Shown here: piece after piece, positions 1-64,000 of the stretch
Position numbering within the stretch: the first letter of the stretch is position 1
How the letters are laid out: each line of letters begins with the position of its first letter
Assembly: GCA_001600175.1 (NCBI GenBank)
Contig: BCJC01000003.1
Span: forward strand, 1,054,001 to 1,118,000
From: Erythrobasidium yunnanense
Taxonomy: Eukaryota > Basidiomycota > Cystobasidiomycetes > Erythrobasidiales > Erythrobasidiaceae
DNA: 64,000 nt
Direction of reading: 5' to 3'
The notes under the pieces: model-generated
The model's database searches: none
Told to the model about the DNA's origin: nothing
What the model saw: only the letters and a program-made list of their open reading frames with translations
Position numbers and translations under genes: made by a program

Positions 1-209
1 TTTCATTCGCTTCTACTCTACCAATCGAAAAAAACCAAAACGATCCCCTTCCATCGTTTCGTGGCACGAAGAGATCACATCCACCCACTCCGTTCGAAGA
101 GGAGGACGAGCTTAACAGTTCGGAAGACATCGAATCGTTCTCTATCGACAGCCATCAGCCAACAAGTGTCGCGGGCCAAGCCAAGTTCATCAAAAGGGAC
201 CTTCCATAG
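1..209 (+). CDS. 3' end of an unknown gene (partial)
   Basis: An open frame enters from the left edge (first full codon at base 3) and stops with TAG at 207-209. The roughly 68 visible residues are polar, with an acidic stretch (FEEEDELNSSEDIES) and a short basic end. I prefer this frame to the two others open here because of the acidic, low-complexity tail typical of fungal nuclear or signalling proteins, but there is no domain to identify it. It lies upstream of the RING/TRAF gene on the same strand. Could also be noncoding. Confidence 0.35.
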   Translation, partial: SFASTLPIEKNQNDPLPSFRGTKRSHPPTPFEEEDELNSSEDIESFSIDSHQPTSVAGQAKFIKRDLP

Positions 210-467
210 CCACAAAGTCGAAGAGGGTGAAGTAGCAGCAGTATAACCTGAGTTGCCAGTGTCGTATCGGAGTAAGGGCGGAGTCAAGTCTAGATTTAGG
301 CTGTCCATAGTCAGATTTCAACAGCTACACCTATCTCTAGTAGTTGGTATTTTGTGTAGCTATATGAATAGTGAGAATGCTGCGAATAGTACTTCCTTCC
401 TCAGAACTTCCTTACTCTTCCCTTGCGTCCGACTTATCATTTCGCTTTCAACATTCAATGACACACG

Positions 468-1687
468 ATGGGCTTCGCTTTCGAAATGTAGAAGACTTTT
501 CTGCATCTTCATTTGCTCCTTCTGACTGCCACATCTCAGCTACGACGAGAGTCCAAGCAAGCTCGAGGTCCTGAGCTGCAGCATTTGTCTGCAAGTCCTC
601 GACAATCCTATTTCACCATGTCCGCATCTCGTAATATGCCAAAGTCACATTGAAGATTCTCAGTTACAAGACTGTCAAGAATGTCAGCAGAGACCGCGCG
701 AAAAGCCAATCAACGCGTGCTGGGTCGACCAGAAAGTCAAATCGCTAAGGAGACGATGCAAATATGATGGCTGTACATTCAGTACTCCGAAAATCGACGA
801 ACATCAAGCGATCGTCAGGCGTCTTTCATTTCGGCGCGCATGCTATCGAGAAAGCTACTTGACTTCTACGTACCCCTCTGCAGTGCGAATATGGCATTAT
901 ACCTTGTCCCAATGAAGGCTGTCATGCGCAGATCAGAAGACCGGACCTCCAGAATCACGCAGCCGCCTGCCCTTTCGCCTTGCTAAATTGCGCACGACCC
1001 CGCTGTACAGCGCTTTTCCAGCGTCAAGATGAAGACAAGCACGATGCAGAGTGTGCATCCTATTGGTACACCTGATCTATACCGCAGAAGAGGCCGAGAC
1101 TAACCGCTTGCACTAGCTGTCCCTACCAAATACGAGATGGCTGTCCATTCCTATCTACAAAAGCTACATTAGACGGACACATCATCTATTGCACTCGAAT
1201 GCACAATGAGATCGCGTCCCTCGAAGCTCGCCTAGATAACAAAGATAAAGATATAGCACAACTAGTGCGGCTGCACATGGATGAAGTTGCATCGAAAGAC
1301 GACACAATCGCCGAACAAAGAACGAATATAGACAGATTAAGAAAAGAGCGAAATCAAGTGAAGAAAGACAACCTTATTCTCAAAGACAAATATCGCATTG
1401 CGGTCCGAAGAGTCGAAGAAGCGGCCGTAGGATACCGAAGCACCAATGGAGATACAAGCTCTTCACATGGTACGACCTCGTCCCCTGCCTCGTCACGTTC
1501 ATCAAATCACCCTACCTCAGATGAGTCTCCTCCGCTTTATCGTACATCGAAGCGATCGCGTCCACCTACCCTCTCCGAAGAGAGTGATGAAGAGGTCGAA
1601 TTAGACTCGTTCGCCGTCAATGACTGGGTCGACATTAAGAAGGTCAAGAACGATAGGCCGGCAAAGAAGGACCATCCGCGACGATGA
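468..1687 (+). CDS. RING and TRAF-type zinc finger protein with coiled coil
   Basis: Four exons: 468-487, 540-813, 884-1065, 1117-1687; introns 52, 70 and 51 nt; total 1047 nt, 348 aa, all phases close. The N-terminus starts MGFAFE and runs into a RING finger (CSICLQVL ... CPHLVICQSH ... CQEC). Next come TRAF-type zinc fingers (CPNEGCHAQIRR, then further Cys/His pairs up to the TLDGHIIYC segment), then a coiled coil rich in Glu, Lys and Asp, and a Ser-rich, acidic, basic-ended tail. RING proteins of this build are usually E3 ubiquitin ligases; that role is inferred. No MATH/TRAF-C domain follows the coiled coil, so it is not a full metazoan-like TRAF. The start is the only ATG that splices in phase to the RING. 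Confidence 0.8.
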
Positions 1688-2013
1688 ATACGACAAATTG
1701 TCGCTATGTCGGCTGGCTGCACATATGTTGTTGTAGACGTAAGAAGGATTATATGCCGCATCGCGGTCATGATGTTCAGTATGCATTGTCGGGCTAAAAT
1801 CGCAAGAAGGATCCGGAGGAGGTTTCGCTCAGGATGGTAGTTCAGACTGTGAGCATCATAAGAGGCCGAACTGAACCCGTTTGGTGCTTGCTGCTTGCTG
1901 CTTGCAAAATCGGTGCCTTGTTCAGAAACATTGCATATCATAGAGTGCCTCGAGGTTGGTTGTCTTCGTTCCGACTGACACTTTCCCGACTGACGCCTTT
2001 CGTTCACGATACG
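1688..2013. other. intergenic, RING/TRAF gene to CAND1
   Basis: About 326 bp between two plus-strand genes, serving as 3' region of the first and promoter of the second. Short open frames here have no recognisable content. Nothing else seen. Confidence 0.5.
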
Positions 2014-5000
2014 ATGAGTACGACGTACTCGATGCAGGCGTTGCTCGAGAAGGTGCGATGGAGGATCAACATGGAACCTGGCGTCAAAGCTGAAACTGAC
2101 GACTTCGCGCGTATTGACAGCTGCAGAGCGGCGATCCAGACTACAGGCGAGAGCGAATAGCACAACGTAGCATACTCCGTGCTGATGTCGGTGATCCAGA
2201 TGGATGGCCCTGAGCGATATCAACTCCAAGCTTGGGGAGGCGACATTTTCCATAGACGATTCAACCGAGAAGCAGGTCGTAGACCAGGTTCTCGCTATGT
2301 TCAGCGACAATAACAGCGAAGTCAAGAGCATGGCCGCAAAAACGTACGCGCTGGTCGAGATCTGGCGGTTTTCGTGTCTGACGCATGATTGCAGGATATC
2401 CATGCTCGTTGGCAAGGTCAAAGAAGATCGCGTACAGACTATCATCGACAAGCTGACTGTCATGACGAGCGGGAAAGACGACGTCCGCGATATCGCAAGT
2501 CTAGGTAGGCTTCGAGAACTGGCCCTGTGCCTAATTGACAAAGCTGACGCGTTTGTATTTCTCCTTCTCACTACATACATGTCTGCTAGCACTCAAGACT
2601 GTCGTTCAAGAGATTTCGCCAGACTCAAAGCTCGCAAATACAGCATGTACAAAGCTGGCGCCGAGAATCCTCGTTCAGCTAAAGAATGTGCGAACCCTAT
2701 ACCATCAAGACGAAGACGGGAGTGGGACTGATCATATTCGTATTGTAGACCGCATCTTCGCAAGACGTCCTCATCCAGCTCATCGAAGTTCTCGGTGACA
2801 TCTATGCCCGTTTCGATTCTACGTACGTTTCCAAGCTAATCGAACAAGCTTCAACCGCTGACATCCTTCCATAGTATTCGCTCGCAGCCTAATGCCCAAT
2901 CAGAAGGGATAGCAGGCCTGACACCTCTGCTCAACGACAGCAGAGGGGCCGTTCGCAAGCGCGCAATTCGGGCCATCGGCAATCTAGTAGCATGTTCTGG
3001 CGAAACAGTCTTCACAAACTTGGTCGAAAAAGACATCAAGCCCAGTTTGAGTAGTGGAAGCGAAGAACAGCTCAAAACTAGTATAGCGCTTTGCGGCACT
3101 CTGGCACTGTGAGCTGTGCTTTCTGCCTTGGTAAGCTGGGAAGCTGCTTACCTATGACCGCCAGCTCGGCTCCGAAACGTACGGGAAAGAAATTGCAAGA
3201 CTTGCTGCCGAGCGTCCTGAAGGCGGTAGAGAAGGATGACGAAGAGCTTAAAGAGGTGTCTCTGCAAGTAAGGTTGACACTTCATACCAGCGTCGACTTA
3301 TATTGATGATCATTGCTCGCAGACGCTCGAGACCTTCCTCCTACGATGTCCTACTGAAATGACACCCAGCATAAGCGCGACAGTCGAGACGGCCAACAAG
3401 TACCTCAAATACGATCCCAACTATGCCGGCGACGACGATATGGAAGAAGACGATGCAGGCGACATGAACGGCGATGACGAGGATGAAGAGGAAGAAGAGG
3501 ACTATGCAGACAATTACGATGATGACGACGATGTGTCATGGAAAGTCCGTCGAGCATCCGTAAAAGTACTCAATATGGCCCTCGAGACTCGTCTGGAGTT
3601 CTTATCCCTTTTCTACAAGAGCATTGCACCTCAGTTAATAGCTAGGTTCGGAGAGAGGGAAGAGACTGTAAAGCTGGAGATCTGGAGTACCTATACAAAC
3701 CTATTGAAACAGACAGCTATCTGGGCTGGAAATACCGGTCTCCCCAATGGATCGACTTCGGTATCTGCGAGTGCTGTCAGTAGAGCGGCGTCGGAAGATG
3801 GCATGAACGGAGGAAGCAGGGCATCTTCGCCTGTCAGCTCCTTAAAGAGGAAAAGAGACGTCCAGATGGAAGTGGACGATTCGTGCGTGTCTCTTCCTGC
3901 TTCCCCACACTGCGTGTGCTGATATACATCGGGTCAGACCCCTAACCTCTCTCCGTTCGCAAGCTCCTCAAGTCACTAAAACTATCATCAAGCAACTCTC
4001 CACTAGCAAGTCTATCGCCGTCCGGCAAGCTGGCTTCACCCTTCTCCAGCAACTTGTTCTAGTCCTGCAAGGCGGACTGGACAGCTCTTTCTCCACCTTA
4101 GTACCTGTCATTCAGACTGTCCTCAAATCATCGGACTCAGGCAGTGTGACAACGCACGCCGGCGGCTCTTCTACCAACCTAAAAATCCAAGCTCTCGACT
4201 TCCTAGCTCTCGTCTTCAAGACACACCACCTCCGCTCTATCCAATCTTCTCTTCCTAAAGTAGTCCCTCTCATTACTTCTTCACTCACCGACAAGTCCCC
4301 AAAAGTAGCTGCTCAAGCGTTCGTAGCAGCTTCTGAGCTAGTGAAGCTCGTCAAACCTATCAGCGCAAACGGTCCCGGTTCACCTTCTGTCATAGGAGGC
4401 AGCGGGACTCAGATCAAGGCTATCTTCGATGCTACTCTTACTTCTCTATCGAGGTCCGATGCAGATCAGGAAGTTCGAGAGAAGGGTATCATCTGTTTAG
4501 GCGATCTCGTCGTGCATTGCGGCGCAGACTTCGGCGGCGATCTACAAAAAGCACTCGCGATACTGAAGGAACGACTACGAAATGAGAACACCCGATTGAT
4601 AGCTCTGCAAACGATAGCCAAGATTGCCGATGCGCCTTCCGCACACAAGAACGTCCTTTACGGAACTTTCTTGCAAGATGTCGCTGGCGAAGTCGTCACT
4701 TTCCTTCGAAGAAACAATAAACCAGTCCAAGCGGCTTCTTTTGCAACCCTAGAAACTATACTCAAAAAGTCAGGCGACAGCTTACCAGCAGATACGTGCG
4801 AAGCTATCGTCAGCAATCTTCAACCTTCTATCGCCAATCCGGACATCCACTTAGCAAGGTCCCTCAATGCTCTATCAACGGTCCTCGATATCCACAGAGA
4901 CTCCGTCGCAGCAGTCGAGTCTGAAATCCTACCATCGGTCTATGAGCTCATCGCCTCACCCTCTGCTTCGGGTGGAGTGACTCTGGAAGCGTTACGCAGA

Positions 5001-6789
5001 TTCTTCGCTGCATACGTGACCGCTGGAGGAGATGCTTCGGACACCGTCATCGCTATCAACGACCTTGCGGCTGGTTCGAAGGGTGGTCTGCAAGTATCTG
5101 TCAATGCTAGCAAGTGCATCGGAGCGATCTTTGGAGTGGCTGCAGAGAAAGATCAGGCTGCTGCCAAGAAGATCGTCAAAGACACTGCTGCGCGAGTCAA
5201 GGTGAGACTATCAAGCTTCGCACTAGAAGTGATCTGCTTACATCAGTGACTCTGCTATTTCAGTCTTCGAAAACGCAAGCGAACAGCCTGTGCCTGGCCC
5301 TGCTCATCGTGGGCGAGATTGGCCGAAACACGTAAGTCGATGTCGGAGTTATTTGTGTAAAGGCTAAGAGCATTATCGTAGCGACTTGAACGGGCATCAA
5401 GACATCTTCAAGCTAGCACTCGGCAATCTGACTAATGCCTCTGAAGACGTCCGAAGCTCTGCAGCCTTTGCTATCGGTAGGATGCTATATATCGGTGACG
5501 CGGGCGATGGCTGATTCCGACCTAGGTAACATGGCTGCTGGCAGTCCATCTACCTTCCTTCCTCCTATTCTGGCCGAAATTGAAAAGGCCTCAAAAGACG
5601 ACCGCAAGCTACACCTTCTACTAGGCAGTATCAAAGAAACTATCAGTCACAGCTCTTCAAGTACGCTTTCCGAACTATCGAACGCTCTCTGGGCACCTCT
5701 ATTCCAGATCTGCGAGACTGCTTCCGCTCAACAGCAAGCGGGTGCAGCTAGCTCCACCACACCTTCAAGCACAAAGGCTGGAGACGGAGCCAGACTCGAT
5801 GGAACAAGAAACATCGCTGCGGAATGCTTGGGCAAGATCACACTCACCAATCCTTCTATGTACCTCGGTCAACTGCAAGCGAAACTGCAAGCAGAGTCCG
5901 CTGGAACGAGAGCTGCCGTCATCACTGCCATCAGATTTACCTTTACCGATGAGTCGTCGAGCTACGATGACCTGCTCGCTCCCTTGATTGTGCAATTCCT
6001 GTCGTTGATGCACGATTCGGACCTCGTAAGTCTAGCAGCAAATTGGCTGGAAATACTGGAGCCGCAGCTGATATCCTTTGTACAGACTGTCCGACGCTTA
6101 GCTGTTTCTTCGCTTACCTCTGCTGCACACAACAAGCCGCAGCTCATCCGCGATCATTTCGCTCAACTTCAGCCTCTTCTATACTCAGCTACCAAGATCG
6201 ACCCAAGTCTCATCCATGAAGTCGTTATGGGGCCATTCAAAGTCAAGGTCGATGACGGTCTCAACATCCGCAAAGCTGCCTATCAATGCATGTACACGCT
6301 GCTCGAGACTTGCTTGAACAAGCTCGATCTGAGTGCATACCTCGATATAATCGTTGCTGGTCTATCAGACGATGACGATATTAAGGTCTCCTGCTATTTG
6401 ATGCTCGTCAAGCTTAGCACTATCGCGCCGACTGCTGTCGCTCAACGTAAGTCGGACCTGTGCCATGTTCGGAAGTCGAGCTGACAAGGGTATCTCCTGC
6501 AGGTCTCGATGCTGCTGCGAAGCCCTTCGACGGCGTACTCAAGACGAAGCTGAAAGAGACGGCCGTCAAGCAGGAAGTGGAAAAGCTAGCCGAGATGCAG
6601 CGCTCTGCCTTACGAACTATGGCTTCCCTACTTCCTCTCGCATCCGATGCGTCAACACCCAAGTTCATGGCTCTGTGCAATGAGACTAGAAACAGCGTGC
6701 TATGGGGAGTAGATTTCAAGGAGATGATCAGAAGCGCAGCCGACAGCAAGAGCAGCACAAATAACGCAGATAGAATGGAGATTGACTAA
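2014..6789 (+). CDS. CAND1: CAND1/TIP120, cullin-associated NEDD8-dissociated protein
   Basis: Substrate-receptor exchange factor: a HEAT-repeat solenoid that wraps unneddylated cullin-RBX1 and swaps F-box type receptors in SCF ligases. Fifteen exons: 2014-2052, 2121-2146, 2200-2343, 2395-2504, 2590-2687, 2749-2822, 2875-3108, 3165-3267, 3323-3882, 3938-5201, 5264-5331, 5382-5476, 5526-6025, 6086-6446, 6503-6789; 3963 nt, 1320 aa, phases close throughout (human about 1230 aa). It aligns end to end with the family from memory: MSTTYSMQALLEK at the N-terminus, KYLKYDPNYAGDDD followed by a long acidic loop then VSWKVRRAS, FLRRNNKPV, RNIAAECLGK, RLAVSSLTSAAHNKP, VDDGLNIRKAAYQCMYTLL, and the basic-acidic end near VKQEVEKL. 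Intron 2 (2147-2199) has a GC donor. Convergent with the Sec39 gene, 201 bp away. Confidence 0.96.
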
Positions 6790-6990
6790 AGAGGAGCAGA
6801 CGTGGCCTTGAACGCGCAAAGGTAGAGAAGTCTCAAGTAGTGTCAAGAACCGTTAGTAGTGTGCCTGATGTAGATTAGATAGCAGTCCGTTGCAAACGTA
6901 GTCAAGTCTTCAAGAGAATATACCATAGCTCGTAACACTGTGTACTCCCTTGACTGCACTGAGCCTTCTTTTACAAGGCATCCAAATTAT

Positions 6991-9900
6991 TTACCGCCGG
7001 CCCTCATGCTCGTCTGCTCCTATCAGCCAAGACACAAGAGCTCTTGACTTGTTACTGATCTCATCTCTCACTGCATCCGCGCTACGAGCCGGTGATCTCG
7101 AATCGTGCGACCTGCTATTGCCGGAGAAAGGTCCTTGAGGCGAGAGTGTATCTTGACCCTGATAGCGACTCCGCGAAGGAGATTCACTGCGGTGTGTACT
7201 ATCCGGAGTCCCGCTACGGAAAGGTAGGTATGCAGAAGCTGCTCTGCCGACTGAAAGAGCTGCCCGTGCAGCACTCTCGGCAGAATGCGTGAGAGCAGCA
7301 GCAGACGGCGTCGAAGACCTTGAAGGCATGCTGAAAGGTATACCCAGACCGTCTCTGCCAGCTAAGAAGTGTGACGGCGCCGTCGCAGGCTTATGTTTCT
7401 TCCGCGGCGAAGAAAGGAGGGGTCTTTGACCAGCCGTGACGTCTTGAGCTTGCCATGCAGCCAGGATCTCCGAGATTTCGCTTGGCGGACATAGTAGAAG
7501 AGCCTGTCCTAGCAATTCCTTCTTCTTGAATTGGTCTATGATCTCGTCTGTTTTGCCAAATGCATAGCAAGTCTTCCATGCTAATTCTGCTGCCTTTGAA
7601 GCTTTGTCTTTATCTCGCCCTTTCCGGATATCTTCGACGACTTTTATCATCCGCCCACAGATGTCGGCTGCTCTCTTCGAATCATGAGCGTTGAGGGCTG
7701 CATCCGCTAGCATGCTAAGTACTCGCGCCTCTGCTAGTGTGTCTCCTCTGTAGCCTAATTTCGCTGCTATATCGAGTATCATTTCGGGATGTCGATAAGC
7801 ATCTTCATTGGCTGACAGCAGCTGGGATATTAGCGATAGTTGATCGCTTAGTCGGATCTCAATTGGCGTAAGAGGTTGTCCAGCGGAGTTGAGAAGCCGG
7901 AAAGATGTCAAGCGCGATGTAGCTTCGATGAAATCTCGTTCGCGGCGGATTTCGACTGTCGAAGGAGCCACTGCGAGGCTGCACAGATTGAACGTCCGTA
8001 GTATCAGTCTTATATTGGACATCAAAGGCTAGTTTCTGAACACATACCATTCGAAAGCCAGCTTCATGTTCCCTTGATGCAGATTGCCAGTCTCGGCATT
8101 ATCGTAGAACTCGCGGGAGGCAGCGAGGACGAGCTCTTGCTCCACACTGCTGTCGAGTGGTCTCTCGCCTGAAGAAGGGTTGAAGAGGCTTTTGGCGAGG
8201 TCGAACTCTGAAAGACACCATAAAGAAGCCGGAATTAGCAATTTGGCTCGACAAGCAGGAGATAGGTAGAGGTAGAGAAGACCTACTTCCACTGCTCAGC
8301 AGGCCAGAGAAGAAAATCTTGGTGATCTCCAGCTTGGACAGGCTAGAGAAAGCGTGCTTAGGCTCCCTCGTATCACTTTCCTTTGGTGCATCACCCGAAT
8401 CCGCGTCTTCCGGCCCAGCGAGCCGACACAGATCGTCCAACAGGCTTATCCACTCATCTTCGAACTCAAAGTCCTTTCCTAATCTGTCTCCACCTCGTCC
8501 TGATGCCGAAAAGGAATTCGCATCCGCTACAGCAGCAGCGGACGTTCTAGCCAGTCGTTCGGCCCAGCTTCTTTGGAGTTTTGCGTCGTGAGAAAGCGTG
8601 AGGAAGAAAGATAAGGGAACGGGAGAAGACCAGCGGCTGAATATCTCGGCGGCTTCGAGATTAAGGTCGAATGTATCGAGGGCTTTGGAAAGAGAGTAGC
8701 GAGAGAAGGTATTTAAGGCAGAGTAGATCTGGGGAGCGGTGAGGTCGGACTTTGCGTTGCTGGTCCCCGCTTGTGAGGAGAAGATTGCGAAGAGGCTTTG
8801 CGGGGATGAGGGATCTGATAGGTCCTCTTCTTCACCTTCGAAAGAAGGCAGACAGTCGAAGATCTTGCCCATGACGTCCCAAGATGATAGTCCAGAGAAG
8901 CCATAAACAGCCACCAGCGCTAATTTTGCCAATTTCTCATCAGATTTGATCAACCTCTGACCCGATGCAGAAGGCTTAGACGCTTGGAAGACTGCTGCTA
9001 GAAGATCTAGCCGTGTAGAGGAGATGTGGAGAAGGTATTGTAAAAGAACGGCGTCGTGGAGATTCGGGTCTGGCTGTCCTTCTCGTTCAAGCTTGCTTTC
9101 CAGCACGTATAGGTAGGGGAGTACAAGTTTTCTGATGTCGTCGGCGACGGTGGAGGGTGTAGAGTAGGCCAAATAAGCAGCTACGATATCGGATGGAGAA
9201 GAATGCCGCCAGCGATCGAGCGTCCAATCGATGTCGACGACCTCGGTCGCACTGCTGGGAAGAGGCCGGTCGTATATCAGCTTGGAGAGCAGACTGAGCT
9301 CTTCGCCTAGAGCATCTAGGCCTGCTATGCCTTGAGAGGCGCCATACTGCACGAGCACTAGGGCGTTGTCTATCCTTCCTGTATATGCGTCTATAGCGGA
9401 AACGCGGTCTCTGTACCATCCTGCTATCTGTTCGTCTGTAGGTAGGGATGCTGTAGCTGCTTTTCCCAGCACAGCACCTATAGCGTCGGTCTCTACCCAA
9501 TCTTGGGAATCCCGCCAAGACTTTCCCATCCGTTGCGCTGCACTGCTGAATGCTGTACTGGAAAACGGTAGAATGTCCAGAGCTTCTGTAAAGTCTACGA
9601 ACAGCGGTAGATTGTCGAGGATTGCAAGTCGATGCGGAGCCAATTCTTCTACGTGCTTCTCGAATAGCGTTCTCAGAGTCCTGAAGGATCCTTGAGAAGC
9701 TGCTTCCAAAGCTAGCTGAAGTAATGGCTTGTCCAGGAAGTCGGGCAGGTTGGGCGTAGGCCCGGCAGCCAGGCCATCCATTGGCTCGCTAGGTTCGCCA
9801 GAGCTATGCGTACCATGTCCAGTATCTGCTTCATCCTCATCAAAAGCCCATGAAGCGTCTACATCCTCATCTTCTGGGCCGTCTTCGGGCTCCGTCACTT

Positions 9901-10315
9901 CGCGCTGCTTGCCCTTTGACGGAGCTGTTTGCTGCACAGGGTACAGAGTTGCATAGGTGGATGTCTTGTCGTGTAGATGCAGCAATTCTCGTCTATCCTG
10001 GATGAGCTGCTTGGATGATTCCGGGATTGAGAAGCCATCATCGGCGTTGCTGGCTAATTCTGCGCGTTCTCTGCACAATCTGCACGCTGGATCTGATTCT
10101 GCAGCTCGTTCTGACGCTACTATTGCTCCATCAAGGATGGCCAGCTGCGCATCGGCACTCAGACACCGCGTCGCCAGTCCAGCTTGGATGATCCAGTCGA
10201 GATCGCTATCGTCGTCGCTGAGTCCCGCTAGCAATTCGCGCGCCAGTTCTGCTGTCCATTCTTCTGACGGCGTATCGAGCCATCGCTCTTTGCACGCTCG
10301 AGCATCCCTGGCCAT
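6991..10315 (-). CDS. SEC39: Sec39-domain protein (Dsl1/NRZ tether subunit, NBAS-like)
   Basis: Predicted subunit of the ER tethering complex (Dsl1 in yeast, NRZ in animals) that captures COPI vesicles returning from the Golgi; a peripheral helical protein. Exons in transcript order 10315-8287, 8207-8048, 7978-6991 (introns of 79 and 69 nt); 3177 nt, 1058 aa, in phase. Family landmarks: a WYRDRVSAIDAYTGRIDNAL stretch near residue 300, LYVLESKL, then across the splice sites the signature run KSLFNPSSGE ... AASREFYDNAETGN ... GNMKLAFECLAVAP, which is the most conserved part of Sec39. A long acidic insert (residues 145-200) and a Ser/Pro-rich C-terminal tail are not conserved. Start is the first ATG of the frame; an additional upstream exon cannot be excluded. 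Head to head with the reductase at 10589. Confidence 0.85.
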
Positions 10316-10588
10316 GTCATCGCAATCCGGTCAAAGAAAGTACCGTCAATAAGCAAGAAGTCAGACAAGCTGGACCGTAGCAGCTTCGTATACGCGTTCC
10401 GAGCTACATCTACAGAATCTTATTAGGGTATGCTAAGTTGTTGCGAGAGCATGCGTCATCTCGGGCGAAAGCAGTTGTATCCTCCAAAGTTTCCGAGCTC
10501 TTTCTAGGACACCTTCTTGTCCTTATACCACTTCCTACATTCTTTGACTTGCTCGTTCACATCCTTCCGTCCTAATCAAAGCTTCAGC

Positions 10589-11487
10589 ATGACCATTCCG
10601 GGCATCAAGAACCCCGCTCTACCTTATGACAGTCTCATAGTTGTTACAGGATGTAGCGGCTTCGTTGGGTCGCACGTAGCTGATCAAGTACTCGCTGCTG
10701 GCTTCAGAGTGCGCGGGACCACACGCGACGCGGAGAAGAACAAATGGGTGAAAGAGTACTTAGAAGACAAGCATGGACAAGGACGCTTCGAGCTTGTATC
10801 GGTGCCGAACCCAGACAGCGAGGATGCATTCAAGACCGTCGTACAAGGTATGCTCTGCTGAAGTCCGTACGAGAGAACTGTCGGCTGAGAGACAGAACAG
10901 GCGCGCAAGGCTTTGTACACGTCGCGCACGACATGACTGGCGGCCCTCCTGATGAAGCCATCCCTGCTTCTGTGAAGATGGCCGTGAATGCGCTCAAAGC
11001 AGCCTCCAACGCCGGTATCAAGCGATTCGTATATACGAGCAGTTCTTTCGCCGTGACCCAGCCCAAGCCCAATGTCAGCTTCACGGTTGACGAAAGCACA
11101 TTCAACGAGGATGCCTTACGTGCTGTGAAGGAGAAGGGTGCAGAATGCGAAGGTGCAAGCGTATATTCAGCTAGTAAAGTAGAGGCGGAACGAGCCATGC
11201 AGAAATGGAAGGATGAGAACGGAGCGGACATTGTCATCAACTGTGTCAATCCCAATGCGAACCTTGGACCAGTCTTACAGCCTCAGCATCAGGGCTACCG
11301 TTCCACATCAGGCTGGGTGAAGAATCTCCTAGATGGGAAATACGACCAGCTCAATCGGCCCCAAGAACATTTCATCAACGTAGTAGATGATGCGAAGCTG
11401 CATGTCATAGCTTTGGTGCACCCAGATCTTCAAGGAAGACGCTTGATAGGCATGGCTGAGCGAGCGCCGATCAGCAAGATTGTATAG
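10589..11487 (+). CDS. NAD(P)-dependent short-chain reductase (extended SDR, Gre2/DFR-like), apparently truncated
   Basis: Extended short-chain dehydrogenase of the dihydroflavonol/aldehyde reductase group. Exons 10589-10847 and 10901-11487; intron 53 nt; 281 aa to the TAG at 11485-11487. Seen: Rossmann motif VTGCSGFVGSHV near residue 18, the strand-4 region FVHVAHDMTGG, the catalytic YSASKVEAE (YxxxK), and NPNANLGP. Oddity: the frame is still coding after the TAG for 57 more codons to a second stop at 11659-11661, and that tail (RKVYPERKFEDFEDEGED ... GHGYTSLEESI) is what the family C-terminus looks like; the expected full length is about 338 aa. So the gene carries one nonsense codon, or the base is a sequencing error, or there is readthrough. 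Substrate unknown. Confidence 0.8.
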
Positions 11488-11661
11488 ATATCGAGGAAGG
11501 TGTATCCGGAGCGCAAGTTTGAGGACTTTGAAGATGAGGGTGAGGACAGAATCACGAATGGGATGAAGGAAGAGGTGGAGAACTTGCTAAAGGATGCCTA
11601 CGGGCATGGATACACGAGTCTGGAGGAGAGCATTAGACAGAATGCTATAGAGCTGAAGTAG

Positions 11662-13375
11662 TACCCTTCATGTTTCGTGGAGTCGGAATGCCCTGATAAT
11701 GTACCATTGGCGATTCCTGATAAGAGATTTGTCTGATGTATCTTCAGCTCTTCCACCACGAGGACGAGTCTCTTCATCGAAATCTGGTACTGATAGTGAC
11801 TAGCGTGAAGCCTAGCAACTGTCTGACCAAGAAGCTGGCTGCAGCTGGGTGTTTGGAGTTTTGGCCGGACGGAGCTCAGACCTCAGACCTTCCCTTCGCT
11901 CGTACTTGGCTGAGCTTGTTCATACGCTGGCGGTACTCTCTCTTCGAAGGTCCGCTGCGCTGTTTCATTCATGCATCTCGTTGGCCAGCTCGCGTCCAGC
12001 TCCAAGAACCCAGGGCGACTGAACTTGCTGACGTCCTTAGGCGGATTTCGCTGTCGAGGTATTGACCACTTGGTCTCTGCAACGTCGAGCCTTCTTCTCT
12101 CCATCTTCTCGAACACTTCTACCTGGCATCCAACAAAGCAGTATTCGGACGCGCACAGAGCCTTATTTACCCAGCCGGAGTCTGGAGCTGTCATGGACAT
12201 CGCCATAACACAGATTACAGTTGATGCAAATGCGCGAAACGTGGCCAGAAGTTGCGGTGCGATTACGATAGGTTGCCGACCTTCTATACGCGATGCCAAG
12301 AGGAACCCACAACAATTCAGGACGATTGAGCTGAATTCATCGAGGGCTCGTCAAAAGGGTACCGTAATAAGTGCTTGCTGTCGCACTCTACTCACGCAAG
12401 GAAAGAAAAGCATGCACGCCCCCACCACCAACTCACGCCTCGCTGCAGCGAGGTGCCAATAGGCTGTCTATCAGAAGACCAGGAGTTTGGTACATACATA
12501 TCACCGTGATCTTGCAACGATGTACGCTAACGAACAGAGGAGATCTGTCTGAGTGCGACCTAATTTTGGATGGCGCGAGAGCAGCGCCCCGGGAGGAGCC
12601 TTTCCCACTTCAGCCTTCAACGTCGCGTCGGAGCCTCCTGGCTCGGAGAGGAGCTCAACGTCGGATAACTTATCTAGAAAGTTATGTGCCTGCCGCAAGC
12701 ACAGAAATAGGGCAAGGCACGGCGTCTCACGCCGTGGCCCGACGATCCGATGCTAAGGCTTGTTAGCTCCAACCATACGCGATAGGGAATGCTGCTTTCG
12801 TAAGACGGGATGGGATGTGAACGGAACAGTCCTATCATAGGGATGCTGCTGCCACCTCACGGTGACAGAGCTAGCTAGTCGCGGCGTCTTGTCCTCCAGC
12901 CCCCACCTGTTAGCGGAGCTGGGAAAATCTCATAATCAAGGCAACCAGACAGATTGGAGGTTGAGTGTATGTCTTGTCTTTACATCTAACCCTCTCATAA
13001 ATATTGCGAAAACTCGCTTGTTCTACTTTTTCTACTGGTCTAGCAGACAAGCTTTCGCAGCTTCGCTGATCCATCTCCCACTCCCGCCAAGATCGGCGAC
13101 CTGTCAAAAAAGTTCACACACAGGGCCGCTTTTGATCGACCTCGTCAAATCGTCATCTCCTAGGCTTGGGGCTTCCGGACAAAAGCCACCACAGCTACCG
13201 CACAGTAATCTGGACAAATTTGTCGAGCTGGGCTTCGAGGTTGCTTTCTCTCTAACAACTCCTGTCAAGATTGTCTGAATTACAAATAGAAGTTTGGCCG
13301 CCTGACCAATGGAGGCACGCGAATGAACGGCCTTTTGATAGGTGAAGTTCCGCGTAAGAAGCCGCTGTCAATAAT
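11662..13375. other. long intergenic region before the forkhead gene
   Basis: About 1.7 kb holding, on the minus strand, one possible gene (separate entry, 11883-12299) and otherwise only short frames without recognisable content. A plus-strand frame at about 12862-13278 is open but lacks similarity to anything I know and reads like noncoding DNA. Pyrimidine-rich tracts near 13015-13060 could be promoter or leader of the forkhead gene, which would give it an unusually long upstream region, common for transcription factor genes. Confidence 0.4.
11883..12299 (-). CDS. possible hypothetical membrane protein (5' end unresolved)
   Basis: A 139-codon open frame without an ATG at its 5' end. It contains a hydrophobic segment (APQLLATFRAFASTVICVM) then a Cys-containing loop, a charged stretch and a PPAYEQ end, a mix often seen in small fungal membrane proteins. 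The frame stays open to about 12355, and a good donor (gtgagt) lies near 12395 with an acceptor near 12330, so an upstream exon is likely if the gene is real. No family recognised. The alternative is chance. Confidence 0.3.
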   Translation of the reverse strand: MASRIEGRQPIVIAPQLLATFRAFASTVICVMAMSMTAPDSGWVNKALCASEYCFVGCQVEVFEKMERRRLDVAETKWSIPRQRNPPKDVSKFSRPGFLELDASWPTRCMNETAQRTFEERVPPAYEQAQPSTSEGKV

Positions 13376-15113
13376 ATGACACAGATACTCCAGCAAGTCG
13401 TGGTAGGACAGGAAGGATGGGGAAGATACACTTCTAGGGATGCAGAAGTTCCAGTTGATACATCGCACTTCCAACTTCAGCCGCGAATCACATCAACGAT
13501 CTTCAGCTCGGCTGAGCCGGAGCCACTGCCTACCACTGCGCGACCTTGTTCTCCTGACTATTTCACCTTTGCTGCTTCTTTCAGAAGCAATGGTGGAATT
13601 ATTGGTAGTGGTGCTCTACAATCGGATTCCTCGGCTTTCCTCTCGTCGAAATCTCCTATACCTTCTTACAAGACTCACTATGGACAACCTTTCTCTCGCC
13701 GGCTGTCGCTCAACTTGCAGACATCCACATTCCCTGCATACACATACTCAACTTCGACATCAGTCTCCTTGGACTCTCCTGTTTCGCATCCAGAGAGTCT
13801 GACGTACTCTCCGTTGTCGCCATCTACCCCGGCCCTTGGTGACCCCTCAAACTATGCGGCAGTGCTCAAGCCTTTACCCACAAGTGAAGAGCTCCCCTTT
13901 CTTTCGCCGCAACAGAGCCAAATCCTCCAGGAGGCTCACTTCGAGGCTCGCAGGAGAGCCTCGCTGCCTGAGCAGGGCTTATATTGGCCAGCAACGATGC
14001 ACGAGCATAGAAAGGAATCACTTATGGATGCGAATGCGACCATACACTCGACGAGTGCAGCTTCTGCATTCCCACCCGCAACATACTTTCTAGCAGAACA
14101 GCACCCTTCGATAGAAGGCAGCACAGTGGTGGCGAATAACCCCTACACCGAGACTGTATCATCCTCGTACGATGGCCATGGTGAAGAGCATGCTACACAA
14201 TGCGACGCAATCCCTCGGATCATCAGGCCAATCCCGCTCCGGCCCGGTCTAGCGCAGATCCTTGAGGAGTCTAGTACCGAAAGAGTGGTCGAAGAAGACC
14301 TAGACATCCAGGGTCTTTCGCCGCCTTCTTCAGGGATTATCGCGGTGCCAGAGCAGTTTTCGCTCGATGAACCCGATGCGCTAGGTCTACTACATCCCTT
14401 GATCTCCGCTGCATCTCCTACCACTCCATCATCTAGCGACAGCAGGCCTTCCACCTCGGAGAGGGCTCCGTCTGCCAATGCCTTCCGCACTTCTGCCAAT
14501 GCCAAGATCAAACAGCTTGGGACCTGCCCTGCAGATGAAGCGTTCGCTGGCAGTCTGGATGAGCTTAAAAGTTGCGGACAAGAAAAGCCACCCTACCTGT
14601 GGTGGACCTTGATTAGAGCTGCTCTACTCGGGTCGAGCAAAGGGAAGCTGCAGATGGAAACGCTTTGTGCTGTTATCATGGAGAAGTTCCCGTGAGTTGC
14701 GACGTATATCTATGGGTGTGTGAAACGTGCGCTGAAACTATGTTCGCCTCATCTCGATATCCAGATACTTTAGCACAGCTAAAGAAGCAAAGAACTGGAA
14801 GAGCTCGATTAGAAGCGTGATTCACACCAAGCCATGCTTTATCAAGACAGAGTCGAAAGACCGGTCAGTATGGTGGAGCGTCGATGTCAACATCGATCCA
14901 AGGGAGCAGAGACGCGGCCTCAAAAAGCGCAGTTTCAGCACAAGCAGTGCCATCGGTAATGCCAAAAGGCCTGTCTTCGATGCCGCTGTAGATCAGCTCC
15001 GCGAAGAGATAGAAGAGGAGGAAGACGATCCCGAGGAAGGCAGGGCGGAAGACAAATGGTCATCCAGCAGCTACACAGATAGTAGTCCCAAGAAGCGCCG
15101 AAAGACGAATTAG
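13376..15113 (+). CDS. forkhead (winged helix) transcription factor
   Basis: Nuclear DNA-binding protein. Exons 13376-14691 and 14765-15113; intron 73 nt; 554 aa, in phase. Residues 1-400 are a disordered Ser/Thr/Pro-rich region. The forkhead domain runs from about residue 403 to 480: KPPYLWWTLIRAALLGS (helix 1), GKLQMETLCAVIMEKFPYF, NWKSSIRSVIHTKPCFIK (the recognition helix, in place of the usual WQNSIRHNLSLN) and RSVWWSVD (wing 2). The intron splits the domain after the KFP motif. A short acidic run (EEIEEEEDDPEEG) and a basic end (KKRRKTN, likely nuclear localisation) close the protein. The recognition helix departs from the consensus RHNLS, so DNA specificity may differ. Targets unknown. 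Confidence 0.85.
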
Positions 15114-15474
15114 AGAGGCCATCTCCCTACTCCTGCAAACACACTCAGCCCTTACTGCATGCGCCAGCTTCAACAGAGGGTTGTCGGCGCTTGAAAGGCG
15201 CTCGATGCCGGCTGGAACCGCATCAAGACAATGTACACATTCATTCGTATTCGTACCATATACCATTAGTTAGTCATCCGTTCGTGCGATTCCCGAGAAG
15301 ATTGTGATAGATAGCAGTTAAGAAGAGAAGAGAGCCCCCGAAGAAGAAGAAGTTTAACAATATGTGTAGCGTTAGTACATCCATCAGTCACAGTAAGTAC
15401 GTAACAGTAAGAGCTCAGTAGCTGGGCGCCCTGTCTTGTCGTGCTCTTCACCTTTTCCCTTCATGCAGACCGAT
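15114..15474. other. intergenic, forkhead gene to unknown helical gene
   Basis: About 361 bp between co-oriented genes; presumably 3' region of one and promoter of the next. A purine-rich tract lies near 15321-15350. No gene seen. Confidence 0.5.
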
Positions 15475-18383
15475 ATGTCAGGTCGGGAGGAAAGTCAAGA
15501 TTCTAACGCTACGCAAGACGATATTATCCTTTTAGAAGATGAGATCGAAGACCTTGATCCCGCTGTCAGCTCTGATTGGCGACAAGTCGGCCTTTCCCTA
15601 GAAGAGATAGAAAACACTCTGGGATTCGATTTGCCGAAGCAGACATCTCGCAATGTCCTAATACCACTCTCTGAAGCTGTATCGAGCATTTTGGCGTATC
15701 ATTCTGCATGTGGAAGCGCATCCAACGCGCCGGGTCATCCTGCTCTGGAACGCCTCCCATTTGACGACACAGAGCTGCAAAGTATCGGAGATGCACTTAC
15801 AGCCGTTATCGCAACCTTCGACGAGCTACATCATGCTGGCTTGTCGGTCCCCGCTGTTATGACACGTACCTTGTCGCCTGAGGAAGCAAATGTGATGGAG
15901 CGAGTCACGCCCATCCGTAAGTGTCTGAGCCTTTGTATCGGTTTTCAAGGCTTGTTACCATCAACTGCAGTCTCGGAAGAGTTTTTGAGCGCTCTCTTCG
16001 TCGTAAGGAGGACCGTGCGTCAAGAGGTTCAGCAAAGAACACATGCGATCGATCAAAGTCTGGTTGATATGCCATCAATCTTACTGGGCAAGATTATAGA
16101 CTTTGTCGAGGGCAATTCGATAGCGGATCCTGCATCCCGTCTCGGCGCATCATGGCAGAGAGTACTCAACCTCCCGGGCAGGGTTGTTCACCTATTTTCC
16201 ATATAGATCTGTCTCTGATAGCCTGATCTCATAGGTACAAGCGACAAATGGCTGTCAACTCTTCCGAACCTCGACACCAATACTGCTTCAGCGGCAATCA
16301 CCCTTCTCTACCTTCTCCATGAAGTCGCGCCAGCACAACAAACTGGTTCTCATACAAATCAGTGAGTCTATGTGAAGCTCATACACGTTGAAAAGCTTGC
16401 ACATTGTTCTTGGTCAGCCTTCGCGAGGAAATGCGCTACACGGATATGTTATCGCAATTCCTGGCTACGCGGCCAGACTTATACGAGTTACCTCTGGTGC
16501 ATCTAGTGCAGATCACGGTCATGCTCTCGGTGAGTCTGGCTTGCAGTCCATTTCAACAAGTCAAACTCACCTTGTATGGCAGAGTACACATCAGCGAATT
16601 AAGCACTTCACTGGCAAAGGTATGACAGCGCCAGCTTGTATAAATATTCGGCACGAAAGCTTACAATCACAATGTAGCGCCCCATCAACCGGCTCTGTCA
16701 TGGAGTCTTGATGCCTTAAATCGCATTCTCGAGAGTCCGAAGGATACGGAGCTTCTTCTGGCTCACCATGCTGACATTCTGCCATGGCTATTCGAGGAGA
16801 TTGCAAACACTACAGATCCCACGAATCTCTGCAAAAGCATTGTGCGGATCAGTAGCACCCAATGGTGGCAGATGACCAGAGCTGAATTCTCGATACAGCT
16901 ACTCAAGGTTCTCATTCGAGCGGCTCCCCGCGATTGGCAGAAAAGTATGATCTTCGAGAATGCGCAAGATGTTTCAGTCGACAAACCGGACCTTTCGACA
17001 ATACTGAACAACCCAGAGCTCTTTGGTACGATACTCGAAGTTAGCGAGTATTCTTACATCACAGGGTCTATGCCGAAGATTGACACCTTGGTTCAAGGAA
17101 AGTTTCGTCGACAGTATCAGCACTTCGCTTCAAGCAGGATGCGCGTCCGATGAGCTGGAAGCGATCTGTTACGCTTTCATCAGCTTTGCATCCAAGTGCC
17201 CACTAAAACAGAAGACCATATCGGAGCTCGTCAAGAAAGTACTCGAGATTATTTTCAGCGTTCTGGCAGAAGCAGCGACGTCGCTGGCAGCTCTCTCGCC
17301 GGGTATACTCATCACAGGCCACCGTCCAGAGTTGGCTGTTTTACTAACCACGACTTGATAGCCTTATCGCCATTGTTACAAGTACTTTGGCATGCCCCTT
17401 CGCCGATCGTACAGGCCTCAGGAGGAAAGCTGGATCTCAAACAGATGGCTCCCAAACGTCAGTCTGTCTTCACTCTCCGTTGGCGCCGATTGACAAGCAC
17501 TATGCAGTCGCCTTCCAAATCACAACCGACACTCAGGCTCTGAGAACTAAAGAATCGAATGCACAAGCCAGTCGTCTGGAGGATGCCATATACCTCACAA
17601 TTGCCGTTCTGCAGATACTCTGCAGGAGCAGCGATGTTGTTTGTAAGCTAGACTACTTATCGTCGCGAATCGTCAGCTGAACTGGACCTCAATGTTTTAG
17701 CGCAAATTCTCAAGACCCATCATACTATCTCTCATAACCTCGCAAGCATTGTACTGATGCAATTAGAGCAAGATGAATGGAATGAAGACCTGATTCTGTC
17801 AGCAACAAAGCTCTTGAGCCAAATCAACATAAACACCAGAGCAAATAAGGTGGACGAGGTTCTCTTAGGTCTGCTAACAAGCGCTCCCTACTTTCACAGT
17901 CACGAAGATTTGTACTGTATGGCTGGAATCTGGCAAATCACAACCAACGTGCTGACCGCTTACTTCGCAGACGTGATTGCACAGCTGTTCAACACAAACG
18001 TCTCTGCCCTCTGTTCAGAAAATGCGAGTTCAGCGATCTTCGTTGTCGAACATCTCCGAACCAAGTATCTGCAGCTTCATGAGTCGCTAAGATGGAGACC
18101 GATTGTGCTCGAAGCCGGCCTGAGTGCCTTGAATCTATTCCTTCAGGAAGCTTCTCAGGACCAAAGTAGTCTACATCATTCTCTGGGGATCTGAGTCTTT
18201 CAGCTGACGCCTGCTTTAGTCTATCTCTTTGCAGCTTCACCTCTCACCGTCAAGCTTCATCATGTCCTGCTCGATAGCGACAGTTCAAAGAGCACAGCAT
18301 CCCTTCAGGCCGCCAAGCAATCTTTAAGTAAAGTCCTGCAGAAAGCCTTCACCAAACTGCAGAATTTGGGAAAACCGCAGTAG
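15475..18383 (+). CDS. unknown helical multi-exon protein (possible ARM-like solenoid)
   Basis: Not recognised. Start ATG gives MSGREESQDSNATQDD, an acidic leader. Exons I can phase: 15475-15916, 15971-16177, 16235-16361, 16418-16529, 16583-16619, 16678-17025; later coding blocks include about 17065-17300, 17360-17457, 17508-17640, 17700-18165 and the last exon to TAG at 18381-18383. The intron at 16178-16234 needs a GC donor to keep phase. Around 17026-17064 I cannot find a normal intron that joins the two clearly coding frames. The product (roughly 800 residues) is almost wholly helical, Leu-rich, with repeated short helices such as LVHLVQITVML, ILPWLFEEIA, LEDAIYLTIAVLQIL and ALNLFLQEA, suggesting an ARM/HEAT-like scaffold. 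That is structural inference only. 3' end converges on CYC8. Confidence 0.55.
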
Positions 18384-18746
18384 ATCAGCTGTTTCTTTGT
18401 ATCCGGAAAGCACGACTATTGGCCTTCGGAGTGGGCTAGTATACAGCAAAGGTTGCTTTGTGCATTCTAGTAAAGTTGCAGCTGTATTGTACATTTTTCA
18501 TTGGACAGTCGAAGTTGCGAATATGATAACAGATTACGAATCGTTGAAAAGCTTGGCTGATCCCACAGCGTGTCGCAGCCACTCGGCGTTGTGCATCTAT
18601 CATAGTCGAGAGATGAGTTGCCGGCGGCGACGGAGCTGATCCGCCGTCAGGTCCGATAAAGCGAGGTGGAAGTCGTAAGAAGGATGAATGGAGATACCAG
18701 GTGAAGCCAACGTCTTGTAAGACTGACTGCTCGGATAGAGCACTGC
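18384..18746. other. convergent intergenic region
   Basis: About 363 bp between the stop codons of two converging genes; 3' untranslated sequence of both is expected. Nothing else seen. Confidence 0.5.
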
Positions 18747-21700
18747 CTATACGCCAGCGCTTTCGTGTCCAGCTGAGTATTCTCCATTTTCAGGTCGTTG
18801 TTTCTTCATCGGATGGTCGTCGACGGCCGAAAGAGGCCTTTTGAGAGGATACGCGGCTGAAGAATTGCTTGCTGCACCTGCAATGATACCATTGCCTGTA
18901 TGTGGACTGTTTGCCCTTCCAGCCCCAGCTCCTCCTCCGCCTAGAGCACCCGCTAGACCCATAAGCACATTGGCAGTATCTGCATCGTCGTAGTCTTCAT
19001 CTACAGGGCCGCGGCCGTCAGCTCGACGACCTTTGGCGGTAGGCGTCTAGTAGATGAGAAAGCGCTTTTCAGCTTGGAGGAGCTGCAAATAAAGATGTTC
19101 TACTTACCGCTCTTCGACCAGGTACAGCGTCAAGCATAACACTGCCAGCTACTTTGCGTTTCCTGTCTTTCTGCAGCTGTTGTTGCGCACTAGCAGGTGA
19201 AGGTTGGCCATCTTCGCCAGTAAGCGAGTGTCGATGTTTACCGTTTGTTGTTCCGCTTGCAGGCGGTTGTTGCGGGGCTGACGGAGGGTCTCTACCATAC
19301 TGCAGCTGGGTCCCTCTTCCGGAGTAACCTCTTCGTTCAGGTGTATCGCCATTTGAGCGGGATGGTGACATCTCTCTTCTTGAAGCATCGATCTCTCGGC
19401 GCCTTCTCTCCTCTTCTTCTAATGCACGGCGATGCTGTAGCTCTCGTTCATGCATAAGCTCGCGCTCTCGAGGATCATCGTAGCGACTGTCGTACCGACC
19501 ACGAGGGTCATATGGATATCCGGGAGGTGGTGGAGGACCAGAGCCCACAGGGCCACCTGGAGGAGGATATGAGCCTGGAGGACCGTAGTAATCGTATGGA
19601 TTGGGAGGCGGGCGACTCGATCCTGAAGCAGTACGGTTCGGCCCAGGCGGCGCATCGTCATATCCTCGAGAACCAGGTCTTCGAGACGAAGAAGGTGCTC
19701 CTCCAGGTCCGAGAGGTGGATATTCTCTTCCATACGACCTTGTCTCATGGGAAGCGCCAGCGGGAGGTGAATGCAAGGGTGCGCCTCTCCTTCCATCTCT
19801 TTCTCGCTCTCGACTATCGGCCGCTGCCCCACTAGCAGCTGCTGCCCGGTCTCTTCCTCTCATTCTTTCCCAATCAGCTTCTGCACCAGGCGGACCAGCT
19901 GGATAAGGTGCATTTCTCGAAGAAGAGCCGCCGGGAGCACCTGTGTGAGCTGAATACTCGTAGTCTAGCGGCCTCGCCCTAGGTGAGATATTCGGTGATC
20001 CTAGACCGCCTTGCATCGCGTGCCTTGACGCGCCAGGAGGTGGAGGAGGAGGAGAATGCCTATCGTGATATGGCCTAGAGGCACTGCCAGATGGCATTCT
20101 CCGAGGGTCTCCCCGTTCCAGCTCGCCAGCTCTTGCTGAAGAAGAAGAGACGTTATGGCTTAGTCGGGGTCGATCATCTACAGGATGGTGGTGATGCGGG
20201 TGGTGCGAGTGCTGACCAGGATGCGAAGGATAGCCTCCTTGGTCTATGGAGTGTGATGACCCAGGTCGAGTGTATGACGTTCTTCTCAAGCCGTTGTTGC
20301 CATGCTGCATCGATGGAATAGCACCATATGGAGCGCCAGGGTGAGCTGGACCTCCATTGTTGTGCGCACCAGGATAAGGATGATGCGGCTGCTGCTGCAC
20401 CAGCGTCGTTGGGGATGACATGATTCTCGGGTCGTGTTGTTGAGGATGATGCGAGCCGCCTGCTAAAGGCTGATCCGGCGACATTGGTCGGTGTTGGTTA
20501 GCATTCGCCGCTGACAGACTTCGTTGATCCAGATAGACGGGCTTTGCGCCGGAAAGATCGAAATGGATTGACGACCAGCTCTTCGAATCCGGCATGATGT
20601 CCATTGGCGGAGGAGGAGGCGAAGATGTCCCAGATCCAGATCCGCCTGCTCCATTCTCTTCTCCTCCATTACTTCCTCCATTATTATGATTCATGCTCGT
20701 GCCGTTCATCAGTGCATTTTTGACTTCGTTTAGTCTCTTCATCAACTGCGTATTTGATGGATCGAGCTGCACAGCTCGCTGGTATGCATCCGTAGCGTCC
20801 GCCAGCTGATCATGGCATGACTCGTACAGTAATCCCAAGTTCTGCCAGATCTCGGGTATGAAAGGGTGAATCCGGACTGCACGCGTGTAGGCGTCCAGAG
20901 CATCGTGAAACTGGTTGATGTTGAAGTACAGAACGCCAATAGAGCACCAGTAGGCGGGATTCTTACCGTCCCGATAGACCGCTTGTTGGTAGGCTTCGTA
21001 GGCTTTGCCGTAATTGCTGAGCTGCATGAAGGCTCGGCCTAGTAAATACCACGAGAAAGGATCCGAAGAGTCTGCATATCCAAGGCCACTTAAGACGCCA
21101 TTGCTGACTTTTGATCATGGCTGACTCACCATGCTCCAGACTAGCCGTGATGTACTTTATGCATTTCTCGGGATCATGGAAATTTGTGTTCTCTCGCAGA
21201 TAAAGTCCGCCGAGATGTTGTAGTACTTTTGAATGATCAGGCGTCGTCCGAAGTACTCGTTCATAGGCATCTCTTGAAGCCGCGAGCTGAAGTCAGATCA
21301 TAGACGAATTAGGCCAGAGTCTGCTGACGGATTAGGAGGATGCACATACATCTCGCTTGAGCTCCAGCGCGTGCCCGATCTGATACCATACATCTCCATC
21401 TTTAAGGGGCGGAGGAGGCGCATTCATGATATAATGGAAGCACTGCGAGGCGATTCTCACAGTCAGTATCCAGTACGTACGAGGAAGAAGGCTGGAAGGA
21501 AAGGGCCACGCACGTCCAAACTCGCTTCCGCTCGCCCTTGTAGCTTGTATATGATGCCTAGGCGAAAGTAGATCTCTTCTCGTTTATGAAAGTCTGCGAA
21601 GAATCGCACGAATGCAGTCAGTCTCCTAACATGCTCTGCACACCTTGACATTGCGCCTGCGTATGGTAGGGAAGAGACACTCACTGGGATCCAGCTTGAG

Positions 21701-22987
21701 CACGCTCGCAAACGCTTCTTCGGCATGTTCCATACTCCCATATCGATCGTACAGTATGCCTATTCCATACCAGAGCTTCGGGTCGTCCTTCTTGACCGTC
21801 TTTGCGATAGCTTGTTGATAGCAGGAGTATGCTCTTTGCAGATGTCCAATAATGAGCAACGAATGTCCTAGTGCAGACCACAGTTCTCCCGAATGGACAG
21901 TCGTAGTAGTCGAGCTTCCCGTCGTCAAATCACGGTCTTCCGTCTTGTTGATTTCAGAAGAAGGATGGTCTGCTGCGGCCGCTGCGACTGTGCTTTCTTC
22001 GAGCGCGATAGCCCGCTCGCAGTATTCGACTACTTTCGTATAGTTCTCTCTTTCGTGGTAGAACCGCATCAAGCCTACTAGCGCAGGTAAGTAGAGCGGA
22101 TTTTTGGCCAAAGCTTCGCTGAAATACTTGAAGCTCTTTTCGTAGTCTTTGAAATGCAAAGCAATATTCCCGATCTCGGTAATGCACCCGTCGGTAGCTT
22201 CTTCTAGCTTCGCTAACACCCGTGGAAGGTAGAGACTCTTTCGGTCAATATCGAAGTTTTGCTCGCGCGCAGCTTCGAGATTGAGCTGGTTGCCACGCTC
22301 GATGACGGAGCGTATTGTTGCATTGTGCGACTCGACAGACCCGCCAACGGCTGCCATTGCATCAGCTGCATTCGTATTGGCGTTCGCTTGAGCTGCTGCT
22401 GCTGCCGCCGCGGCTGCTTGCGCTTGAGCAGCTGACGCGCTTGCAGGCTGTCCATGATGCGAATGCATTGCCGCTGCAGCCGAATGCAAATGCGGACCTG
22501 CAGGGCCAGAAGGAGGGCCGCCAGGATACGAAGGACCAGCAGCAGAGGAAGGATGGTGGTGGTGATGATGGTGGTGATGCGATTGTTGTTGTTGAGAAGG
22601 AGGATGCTGCGGATGCATGTGATGATGCTGCTGCAGCGCAGGGTTTGCAGGATGGTGGTGATGATGACTATGTTGGGATGGGTTCGCCGGCATGCCAGCT
22701 AGTGTACTACTGCTATTTGCATGTTGTGGCTGTCTGCCGCGCCTGCTGTCTGCTCCTGCTTGCGCTTGTTGATGTTGCTGGGACGAGGACGACGCTATTC
22801 CTGCTGCCGAGTTGGCAGATGGATTGGAAGGGCCGGGATGAAAAGCAGCGATGGGAGTAGTTCTGCCTGTCGTTCCCGTTCTACTGACTATGGGCGCTGG
22901 TGCGTGCGAACTTGTCGCTGCTCCTGGCTGTTGCTGCTGATGTTGGCGGCCTGCAGCAGCTCCTGATCCAGATGCTGCTGGAGGCAT
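18747..22987 (-). CDS. SSN6: Cyc8/Ssn6, TPR subunit of the Tup1-Cyc8 corepressor
   Basis: General transcriptional corepressor subunit; its TPRs bind Tup1 and DNA-binding repressors in the nucleus. Exons in transcript order 22987-21685, 21593-21514, 21442-21350, 21286-21130, 21071-19108, 19046-18747; 3897 nt, 1298 aa, phases close. Residues 1-220 are low complexity, with Gln, His and Ala runs. From about residue 250 come about ten TPR units: ELWSALGHSLLIIGHLQRAY, DPKLWYGIGILYDRYGS, EEIYFRLGIIYKLQGR, DVWYQIGHALELKRD, VLQHLGGLYLRE, DPFSWYLLGRAFMQLSNYGK, NPAYWCSIGVLYFNINQF, EIWQNLGLLYESC. This order and spacing is diagnostic of Cyc8. The C-terminal half is Pro/His/Ser-rich and ends with VDEDYDDADTANVLMGLA and a Lys/Arg patch, a tail conserved in fungal Ssn6. 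Confidence 0.95.
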
Positions 22988-24020
22988 ATTTGGGTTCGCT
23001 GGAGCTGGGATACAATTGAAGAGTGGTTATATTGACTGTAATAGAACGCAGCGACAGGGCAAAGGTGCTGAGCCGAACTCGAGGGTGGATCCGGTCCTGA
23101 AACCTGGTTCTTGATCTCGAGGCGCTAAACTGCGGGAGCGGGTGATGCTGACGAAGAGGACGGGGGGATGCCTCTGACAGCTTTCACTGTTGTTGTTCCT
23201 TCATTGGATCTCTTCTCTTCTCTTATCCTTTGCCAACTGATTGGAGCAAAGGCAAGAGAGGGAAATCTGAAACGAACAAGCTTCGAGTTTGATGACTGGA
23301 TATGGGGATCGATGGAGCAAGACCGTTGGGGGTTAGCGTGATCGCTGTACAACACACGGAACGTACTAGAAACAGTCAGGCCAACAGCCGTTGCTAACGG
23401 TCGTCTGACCTCGTGTGCAGCGGAAAGTCAATTGGAACTCAGGCACGCGGGCTGCAAGCTCCGATCGGTCAGGCACAGAAAGAACTAGACTTGAAGGCAA
23501 GAACTGATACACCGGGCCAGGAATAATGTGTTTTGATGAGTAGATCTGACGCTGAGACACATACGCTGCGTTGATTACGCGCCTGCTCTCCCTTGTTGGA
23601 AGTTTCAGAGACATGGAAAGTCCCCGCTCATATCAGTACAATCTGGGGAGGCGGCCAGGAACAGCCAAACTCAGTGAGCCATCTTGTGTATTATACCACT
23701 TCCTCTGCCGTCAGATATTCGGTAAGAATCGAGCAAAGACATGATCTTGAAGTCCTGAAATGCTTGGTAGACTAAGCAATCTGGGGAAAGTAATGAGAGC
23801 TGGGTTTCAGGAGGAGCGCACGCCTGCCTGGCCAGTAAGGAGATGCAGATTAGTAAGATTTGGCATCTGCAAAGACATCTCAGATAAGTCTTCCTTGATC
23901 CATTAACGGAAAGGAAGAATATTGACAGCTGCCATAGACTTTCGGATTGTCATTTTTTTTAGCCACGACAAAGTCCTAAAAACCTGTCTCGTGATCTACC
24001 TGACTGTGCTGTTCGTATTT
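22988..24020. other. 1 kb intergenic region upstream of CYC8
   Basis: Lies between the CYC8 start and the IFA38 stop, both on the minus strand. Two minus-strand frames (23125-23355 and 23366-23614, the second with a true ATG) are open but have no recognisable content; they could be CYC8 leader or chance. A long promoter/leader is plausible for a global regulator. Confidence 0.4.
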
Positions 24021-25443
24021 TTACTCAGTCTTTGCACCGATCTTTCCAGCAGCCTCCCTCTCCTTCTTCCTGAGAGCTCTCCGATTTATATCCTTATGCA
24101 TCTTATGCGTATAGTTCATCCAAAACCGCTTAGTAAAGAGGTTGTCGACTGCCCATTGAGCAAGTGCGTGAGAGTAGTATGGCGTGCTTATGTATGGAGA
24201 AGTCGTGGCGCCGCATGGGAGGTTGAGATGCGAGAGGACGGAGCCTGCAGCATCCAGTAACGACGGTCAGCCATCGCGAATGAATCAACAAAGAAGGACG
24301 ACGGAACTCACGGACGAACTGCTTCGGTGTGGGCGTAAAGAAGTTTGTCTTGCGAATCTTCGAAAGATTGCTGACTACGAAGTACGAGTTTATCAAACTG
24401 ACATCTATTCTATACTTCTCCAGTTCAGCGCCTAGGGCCTGCGACCACGTATATAGGAACGCCTTAGACGCCGCGTACGGCGCCAGCATCGGACTCGCAG
24501 TGAGCGCCGCGAATGACCCGATATTGAGTATCAAACCTCTTCCTCCTTTTACTGAGTTGAGCATCTTACCCTCGTTCAAGACGAGTTTTGCGATTTTGAG
24601 CTGGGCGCGAGTGTTTATTTCGATGATAGAGTCGGTCTCGGAGTCGGAACAGTCCCAGAAATTGATAGGCATAGAATGGGACACGCCCACGTTGTTGATG
24701 AGCACACTGATGGGAGAGCCGCGAGAAGCTAGGGTGGATATAGTGGATGAAAGGGAATCATAGTCGCTCGAAGAGGCGCGCGCGAAGTCGATGGCGTGAA
24801 TCTCAGAATCCGTTTCTGCGACATCAAATTAGGAGGCTCTTATGCTGAAAAAAGTATAGACGCACTGAGTTCAGCTTGTAGTGCTTTCAGAGACGCCTCG
24901 TTTCGCGAGATCAGAAGAAGCTTGAACCCAGCTTTTGAGAGCTGGATTGCGAACTCTCTTCCTATTCCAGAAGTACATCCAGTGACAACTGCGTGTACAC
25001 CGTAGTTTAGCTTAGCAAACGCGTGCAGCTCCAGCATGATGTTTGGCCTCACCTGCCCAATGGCCTTTCTTGCTGCCGTATGTCGTAAGCTATGTGACAT
25101 TGTGAGTATTCATACAATGCTCTATATGATGTAGGCCTACACTCGTCCCTGGTCTTGCGAGATCAAAGACCACTGCAAGCAAGCAAGCTTGGCGTTAGAA
25201 ACTGCGTATATCCAGGATTTTGATGGACGGGCGCACTCTTGCCAAACGTCGTCACATATTTCGAGATGGATGCGATGCCCACAGCAGCCGCGAGCAGGAT
25301 CCAAAGCGAAGCCAAATCGTCTGGAAACACAAAGCATAAGAGGACAGGACAGGCATGGTCATAGGGATGGCGTATCATTTGCCTCGTGTCTGAAAGCGTA
25401 GAGTGCTGAGTGTCGCGTCTACAATCTTTGAGACTTGATCCAT
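24021..25443 (-). CDS. IFA38: very-long-chain 3-oxoacyl-CoA reductase (Ifa38/KAR type)
   Basis: ER membrane enzyme of the fatty-acid elongase cycle; reduces 3-ketoacyl-CoA with NADPH. Seven exons in transcript order: 25443-25383, 25320-25243, 25172-25141, 25089-25053, 24988-24866, 24815-24312, 24244-24021; 1059 nt, 352 aa, phases close. N-terminal membrane helix LASLWILLAAAVGIASI, then FDLARPGTSLTTYGSKKGHW leading into AVVTGCTSGIGREFA (cofactor loop TGxxxGIG), LINNVGVS, GSFAAL with the catalytic Ser region, and YAASKAF (YxxxK). The C-terminal basic stretch RRALRKKEREAAGK resembles the ER-facing tail of the family. Introns 1 (25321-25382) and 2 (25173-25242) both begin with GC (GAG|GCAAAT and TTG|GCAAGA); the second has an ideal CTAAC branch site. 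With GT donors only, the N-terminal third cannot be assembled. Confidence 0.9.
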
Positions 25444-25698
25444 GATAGCGGTTAGACGGATGACAACAGGGAACGGTAGGAAGCGTGGAAGATGAAGCAA
25501 GCCAAACTGCAGTAATCTAATCTGTCGACATCGATGAAGCTATCGCAGTCCTCCTCTCTACATGATATCGTCGATGGACGAGGATCCGAGTTGAGCTGGC
25601 CAGTGACAGACCAGACTGATGCTACACAACTCACTCCACCCTCGTCATAATACACCTGCAACAACAAGGAAGCTACGAAGTCTATCCCAGCCAGGACA

Positions 25699-25912
25699 AT
25701 GCACCGCAAGGTGACCTTTCACGACGAGATCACAGGGCAGCAGCGGACAGACCTCAGCTTAGGTACACGAATCTGCTGCAGACCAGTTGTTTGCCACCGG
25801 TATATGCTGCACTCCTGCCAACAACAACACGTCAGCAGGTACCCGTAGTGGTCGAACGGATGCTGCAGCCCAAATCCCGAGCTTTCGTAACATCAGCAGG
25901 AACAGCTTCTAA
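25699..25912 (+). CDS. possible very small protein
   Basis: ATG at 25699 opens MHRKVTFHDEITGQQR; with an intron at 25763-25838 the frame continues to TAA at 25910-25912, giving 45 aa. Splice motifs are acceptable and the phase closes, but there is no family and such a short model could be chance. It lies head to head with IFA38, 255 bp away. Confidence 0.25.
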
Positions 25913-26265
25913 TGGCGAGAAGAAAACAGACCGACGGCCTTGCACAGCTCGGCGTTCACTTCGTTCCTCCTTAGCTGATGTTTACATCCATTACCGTGCT
26001 CTGACATCGCCTCACTCACCTAGCTGTCAGCCGGTAGCTAATTTTGGGCACCGTGGCAACGTCCTCTAAAACAGTCTTTTTATTCGCAGCGGTGCATGCC
26101 TCGGTCCTCTCTTTCTCCTTTTACTAACTCACTCAACAACAACATATTCAGCAGCTCCAAGGACTGTACATAGACAAGACACATCCGCATCAAGACAGCC
26201 CCGAACTACGCTGGGAGCAACGAACAACAACAGACACTAGATAACAATATCAAGAAGCAGAGACA
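25913..26265. other. promoter region of the chitin deacetylase gene
   Basis: About 353 bp upstream of the next start. The last 130 bp are A/C-rich with repeated CAACAA-like words, typical of a fungal 5' leader. No gene seen. Confidence 0.45.
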
Positions 26266-27956
26266 ATGAGAGTGTCAGCAGCACTACTCACGCTAGGCGC
26301 CTCTGCCATTCCTGCGCTCGCGAAATGTAGCGCAGATATCGCAGAAAAAGGTCTAGCGATGCATCAAGAGAAGCAGAGAGCTCTAGAATTGCGAAAGCGT
26401 CAATCACCTTCGAATCTAGCTCAGCAGGAGCACATACTGGGTACGCTGCAGTCGCTGCCCTCCTAAGACCTACAATCGGCTAATGCCGCCTATTGTTGTT
26501 CTTAACAGACCCTGCCCAGGAATGCGCTTACTACAGTTATGAACCCGTAGATAGTCTAGCCAGTACCTACCCTGCTATATGGCAAATAGCCTCCATCGTT
26601 CCAGGCGACACGGAGGCTCAAAATGCCTACAACGCCATCATCAGCGACCCCAATTTCCCCAACATCGCTCCCAAGGGTACACCAATGGGCGATTTTAGTA
26701 ACGTCACGTACAATGCTACTGACCCGGACTGCTGGTGGTCCTGGTCGCATTGCGACAAGCCAAAGCATGCCGGCATTCCCGACGATGTCATCACATGCCC
26801 TGAACCACATACTTGGGTGCGTACGAGCACTATATCTTTATCATGAGGCTTATGCTTTTGCTTGGCCTTCTTCAGGGACTAACTTACGATGACGGCCCGA
26901 ATTGTACCCACAACGCCTTCTACGACTTTCTGGAAGGCAATCAACTCCAAGCTACGCTATTCTATATTGGATCCAACGTCAGAGATTGGCCTTTGCAAGC
27001 TATGCGAGGTTTACATGACGGCCATGAGGTATCTCGTATCTGATCTATCCGAATCTATACACGCACGCTGACATGTGTGGTCTTTGTAGATCGGCGTGCA
27101 CACATGGTCTCACCGATATTCAACAGCGCTCACCAATGAGCAGTTCTTTGCGGAACTATGGTACTCTCGTAGAGCGATCAAAGAAGTCATCGGCGTCACA
27201 CCGCTGTCATGGAGAGCGCCGTTTGGAGATGTAGACGATCGCATCCGTTTCATTGCTATGAAGATGAACCTCACTACCGTCCTGTGGGATCAAGATTCAT
27301 TGTAAGTACAGGTGCTGCCGGAATTTAGTAGTGATCGCTGCTGATGCTCGAACTTCCGATAGTGATTGGAAGGTTCAGAGCGTCAACAATCCCAATGGGC
27401 TTCCGACAGCCAGTGTGGTAGCCAATTACCAGGACTTCATCGGGGCCGCAAACAATGGTACCTACAATACTCACGGTACTATCGTCCTCACGCACGAGCT
27501 CAACAGCGATACCATGTAAGGCAGTCTACGTAATATGCTCCTCTGTCTGCTCATATCGCTGATTCGTTGGAATGTACTTACAGGGGCCTAGCCATGCAGG
27601 AGCTCCCTCAAATCATGGCAAACTTCAAGAACGTGGTACCTGTAGCAACGTGTCAAAACAAGACTCAGCCATACGTCGAGACAAACTATGTCTACCCCAA
27701 CTTTGCGGAATGGGTCGCCGGACAGAGGGGCACAACGAACATCACGAGCGGAGGCAGCGCAGCGATACTAGGCAATCAAACAGCTGGAGCTACTGCAGTC
27801 ACTGCGGCTTCATCGACTTCGTCGTCTGGAAGCTCCGGCAGCCGTACGACAGCAGCTGGAGCTGGGGCTGCGGCAGCGGCTCAAACGTCCAACAAACCGG
27901 TTCAGTCAATGACTTCTGGTGCTCGAAGATCTAGGACTATCTTTGGATTCTTCTAA
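26266..27956 (+). CDS. CDA: chitin deacetylase (polysaccharide deacetylase, CE4)
   Basis: Secreted or cell-wall enzyme that removes acetyl groups from chitin to give chitosan. Six exons: 26266-26440, 26509-26816, 26876-27028, 27090-27301, 27363-27515, 27584-27956; 457 aa, phases close. Signal peptide MRVSAALLTLGASAIPALA. NodB-domain motifs in order: TYDDGP (motif 1, catalytic and metal Asp), HTWSH (motif 2, metal His pair), RAPFGDVDDR (motif 3, Ala where Pro is usual), WDQDSFDW (motif 4), LTHEL (motif 5, catalytic His). Several N-glycosylation sites (NVT, NAT, NCT, NLT). The C-terminus is a Ser/Thr/Ala/Gly-rich stalk; it ends in RTIFGFF, which is too short to be a clear GPI signal. Basidiomycetes usually carry several CDA paralogs; only one is here. 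Confidence 0.93.
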
Positions 27957-28423
27957 TCGAAAGCATTCCTTTCGTGCATTTCTTATACGGACAATAATTA
28001 TTCGTTGATGGACAATCATACCTTTCGTTATTCATCACAATGGACAGTATAGTATAGCAGCGATTACCCTTGTTTTCCTCCTGGCCATTCCGTGGCTGAT
28101 TGTAGCGTAGGCCTGCCTCGTTCGAGATACCCTTAACTAGAAGCCTTTCGTTCTTTCCCGATATTTCTGCTGATTATCTTCCCTCTTTTTCTTCACTCTT
28201 TACTAGATTTCGAAACAGGGAGGAAAGCGTCTGACACACCTCGCTCAGCACAAAGGCTCCAGCTCTCATTGTCCGGGCGATGCTTTTTGTACACCCTCCT
28301 CGAAAGCTGCTTGCTGTCTCTCTGTAGAACTTGTCTCTGCCCTCTTCACACCACGCACCCAAGTCCACAGAAAGATTCCGAGCCACCACACCTCAGCCCC
28401 ATCTGCATCACTCTACGCACAAC
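27957..28423. other. intergenic region
   Basis: About 467 bp between co-oriented genes. A C/T-rich stretch at about 28160-28200 and 28350-28420 may be the leader of the next gene. No gene seen. Confidence 0.45.
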
Positions 28424-29480
28424 ATGCCCTCTCGTCGTCTTTCAAGCGGCAATCGTCAACATCATCGTGTTTATCCCGCTTGTATCAGGCCATGCGGACA
28501 CAGAAGCGCACTCGACGACCTCCCACCGCGTGACGATGCTGCGAACTGCCCCGCACCTGTCGTAGGTGTTCCTGGTCCCTCGAGAACAATTCACCGTGGT
28601 TATAGAAGCGCAGTCGACCGGCCCTCGCTATCCAATCCCCCTAGTTCAGATTCCTCGAGTGATTCGTCCAGCCCCGCGGCTTACCCACCCAGGCGAAGTA
28701 CGATTCTCCTCCGCTCTATACTGTTTACAGTTTCGCTGAGCTGCCCCATGTGTCATTACAGGAAAGATACCTCGCTCACTATGGTGCGGGTCTGGACCAT
28801 ACCCATATTCCGATACTTCTTTATGCGAAAGTTCAAAGACGCTCGATAAGCGTGGTGATCCATGGTATGAGTTCATCGGACTGAAGACGCCCTCCGCTAG
28901 CGAGATGAACAGTCCGTACATACCAGCCAAGGGCTCTGCAAAGAACCCTATAACCGTCACAAGCTCCCTAGATTCGGACTATCCTGATGGATGGAAGTCC
29001 AGATCCAGAAATTCTTCTATAATCCAAAATCGTGCATACCTAAAGCATTCGCCTTCGAGATCGACCATTGGGTCAGCTGCCTCTCGAGGAAGCTTGTCGT
29101 CTTACTACAGTGATGCTTCGGTAATCACCGTCGGGCCAGCCTTGTCGCATGCTTCTACTGCGGCATCCACTGCTGCCTCAAGCCGAGCCCCGAATAATGC
29201 TTCAGCACAGGCAGAAACATCTCGGAAATCGTCCACAATCGAATGCCCTCCTGGCTTGACGATCCGATCAGGAATGCTAGTGACGACTCAGTCAGTAAGG
29301 GACGGCGTTGACTTCGACTCGTATGACTTTCATGAAGCTACCCAAAATTCCAGAATGAGGTGCATACCAAGCGAATGCAATCGAAAGTTGTGGGATAACG
29401 ATCGTGCTAAGGCAGAAGCCATGAAATTGGCGAACTCAAGCAAGCGATCTTCCAGGAAGAACTCAGTCGACAAGGATTAG
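28424..29480 (+). CDS. unknown Ser-rich protein
   Basis: Not recognised. Exons 28424-28697 and 28762-29480, intron 64 nt, 330 aa, in phase. N-terminus MPSRRLSSGNRQHHRVYP is basic; a Ser-rich stretch (SSDSSSDSSSP) precedes the splice site; the middle has DPWYEFIGLKTPSASEM, the only segment that looks folded; then Ser/Ala-rich sequence and a lysine-rich end (SSKRSSRKNSVDKD). Likely disordered, perhaps a phosphoprotein. Function unknown. Confidence 0.6.
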
Positions 29481-29934
29481 TTCGTATACAACCGCTCAGT
29501 CAGCAGTGGGCATACTTCGGCTTCCTTTGTCACTTCGAATGGCTCATCAGTCGGTCGGACTTGGAAGCAGAATCACAGAAAGGAGCGTAGGGACAGCTCT
29601 CCTCATAACATCAGAGAGTAAGCTTCACCTAGCAATTGCAGCGGAGGACCTCGTCGAGACTCCGGACAGCTAATCTTGCGGCAGCTTGTTGTACCGCATG
29701 ACTTGGACCAGTGTACCAACACGATTTGCAGAGATTGCTACCTTGACCTTGCTGTTTCGGCCTTTCTGTTGCTCTCTTGTCCCGGCTTATGCACGCAAGT
29801 AATCGTGGAAAGATGGGCGCATTGCTAGGTCGCTGCCGCGATACTGTGCTATAACGTCAAGATAGCCGTAGACCATCGCATCAAAGATTCGGGAAGCTCG
29901 AGAGGTCGAAGGGGAACCGGGAAGCCCAAAGAAG
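29481..29934. other. intergenic region
   Basis: About 454 bp between two co-oriented Ser-rich protein genes. No recognisable content. Confidence 0.45.
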
Positions 29935-32543
29935 ATGTCGAGCGACCAAAGCTATGGAAATCAAAGCAGCAGCGGTTCTGGACGACCACCAGCTTCTTCA
30001 TCTTCGGCAGGACCATCAGGATCAGGCTTTGCGTCGTCGTTCGCAGCGTTCTATCCCGCAAGCCAAAGTGGCAGCGGCCTCAACGACGAATACCCCTTGT
30101 TCAGCTCGCGGAGGCCATCGCAATCGCAGTCCTTGTCGAGTCCTTCGAGCGTCAACAACTCCAACCCTATGCCTGCCTTTTCGTCGAGCAAGTTACGGCG
30201 AGAAAGCATCTTGGCCAGCAATTATGCCCGGGATTCGGATGGCCTAGAAATCGCAGACGATGATGCCGTCTCGATGACAGAGGACATCGATATGGACATG
30301 GATGGTAATGGAGAACAAGCGCCTGGACAGCCAGAATGCTTTCCAAAGTACATCCAGACTAGCCGGCATAGAAGTCTGTCACAGTCTACGGTATCCCGCT
30401 CACCTCCCTTCCCATCTTCACCTCCACGCTCGCAGCAGCATCTGCTTGCTCGAATGACTTCGGAACAGCAGCAAGCTCTCGCAGCATCGGCCTCCTCAGC
30501 CTCATCAGCTTCCTATCTTATCCCTACTCCGTATAGAAGCGCAGGAAATGTCTTTGGTCGCAAGAATGATGATCTGATAGTCGACAATACATCTTTGTCC
30601 CTGGCAGAGCAGGAGACGGCTGAGACCGATGCGCTAGATGATGCAGAACCGCAAGCTCCCAGAGGCTTCAATCCGCTCAACCCTTACTCGCTACGTACAT
30701 CGTCGAGAACACCGCAAGATAATGCAAGACCAGATTCACGCTCTTCGCGGGATGATATGATGGAAGACTCACCGCAGCCAAATACAGGCGATGGGCAATT
30801 CCCGTCTACTACGCGCAGATCGTCTCGCGATCAATCTGTCTCGTCGGAAAGTCTAGATCCTACTTCCACGCATACTAGCAGTCTTCAACCCTCCCGCTCG
30901 TCTCCCTCGCTTTCTGGATTGGCTAGTAGTAGTAACTCTAGCAGCAGCAAACCGCCATCCTTCAGTAATGGTCTTGGTCCACAAGCTTCAGTCACGCCTT
31001 ATGGGCTGGGTCTACCGCCTGCGCCTACAACTCCTCCGCCTAACACTACTCTACGCCGTAGTCAATCAGCGCATTACCGCTTATCTGGTATACCAGCCTT
31101 TACCACCTCTCCGGTTCGAACCAATCCCAGTCAAAGAGAGTATGATGGGATGCAAGTTCCGCATACGGCTCCGCTCGATGGCGGATCTTTCCCTGTTCGT
31201 ATGCGATCATCGTCCTTTTCTGGATGGTCGATAGGACCAGCGGGAGATTCCTCATCGCAGCCTCCGAAGTCGTCTTCGCAAGAAACGAAATCATCGACTA
31301 AACCTCGAGGCTTGTCCCAATCTAGCGGGAGCGATACAAATCCTCCTAGGGTAGTTAGGCGGGCCGTGAATCACAAGAAGGGCAGTTTGATGGTGAGTGC
31401 GCTACCCCTCAGTAGAACTTCCGTTAGCCTGATAATTTCTACGTAGCCAAAATCGAAGGACCACCTCAGGGTGTCTTCTCAGATACGACTAGAGACAGGC
31501 GAGTTCGAAGTAGCTTCCGAAGCGGCTCTTCATCGTATCAGTCAATCTTCGCCAGCTGTCCCTCCGTCCGGCAGTTTGCGACAGCATCGTACTACGAATA
31601 CTGGAGGCTCCAACACCAACAGACAGACTTTTCCACCGCACTTTACGCAATCGCCCTTTTCAGCGCTCAGTACTCCTTCGAAAGATGGCCGTCCACCTAC
31701 ATCATCCGGTCGACCCGGTATGCCTGTCAAGAATCGCTTTCCGGAATCAGCTGGCGATGACGAGGATGGAGACGGTATCGATAGCTCTGGCAGTGAGCCT
31801 GACTATGCCATTGAGGAAGCAGCTTCAGATATCGGCATGCAGGAGGACGAGGACTCTGCGTCAGTAGGAGGAGGTACCGCTGCAGATGGAAGCGAACTGC
31901 CACCGAGACCGAATCCCAATCTATGGTCGTTAAGGGATCCCTCCACAAGCATGTGGAATAAGCCTCTTACACCGAGCTCTCGACCCGGGGCGGATATGGA
32001 CGTAAGCATTGAGCGATGCCTTTTACCTTCGCACGTCACACTGACATAGTTATTCTCCGCCTGCAGCTATCACCCTCTTCTGCCTTAGGCTGGTCATCGG
32101 CCTCGGCATCGAGACCTGGCAAGCGGAAAATGAACGATGCTGAACGGTTCGAGCCATTCAATTCCGCCTTCAAGCGCCGTGCAGTCTCCCCTTCTGCATC
32201 AAGCGTTTCTCTATCTCCTCTTCTTACGCAAACGAATCTTGCGAATCTGCCTTTACCTTCGACAAATAATCTGCCGTCTTTAGGTCCGGCGGCATCTATA
32301 ACTCCTTCTTCGAACTATGCTTTCCCTCAAAATCTGAGCATACAGTCTCAGTCCTCCGCTCCTCAAAGTCCTATCGTAGGTCCCGGCACTTGGCACAGCA
32401 AAAGTCGCGGCAGCTCGCCTGCTCCAAGCATGGCGTCTTCTTCGGGTACCGGCAGACGCTGGGGAAATCCTTCATCTGCGAATACGGACGATGAAGCGAA
32501 ACCGAATAATAAAGTCGATCTTGGCAAGATGTCCTTAGCATGA
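29935..32543 (+). CDS. unknown large Ser/Pro-rich, probably nuclear protein
   Basis: Not recognised. Exons 29935-31392, 31447-32001, 32067-32543; 829 aa, in phase; introns 54 and 65 nt. Almost wholly disordered, with many SP/TP and Ser runs. The likely conserved core spans the first splice site: RVVRRAVNHKKGSLMPKSKD then a predicted helix (RLETGEFEVASEAALHRI). An acidic block (DDEDGDGIDSSGSEPDYAIEEAA) follows, then NPNLWSLRDPSTSMW, and a basic KRKMNDAERFEPFNSAFKRR motif that could be a nuclear localisation signal. The pattern suggests a chromatin or transcription-associated factor; this is inference. Confidence 0.65.
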
Positions 32544-32782
32544 TATGGCTGCGGAGTTTCCTATGTAGCTGTGATGTCCGAGTTCAATGTAGCATTCGCT
32601 TGTTATTGTTTCTCATACGTTTGCAGACAATGGACGCTGGATACTATCTATGTTTCGCATGGCTGTGCGCCAGTCGAGTCGTATGTAGGGGCGCTGCTAA
32701 CTGCTTGCAGCGAGGATTGGCTGCCTCTGCTTGTCCAGCTTCCATCGCCATCAGGACGACATAAATCTCCACATACGTCATT

Positions 32783-33052
32783 ATGCCAGGCCTACTGTTG
32801 ACTGAGGAACAGGTGCAGATTGTATCCCCTCCGACTGATACCATTCAAATCGGCACCATCACAGGACAACGAGTCTCGTCTAGCGACACTATATGGGTGC
32901 GACTCTCGGGATTTGACTACGATGTTCAGATTCGAGTCGGAGACTTCGTCCAACCTCATGATGCCAATATAAGGGGCCATTATGGGCCGGATGAGCTCCT
33001 TGCAGGGATGACTTTCCAGTCCAATGACGGATCCTGGGTCTTGGTCGGGTGA
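32783..33052 (+). CDS. small unknown protein, 3' end uncertain
   Basis: Begins MPGLLLTEEQVQIVSPP and reads as a folded, beta-rich segment (TDTIQIGTITGQ, DTIWVRLSGFDYDVQIRVG) for about 89 residues to a TGA at 33050-33052. A good donor (gtgagt) overlaps that stop at 33049, so splicing to an acceptor near 33099 or 33113 is likely and would add a C-terminus; I could not choose between the resulting frames. An opposite-strand frame of 150 codons with a true ATG at 33244 overlaps completely; I prefer the plus strand because of its regular hydrophobic pattern. No family recognised. Confidence 0.4.
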   Translation: MPGLLLTEEQVQIVSPPTDTIQIGTITGQRVSSSDTIWVRLSGFDYDVQIRVGDFVQPHDANIRGHYGPDELLAGMTFQSNDGSWVLVG

Positions 33053-33244
33053 GTGTCGAGGCTTGGACGGCGTGAATCGTTGCTGAACGCCCAGTCGTCG
33101 ACAGGCAGCGGTTTCAGCACAACGGGCGGTCAGTCCGTTTGCCTCCTGTCGGCACTTTCGGACGAAGAAGGGCAAGGCGATCTCGGGGGACTCGTGGCTA
33201 GCTTCGATGGCCCCGCTGATGGAGACTGCAAGCGAGAACTTCAT

Positions 33245-34361
33245 CTATAGTCTTGCTCGTAGTCCGTTGTGCCCGTATAGGATATGTCTCGTATTCTCTG
33301 ATACCTCCTTCACTACTTCCCGTGCTGGCTTAACCGCCTTGATAAGACCGATATTGGTACCAGCGTAGGTAGTGAGCCTTCCATTATCGCCCCAGCCTGC
33401 GTCGCCAGCCTTGAGTGCTTGTTCGTACAATTTCTTGTTCTCTTCAAGTGCCATGCCAGATTTTGCATCACGATAGCTAGCGTTGATGATGCCTCTGCCT
33501 CCAAACCCAGGCGGCCAATCGGTTGTGCCTCGCAGGGTGTCGTACACGCTGCTTCGGGATGTGTTCACACCTCCATCACCAGCAAACAGCACGGCATCTT
33601 GGTAGCCTTTGGCGATGTTCGCCTCTGGACAGGCCAGAAAGCGTGTTCCTAGAGCCACACCCTCCGCTCCCAATACGATTGCGGCAGTCGTGCCTCTTCC
33701 GTCGGCGATTCCTCCAGCAGCAACGATAGTCGGGAGTGGCGCAGCGAGCTGCTCCTTGAGCGCATCTATCATCTCCGGCAGTAGAGTGATCAGGCTTGCT
33801 CCGCTGTCCGTTAAGCCGTGTCCGCCTGCATCTGTTCCTTGCACGACAAGGACGTCTGGCTTGCATACACTTGTGAGCTCTACCGCTTGCGCAACGGTGC
33901 CGACTTGTATCCAGATCTTTGTCTTCGGACAAGCTTCTCGTAGGCGATTCGTCCAATTCCGCATCTCGCTAGAGCTGCGGGCCGCAAAAAGCCAGACCGC
34001 GCAGCATGGATGTTTAGAAAGGATAGAGACGGCTTCTTCCAGATTTGCACCCCAGCAAAGAAAGCCAACCCCGACCGGTAGAAGACCCGGAGTCGCTTTC
34101 GATATGGGACTTAGCGCCAGCAGCCGCTGAGACTCCTGAAGTTCTTGTTCAAGCATGCTGGTGTCGCTTCCTGCTCCAATGAAGCCTAGTCCGCCTGCGT
34201 TTCAGATGGGCGTCGGCTGCGTGCTTTGCCGGATCTGTCGCAGAGCGATAGCTACCTGCTTGCGACACTGCTACAGCAAGAGAGCTTAATGCGATTAAGC
34301 GCATGGGTGCACAAGCTATCAGCGGCCAGGTCGTCCAAGGGTAATCGTCTTGAAGTGTCAT
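33245..34361 (-). CDS. nitronate monooxygenase (2-nitropropane dioxygenase family)
   Basis: FMN-dependent TIM-barrel enzyme that oxidises alkyl nitronates such as propionate 3-nitronate. Exons 34361-34256 and 34194-33245; intron 61 nt; 351 aa, in phase. Seen: an N-terminal PLIACAPM segment (equivalent of PIxxAPM), VSQAGGLGFIGAG after the splice, GVGFLCW, IWIQVGTVAQAV, VVQGTDAGGHG (FMN phosphate loop with the catalytic His region), IVAAGGIADGRG, LGAEGVALGTRFLAC, and the C-terminal GIINASYRDAKSG. The order matches the class found in fungi. Probable role is detoxification of nitro compounds. Tail to head with the CLC gene, same strand. Confidence 0.9.
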
Positions 34362-34551
34362 CGAGCGCAGGTCAGTCAATTCAGAGGCTCTGGCCAGAGG
34401 AAGATGTTCGAGGTGTAGATACCGAATCGTAAAGCAAGATATGAGTGAGATTTGCTTAGGAATCTCAGTTGACCATGAGTTGGGCTGGAAAGTCGGATTG
34501 CCTAGACTGATTCCACGAAATATATCTACCGATTCACCCTAAGTACAATAC

Positions 34552-37500
34552 TCATCTATTCGGCATTTCGAAAGGATTCCCTAATCTACTAGGCGGCTGC
34601 CTGTCCGCGTCGAAAAGCACTCTTCCGCCAGGTGCGTTCTCAGCTGTCGGCGTCCCCGGTATGCTTTCGCTAAACCTTCGTCTATCACTCATGGGAAGCC
34701 CTTCGTGTCCCCCGTTCTCCGCAGTTTGCCCATTCAGCCTAACATTTCCCCTCCGTATCCCCAGTTTATCGGCTATGAACAGCGCCTTTTCTCGCATCCA
34801 CTCGGAAGCTTCTTCGAGTGATTCTTCGAGCTCTGCATCTAGCAGATTACCTTCTGGATGCTCGAACTGCTCGTGAGCTATGATCTCTTTCAAGATGTCC
34901 TTGATTGTGATCAGGCCTTTCAGCTGGCCAAGTTGCTCGACAAGTATGACGCGAGGGCTAATAATTCAAGCGACATCAGCTCAACCGTATGATGGTAATT
35001 GCTCCGGACTCACCCCATCTTCTTGAAGAGCTGCATAACGATCTCGAGCGGTTGCTTGGTATTAACGGTCAAGACGGTCTGGGCACAGACGTCAGAGGAA
35101 AGTCCTACAATGCTGAGAGTTGAGCTCACTTCGTTGACCCAAGGACTGAAGTCGACAATCTCGCCCTCGTTCAAAGTGCGATCATCAGCGCCTGGACCTT
35201 CATACGCATCCGCCTCTTCCTGCTTCATGAAGATACACCTTGCGTTTCTGGGCACACGATGGCTTGTTTTCTTCGATTTATCGATAGCCCAACGCAGATC
35301 TTGCCTGGTGATATACCCTAATAGAGTGTAGTTTTTCCTAGATTGGATGACAGGGAAGCCTCTATATTCAGTAGATGCGAACCTTCCTTCTGCAATCCAT
35401 TTCCTTACATCAGTATCTCGCTCCGACAAAGCTCGGAAAATCAGACTTACCGAGTTCATCGAGAGTGATGCCAATGGCAGGTATAGCAAGCACGTTCCGC
35501 TTCATGACATGAGACACAGGCTCATTGAATTGATGATCTTCTTCATCCAAGAATGGGAAGCCATTAAAGCGGATCATCTGATCTGCTATTCCTCCTTTGC
35601 CGAAGAATTCAGATACAGCTTTCGTGACCATGAGCACGATCTGCATAACGGTAACTTGACGGTCAGTAAGGCCAGAGTGTTAACGATCGAAAGCTTGACG
35701 CACCATGGTTGGCAAGATATAAGTCAAAGCGCCTGTAAGCTCGAACATAATGACTACGACAGTGACCGTTATCCGCATGATACCGCTGTCATACCGCAGA
35801 TGAAGCGCCTCAGCACCTGTCTTGAAATGCTGTAGCCACAACCCTACCCTAATGCAGCTGCAGCTCCCAAGAAAGCATAGGTCCCCGGCGTGATACAAGG
35901 TTTCTCAGGCTCGCACGCCGCAAAGATGGCCCAGTGCGGGTATGCTCTGCCCACACACGTCATTACCATCTCATCAGCCATCACATCCCCATCCCGATTT
36001 CTCACAAGCACAAGGGTGTCTCACCTGTATGTCGCTTTAACGAGAATGCCAACCATTCGTCCGAAAGTCGCACCGACCGCCATCGAGGGTACGAATATTC
36101 CAGCTGGTACTTTTGCGCCGTATGAGATGACGATGAGTACAATCCTAAGCACAGTCGCGATGAGGAGCGAGTTGACCATGCGCCATTGTGCCCATGTCCT
36201 GTCGTACATACACAACGACTCAGTATGACCGTTCCTCTATCCTTAGGCTGTGCGCAAAGAGCGCCAGCTGATGAGAGCGACTCACTGGCACAGATTATCA
36301 TAGTCCCCTCCACCCGAGCATTCTCGAAAGAGGATATCCAAAGACTCGGTCATGTCTATCCTCAAGAAACGATTATGATACCCTACGAGCGCGGTGAGGC
36401 CAGCTAGGAAGACCGCTTCTGCCACACCGTGTTTTGCAAGATGTTTTCGTCGGAAAGACTGGACTTGAAGGTTGTATTTGATCACGAACGCGCCGTAGAG
36501 GCCCTGCGAGTGAAGATCGTTCAGTTTGTGGCTTATTTGAAGCGGGAGCGAAGAGGGAGTATGCTCACGCCGAACACGCCAATGAGTACAAACCCGCCAA
36601 TTTCGAAGAAGTGCCAATCTCGATCATAGCTAACTTGGAACAGCACCAATTTTCCCGTTCTGAACGGGTTCATGGCCGACAGTGTTACCGTCGCTACCAG
36701 AGCACAGAAGAAGCTCCTCCACATCGTCTTTATGGGGAAGTTGACCGTCATTTCTTCTAATGCGAAAAGCACACCGCCGATAGGTGATCCGAAAGCAACG
36801 GCGACTCCAGCGGCGCTGGCGGAAGCGATGATTTCGCGCATCTTGGCTTGAGAACGTGAGAAACGTGGGAAGTAGGACGCAACGACGGACCCGATCGCAC
36901 AGGCTACGTGCACGCTGGGGCCTTCTTTGCCTACAGAGAGACCAGAAGCGATGGCGAGGGGCTGCGAGCTACATCAGCATACTTGCGTAGAGCTAGGAGA
37001 AGGGGAGCTAGGCTTACCAAAGTTATGCTCTTGATGGCCAGAGTCACGGCTCCCAGAAAGCCTTTCATGACGAATCCAGCGAGAATGCATTTGATCTCGG
37101 ATATGCCTGATCCAGCAGCGTAGGGCGCATACTGTCTGACGATATATGCCGCCGAGAATGCGAAAGCGACTGCATAACCAAAGTATACCAGGTAACCCAG
37201 TCCGAAGAAGACGTCTGACCAGTTTGTCCAGTCCTGACATGTATGTTCGCTGTTTATGGATCCATCTTCACCTGCGACGGGGTCGATTTCCCAGCAGCAG
37301 AACTTTGAATTGAGCCACCATGACACTGAACAGTACCCAAACTTGAGGTCTGTCAACCATGATGTGACTACGTCTATGAGAGCGGCATTGAAGCCTATTC
37401 CAGCTCCGACGAGCGTGACTACAAGCCAAGACTGGGTCGCATGAAGGATGGTGGATGACCAAGAGGCTAAATGGGAAGTGAAGGAGGAGTAGCGCCTGTT

Positions 37501-37749
37501 TGACGCGCGTTTAGATGCGGATCTTGACTCTCTGAGCCGCCTGGTCCGCTCGAACAAAGTGTCCTGGATCCAGTCTATCGTTTCGAAATCTTCGAAGCGC
37601 CGTGCGTCTTGTAGTGGTAGTTCTTCCATCTCGTCGTCCATTTCTCCCTCCATCTCGATGTCGTCGTCGCCATTGTCATTGTCATTATGGTCCTGGTCCT
37701 GCCAGCGAACGCGGTCGCCGTGCTGGCTTCTCGAGGATGCAGCGTTCAT
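34552..37749 (-). CDS. GEF1: CLC chloride channel/transporter with CBS domains (Gef1-like)
   Basis: Intracellular anion transporter of Golgi/endosome membranes, needed in yeast for acidification and copper/iron handling. Nine exons in transcript order: 37749-37018, 36961-36569, 36503-36286, 36198-36025, 35946-35848, 35785-35704, 35640-35451, 35389-35014, 34957-34552; 889 aa, phases close. Motifs: GSGISEIK (selectivity filter, with Ser as in yeast Gef1), GKEGPSVH (gating glutamate), [22 protein letters not shown] (GxFxP), [26 protein letters not shown]. Two CBS domains follow ([10 protein letters not shown] ... [23 protein letters not shown] ... [12 protein letters not shown]). The N-terminus is acidic and long. 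It shares a 120 bp divergent promoter with MRPL22. Confidence 0.95.
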
Positions 37750-37869
37750 GATTTCGCATCAGTATCGTGTCATAATCTTGTCATCTTCAGAGGTCAAAGA
37801 AAGTATCAGCTTGAGGTCAACATCCATTGGCCCTTTCGCTTTCTCTGTCTTGACAATTCAATTCAGACG
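37750..37869. promoter_or_regulatory. divergent promoter, GEF1/MRPL22
   Basis: Only 120 bp separate the two opposing start codons. A CCAAT box in minus orientation (ATTGG at 37826-37830) sits 40 bp from the MRPL22 ATG. Both leaders must be very short or overlap. Confidence 0.5.
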
Positions 37870-38792
37870 ATGTCGCTCGCAGTATCTGGATCTACATCGC
37901 GCAGTCTGAGATGCAGCTGTACGCAGATACAGCAACAGCGACGAGCAGCTTCAACATCAACGAAGCCCTCCCTCTGGCAGCGCATAAAGACGGCAGCTCA
38001 GAATGCAGCAATTAACCAGAAACCAGTACAGGCAAAGATAGCGAGAGAGATACAGCGTAGAGAGATTGTGGAACATGGAAGAGGTAGCATCTACGAGAGA
38101 GCCAGCTCCAGCAGCGATATCCCATCGACGTCCAATCTCGCAATTCAAGCGCCGTCTTCGTCTGTAGCAGCTAGAGCAGCGGTATCAAGTCCAGCAGATA
38201 CATGGACACAGGTATGATAATACTAATAGCCGTTCCAAGAACAATCCAGCTGATCTCGGACGCCAGCACAAAACTTCAACTGGCAATATCCCCATGTCCC
38301 CTCGCAAGCTGAACGACGTCGCGCGTCTGATCGCAAAGAAACCTATAGACAGTGCGATCCTTCAGATGCAGATGAGCGATAAGCGGGTTGCGAAAACGAG
38401 GATCAAGAGCATGCTTGCGCTAGGAAGGGATCATGCAGTAATGAAGGGCTTAGCTAGGGATAGGCTGATTGTGAAAGAGGCGTGGGTTAGTAAAGGAGTA
38501 TACCTGAAGAGATTGGATATTAAAGGAAGAGGAAGGCATGGTATCATCATGAAGCCGGAGTGAGTCCCTCTCAAACAACTTCAAATGGCTAGTTAGTGAT
38601 ATGAGTGTGTCTTTTAGAGCTCGCATGCACGTAGTACTCGCCCCAGGACCGACACGCGCAGAGCAAAAGAAGGCAGAATTCGATAAGAGACTCAGACAAG
38701 CGCTAAGGACAGGAGCTGGGTATGCAAGAGAAGACAGGAAGATCATCAATATCGGAAATTTTAAAGGTGCAGGAAACGTGTATGCATGGTAG
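37870..38792 (+). CDS. MRPL22: mitochondrial large-subunit ribosomal protein uL22m
   Basis: Structural protein of the mitoribosome large subunit, lining the exit tunnel. Exons 37870-38211, 38267-38559, 38618-38792; 269 aa, in phase; introns 55 and 58 nt. The N-terminus MSLAVSGSTSRSLRCSC is Ser/Arg-rich and acid-free, as expected of a mitochondrial presequence. The L22 fold follows: MSPRKLNDVARLIAKKP, AILQMQMSDKRVAKTRI, LIVKEAWVSKGVYLKRLD, GRGRHGIIMKPEARMHVVL. The extreme C-terminal exon end is partly duplicated about 1 kb downstream (39764-39817). Confidence 0.92.
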
Positions 38793-38823
38793 AGTAGTAG
38801 GGCACGAATACAGCGCGGTGCAT

Positions 38824-39213
38824 CTAGCCTTGCTGATCTTGCTGATCTAGCTGACTCTGATAGAATTGCTGAATCTGATTTTGAGTATGCAGAGGACGGG
38901 CAGGTGTTCTCGAGGGCACATCCATCTCCACCCAGTGCCGACCATTATGGTAGGACCATGCGATGAGCTTTCCCGCTATACGGACGCCGTGACCGTCCCT
39001 CTCGACCTTGTGCTGGGACAATACCACCATACCGGGCCACGGCGTCGGCAACGGAGCTGATCTGAAATTCGGCTCGTAATTCGCTTTCGCAAGAAGGACG
39101 GTACGAGGCTCCTGAACCCATAGTACATCGCCTCTGCGCAGGATCGTGCATTCCCATGTCAGATCGACACTCTCGATCCCGTTCCGCGGCTGACCTTGGC
39201 GCTGTTTTGACAT
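38824..39213 (-). CDS. small Trp-rich protein, tandem family copy 1
   Basis: Member of an array of four co-oriented paralogs; family not recognised. 129 aa from ATG at 39213 (MSKQRQGQPR). Family pattern seen here: TWECTI (WxCxI), a variable Trp-containing loop, PLPTPWPGMVVLSQHK, then AGKLIAWSYHNGRHWVEM and VPS. An acceptor-like site lies three bases before the ATG, suggesting a 5' leader intron. The C-terminus is Gln-rich rather than Ala-rich as in the other copies. No signal peptide or membrane segment; two or three conserved Trp and an HK pair suggest a small beta-barrel binding domain, by inference only. Its stop is just 31 bp from the MRPL22 stop (convergent). Confidence 0.6.
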   Translation of the reverse strand: MSKQRQGQPRNGIESVDLTWECTILRRGDVLWVQEPRTVLLAKANYEPNFRSAPLPTPWPGMVVLSQHKVERDGHGVRIAGKLIAWSYHNGRHWVEMDVPSRTPARPLHTQNQIQQFYQSQLDQQDQQG

Positions 39214-39862
39214 TGTCTGCAAGATGGTCAAGCGTCAGCGTCTTCTGTCACTCCCCGGTATCCTCCGCTGTGCCTGCCGCAACGCCTCCACTCACGCACC
39301 TCTTCGATTCAAGGAACGACTTCACTCCGGATCCCCCGATGGGCTGCAGCGAATGATATCTTACGTATGTGGCTGGGTCTGGTCGCAACGAAGAGCGAGC
39401 AGCTCATATCACACGCCCCTCCTCAAATCTTGCAATGCTTGGATTACACACCACACAGCCCTGACAATGTCTACCCTTTCGATCACCATCCGGAGTGGAT
39501 GGATAGGTTCCTTGATGTGCTGACATACATCATGTAGTATGCAGCATGCTCGCACATAATATAGTATCCACAGCAAGGGAGCCAACACAGTTCGGGGACA
39601 CCAACCCATGGAACCTGTCAAGTGAGGAGCTGCGCTTCTCGACTGTTGCTGCTGAGTCTGTCAGAGACTCTCTCATCGCTAGTATCCGCTTGATCATCTC
39701 ACTCGTGCTGCCAGCATACATCTTTCATGCGACTGCTATGCCTTCAAGCCTGCCACGGCGATCGAGAAGACAGTAAGATCATCAACATCGGAAGCATTTG
39801 GCAACGTGTATGCATGCTGATGGAAGAGACACGCTTCAACGTAGAGGAGGAATACATCTGAA
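39214..39862. other. spacer between array copies 1 and 2
   Basis: About 650 bp. It holds the MRPL22 relic (39764-39817) near copy 2 and otherwise no coding signal I can support. Confidence 0.5.
39764..39817 (+). pseudogene. relic of the MRPL22 last exon
   Basis: Bases from GAGAAGACAG to GTGTATGCATG match the end of MRPL22 exon 3 (about 38729-38790) with a few substitutions and a short gap. It sits at the same place relative to copy 2 of the array (just beyond its stop) as the true gene does to copy 1. It shows that copy 2 arose by duplicating a segment that included the MRPL22 tail. Confidence 0.75.
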
Positions 39863-40240
39863 CTAGCTGGGAGGCGTATACGCCGCAGCTGCAGCCGTCT
39901 CGGCAGCGGAAGCAGCAAGTGCGGCTGCTGCGTTTGGCATCCTCATCGGTACCCAGCTGTCGCCGGCTGCGCATCCCCACCATATCATCCTCCCGACCCA
40001 GATGTTACTTCCATTCTGAATCTTCTTATGCCGGGTCAAGACCAGCATGCCGTCCCGTGGGACTGGCGCCTCAAACACCGTCCACTTGGGTACGTATCTT
40101 GTCTCGTAGAACTTGGCGCGCGATATCGGTATCCAGCGTGGCCTTTGCTTGCCATCGATCCTACACTCCCACTTTATGTCATAAGTATCGATTACGGTTT
40201 CGACAGGACGCGCTGACGGTCGTTGTTTCTGTTTCGACAT
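39863..40240 (-). CDS. small Trp-rich protein, tandem family copy 2
   Basis: 125 aa from ATG at 40240 (MSKQKQRPSARPVE). Matches the array pattern: YDIKWECRID, a loop with two Trp, EAPVPRDGMLVLTRHK, WVGRMIWWGCAAGDSWVPM, then an Ala-rich tail. A gtaagt donor about 100 bp upstream (near 40325) and an atttag acceptor near 40254 suggest a leader intron, as for copy 1. The frame is open upstream to about 40444 but has no ATG before 40240 except one inside the putative intron. Function unknown. Confidence 0.6.
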   Translation of the reverse strand: MSKQKQRPSARPVETVIDTYDIKWECRIDGKQRPRWIPISRAKFYETRYVPKWTVFEAPVPRDGMLVLTRHKKIQNGSNIWVGRMIWWGCAAGDSWVPMRMPNAAAALAASAAETAAAAAYTPPS

Positions 40241-40627
40241 GCTCGCAGGTCTGCTAAATGTCCCTGTCTCAGTCAAGGCTGCCTCGCCTGCCAGCGATGG
40301 CACTGTTTCCCGCATACTTACTTGATCTCGCGGGACTTCGATACTGCGGACTCTGGCTTTCACTTGAACGAGTATAGGACGTGAGGAAAGGCAAGACAAT
40401 TCACCATGCCGTACAAATCTGCAACTCTGCCTTACAAAAGACACCGCCCAGACGTTTCAATGCTGAATATGATCTAGCGATCATTCGCGAGAGTTTACCA
40501 GAATCTTACTGTCCTCCAATAAGGCCAAAGCCTTGAACGATTCGCCTTCGCAATTGACTGCCGTCGTCAAGACCGAACCTGACGAAGATCGGAAGATCAG
40601 GTGTTTTTGTTGGCCCGGCGAGGGTCG
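40241..40627. other. spacer between array copies 2 and 3
   Basis: About 387 bp, probably leader of copy 2 and 3' region of copy 3. Unlike the previous spacer, no MRPL22-like sequence was seen. Confidence 0.45.
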
Positions 40628-41074
40628 TCACGATCCGCTTGGACTGTAAACACTGGCAGCGCCCACTTCCAGAGCGGCAGCGGCAGCACTGGCGGAAGCT
40701 GACGGCACCTTCATCCTTTTCCATTTCTCCTGAACAGGGTCCCAATAGCTCCATCCGACGATTCTGCCAGCGTGCAGGCTTCCGTCTCGTTTAATGATCT
40801 TATGTTCCGTCAACACTTTCATGCCAGGAAAAGGCGGGTGCATCTCGCGAGCCCCAAAGTCTGGCCTATACGGTGGATGAATCTTCCAGAAGGGCAAAAT
40901 TCCAGTCTCCCAAGATGAGCGGAAGTCTCTCTTCCATATCGCTGTACGGTCCTCGATCTTACACTTCCAGCACTTGACCACAGTGTCGGGGTTGCGTCTG
41001 ATGCTTGTGGACGCTCGAGGAACGTCCGATGCTGAGACCGGTACTGGTCTAGATTGCTGCTTTCGTTTGGGCAT
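40628..41074 (-). CDS. small Trp-rich protein, tandem family copy 3
   Basis: 148 aa from ATG at 41074 (MPKRKQQSRPVPVS), the longest of the four. Pattern: KCWKCKIED, an expanded Trp/Pro-rich loop (SSWETGILPFWKIHPPY), HPPFPGMKVLTEHK, HAGRIVGWSYWDPVQEKW, KVPSASASAAAAALE. The two extra Cys near residue 37 (CWKC) are not shared by the others. Function unknown. Confidence 0.6.
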   Translation of the reverse strand: MPKRKQQSRPVPVSASDVPRASTSIRRNPDTVVKCWKCKIEDRTAIWKRDFRSSWETGILPFWKIHPPYRPDFGAREMHPPFPGMKVLTEHKIIKRDGSLHAGRIVGWSYWDPVQEKWKRMKVPSASASAAAAALEVGAASVYSPSGS

Positions 41075-41377
41075 TTGTCCAAGGATTTATCGACGAAAGT
41101 GGTGATGAAGATGGATGCAGTTACCTCGAGACAATGGACAAGCTCCCACGACATTGTGCAGAAATTGCTGGCACTGTCGACCGATGGCACAGCCCAGACG
41201 GTACGATTTTTCTGACAATGTGAGGGAGGCGGTTGCTGGATATCTCACATCCAGCGTCAGTGTGCTGGCTTTGCCAGCCACAGCGCTATGGTATGAGCTA
41301 CTTCGACAGACAGGTGCAATAACGTAGACGACAATCATGCCTTCAGAGGACGGGAACACGCTCGAGACGCATGAGCT
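41075..41377. other. spacer between array copies 3 and 4
   Basis: About 303 bp; open frames here are not related to the family. Nothing else seen. Confidence 0.45.
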
Positions 41378-41752
41378 TCAGCTGGAGTGCAGTATATGTG
41401 CCGCAGCAGTAGCAGCGGCAGCTTCGGCAGCGAGAGCCTCAGCTGAAGGCAGCGACATTTTAATCCAGCCCTCGTCAGCATAATAAGCCCATCTGACGAT
41501 CTTGCCGGCCCAGATATCTCCATCACTGTCTTTCTTGATTTTGTGCTGACTCCAAAGTCTCATCCCATCCCTTGGGACCGGGAGCTCGCGGTAGTCGAAG
41601 CGGGGCATGCTTTCGCTACCCCATATCTGAACAAAATGCGGGCTATTTGTGTCCGCTCTGTGCCAGGTGACGTTGCGGTTTATGATCCTGCACGTCCAGT
41701 ATATGTTGACCACCTTGGGCTTTGCTGATGCCGATGTACGTTGTCTGGACAT
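41378..41752 (-). CDS. small Trp-rich protein, tandem family copy 4
   Basis: 124 aa from ATG at 41752 (MSRQRTSASAKP). Pattern: IYWTCRIINRN, YRELPVPRDGMRLWSQHK, WAGKIVRWAYYADEGWIKM, LPSAEALAAEAAAATA. Copies 2 and 4 share the PVPRDGM core exactly and are the closest pair. An in-frame upstream ATG (MHANDGKVDRQQ) could extend the protein by 12 residues, but the CAG just before MSRQ looks like an acceptor, as in copy 1. Function unknown. Confidence 0.6.
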   Translation of the reverse strand: MSRQRTSASAKPKVVNIYWTCRIINRNVTWHRADTNSPHFVQIWGSESMPRFDYRELPVPRDGMRLWSQHKIKKDSDGDIWAGKIVRWAYYADEGWIKMSLPSAEALAAEAAAATAAAHILHSS

Positions 41753-42090
41753 CTGCTGTCGATCAACTTTCCCATCATTAGCGTGCATGTCTCGAGATAG
41801 AGTTGGCTCGCATACATATTCTGGAGTACGTGAGCTTGCTTGCAGATAGTCGTAGATATTCGTAGAGCAGCGAGTGAGTGCTCGCACGCGAGCATATCAG
41901 TGTGTACGACAAGCACCGCTGTGACTGTAGTGAGGCAAATTGCTTTCGCTTGTACTGCTGAAAGGGGCAGATAGTGAATTTTGGATACTTGAAGTCACGG
42001 CAAGAAGGCTTGGTAGCTCGAGAGAGGATCAAGCAGCAGAGGGATAAATGTTGCTCTTAAGCTTGCTGAACGCCCGTACATGCATGCCGT
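41753..42090. other. spacer between the two tandem families
   Basis: About 338 bp, upstream of copy 4 and downstream of the first 42-44 kb gene. No gene seen. Confidence 0.45.
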
Positions 42091-42975
42091 TCAACGCTTG
42101 ACCAGCCTGAGATAGCCTTTATCGTTGTACTCGACAGCATATCGGCTCTTGAACTGCTCTATCGCCTGCATGCGTGCCATCTCGCTACCGTAATTCCCAT
42201 GCTGTGTCTTGGCAAGATGATGAAGGCGCATCCGATCCTTCTTGTCGAAGAAGTCGTAGTTCTCGTATTCTCTCCCGTTTTCACACACTATGACGATCTG
42301 GAAAAAGGGGATACAGTCTCTCAACTCTCGTTTATTGTCGCGGACAGAAGTGATCTTGACGACCTTCTTTCGGTAGTGGGCGCCATGAGCTTGTGTAAAA
42401 GGTATAGTTCCCGTGATCGTTCTGTCGATTGCAGGTCGAGACGGCTCAACGCCTTTGCCGGCGCCGCAGCCGTACTCGAGCATCTTAGGCTTGTATTGTA
42501 GCAGGCAGTTACGATCCTCGAGGAATGTAGGATACTCCTTTTGGAAAGCATCTACAGCGGCATCAGAGACATCTTGCTGTGTACCTGCCTGCCTAAGCTT
42601 GTTCGCCAGCGACATCAGGACTTTCTGATCTTTCGCATTGCTGAAGAGTTTGGAGTGGAAAGCTTCGCCAGAGCTGACTATTTCTAAGCCTCTGCGGTTC
42701 TCCACGAGCCTGACTCCGGTGATCCAGCGACAGTATGCATTTCTGCAGTCGTAAAGGCCACCATCTTCATTGTAGAAGTGGGCTTCGGTTCCCAGGAGTC
42801 TGTTGTCAGGGATCTCTACACTGAACCTGGACGAGCCTGATACTGCGCTTGTATTGGATGCGGTAGAGGCTGAAGAGGATTTGCGCGAGAGACCCTCGCC
42901 CCGGCGAGCATTGCTGGAATTTGACGATATGGAAGCTCTTGCTACGCTTGAGATCTTTGTTGTCTTCGAGTTCAT
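42091..42975 (-). CDS. unknown protein, tandem pair member A
   Basis: Single exon, 294 aa from ATG at 42975 (MNSKTTKISS). Family not recognised. A Ser-rich leader of about 65 residues precedes a folded domain: RFSVEIPDNRLLG, YDCRNAYCRWITGVRLV, FHSKLFSNAKDQKVLMSLA, YPTFLEDRNCLLQYKPK, DRTITGTIPFTQAHGAHY, FFQIVIVCENGREYENYDFF, RMRLHHLA, and ends RYAVEYNDKGYLRLVKR. The frame is open to 43071, but that upstream part begins with a donor-like gtgagc and lacks ATG, so it is likely a leader intron. About half the residues are shared with member B. No catalytic motif seen. Confidence 0.65.
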   Translation of the reverse strand: MNSKTTKISSVARASISSNSSNARRGEGLSRKSSSASTASNTSAVSGSSRFSVEIPDNRLLGTEAHFYNEDGGLYDCRNAYCRWITGVRLVENRRGLEIVSSGEAFHSKLFSNAKDQKVLMSLANKLRQAGTQQDVSDAAVDAFQKEYPTFLEDRNCLLQYKPKMLEYGCGAGKGVEPSRPAIDRTITGTIPFTQAHGAHYRKKVVKITSVRDNKRELRDCIPFFQIVIVCENGREYENYDFFDKKDRMRLHHLAKTQHGNYGSEMARMQAIEQFKSRYAVEYNDKGYLRLVKR

Positions 42976-43370
42976 GTTGAATGGATTACGAGCACGGACA
43001 CGCAGTAGTTCTGTATTACTGGAATGAAACTTAGCTGGAACGCGGACACTCGGCCATGCGATCGCGCTCACCTTGTATCACGCAGTGGTACAGACCAGAA
43101 ACGCTTGAGAGCGTGAGTGCGACCTGAGGTCCAGCTGGACTCCTTTCAAACTGCTCCACAAAGGATATTCCCATGTGTATATGGAAAGGGAAAATTGCCT
43201 TTCATGCTTGGGGGTTTGACCTTCTAGAGCAGGTCTGACATTACAGGCGAATGCTCCAGCGTTGTAGCCCATAGCACATATAAATTGAAATGTCAGTTGG
43301 AGAAAGGCTTGCAGAGAAACGAGCAGGCGTATAGTGCGACAAGGTGTGTAAAGTCTAGCATATACTCCAA
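42976..43370. other. spacer between pair members A and B
   Basis: About 395 bp. A donor-like site near 43071 and matching acceptors closer to member A suggest a leader intron of A. No separate gene. Confidence 0.45.
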
Positions 43371-44270
43371 TCATCGCTTAATGAGCTTGAGGTAGCCTTG
43401 GTCGTTATATTCGATCGCATATCTCTTCCTGAATTGCTCGAATGGTTTATCCCGTTTATACTTCTCGATCAGGCCCAGGTGCTGGAGTCTCATCTGATCT
43501 ACTCTGTCGTGGAAGTCGAAATTCTCGAACTCCTTGCCGTCTGAACAGACCAGCACGAATTGGAAGTTGATGATATATCCGCGAACCGAGCGTTCACCTT
43601 CCCGCATAGACTCGATTTGGACAATCTTCTTTGGGTAGTTTGCACCATAAGCTTGTGTGAAGGGTATCTTGCCCGTGACTGTTCTTTCAATAGTAGGGCG
43701 AGACCATTCCGTGAACTTATTGGCACCGTACCCGTATTCAGTTCCTTTAGGCTTGTGGATGAGGAGACATCGAGCGTCTTCGATGAATGCCGGGTACTCT
43801 TCTTTGAATGCATCAATAGCGGTGTTGGCGAGCTCTGGCTTTATTGTCGCTCGACGAAGCTTGTGAGCGAGATTAAGAAAGACTTTCTGGTCATTTGCGT
43901 TTATGAAGAGCTTGGAGTGGAATCCTTTGCTACCGCTAAGTACCTCCAGAGCCTTGCCATCATCAGCAAGCCGGGCGCCGGTGATTCTGCGGCGGTAAGG
44001 ATTTCTACAGCCGTAGTACATGGCGCCGACATCCACATTGAGGTATGCATCAGAGCCCCACAATTCGATCTCAGGTATGTCTACGCTGAACTTGGAGGCC
44101 CCGGAGCGAGCACTGGACTTCGACGAAGTAGAGGCCGACGATGAGGCTGTGGATGAGCATGTGGATGAGTATGTGGAGGAAAATGACCCTTTTCGAGTGT
44201 CTTTGCGAGAAATGGAAGATGATGTAGATGCAGTGCGTCCTTGTAGCGCTTTGTTCGCTTTGGACGTCAT
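43371..44270 (-). CDS. unknown protein, tandem pair member B
   Basis: Single exon, 299 aa from ATG at 44270 (MTSKANKALQGR). Same architecture as member A: Ser/Thr-rich leader, then KFSVDIPEIELWG, YGCRNPYRRRITGARLA, FHSKLFINANDQKVFLNLAH, YPAFIEDARCLLIHKPK, ERTVTGKIPFTQAYGANY, NFQFVLVCSDGKEFENFDFH, MRLQHLG, and RYAIEYNDQGYLKLIKR. Conservation extends evenly through the domain to the last residue, so both copies appear maintained. No signal peptide, no membrane span. Family unknown to me. Confidence 0.65.
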   Translation of the reverse strand: MTSKANKALQGRTASTSSSISRKDTRKGSFSSTYSSTCSSTASSSASTSSKSSARSGASKFSVDIPEIELWGSDAYLNVDVGAMYYGCRNPYRRRITGARLADDGKALEVLSGSKGFHSKLFINANDQKVFLNLAHKLRRATIKPELANTAIDAFKEEYPAFIEDARCLLIHKPKGTEYGYGANKFTEWSRPTIERTVTGKIPFTQAYGANYPKKIVQIESMREGERSVRGYIINFQFVLVCSDGKEFENFDFHDRVDQMRLQHLGLIEKYKRDKPFEQFRKRYAIEYNDQGYLKLIKR

Positions 44271-44740
44271 GTCTGTGAGATCGATGCAGGGTAGAGCGAT
44301 GGTTTGACCTGGCAGATGTCGGAGCAGAATGCCTTGTCAGCTGATGCATAATATTCAAGTATTGCGAAGCTTACTGCTTGCTCGTGCAGACTCACTTGGT
44401 GCAAGAGAGAGAGAGAGAGGCAGCAAGCTTGCCAGGTGGACTTGAAAGTTAGAGCACAGCCAGCTGTCTGACACTGAAAAAGGATGTTATCAACACGGAG
44501 GAAGTTGAAAGTCTTGCCGACAATATATACTCACCTTCGTTGACGTAGTAAAGACTGCAGGAGCTGTCGAAATAGCGATAAGCAAGGCAATCCTTTTGGC
44601 AGGATCTGCCATCCCTTTGAAGCATCGGATGATGAATGGAGTGCACCGTAGATACTACGATGACTGCACATGTTCTCTGATGGCATCTGCGATGGTTCGG
44701 ACTCGCAACTTTCTTAACTTCTAACTACAGTCTGCCCACC
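44271..44740. other. divergent intergenic region with GA microsatellite
   Basis: About 470 bp between pair member B and DBP5, which diverge. A (GA)n run lies at about 44404-44419. Promoters of both genes are expected here. No gene seen. Confidence 0.5.
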
Positions 44741-47162
44741 ATGAGCAGTACGAATGATCTTGCAAGCAGGCTAGGAGGGTTCGAGATTGGCGACAATCGG
44801 CAGCGGAAGGACAGCAGCCAGGCGGGGTCAACCATCAAGGATGGATGGGAAGTGCCAGCAGCAGCGACGACATCGGACGGTGTAGCAGGTGGAGCAGCGT
44901 CGACATCAGCAAGTCAGCAGAATCCAGCGCAAACTTCTACAGAAGCGACGGCCATGAGCGGCGACAGCGACAAGGTCGAGCAGAGTCAAGAGCAAGCGAA
45001 GCAGGATCCAGCAGGACAGCAAGTGGAGGCGCCGGCAAACAACGAAGACGGTGAGCAGCAAATGCCTTGGGTCCTTCTACAAGCAGTCTCGTAGCTGGAA
45101 TCAGTCCAATATCAAGCGAGATTCTGGAACGGCGCGACATCAGAGGAAATACAAAAGCCGACAATCCAGCTACAGGCTGCTCATCGCTCATCCTGGAATG
45201 ATACCAACATACTGAATAACTCCTTCCCGTTATGCTCCCTCCAGTCCAGCAACAGCTACGGTTGTTCGAGCAAGAAGTCCAAGCAAGTCTATATAGCAGC
45301 TTGAGCTGGACGATATCAGTTCTGACATACTATACAGGTCACACTAGCAGACAGACAGGCAGATGAAGCGTCCCCTCTGTATTCCGCGAAAACCTTTGAC
45401 GAACTTAACCTGTACGTCCGGATATCACGAGAGTCTGGGAAGCCTTCTAATGCTGTAAGACTTACAGTCACCCTGATCTTTTACGCGGAGTATACGGCAT
45501 GGGCTTCAACAAGCCTAGTAAGATCCAAGAGCGCGCCCTTCCTCTTCTTCTAGCCAGCCCGTACGCGTCAATTGCTTCATACATCTAAACTTCACAGCTA
45601 ACATTGTTGCACATGTAGCCCTCGAAATATGATTGGCCAGTCCCAGTCTGGAACGGGCAAAACGGCCGCCTTCGTATTGACGATGTTATCCCGCATCGAC
45701 TATTCCATACCTACACCACAAGCAATCTGTATAGCACCTACAAGAGAATTGGCAGCTCAAATCATGCTCGTCGTTGACAAGATGGGCCAGTATACACCCG
45801 TTACCAAGTTCTTCGCTAGTAAAGGTGCCCAATTCAGAGGCGAGAAGATTGAAGCGCAACTACTCGTAGGAACAGTTGGAACATTTCTGGATGTGAGAAG
45901 GACCACTTCCTTCATTTTCACTTCGAAAGGAATCTGACTGAATGCGTTTGACAGATGGTTCGCCGAAGGGGGACACTCGATCTTACGAATCTGAGGGTAT
46001 TAGTCTTGGATGAAGCAGACAATATGCTATCACAAGCTGCTTTGGGTGATCAGTCTATGATGGTGAAGAAGTGCGTCACGGCTCGGCTTTGCTACTATAC
46101 ATCCTTAACGCTCAGAAATCCATTCTCTCAACAGCTTCTGCACGAATATGGGAAACAAGACATTCCAAGTCGTACTCTTCTCCGCTACTTTCCCAGACCA
46201 TGTCAGGTCTTTCGCTGAGAAGTTCGCTCCCTGTGAGTGTAACCTGACTTCGTCACAAAGATTTGCAAGACTGACGATACGGCGTTCAGCGGCGAACGAG
46301 ATCCGTCTCAAGCAGGAAGAGCTGTCTCTAGCTGCTATCAAGCAGTTCTTCATGGATTGCGAGTCGGACTATGCCAGATACGACGTTCTCGTCGAGCTTT
46401 ATGCTCTTCTCACGAGTATGCGCATCGCTTCATGTCCTGCTGCAGCCTTCTGACCAGATTGCATCGGCAGTTGGGCAGTCTATCATCTTCGTGCAGAAGC
46501 GAGAGACAGCAGATGAGATTGCGAGAAGAATGACAAGCGAAGGTCATAAGATTATCTCGCTACATGGAGCATTGACGACAGAGCAAAGAGACGATGTCAT
46601 GACCAAGTTCAGAAAGGGAGAGTACAAGGTGAACAGGTTTCCGTTGTTTAGGCGGCTTTAGCTGAAGAAATCGATGATACAGGTACTCATCGCTACAAAC
46701 GTCATTGCAAGGGGTATCGATGTCATGAGTGTCAATATGGTCGTCAACTATGACATGCCGTACGATCCTGTCGAGAAGAGACCAGATGTGGAGACTTATC
46801 TGCATAGAAGTGCGTAGCAGCCCCTCCTTCCCTTTGTAACGGCTTCTCCTGACCATGTCCATTCCACAGTCGGCCGTACAGGGCGTTTCGGGCGACAAGG
46901 AATTTGTACGCCCTCTATCCCGCTGAAGGTTATACATCGGCTGACCTGTATGTGCTCTGTTAGCTATCAACATGATCTACGACAAGAGGAGCTATGAGAA
47001 CATGAAGTACATCGAGGAAGCGTTACGTAGCCCGATTACGCGTGTGCAGACGGACGACTTCGACTCGATGGAGGCGGTGAGTCGCTTACGCGGCTGTCGC
47101 GTTATCATAGGATGCTAATATCATTCAATACTTAGACACTGAAAGCAGCTATGAAGAAGTAA
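44741..47162 (+). CDS. DBP5: DEAD-box ATP-dependent RNA helicase Dbp5
   Basis: mRNA export helicase at the cytoplasmic face of the nuclear pore. Thirteen exons: 44741-45050, 45245-45282, 45338-45411, 45468-45560, 45619-45892, 45955-46070, 46135-46232, 46290-46415, 46471-46628, 46683-46809, 46870-46905, 46964-47076, 47136-47162; 1590 nt, 529 aa, phases close. N-terminal disordered region, then the Dbp5-specific [20 protein letters not shown] motif (GFNKPSKIQ), SQSGTGKT (I), PTRELA (Ia), LDEADN (II), FSATF (III), [11 protein letters not shown] (IV), TNVIARGID (V), [13 protein letters not shown] (VI), and the short end [16 protein letters not shown]. The tiny second exon (38 nt) is followed by an intron with a GC donor, CAA|GCAAGT, at 45283-45337. 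Motif Ib and GG regions not checked. Confidence 0.96.
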
Positions 47163-47348
47163 TGCAGATTATGGACAGCGTTCGACGTGCTCTTGCTGTG
47201 AATCCTAGTTTCGAGCCGCTTAGGGCAGAGCTGGTATGTAGGCAGTAGATGTATAACGATATTGAAATGGAGCAGTACTAGTTTATCCATATCTTCGTTA
47301 GATTTTGTCATGACACTCTTGACCGCGTTCCTACACCACCAATTAACG

Positions 47349-48545
47349 ATGGAAGAGGACTTTGCAGCGACTCAGCGCATCGACACAGCTCCCTCTGCGG
47401 CTACGTCGACATCAGCAACCAAAGCAGCAGCTCCAGCAGCCCGTACTTTCGCAGCGCCAACCAAGCTCGAGCCGTACCTGCTTCTGGCGAAATCAGCCAG
47501 AGGAGCTGGTGCAGCATCGCTCATTGATCAAGTCACAGCTGCTCAAGGAGTCTTTGCCTTTGGAGAAGTCGTGCAGGCCAAAAGCATACTCGAAGTGAGC
47601 CTGGCAGACAGCGCACGACATGACGACGATGTGGATTAGATCTGATGCGTTCTGCAGCTCGAGAACAATGAGCAGTACAGACCGAAATGGCTGCTATTGC
47701 AGGTATTCGCCTATGGAACTCTGAAAGACTACCGAAGTGCGTTTCGCGTATATGCGAGTGTTTCCACTCTGGTCTGACATGCTTTAGTGCTTCAGACAGC
47801 GCATCTATTCTGCCTCCTCTTAGTCCTGCTCAACTCACAAAGCTGCGCCAGCTGACCCTCCTCGAACTCGCAAGTCAGACGCGCTCGATACCCTATTCCG
47901 TCATTCTTCCCGCTCTCGAACTCTCATCCATCCGTGAACTCGAAGATCTAATTATCGAATGCATCTATGCCGACTTGCTTAAAGCTCGTATCAATCAGAA
48001 GAAGCAGATCCTAGAGGTCGACAGCGTGGTCGGTCGAGATGTCCGAGTGTCAATCCCTAAAGAGGGTTTCCAGGGAGGAAAGGATATTGCTCAACTATAC
48101 AAGGCTCTGCAGAGCTGGCAGGTGAATGTAGGCGATACCCTTAATCAGCTGGACTGGTTTATCGGACAGATTCGCCAGAAGGAGTGAGTTTGGACGGCTT
48201 CAGTCCATCTTACATTGATTCCGACTGATATGTGATCACAGGCAAAACATAGCAAAGCAAGAACAAGCTCAGACAGATCGTGTACATCAGGTCCTTAATG
48301 ACATCCAGCGAAGCCAGGGCGGTAATTCGAAAGGTGGTCAATCTCAGAATCACCCAGGCCCAGCTGCGTTCCGAGACCGAATGGACAGCTTCCAGAGCTT
48401 CGATGACATGGATGTGGACGGCGGTAATGCCCAGAAGAAGAGGTGAGTACAGGTCCTCGAAGTCCTGGTAGCCGGCTGTAGTTAACGTTCTCACTGGCCT
48501 GGTAGTCCGAGCAAGGCAAATGGCAGGAAGAGAACCAGACAATGA
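47349..48545 (+). CDS. CSN7: COP9 signalosome subunit 7 (PCI domain)
   Basis: Subunit of the COP9 signalosome, which strips NEDD8 from cullins. Exons 47349-47594, 47658-47736, 47796-48183, 48242-48442, 48506-48545; 317 aa, phases close. Family landmarks: YLLLAKSARGAGAASLIDQV, GVFAFGEVV, LLLQVFAYGTLKDYR, AQLTKLRQLTLLELA, SIPYSVILPALEL, SIRELEDLIIECIYADLLK (PCI/winged-helix core), LEVDSVVGRDVR, and a coiled C-terminal helix. The tail ends in a basic KANGRKRTRQ, likely nuclear localisation. It follows DBP5 by 186 bp on the same strand. Together with CAND1 it belongs to the cullin regulation cycle. Confidence 0.92.
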
Positions 48546-48963
48546 AAGCCGGCTGCTTAGTCTTTGCAGCTCACCTATCATACGTCCATCTATGTTCTTC
48601 GGACAGGATAGCAGGGAGTTCGGCAGCTATCCCGCATTATGTGGTGTATCTCTTAGTAGCAGTACCACAACTAGTTGATGTATCATAAGATAGCTTTTCT
48701 CACACTTCAGTTGCTGTAACACGCTGCTTTCTTTCTTTCTTTCTTTCTTTCCTTACATCGCAGGCTCATAAATCTAATCAACCACTATCTTGCTGATATC
48801 CCGATACTCTCGTTTGTCACCTCGAATAGCTTGTCTCGCACCGCCTGTCCCAAACTTCGTCAGCATGCGGCATCTATGATAGCGGACCAGGCCATCGCGC
48901 GAGCTTGTCCTGCTGGCTTGTCCTGACTCTGCAGCTTGTCCTCTTACCAACATCGTCTGAATA
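48546..48963. other. intergenic region with TTCT microsatellite
   Basis: About 418 bp between CSN7 and the split oxidoreductase locus. A (TTTC)n tract of five to six units lies at about 48728-48752. No gene seen. Confidence 0.55.
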
Positions 48964-49141
48964 ATGGCTACCATCCTGCTCGCTGGAGGGACTGGACTGA
49001 TAGGCAGCGTCGTGCTCGAGACAGCTCTGGCCTCGTCGAGAGTTGCGAAAGTGTACAGTCTGCAGCGAAGACACCTCCCCGATACGCATGCTCAGAAGAA
49101 GAATTTCAAACTGCATGAGCTCGTTCTCGAAGATCCAGCTG
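48964..49141 (+). pseudogene. N-terminal half of an atypical NAD(P)-binding oxidoreductase (fragment N1)
   Basis: Starts MATILLAGGTGLIGSVVLE (Rossmann GxxGxxG), continues SRVAKVYSLQRRHLP and KLHELVLEDP, the first 59 codons of an atypical SDR resembling Fmp52-like proteins, then stops being gene-like at a palindrome centred on 49141/49142. Beyond the centre the sequence is the reverse complement of fragment N2. The matching C-terminal half on this strand begins only at 50273. As it stands the frame ends shortly after, near 49191, so it cannot make the full enzyme. Confidence 0.75.
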
Positions 49142-49319
49142 CCTTTGGATCCTGGAGCACCAGCTCCTGCAGTTTCTTGTTGCCCTTGTGAACATGATGC
49201 TCTGGAAGACTTCGTCGCTGTAGGCTGTACAACCTTGAGATTCGCGATGAAGCCAAAGCGGCCTCCAACACCGCGCTGCCTATCAAGCCTGTAGCGCCTG
49301 TAAGTAAGATGGACGCCAT
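49142..49319 (-). pseudogene. N-terminal half of a paralogous oxidoreductase (fragment N2)
   Basis: Mirror image of N1: from ATG at 49319 it reads MASILLTGATGLIGSAVLE, SRISRLYSLQRRSLP, KLQELVLQDP and reaches the same palindrome centre after exactly the same length, 178 bases. It is a diverged paralog, not an exact copy. Its C-terminal half should lie to the left on this strand but is not there; the only minus-strand C-terminal half lies to the right, at 49617-50272. Confidence 0.75.
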
Positions 49320-49616
49320 GCTACAAAGGAGTAAGAGTTGGAGAAGAAGTGGGACGAGTTCAGCTCATCAGATGGTGTTCATTTTGGCGCCGGAGGTCGA
49401 CGCGAGTCGTATCGGCAAAGTCAGCCAAAGCAAGCTGAGCAGAAAGTACCAAACATGTTGTGCTCTGTCAATGCAGAAGGAAGGAGAGCGTCGTGTCGAT
49501 TGCAATCTCGATCCATTTCAGGCTTGTAAATTAGTGCGAGCGAGACAAAGCAGGACCAGATAACTACGATGAAGATATAGCGACAACATGAGTAGCTTTC
49601 CTTGTAGATCTCCTCC
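49320..49616. other. spacer inside the rearranged oxidoreductase locus
   Basis: About 297 bp between fragments N2 and C1, both read leftwards. In the inferred ancestral order this was the intergenic DNA between two tandem genes. No coding signal. Confidence 0.5.
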
Positions 49617-50272
49617 TTATTCTGTTGGCAAGGCCATTACTTCTCTTACGCCGTACGTAGGCTGAGGCGATCCATCCAGTGCGACCTTGAGCAGCTGCTT
49701 CGAGAGCTTTGGGACTGGATGATTGATGACGCCGATCGCTTCCATGAGTGGAGTAAAGGTAGCATTGATGAAAGACGAGCTTGATCTCCACGCTACGAAG
49801 ATCCTAAATATCCCCAGTTCTAGCGTGGGCGAGGCGTTTCCCGATGCTGCTGCATCCTCCGCCTTCTGCGCGTCGTTAATGGATAGAAGTGCTGTCTCTA
49901 CTGCTCCTCGCATCTTGCGATACTCCGGCAGCCACCACAGCTTTGCCTCTTGGTCCTGTACGGTCCCTATGGCTGAGATGTATACGAAACGAAGAGGAGT
50001 ATCTGGAGGTGTAGAAGAAGAAGAATCTGTGTTTGCGGATGATCTCTCTTTGCGCAGAGCAAGGAGCGTGTTCAGAGCATGCGTGCTGAAATGCAAATTG
50101 ACGCGACGAGTCTCTTCTGAGTCCTTGTCTTTGGATGGATTCACGCCAAGACACCTGTCAATACAATCATTTGAGCGTGTCCTACGTTGATCAACGACGT
50201 CGCCCGCTCACCAGATACATCCATCCACGCTTTTCAGCTGATCGCGGACTTGGGCAGGCCAGGCCGTCCAAG
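49617..50272 (-). pseudogene. C-terminal half of the oxidoreductase (fragment C1)
   Basis: Two coding blocks, 50272-50212 and 50154-49617, with an intron at 50155-50211. Reads WTAWPAQVRDQLKSVDGCIW, then CLGVNPSKDKDSEETRRVN, LRFVYISAIGTVQ, KLWWLPEYRKMRGAVE and ends PTYGVREVMALPTE. This continues the SDR fold from the substrate-binding half and is open throughout. It starts at a palindrome centred on 50272/50273 that it shares with C2. No N-terminal Rossmann half precedes it on this strand. Confidence 0.75.
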
Positions 50273-50279
50273 CTTGGAC
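50266..50279. repeat. perfect palindrome at C1/C2 junction
   Basis: GTCCAAGCTTGGAC, centred on 50272/50273, is the exact symmetry point of the C1/C2 inverted repeat. It reads VQAW on both strands. The companion centre of N1/N2 symmetry is at 49141/49142 (GATCCA ... TGGATC at 49132-49151). Confidence 0.85.
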
Positions 50280-50872
50280 AAATTGGCCGATGGATATCCG
50301 AGCGCAGCTGAAGAATATCGATGGCTGTATCTGGTATGTACAACGCTAGCAACATCCAGGAAGCGAGCTTAAAACAATATATTCAGGTGCCTGGGCGTAG
50401 TTCCTTCTAAAAACCAAGATATCCAACAGACGCGAACGGTGTCCGTAGACTACACGGTGCACGCACTAAAGACCCTCCTCTCCTTACGAGACGACATAGG
50501 ACAAGACTCAGCTTCGTCTGTCCCTCCGCTGCGGTCATCTACCTTTCGGGATCAGGCGTCTCGTCGGACCAAGATGCCAAACTGTGGTTCTTCTCAGAGT
50601 ATCGGAAGATGCGAGGACAGGCAGAGAATGAGCTTCTATCAATCTCCACGGAATACAACGGAGACAGTGCTTCAGCCAACAAGGTGGAGCTGGGAATCAT
50701 GAAACTCGGATTCGTGCGACCTCAATCTACACTCAACAGCGTGTTGGCTATAATCGGCGTCACCTCACATACAACGGATAAGCTCTCGAAACAACTCGTC
50801 AGACTCGCGCTAGATGGCTCTCCTCAGTCTGTATACCGCACTGGGGAGGTTATGACTCTGCCGACAGACTGA
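50273..50872 (+). pseudogene. C-terminal half of the paralogous oxidoreductase (fragment C2)
   Basis: Mirror image of C1: WTNWPMDIRAQLKNIDGCIW, then after an intron at 50334-50386 CLGVVPSKNQDIQQTR, ALKTLLSLRDD. The intron lies at the same codon and phase as in C1, proving common origin. Between the SSVPPLR and VIYLSGSG segments (about 50525-50545) the frame shifts by one base, so this copy has decayed; the rest reads KLWFFSEYRKMRGQAE to YRTGEVMTLPTD. It also lacks its N-terminal half nearby. Confidence 0.75.
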
Positions 50873-51206
50873 GAGACGGGCCTGGCTCCCTTCTGGTGAA
50901 TAGCGATGATGTCCATGCAGAAAGTTCCGGGTGAAGCCTTTTGTATTCTGCTTTAGGAGGAAACGGGTTGCCTGAAGGGGCGGATATCATGAACACGAAC
51001 AAGTCGCGAGGGCATAACCAGTAGTATTCTTAGTTCGAGTAAATTCTTGTTCCCTTCTCACTGCTATGTAAGTACTCTAATTATATACAGAAAATAACAG
51101 CTAAGTATCCCAACCTGCGCACTATTCTCCTTCCTGATACTTCCAAGACTTCCCGAAAACAATAAGCTACACGGACGCAAACCCCAATCGATACAAACAG
51201 ACTTGA
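50873..51206. other. convergent intergenic region
   Basis: About 334 bp between fragment C2 and the stop of the next minus-strand gene. No gene seen. Confidence 0.5.
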
Positions 51207-52490
51207 TCAATGCACAGCAGGCATCATGGACAAACCCTTCCCAAACGACGTAAATCTCGCCCATCCCTTCTGTTTTCTTTCCCCTTCCTCCCGCTTCGCA
51301 CCACAAGCTCCTCCCTTCTTCGCTGCTAGATGTACATCTGCATCTTGCAATGCTGCCAAGATCTCCTTGTGTATCGCTCCACCCTTGTCCAGATTTGGGT
51401 TGATGCAGGCTGATCGTGTGGGCTTTGAACATGGCCTGCCAAGAGGTGCGCCGCCTTCGAGTGAAGGTGGAGTAGCAGCCGCTGTGCTGATGGACGTCCG
51501 CGACGACATATGCGAAGCTGAAGAGCCCATTGAGCGAGATGAGATAGTCCGAGCATCTGAACTTTCCCTCGACTCTGTATCCGCTTCATCCGACTGCTCT
51601 ACCACCTCTGGATTCAAATGATGATCCAAGCTCATTCGCTTCTGTGCAAATTCCAGTTCATCCACCGCTTCGGGCACAGGCGTCAGATTGCCCTTGCTAT
51701 TCTCATCCGGACACATCTTGCTGAAGAATGTCTTTACTGCACATTCCCCTCTCTCGTATTTCACTTGTTCATCTCTTTCCCGCTTCGCCAATGCTGCTTT
51801 CGACCAGCGCTCTTTGTAGTTTGGGTTCACTGCGCCATATGCTGCTGCTTGATGGCACTGTGGGCAGCATTCGCGTAATGGCGTGAGGTCACTTGGAAGG
51901 TCGGACTCTGTCGCGGCTGGCGAAACAGCGGAAGTGCCAGCGGAACTGGTGCTTGAGATGCGGGCCAGTGCAGGACAGTAGATAGGGCTAGGCTGCTGCT
52001 GCGATGGTGAAGAAGGTCTTTCCCTTGATGTCGAGCCATTGGTGTACTTCAAGCAGCTCTGCAAAGGCGCGCCAGGCTGGGAAGAAGCTGAAGCACTTCT
52101 TTTCCGGCGGGTGAAGGAGGGCAGCCTGATGTTGAGACGGGGTGGGGAGTTGGGCATGTACGCTGGATCATCTTTAAACTCTTCAGGGATACAGTCCTTG
52201 TTGAAAATGGACGTTATTGACGTCGGTACAGGCACTCTGAAAGAGGTCACAAGATCAGCTCTGGGCACGCTTTTTTTCCGCTTTCTTGGATAGGCAAGGG
52301 AGACTGACGAGTATGCTCGCGAACATAGGCGAGGTCTTCCTGTTGCTGCATTGCTGCTGCTGGTCTGGCTTGCGCTCTGCTCGTCCAGATCGCAGGCTGC
52401 TGGGATTATGCTGCAGACCTCGTAGAATCTGATCCTTGGCTTGCTGGTTGACGCCTTGCTGCTCGTCGTCGTCGTCATTGCTCCCTCCAT
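51207..52490 (-). CDS. unknown fungal protein with a CCPQCH motif
   Basis: Not recognised. Exons 52490-52309 and 52236-51207 with an intron at 52237-52308; 403 aa from MEGAMTTTTSSK. The intron length is a multiple of three, so the unspliced frame is also open; I call it spliced because of the good gtcagt donor and ctttcag acceptor. Segments that look conserved: KPRIRFYEVCSIIP, FNKDCIPEEFKDDPAYMP, LRECCPQCHQAAAYGAVNPN, YKERWSKAALAKRERDEQ, ECAVKTFFSKMCPDENSK. The Cys pair plus His could bind zinc. Ser-rich C-terminus. Function unknown. Confidence 0.6.
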   Translation of the reverse strand: MEGAMTTTTSSKASTSKPRIRFYEVCSIIPAACDLDEQSASQTSSSNAATGRPRLCSRAYSSVSLAYPRKRKKSVPRADLVTSFRVPVPTSITSIFNKDCIPEEFKDDPAYMPNSPPRLNIRLPSFTRRKRSASASSQPGAPLQSCLKYTNGSTSRERPSSPSQQQPSPIYCPALARISSTSSAGTSAVSPAATESDLPSDLTPLRECCPQCHQAAAYGAVNPNYKERWSKAALAKRERDEQVKYERGECAVKTFFSKMCPDENSKGNLTPVPEAVDELEFAQKRMSLDHHLNPEVVEQSDEADTESRESSDARTISSRSMGSSASHMSSRTSISTAAATPPSLEGGAPLGRPCSKPTRSACINPNLDKGGAIHKEILAALQDADVHLAAKKGGACGAKREEGERKQKGWARFTSFGKGLSMMPAVH

Positions 52491-52692
52491 CTTGTAGCTT
52501 GCGAATTGCAATTGGAGCAGAGGCAACCTGCAGGAATTGTCTCTCTGGCGCTGAGCTTGTCCTGTCGGTCTAGAATCCGGGGAAGTGGGTCTCGCCAATG
52601 ACGTGCCCCGGATTCTCGATTAGGGGTAGCTTAGAAGTGAGACATTTGATATTGACTGCATCACATACAACGAGATACTACTGTAGTACTAC

Positions 52693-55600
52693 TCACTTCC
52701 CGACAACTTCGGCAGCATGCGCGTCCGCAAGCTCCTTCAAGCGTTGCAGATCCCCCGTCTCAGAGCAGAGCCTGTAGAACTCGCTATCCTCCTTCGCTAG
52801 CAGAGCAGCCGGCGTATCATACTCTATCACTTCGCCCTGTCCAAGCACTAAAACCCTGTCAAAGTCGATAATCGTATGCAGGCGGTCTGCGGACGACATG
52901 AGAGTTAGTTAAGACTACTCCACGATGCATGTATACTCACGAGCGATGCACAAGATAGTTGACGCGCCCAGCTCCTCTCGTATAGTCTGCTGAACGGCAA
53001 CATCTGTATCGTGGTCAAGATTGGCAGTAGACTGAGCGTAATAGCAGTTTTTAGCCTGGCTCAGACGATTTCAATCACGCCAACTTACCTCGTCAAGTAT
53101 CAAGACGTTCGAGTTGCGCAGCTTAAGCAGACCTCGTGCTAGGCAGAGTAATTGGCGCTAAAACAGATGTAAGCCCAGGTTCGCCGTTTGCCGTGTCAAG
53201 GAGGACATACCTGTCCAGCACTGAAGTTCTTGGCTCCGTCTTGTACGTGATCATCTAAGCTGCTAATACCAGACTGACCGCCAGGTGTTGCTGACCCTCC
53301 ATTACTCAGTAGGTTGGTTCGCTTGAGGACATCATAGAGCCTGCCCAACGTGAATCAGCTTAATATTACACAGTTCCTCTGGGACTCAAACGCACTCAGC
53401 GTCCGAGAAGGTACCGAACGGATCCAAGTTGAATCGCACAGTCCCAGCAAAGAGCGCTGCTTCTTGCGGTATGATCGTAAGACGTTCACGAAGCGTCTGT
53501 AGTGGGATTGTCGAGATATCCACGCCGTCTACTATGATACTGCCAGCTGCAGCTTCGATGAAGCGGAAGAAGGAGAGGGCCAAGGTGGATTTTCCAGAGC
53601 CTGTTCGACCGACAATGGCGACTCGTTCCTGAAACGACGGATACGTCAGAATTGCTGTCTCGTGCCAAACAAAGAATGGGGAGGATACTTACGGAAGGCT
53701 TCACTTCGAAGCTGACATCCTTCAGAGCCAAAGGCAGGCCATCTGCATATCTAGCAGCTAGGTGTTCTACCTGAATACCACCTCTGTTTGAAGGCCAGTA
53801 TGCCGGCGGTTCAGTTCCACCCTGCGGCTCCTGCGGTAGTTCTAGCGTGTACTCCCTGACTCTTTCGACCGAGTTCATATTGATCTGCGTGTCGGCATAT
53901 AGACGGACTAGCCATAGAATTCGATCTTCTAGCATGCTTGCGTACGTGAGCGCGAAGCCTGCTAAGGAGGCACTCACGCCCGGACTGGCGATGATGAAGC
54001 ATGCCGTGCATAAGGTTGCGAGTGCACCGCCTAGATCGGAGCGAATACTGAGCCAGCGATTGACCAGCCATAGAGAGAAGAAAGGCCTGTTCGTGTCTGG
54101 AAAGAGTGACTTCAGTATGTTGACCGTGTTGAGGGGTGGTAGCGCGACTTACCGTCTACAAGCTCGAACAGCTTCGATGTGAAGCGAGATGCATCGCTGT
54201 ATGCTCGGATACTGGTTACACCCATCAAGCATTCGCCGACCAAGCTGTACACAGGAGAGCGTGTGACGGCCTCTGCGTAATGCAAATAATATACCATCAG
54301 TGTTTGTTACTGTTCTCACGACTTTGAGACACTCACCGATCCGTTTGAGCTCTCTTGACGTCGAGATGTAGAGCCATCCTAGGAATAGATAGCCGGCTGC
54401 CAACACAACTCCCGCTAGAAGGAAGGCAGGCAAGGCAACGGCGACTGCAGTGACGACCGTACATGTTCTGTGAATTCCAAGGTCAGTTGGGTTTTTAGTC
54501 TGTCCCGGCAGCCTCTATCCTGAGAGTTACGCACATGAATATTTCCAATACAAAGAACATAGCTTGAGTAGGTACTTCTTGATCGACAACCTCCATGTCT
54601 TTGCTAAGCCGGTTGAGAATCCTTCCAATAGGTGTCGAGTCGAAGAATCGCACTAGCAACAAAGTTTTGTCAGACTAGCCGCAGACCATCTGAGGGGAAA
54701 TGCCGATCTACCAGGAGCTTTGAGAAGCGTATTTGTGACATCCGTGTAGATGGTCCTGCTTGCCACAATGCCACGAGACAGGAAGAATACTAAATCGCAA
54801 GCTCTAGTGTAAGCTTGCATGTATGCGCACAGAGCTTGACGTGTATACGTACAGACTCGGACGCCAAAGAGAACCAGTGCGGTTGAGGCCAAGATTACGT
54901 AGTACCGAAGATAGAAATCTGGTTCATGCCCTACAGGGTCGGCACTGTCCGAGGACATAATAGTCTGAATGATCTTGGTAGCTTCTGCAATCCTATCGAA
55001 GGAGCTAGCCCAGAGACGAAGGGCCCAGTTGCTGCCTACAGATACGCCCTCCGTGAAGACGATCACAGCTACCAGACTAGCCAAGATGAGCGGCGAGCCA
55101 GCTGCTTTTGCATAGTATGTGTATACGCCGAAGCTGACGGCTCCGGTACTCTGCTTTTCCGCATTGGTGAGAAGCGTCTCGCCATGCAGGGGATCGTCAT
55201 GGCCGTGCGGAAACAGATCTTCTAGATGATGGTCTGCAGCCGCATTGGCAGTCGTTTCGGTGCTTATGGGTTGCTGGAAGGTCCTCGCAGTTGCAAGCTG
55301 TGGCTTCTTCATCGTCAAAGATGAGAAGTCTTGTCCAGTGGCCAGTCCTGGCGTGTTTTGGCCGCTTGCGATGACATAGTTGTGAGGGTCGCCTTCGAAG
55401 GCTACAAAGCCATTCGACAGTGCTACAGTGTAGTCTGCCAAGGGTAAAGTAAGGTGTAAAGCATGCGTGACCATGATCCTTGTTCGGCCACGCATAAGCT
55501 TGTCCGATGTCAGGCAGTTATGGTATAGGTGCCGGGCCGTGTGAGCGCTGATGATGATAATTAGCTTGTGGGGAGATAGCTTCGACCAGATGTGTACTCA

Positions 55601-58600
55601 CTCGACGGCTGACAGCACGTCATCCAGCAAAAGCACCTTCGCAGAAGAATAGACAGCTCTTGCCAGACTGATTCTGGCCTTCTGGCCGCCCGACAGCACT
55701 GTACCTTTCTCCCCCACTTCTGTTTGATCGCCAGCGTCCAGTTGTTTCAGATCCGGATTGAGGGCGCAGGCGTCCAAAACATGCTTGTATCGGCGGGCAT
55801 TGAAAGCTGAGCCAAAGAGTATATTGTTACGGATCGTATCGTTCAGAAGCCAGGGCGTCTGACAGCAGAAAGCGACAGTGTCTGTCAGTTTTGACGGGTC
55901 TTGATCGGCTTGTCTGATTATGGGTTGCGGGATGAAGCAACGACCGCTAAGGAGGTTCATCTCGCCGAGGAGTGCGTACAGAAGACTGCTCTTGCCCTAC
56001 AATGTTGCTCGTTAGCATCGAAAGGTCGTCTCAGCATCAGCATATGCTGCTTCACGTACCGATCCTACGGGTCCAACTACAAGGTTCAGGCCATCTAATG
56101 TGAATCGAAGGTTGAGATTTTGAAGCTTGAAGATGTTTGAGTCAGATCGTGCCTCTTCGACATCTCCCCATGTAAAACCAGCATTGATGAAGCCGATTTT
56201 GGGATCGCTAGCTTGAGAAGGTGTAGCGAGGACCGCATACTTGGCAGTATCTTCCTCTTCTAGGAGAGAATCGACTCTCTTGCAGGATATAACGGTCGAG
56301 AGGAATTGAGACATCAGATCGGCAAACTGGTCCAGAGGAGCCCTGATGACATTGAACAGGGCAAGAGTCGTGAAGGCTGTCGTTGCATCGAGGGGAAGAT
56401 GGAGGACCTTCGTTCGAACTACGAAGGTCACGAGAGCGATGAGGATAGGAGCCCCAACTATACGGCCGGTCAGTTATACAGGCAAAGGTACAAATGGCAT
56501 TCGCAGGACCGCTTACATAGAGCGATACCTCCGGCTGCAAAGGCAAAGATTCTCTTCTGCAATGCCACCAACTCCTTTTCCCTCTTCTTTCGAAGCATGT
56601 CGTTGAACTTTCTTTCCCATGCAAAGAATTTGAGGACTTTGATAGCTTGAAAGACTTCAGTAGTCAAGGACAATCGATCGTCTGCGGCTACCAAGACTTG
56701 ATTCTGGTATTTCATGAAGAACCTGGCAACTAAAGTCTGTGCCGGTACGAGGAGGATCATGGTGCCGAAAGCTGCGAATGCAGAAACGCCGATGTTCAAG
56801 AAGAGAAGGGTGAGGGCCATTCCGATTGTGAGGGGTGCTTCAGGAAAGAAAAAGTGGATGTACGCAAAGAGATCGGCGATTCTTGAGGCGTCGACACTGA
56901 CAAGGTTTTGAATACGTCCAGCTGAAGCGGGACCTTCATCCTCGGCTTTGGCTTTATCCTTGTTATCTGCATCTTCTGGCTTGTTCTCGCCTGAGACGAG
57001 TGCTTTCCCAGCCAAGTCTTTTCTACGTAACGTCTTGGTGAAGACTTCGGCGATGATTAGGGCTTTAGCTCGGATACAGAGCCGTCGACCGATGATGAGC
57101 GATTGCGACATGCACAAGCTCGAAGCCATTTGCGCTGAGAAGAGCCCAGCCACGTACAGTAACGCAACATGAGCTGGTGCATCCTCTCCTCTTGCTCTCT
57201 TCGTAGTCCATGTAAGCAGCAAACGAATGAAGACAGGCGGCAAGACAGCAGTGAAGGGTTTGACGAACGCCCAGCCCATCTGCGGAACCAATTGCGGAAG
57301 GAAGTACCAGCACATTTGCAGGAAGATAGGAGGTGGTTTACGCATGCCACTCTTGCTTCGTGCGCGTAGCCATCTTGGGAAGGTTCGGCATGAAGCTCGG
57401 AACTCCAGAATGATCGATGCAGTCTTATCGTCCGCTCGGAGATCTGGAACATCGGCCAATGCAGCGGGCTTGCGAGCGTGCTTCCAGATGAAGGCTGATA
57501 TTAGGATCAAAGTCAGTTTAATAAGCTGGGAAAGCTGGGAGAGACTCACAGTTGAGATGTGTGAATGTAGCCCTGGCGAAGATCGAAGCTCCCACTTCAG
57601 ACGGAGGCGCGACCTTGCGCTGCTCCGCCATCTTTTCTTTCGGTTCTAAGTCATTGGGCATGAGATCCAAGACCGCCCTGAATTCCGCTTCATCCTCATC
57701 ATCCTCAAGATCGCCTTCAAAGACATCTTCTGCTAGTAAGGCGGTTCCTTCCGTGGCATTCGTGCCGTGCTCGTCATCCTCTGCCAGAAGTCCATCTCGC
57801 TCCTCTTTCAGCTTGCTTTTCCGAATAAATTGGGGTTGTTGAGGAGTGAACACTTCGAGGAAGAGAGTAAGCAAGCTCAAAGCTGTGATGTTTGCCTGCT
57901 TGGCGACTTGCGTTTTGGTGGGATGATGCAGAAGTATGGATCGCAGATCCAGTATACTTATAAGGCTGTACAGCAGAAAGAAGAAGCCGACGTGGTAGGA
58001 GAGTAGCCGAGATATCTTGGGCTGGAAAGGCGATCTTCTGAGCAGTGGAGCATACTGCCGGATCTCCAGAAGGATCGCAAAGTAGGTCTACCAGATTCTT
58101 AGGTAAGCTTGATACTAACAAGAGTGACGGTTGTACTACTCACCCAGACGCTAGCGGTCACGAAAGCCCAAGGCTTCTGAACTTGCGAACTTGCTGCTTG
58201 CACAAACAAGAGTCCCACGATGGCCCATGCGATCAAAGCCTGGACAAAGTTTTTCTTTCCCTGCTTGTACATCTTCTTGAATATGCTTCTCCAGCTATTA
58301 CGCTTCGTTCTGCGCTTGTATCTCTGCTTGTCCTTGTTTCTCCAGACCTGCATCCATGAATCTGACGCGTGCTCCGTTCCATCCTCTGGGACTTGAAGGT
58401 ATTTCGCACCTCTTGTATCCGGCTTAATATGGTGGTCTTCCTTCTGTTTGAGCAGACCCAACGCTTTGAATGCGCCAGACCATACGATGCCTTGCTTCTT
58501 TACGCTTTCCCGGATGACTTCATTCTCGGCTTCGAGCATCAGGTCGCGGGAGTGCAAGGCATCGTGTTCAGCGTCTTCTTCGATAATCAGCGAGGGCAGC

Positions 58601-58833
58601 TGCTGTCCATTGCCAGAGGGAGCCAGTCGACGCTGCCTGCGCCGGCGACGAAGCCAGCGAAACAGATATTTTGACGAGTAGCGCAAGACCAGCAGCGCCA
58701 GCGAGATGCCAGCAAGAATCAGAGGAATCAGCCCATCGATGAACCTGTCTCGTCCCAGCCAAAATGCCATCAGCTCGTCCGGACATCCAGCCGAATTATG
58801 CTGACCTCGCTCGGAAGGCTGCATCAAAGTCAT
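52693..58833 (-). CDS. ABCC (MRP-type) full ABC transporter, vacuolar Ybt1/Bpt1-like
   Basis: ATP-driven exporter, probably of conjugates or bile-acid-like compounds into the vacuole. Many exons; the first is close to 58833-58144 and the second is within about 58090-57550, but I did not fix every splice site. Order: N-terminal extension with several membrane helices (TMD0-like, 57.6-58.8 kb), an acidic linker, TMD1 (56.2-57.5 kb; [15 protein letters not shown]), NBD1 (55.5-56.1 kb) with Walker A GPVGSGKSS built across an intron, [35 protein letters not shown] and [15 protein letters not shown]2 (53.8-55.3 kb), and NBD2 (52.7-53.7 kb) with [30 protein letters not shown], signature [20 protein letters not shown] and [17 protein letters not shown]. 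The NBD1/NBD2 asymmetry (LSGGQ versus FSAGQ) is normal for ABCC. Ends EVVGK then TGA. Confidence 0.92.
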
Positions 58834-59338
58834 CCCCGTCCCATACTGCTGGCGACATCAGGAGACTGCGAAAAACGTACGGCAGGTCGTTCGTCTGGAT
58901 TCGATTTTTCAGTGTCTGTGGAGCAGAGACACCCGCTTATCAGATTGATCAACCTGAATCCCGCGTGCTTCAATCGAACGCCGACTAATCCCTGACTCTG
59001 GCTCAAAACATACACCAAATTCATATACTCCCAGCCCTGTTGGTCCCCAGCTTCTCAGCTCGGGGAGCCGTCAGCTCGGAGTACACTTATCTCTTATCTA
59101 CTCGTTCAGGATGCGGACCTTGTTGGAGTCATTTCAATGCAGCTACGTCCACTACTGCAGCTCGATGACGTCTGCCCATGTTTCTCACCTTTGGTCAACA
59201 TAAAGCATAGCCTGCCTGTGAAAGTGTTCGACACAATCACATCGTCTGGCATATAAGAGCGCGCGCTGGTTGGAGTTATGTCTTGATTCCACTTCAACCT
59301 GCAAGGCACATCACCACTACACCTGCAAGAAACGCACG
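58834..59338. other. divergent intergenic region
   Basis: About 505 bp between the ABC transporter start and the first Cys-rich small gene; promoters of both expected. Open frames present carry no recognisable content. Confidence 0.45.
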
Positions 59339-59602
59339 ATGAACACAACGGGCCGTAATCCTCACACTACTACTCATCCACGACGCAACTCCTCTGGGAG
59401 CAGCTCTGATTATGGCGCTTCTCGATGTCACCAACGACGCCGTGCAGCTGTCCCTACTTCTTGGTCTTCTGGCAGACGATCGCGACCAGGCAATTCAGGC
59501 GATGAATATATGGCTACCTGCGACTACTGTTACGAGTGGACTTTATGCAAAAGGGGTAAGAACGGAACAAGTGTATGCCACGATTGTTCTATGCTAGCTT
59601 AG
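59339..59602 (+). CDS. small Cys-rich protein, putative zinc binder, copy 1
   Basis: Single exon, 87 aa from ATG at 59339 (MNTTGRNPHTTT). A Ser/Arg-rich disordered N-terminal region of about 60 residues is followed by MATCDYCYEWTLC and SVCHDCSMLA: cysteine spacing CX2C-X5-C-X9-CX2C at the very C-terminus. Two CX2C pairs plus a middle Cys can hold one zinc ion; this is inferred. The protein at 60105 has the identical spacing, so they are likely paralogs. Family not recognised. Confidence 0.55.
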   Translation: MNTTGRNPHTTTHPRRNSSGSSSDYGASRCHQRRRAAVPTSWSSGRRSRPGNSGDEYMATCDYCYEWTLCKRGKNGTSVCHDCSMLA

Positions 59603-60104
59603 CAGGACCTTGGTTCGGGCCTCGTTAGCTCGGCGCATTATACTACATTTCACCAGTGAAGCAGCCTGTGCCCCTCCATGTCCTCCTCCTCCCTTTTATG
59701 CCTTGCGTCAATGCAAAATCCTCATTCGCCCGGTTTCCAGATTGCAAAACAACTTGCCCAGAAGCCTCTCTGCCCAACGTCAGTCTTCCCTCATTTCGCG
59801 ACGCATATAGGCACGATTGGCTTCTAGTACGTGCGTCTGTATTCTGTCTTTCGGCTTGAGCATTATACTTCAAGTTGACATTGACCAGTAGATTCCAGCT
59901 GATCTACTGCCAGGCTGTGTACAAAACCGTATCGGTCAGACAGTCAGACGTGCCTGACTCACTCGTACATAGTGAAGTGAAAAGTCTGGGGGATCTTCAC
60001 ATCGGTTAGCATCTCTCCAAAGGGATAGCACGCCTGAGTGGAAAAGTCATCCAACTGAGGAGGGATACCTTTCTGCCATCCTACCACCGGCAAAAAGTGC
60101 AGCC
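59603..60104. other. spacer between the two small Cys-rich genes
   Basis: About 502 bp with no coding signal I can support. Confidence 0.45.
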
Positions 60105-60647
60105 ATGTCCAGCACCTCTTCGGCCAAGCCTAGTCGTCCTGAGCCTACTGCAGCTCCCTCCCGCGATCTGTCATCAAATTCTGTAGCTGCCTCCCGCCGT
60201 CCATCAGCGTCTTCGTCCAGATCACACTCATTAGTGAAGTCGCAATCATCATCCTCAGCATCCTCAGCCTCATCTTCATCTTCATCCTCGAGATCATCTT
60301 CAGCATCATCCTCATCTGCCGGCTCCAGTCGGTCTTCGCATCACAGTCGTCGATCCTCTTCCAGCAACTCCAGCAACGAGTCCGCCGTTTCGAGAAGATC
60401 CAGCACTCGTCGCAAGGACCAGGGAACAGATGAAAGCCCTGTCGGCGAGAGCCAATGGCAGTCAGAGTCGACCACGGGACCAGGCCGGCTATGGCCCAAA
60501 GTCGTCTTACTATGCCGTATCTGTAATGCCCAGGAAGCTTGCTTGACGCTTAAAGATGGTAAGAAGTGCTGCGAGGAGTGCTATTCGCTCTTCTCGACGC
60601 CGGGAGGTTTCGGATCTGTTGCCGGAGGGGCTCTTCGCCGAGGCTAG
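60105..60647 (+). CDS. small Cys-rich protein with long Ser tract, putative zinc binder, copy 2
   Basis: Single exon, 180 aa from ATG at 60105 (MSSTSSAKPSRPEP). Residues 20-110 are almost pure Ser/Arg/Ala, encoded by imperfect TCx repeats. The C-terminus carries LCRICNAQEACLTLKDGKK and CCEECYSLFS: the same CX2C-X5-C-X9-CX2C spacing as the 59339 protein, here with one extra Cys, followed by a short Gly-rich end. Ser/Arg-rich tracts plus a small zinc knob suggest an RNA or protein interaction role, by inference only. Confidence 0.6.
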   Translation: MSSTSSAKPSRPEPTAAPSRDLSSNSVAASRRPSASSSRSHSLVKSQSSSSASSASSSSSSSRSSSASSSSAGSSRSSHHSRRSSSSNSSNESAVSRRSSTRRKDQGTDESPVGESQWQSESTTGPGRLWPKVVLLCRICNAQEACLTLKDGKKCCEECYSLFSTPGGFGSVAGGALRRG

Positions 60648-61054
60648 GGGAATATAGTACCATGTGTGAACGACTATGTGCACTCTTATGCTCCGTGTCC
60701 CGTGTCCCTGTCTGGTCTTTGCGACTTTTGTAACATTTCGTTTTCGATCGACCCATCCCAGCAGTCCAGACATTTATGGAGGAGCTACGCAGCTGCCATG
60801 TCTTTGCTGACAAGATGCTGTTCACTTTCGGTAGCTTTGATTGCGGACACTCAGCTCCATGTTAGTGTCAGCCAGCCCTTTGCATGCCATATCTTTTCCA
60901 GATGGGTAGTCCAGACAGGGAGAAAGACTGTCTATGATAGGCAGTGAGGACTGCCCTGGTGACATGTGACTGTAGAGTTCTAACCACTTCGCAATTGCAA
61001 GCGGACAGTACGTAGCGATCAACCTTTGCTTCTTTCGCACTTCCTTCTGCAAGC
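60648..61054. other. intergenic region upstream of PAM16
   Basis: About 407 bp, presumably promoter of PAM16. No gene seen. Confidence 0.45.
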
Positions 61055-61755
61055 ATGGTCAGCGATACAGCAGCGACAGGACCAATTCCAATGCTGATTC
61101 AATCTTGTCAACTGTACACAGTCTCTTGCGCGGATCGTTGGGCAGATAGCTGTCCTTGGGACGCAGATGTGAACCGGCAGACATCGAGCTAAACGAGCAG
61201 TAGATTGACCGGAAGACGTTTCTTGCAGCATTGGACGGGCGACAGTCGCAGCATGGAACCAAGCGAGAGCCAGTGCGTTCAGAGCCATCATCAAGATATC
61301 GCAAGAAGTCGTCAAAAAGCTGACCCATCACCATCATGGCGGATTCAGACATCAACGCTGGCGGAGGCGCACTTGGATCTGGTGGGAGTGCAGGAGGAGC
61401 AGGAGCAGGGGCTGATCCCATCAGTCGTCAAACTCGACTCACGCTGGACGAAAGCATGCTCATCCTAAATCTGCGAAAAGAGCTTCAAGGCCAAAAAGAC
61501 GAGCTCGTCAAGGAAGCTGTCAAGAACTACGAGCATATGATGCAGGCAAACGAGAAGACGAGCTTATACATCCAGAGCAAGATTGTCAGAGCAAGAGAAC
61601 GGATAGCTCTCGAGTGAGGCCGATTTTCCGATATGAAGTAGGACTTGGATCTGACTGGGATGCTGTCTATCAGATTCGAGAACGACGGACCTCCAAATAC
61701 ACCTTCTCCCTCCCCAGTGCATGATGCAGCGTCGACTGGCGGCACACCATTGTAG
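61055..61755 (+). CDS. PAM16: Pam16/Tim16, mitochondrial import motor subunit
   Basis: J-like partner of Pam18 in the presequence translocase motor on the matrix face of the inner membrane. Exons 61055-61057 (the start codon alone), 61122-61168, 61229-61272, 61349-61613, 61674-61755; 441 nt, 146 aa, phases close. Reads M|SLARIVGQIAVLGTQI|IGRATVAAWNQARA, the conserved N-terminal helix; then a Gly-rich linker, LTLDESMLILNLRKE, KNYEHMMQANEKTS and LYIQSKIVRARERI, the J-like domain, which lacks HPD as Pam16 always does. The ATG exon is inferred from reading phase and from the family's N-terminus; a longer upstream alternative exon is possible. Confidence 0.85.
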
Positions 61756-62108
61756 ACTCCAAGAGAGTCTTTTCCTTCCTCCTATTGCGTCCCTTGCATT
61801 GTAAGCTACATCTAATCGCGATGTATAGCCCAATTAGGCAAAGACTGACTCGATGCGAACATACTTTACAGGTCATCGTTCCTCGCATCAACCGGGCCAA
61901 GCACGTAGCCCTCTCTCCGCAGCCAACGATGCTTTCCCGTATACCTCTTCTCGTTTCATACCATCATTCTAGATAGTACTCGGAGCAAAGCTGCAGGAAA
62001 AGTTTGCATTATGTTGTACCGCTTCACGCACGCCGCGACTCTTGTTTGTACCAATACCATTCAGAATCTTCACTCTCATTTCGATACGATACGAAGAACG
62101 AGTGAACG
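61756..62108. other. intergenic, PAM16 to UPRT
   Basis: About 353 bp between co-oriented genes. No gene seen. Confidence 0.45.
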
Positions 62109-63092
62109 ATGAGCGCAAGAGATCAGACAAGCAGTGACAGCAGCAGTCAGGCGCCAGTAGAGCATGCGGTCTCGGCTATCGAGCAGCAGATGGTCAGCGC
62201 GGCCATTGACGACCTTGAAGCGCTCAACATCCTCAGGTGACCACTACAGCATGGATATACAAGGCTGTAGCTGAGAAACAGAGGTTTAGCAACCCCATAA
62301 TCTCGATTAAAATGACCGAGCTGCGAACAAAGACGACCTCAGCAGCGCGTGTTCGGGCATTGATAGGAGAGATCAGTCTGATGGTAGGCTACGAAGCCAG
62401 CAGGACACTGGACTTGCAGCCTGTTCAAGATCTCGAAACACCGCTGGGTCCATTCACCGGTTGGAAGCTGGGACAACGAGTTGGACTGGCACCTATCTTG
62501 CGAGCTGGTATCGCAATGACGGACCGTGCGTACATCTCCTGAACCCTGCAGCTACATCTACTGACTGTGTTGCTTATGCTTCGTCTACCCCTACCCCTAT
62601 CGTACCCCATTTGCCGTCCCGATAACGCATATGTATCGATTCTACAGCCATGCTCAGCCTGTTCCCAGAAGCCTGTGTCTTCCACCTCGGTCTCTACCGG
62701 GACAAAGTATCCTTCACCCCTACGGAATACTACAGCAAGCTTCCCTTATCTTTCGAAAAGCACTGCGACATCGTCTACCTTCTCGATCCCGTAGTCGCAA
62801 CAGGAGGGACTGCAGTAGCTGCTGTAAACATGCTACTTGATGCGGGGCTCGAGATGAGAAGAATAAAGCTGTTGGCTGTCATTGCGAGCATGCCGGGTCT
62901 GCAGACTATATTGAGGGAATGCCCGGGATTGGAGATATACGTAGCTGCGGTAGACCAGGAACTTACAAAGGAAGGATACATCAATCCGGGATTGGGAGGT
63001 CAGTCTTTATTGCTTTACCCTCGACTAGGTCGATCCAGCTGACCATTATGACTGCTGCAGACTCCGGCGATAGGATTTTCAACACTCTCTGA
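62109..63092 (+). CDS. uracil phosphoribosyltransferase, bacterial Upp-like
   Basis: Pyrimidine salvage: uracil plus PRPP to UMP. Exons 62109-62236, 62284-62525, 62648-62998, 63061-63092; 250 aa, phases close; introns 47, 122 and 62 nt. Seen: a 40-residue polar leader, FSNPIISIKMTELRTKTTS, MVGYEASRTL, ETPLGPFTG, GLAPILRAGIAMTD (uracil/PRPP side), HLGLYRDKVSFTPTEYYSKL, VYLLDPVVATGGTAVAAV (PRPP loop, usually DPMLATGGS), AAVDQELTKEGYINPGLG and DSGDRIFNTL. The layout and motif words match bacterial Upp rather than yeast Fur1. The gene is intron-bearing and fungal in context, so any transfer is old. The last intron is confirmed by the conserved GLG|DSGDR junction. Confidence 0.88.
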
Positions 63093-63519
63093 AAAGTCAT
63101 ACAACCTTAAAAGGACGTAGTCTGGCAGCACAAGTCGTTATTTCAGTTGCAATATTCAGTCAATCTTTGTCAAGACCTCTTGCTGTTAATGGCCAAGCGT
63201 TCTCTCAAATACAGCGAGCAGAGTCAAAGTCGCTCGCTGTCGTTTAGCGGATAATGTGAATCTCCACTCGCTTAACACGAAAGGACAGCTGGCAGCTTGG
63301 ACGAGTGTGGTCAGATCACTAGCACCTTGAGGTACCGTATGTTATGCAAGTTTAGCTAGAAGGGACATTCTTGTCTGTGCGCAAGCGTGCTTGCGCACAC
63401 GATTCTTTCAAGGCCCTGTATACCTACCGCTTCTGACCTTTCTGCAATTGAAGCGCCAACGGTGATCTGCAGAAGTATCGCTTTTGCGTGACTATCTCTC
63501 CGACCGAAAAGCACTACCT
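63093..63519. other. convergent intergenic region
   Basis: About 427 bp between the UPRT stop and the stop of the right-edge gene. It contains one strong hairpin (63376-63399) and no gene. Confidence 0.5.
63376..63399. repeat. perfect inverted repeat, 11-bp arms
   Basis: TGTGCGCAAGC, two bases GT, then GCTTGCGCACA. It lies between two converging genes, where a hairpin in either transcript could aid 3' end formation or pausing; this is inference. Confidence 0.7.
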
Positions 63520-64000
63520 TCACTTCCTCTTCCTCTCCCTGCTAGCTTTCTTGTCATTTCCAGCATTGAATGTACTGACTACCTCAGCCTGGTGTATAAT
63601 GGGCTGCTCTGGAAGTTTAGGCATACCGACCACCTGTCTCTGAGGTTTCGCAGCTGTGTCAGTGCTGTCTCCGCGTCTAGGCTTGTCCAATGACGAGCGC
63701 GCGGCCGACGCTGCCTCTACTGACGACTTAGTAGCGGTCATTGCTGCCGCGGTAGCCGTAGAAGAAGCCTTCTTCCTGCTGTGACCCGAATGGGGACCAG
63801 ACTTTCTCGAGTCTCCCTTAGGTTCGATAGAAATAGGTTTAGGTGGCAGACTTGCTGCCTGATCAGGCTTAGAAGCGAGCTCTAGATTCTCTTTGTTGAG
63901 CTGAGCAGCTGCTCGTGCATTTGATCTCGAATGATTCTGCTCGTCTCGTCTATCGGAGTTGTTAGAGCTTCCTTTCACTCGCTTACTGATCCATCTGTAC
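63520..64000 (-). CDS. C-terminal part of an unknown basic, low-complexity protein (partial)
   Basis: The frame is open from the right edge of the window to TAG/TAA-type stop at 63520-63522, at least 159 residues. There is no ATG at the left of it, so the start lies beyond the window. It begins RWISKRVKGSSNNSDRRDE, is rich in Ser, Ala and Lys, contains PPKPISIEPKGDSRKSG, and ends KKASRERKRK, a basic tail. Likely disordered. No family recognised. Confidence 0.55.
   Translation of the reverse strand, partial: YRWISKRVKGSSNNSDRRDEQNHSRSNARAAAQLNKENLELASKPDQAASLPPKPISIEPKGDSRKSGPHSGHSRKKASSTATAAAMTATKSSVEAASAARSSLDKPRRGDSTDTAAKPQRQVVGMPKLPEQPIIHQAEVVSTFNAGNDKKASRERKRK

What the first reader, a model, noticed from the sequence alone, without database searches (positions are those of the whole stretch)
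48964..50872. Two tandem oxidoreductase genes cut at the same site and rearranged into interlocked palindromes
Order on the plus strand is N1(+), N2(-), C1(-), C2(+). N1 and N2 mirror each other about 49141/49142 with equal 178-base arms; C1 and C2 mirror about 50272/50273, at a perfect 14-bp palindrome, and share an intron at the same codon. Inverting 49142-50272 restores N1-C1 followed by N2-C2, two complete tandem genes whose joins read sensibly (EDPA then WTNWP-type sequence). Thus a 1131-bp inversion seems to have broken both paralogs at exactly homologous points. Ordinary recombination between direct repeats would delete, not invert, so the mechanism is unclear; a reversible switch is conceivable but unproven.
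Basis: partly seen in the sequence, partly recalled or inferred. Interest (0 to 1): 0.8.

Follow-up and report, generated by a model that had tools for sequence, protein, structure and literature searches.

The report
Inversion broke two tandem sister genes
In what looks like a fungal chromosome, a short stretch of DNA seems to have flipped over and cut two neighbouring sister enzyme genes at the same point in each, probably killing both; it resembles what gene scissors do to tandem genes in the laboratory and is a curiosity rather than a working switch.

Summary
Order is N1(+), N2(-), C1(-), C2(+). With 61-nt arms, the mirror axes at 50272/50273 and 49141/49142 are the two best in the window. 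Turning 49142-50272 back rejoins N1-C1 and N2-C2 in frame. Restored N1-C1 reads as one collinear oxidoreductase: an NCBIfam SDR model runs through the join at 31.0 bits, against 18.1 for N1 alone and 14.4 with C1 reversed, and a Streptomyces relative aligns through the join. So a 1131-bp inversion most likely broke two tandem paralogues at one homologous base. Corrections: C2 has a frame change, so the second gene is not intact; the 14-bp palindrome is a by-product of joining two copies of CTTGGAC head to head. The segment ends are not inverted repeats (20 of 60 identical), against a switch. Best explanation: two double-strand breaks and exact end joining with the middle piece reversed, recently. 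Engineered nucleases do this to tandem genes (PMC3789795, PMC10460964; passages read). Why both breaks hit one homologous base is open: chance (about 3 in 778 per inversion) or a shared cut site with a self-complementary GC overhang. No fungal relatives or reads were available.

The parts
48964..49141 (+). N1: first 59 codons plus one base of SDR-like paralogue 1; the present reading frame runs on to a stop at 49189-49191 (75 aa)
   Evidence: Pfam Epimerase 19.4 bits, just below its cut-off of 20.9
49142..49319 (-). N2: first 59 codons plus one base of SDR-like paralogue 2, now reversed
   Evidence: Pfam Epimerase 21.5 bits
49140..49142 (.). left inversion junction (N1|N2), ambiguous over a GC dinucleotide
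49320..49616 (-). 297-bp former intergenic stretch between the stop of gene 1 and the start of gene 2, now reversed; no clear similarity to 300 bases upstream of N1 or downstream of C2 (best match 13 nt, E 0.25)
49617..50272 (-). C1: second part of paralogue 1 with a 57-nt intron (50211-50155), open to a TAA stop
50271..50273 (.). right inversion junction (C1|C2), inside the 14-bp palindrome 50266-50279
50273..50872 (+). C2: second part of paralogue 2 with a 53-nt intron (50334-50386); frame change between about 50490 and 50537

Best explanation
The locus was a tandem pair of SDR-like (NAD(P)-binding, Rossmann-type) genes, N1-C1 and, 297 bp on, N2-C2. Two double-strand breaks fell at the same homologous dinucleotide (GC, at the left edge of an 8-bp block GCTTGGAC shared by both paralogues). 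The 1131-bp piece between them was rejoined the other way round by end joining, with no sign of a gained or lost base. Both genes were parted from their second halves and are very probably dead. The event is recent compared with the duplication. Shown: geometry, frames, register of the two restored genes, collinearity of restored N1-C1 with an SDR model. Inferred: direction of the change, the double-break mechanism, loss of function, age. Not explained with confidence: why both breaks hit the same homologous base.
For: The two axes rank first in the window. Both restored joins are in frame and in register with each other. NCBIfam NF006532 matches restored N1-C1 at residues 3-168 with 31.0 bits, against 18.1 for N1 alone, none for C1 alone and 14.4 for N1 with C1 exactly reversed; N2 alone has no listed NF006532 match, N2 with the first part of C2 has one at 17.9 bits over 3-107. 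A Streptomyces plasmid gene aligns with restored N1-C1 through the join, ungapped over query 42-63. The reversed piece has a stop (C1) and a start (N2) 297 bp apart, as in a head-to-tail pair. dN is far below dS on both sides of the break (N: dN 0.25, dS 1.9, 59 codons; first 55 codons after the break: dN 0.31, dS saturated; last 39 codons: dN 0.30, dS 1.1). N1, N2 and C1 hold no stop in 317 codons; in simulation that has probability 0.17 at 5%, 0.03 at 10%, 0.005 at 15%, 0 of 400 at 20% and 1 of 400 at 30% neutral divergence. Two nuclease cuts in tandem paralogues give such inversions in Arabidopsis and poplar.
Against: No relative with the uninverted pair was found: 2 scans of viral contigs and 2 of prokaryote genomes gave 0 confirmed loci, and neither collection is one of fungi. 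The own genome is not held. No reads were available, so a chimeric assembly is not excluded. Random breaks seldom coincide: 1 of 778 positions of gene 2, or 3 of 778 within one base (arithmetic), and end joining often trims ends (small deletions at many inversion junctions, PMC3789795), yet none is seen here. The Streptomyces alignment has a 4-residue gap 4 residues after the join, so exactness rests on the register of the two paralogues. Weaker profile results: Pfam Epimerase gains only 2-4 bits from the second half, reversed controls 0.4-1.4; Pfam NAD_binding_4 gains nothing (N2: 19.4 joined, 19.5 alone, 20.1 with the control); TIGR01746 does not gain either (N1 16.5 alone, 13.1 joined; N2 25.7 alone, 25.1 joined). 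The 31.0 bits are far below that model's cut-off of 330.
Confidence: 0.7

Rival explanations
1. Replicative template switching: the nascent strand jumped from gene 1 to the opposite strand at gene 2, copied back through the spacer and C1, and jumped forward again.
For: Both junctions share a 2-bp microhomology (GC) and no base seems lost. Inverted template switching and foldback are described in yeast (PMC10766183, PMC10622511; search listing and start of abstract only).
Against: Needs two jumps that are exactly reciprocal and does not explain why the first landed at the homologous base; 2 bp is little homology.
Confidence: 0.12
2. Aberrant processing of a recombination joint: the paralogues paired as direct repeats, the four-way junction was cut in both directions and the loop was rejoined reversed.
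For: Would place both breaks at homologous positions without a sequence-specific nuclease; the break lies at the edge of an 8-bp identical block.
Against: The paralogues are only about 67% identical near the break (160 of 239 nt, longest identical run 12) and the event looks recent, so pairing by homology should be very rare.
Confidence: 0.07
3. Assembly or library artefact: chimeric inversion in reads or contigs.
For: No reads could be seen; C2 carries a frame change, which a sequencing error could also give.
Against: Identity at the junctions is 2 bp, far too short for an assembly overlap; two reciprocal junctions without loss at the same homologous base would need two matched chimeras. A second tandem pair about 5 kb away (42091-42879 and 43371-44144, 64% identical) stands in ordinary direct order.
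Confidence: 0.08
4. Reversible switch: the 1131-bp segment flips to turn the two genes on and off.
For: Both restored joins are exact and in frame, so flipping back would rejoin the coding parts.
Against: Segment ends are not inverted repeats: 20 of 60 positions identical, shared core 2 bp. No recombinase family was hit in the 20 of 35 long window ORFs that were scanned with Pfam; the rest were not scanned. The second gene has a frame change and would stay broken.
Confidence: 0.03

Closest known systems
[quoted passage not shown] passages read) and poplar (PMC10460964; passages read)
   Same: A cut site present in tandem paralogues is cut more than once and a piece between cuts is rejoined reversed; gene parts then face each other and the genes are broken.
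   Different: There the nuclease was supplied and aimed at the paralogues; in Arabidopsis many junctions had small deletions. Here the event is apparently natural, the paralogues share only 8 bp at the break, and both junctions look exact.
End joining of SPO11 double cuts in mouse meiosis (PMC12918824, preprint; passages read)
   Same: Two breaks a short distance apart are end-joined; SPO11 leaves 2-nt 5' overhangs, the length of the ambiguity here; local inverted insertions, perhaps from double-cut fragments put back in reverse, are reported.
   Different: The inverted insertions there showed microhomology at one breakpoint, and 0 of 13 insertions in Mre11-deficient mice were locally inverted, which speaks against joining of unresected ends as the route. 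No link to homologous positions in paralogues was seen in the passages.
Small inversions in fungal genomes (mesosynteny; search listing only)
   Same: Inversions are a known part of fungal genome change.
   Different: I know of no case with breakpoints at the same base of two paralogues (recalled, not tested).

Membership tests
SDR / NAD-dependent epimerase family (protein) | N-terminal GxxGxxG nucleotide-binding motif (motif recalled) | tested here: met
   GGTGLIG and GATGLIG; Pfam Epimerase N2 21.5 bits over its cut-off of 20.9, N1 19.4 just under, restored N1-C1 22.2
SDR / NAD-dependent epimerase family (protein) | Collinear match of the catalytic domain in the restored protein | tested here: inconclusive
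   NF006532 3-168 at 31.0 bits across the join, with controls lower, but far under that model's cut-off of 330: superfamily level only
Site-specific invertible switch | Inverted repeats at both ends of the segment | tested here: not met
   20 of 60 identical, core of 2 bp
Site-specific invertible switch | Both orientations occur | not testable with these tools
   no reads, no isolates, own genome not held
Double-cut inversion of tandem genes | Head-to-tail paralogues with both breakpoints at homologous positions | tested here: met
   tandem ancestry inferred from the restored order
Double-cut inversion of tandem genes | A sequence-specific cut at the shared site | not testable with these tools
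   only an 8-bp shared block and a self-complementary GC seen

The most novel reading that the evidence does not exclude
The two breaks coincide because one agent cut the same short site in both paralogues and left a self-complementary 2-nt GC overhang, so the freed piece could be ligated exactly in either direction. A topoisomerase-like cutter such as SPO11 would fit the overhang length. Tandem paralogues would then be prone to exact inversions, not only to deletions, wherever they share a self-complementary dinucleotide at a cut site (25 of 238 homologous dinucleotide steps here).
Probability: 0.13. Interest if true: 0.65.

Novelty: new variant of a known kind. Interest (0 to 1): 0.42.

Why it matters
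Tandem paralogues are expected to delete or convert one another, not to invert. An apparently natural inversion with both breakpoints at the same homologous base and no lost bases is what engineered nucleases make. If more such cases exist, they would be a footprint by which natural double cuts followed by end joining can be read from finished genomes.

Tried and rejected
Rejected: the palindrome as a pre-existing recombination site; it consists of the 7 bp CTTGGAC of C1 and of C2 joined head to head, and perfect palindromes of 14 bp or more occur 3 times in the window. Rejected: rescue by splicing N1 to C2 over the reversed piece; the three donor-acceptor pairs that keep CIWCLG in frame need introns of 1086-1140 nt, and each product leaves the C2 frame after the frame change. 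Rejected by reasoning: divergent or convergent ancestral order, because the spacer joins the stop of C1 to the start of N2.

Led nowhere: viral-contig scans (5 and 182 pattern matches, 0 confirmed) and prokaryote-genome scans (146 and 31 pattern matches, 0 confirmed). The PDB gave weak hits, all to the N-terminal part (1, E 0.91; 4, best E 0.036). Rfam and tRNA scans were empty. The bacterial promoter scan is not meaningful here. Paper searches for a natural precedent: one search found 2 papers, 18 found 1, 19 found 10, 31 found 22 (12 listed), 40 found 0; by listing none described one, but most were not opened.

Dropped or weak rows: one block of the dN/dS run (36 codons, 'Cb1') was out of register by one codon and is not used; coding stretches with gaps between C1 and C2 were not used either. 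In C1, about 49775-49835, alignment to C2 needs gaps of 17 and 1 nt, so the protein there is uncertain although C1 stays open. The N2 control was hand-typed from reversed C1 with small typing differences, not from reversed C2; the N1 control there and the control are exact reversals.

Full report
Setting. No genome is held for this window, and ARAGORN and Rfam at gathering thresholds found nothing in it. Short introns and genes such as Sec39, a CAND1-like HEAT protein, a PCI-domain protein and an ABC transporter suggest a fungus; that is inference.

Observation. N1 (48964-49141, +) and N2 (49319-49142, -) are both 178 nt and match at 119 of 178 positions without a gap. Among even axes, the one between them is the best of 63,645 for 178-nt arms; for 61-nt arms the two axes of the finding rank 1 and 2 of 63,879 with 41 and 40 matches, next 31, and odd axes reach at most 31. 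C1 (50272-49617, -) and C2 (50273-50872, +) match from the second axis on and carry introns of 57 and 53 nt at the same codon. DNA repeat and self-blast searches at their settings missed most of this; tblastn shows it.

Restored order. Turning 49142-50272 back gives GATCCAGCTG|CTTGGACGG and GATCCAAAGG|CTTGGACAA, both in frame. The two restored sites match at 40 of 60 positions. Three cut pairs fit equally, a 2-bp ambiguity over GC. The 14-bp palindrome arises because both paralogues have CTTGGAC right after the break.

Were the halves ever one gene? The N halves match the start of Pfam Epimerase. The restored N1-C1 protein matches NF006532 over residues 3-168, through the join at residue 59/60, with 31.0 bits and E 1.9e-7. 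Controls: N1 alone 18.1 bits, C1 alone none, N1 with C1 reversed 14.4, N2 with C1 20.0. N2 with the first part of C2 gives 17.9 bits over 3-107, and N2 alone no listed match to that model. Other models help less. Pfam Epimerase: N1 alone 19.4, N1-C1 22.2 whole or 23.7 shortened, control 20.8; N2 alone 21.5, N2-C2 23.6, control 21.9. NAD_binding_4 and TIGR01746 do not gain from the second half. Among 72,556 plasmid records, 3 hold a weak match to restored N1-C1 at E up to 1, each spanning the join (query 17 to 172 or 173; E 4e-3, 8e-3, 6e-2). The best of these, a Streptomyces gene annotated as epimerase/dehydratase family, aligns at 46 of 170 identities, ungapped over query 42-63, with a 4-residue gap just after. 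So the halves very probably belong together. That no base was lost rests on the two paralogues being in register.

State of the pieces. N1, N2 and C1 are open over 317 codons. C2 changes frame between about 50490 and 50537. Neither gene can now make a whole protein; each N half runs into a 75-residue reading frame. dN is far below dS in the three blocks used (59, 55 and 39 codons; dS is near or at saturation). Absence of stops suggests neutral divergence of roughly 10% or less since the inversion. The frame change in C2 may be older or younger than the inversion, or a sequencing error.

Mechanism. The best explanation is two double-strand breaks and end joining with the middle piece reversed. 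Recombination between paralogues about 67% identical is disfavoured. The lack of any lost base, together with the GC that reads the same on both strands, fits a cut with a self-complementary 2-nt overhang; 25 of 238 homologous dinucleotide steps have such a shared dinucleotide, so this alone is about a 1 in 10 coincidence. Coincidence of the two break positions is 1 in 778, or 3 in 778 within one base, for a second break placed at random in gene 2 (arithmetic). Many windows were presumably read in the first stage, so this is not a corrected probability.

Precedent. In Arabidopsis, zinc-finger nucleases cut tandem genes and gave inversions, many with small deletions at the junctions, and the authors note that inversion of a two-gene array is likely to destroy both genes (PMC3789795, passages). 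In poplar, one guide RNA gave inversions and opposed gene fusions in a tandem array (PMC10460964, passages). SPO11 double cuts in mouse can be end-joined, with 2-nt 5' overhangs; inverted local insertions there showed microhomology at one breakpoint, and 0 of 13 insertions in Mre11-deficient mice were locally inverted (PMC12918824, passages), which tells against the simplest SPO11 version. I found no report of a natural inversion with both breaks at the same base of tandem paralogues in the searches, judged by listing only.

Switch. The segment ends share only the GC core (20 of 60 positions) and the second gene would stay broken by its frame change. A switch is not supported.

Noticed in passing
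window 42091-42879 and 43371-44144: A second tandem gene pair (both ORFs on the - strand), 64% identical at DNA level, in ordinary direct order; no Pfam family for either.
   Followed up: partly
window 49775-49835: Stretch of C1 that aligns to C2 only with gaps of 17 and 1 nt; C1 stays open but the protein there is doubtful.
   Followed up: no
window 12445 and 17279: Perfect palindromes of 16 and 14 bp, centred after these bases.
   Followed up: no
window 48727-48751: CTTT microsatellite of 6.2 units upstream of N1.
   Followed up: no
window 10684-11487: Another epimerase-family gene (Pfam Epimerase 37.8 bits, residues 89-249) whose frame before that looks unrelated, perhaps an intron or a frame change.
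   Followed up: no
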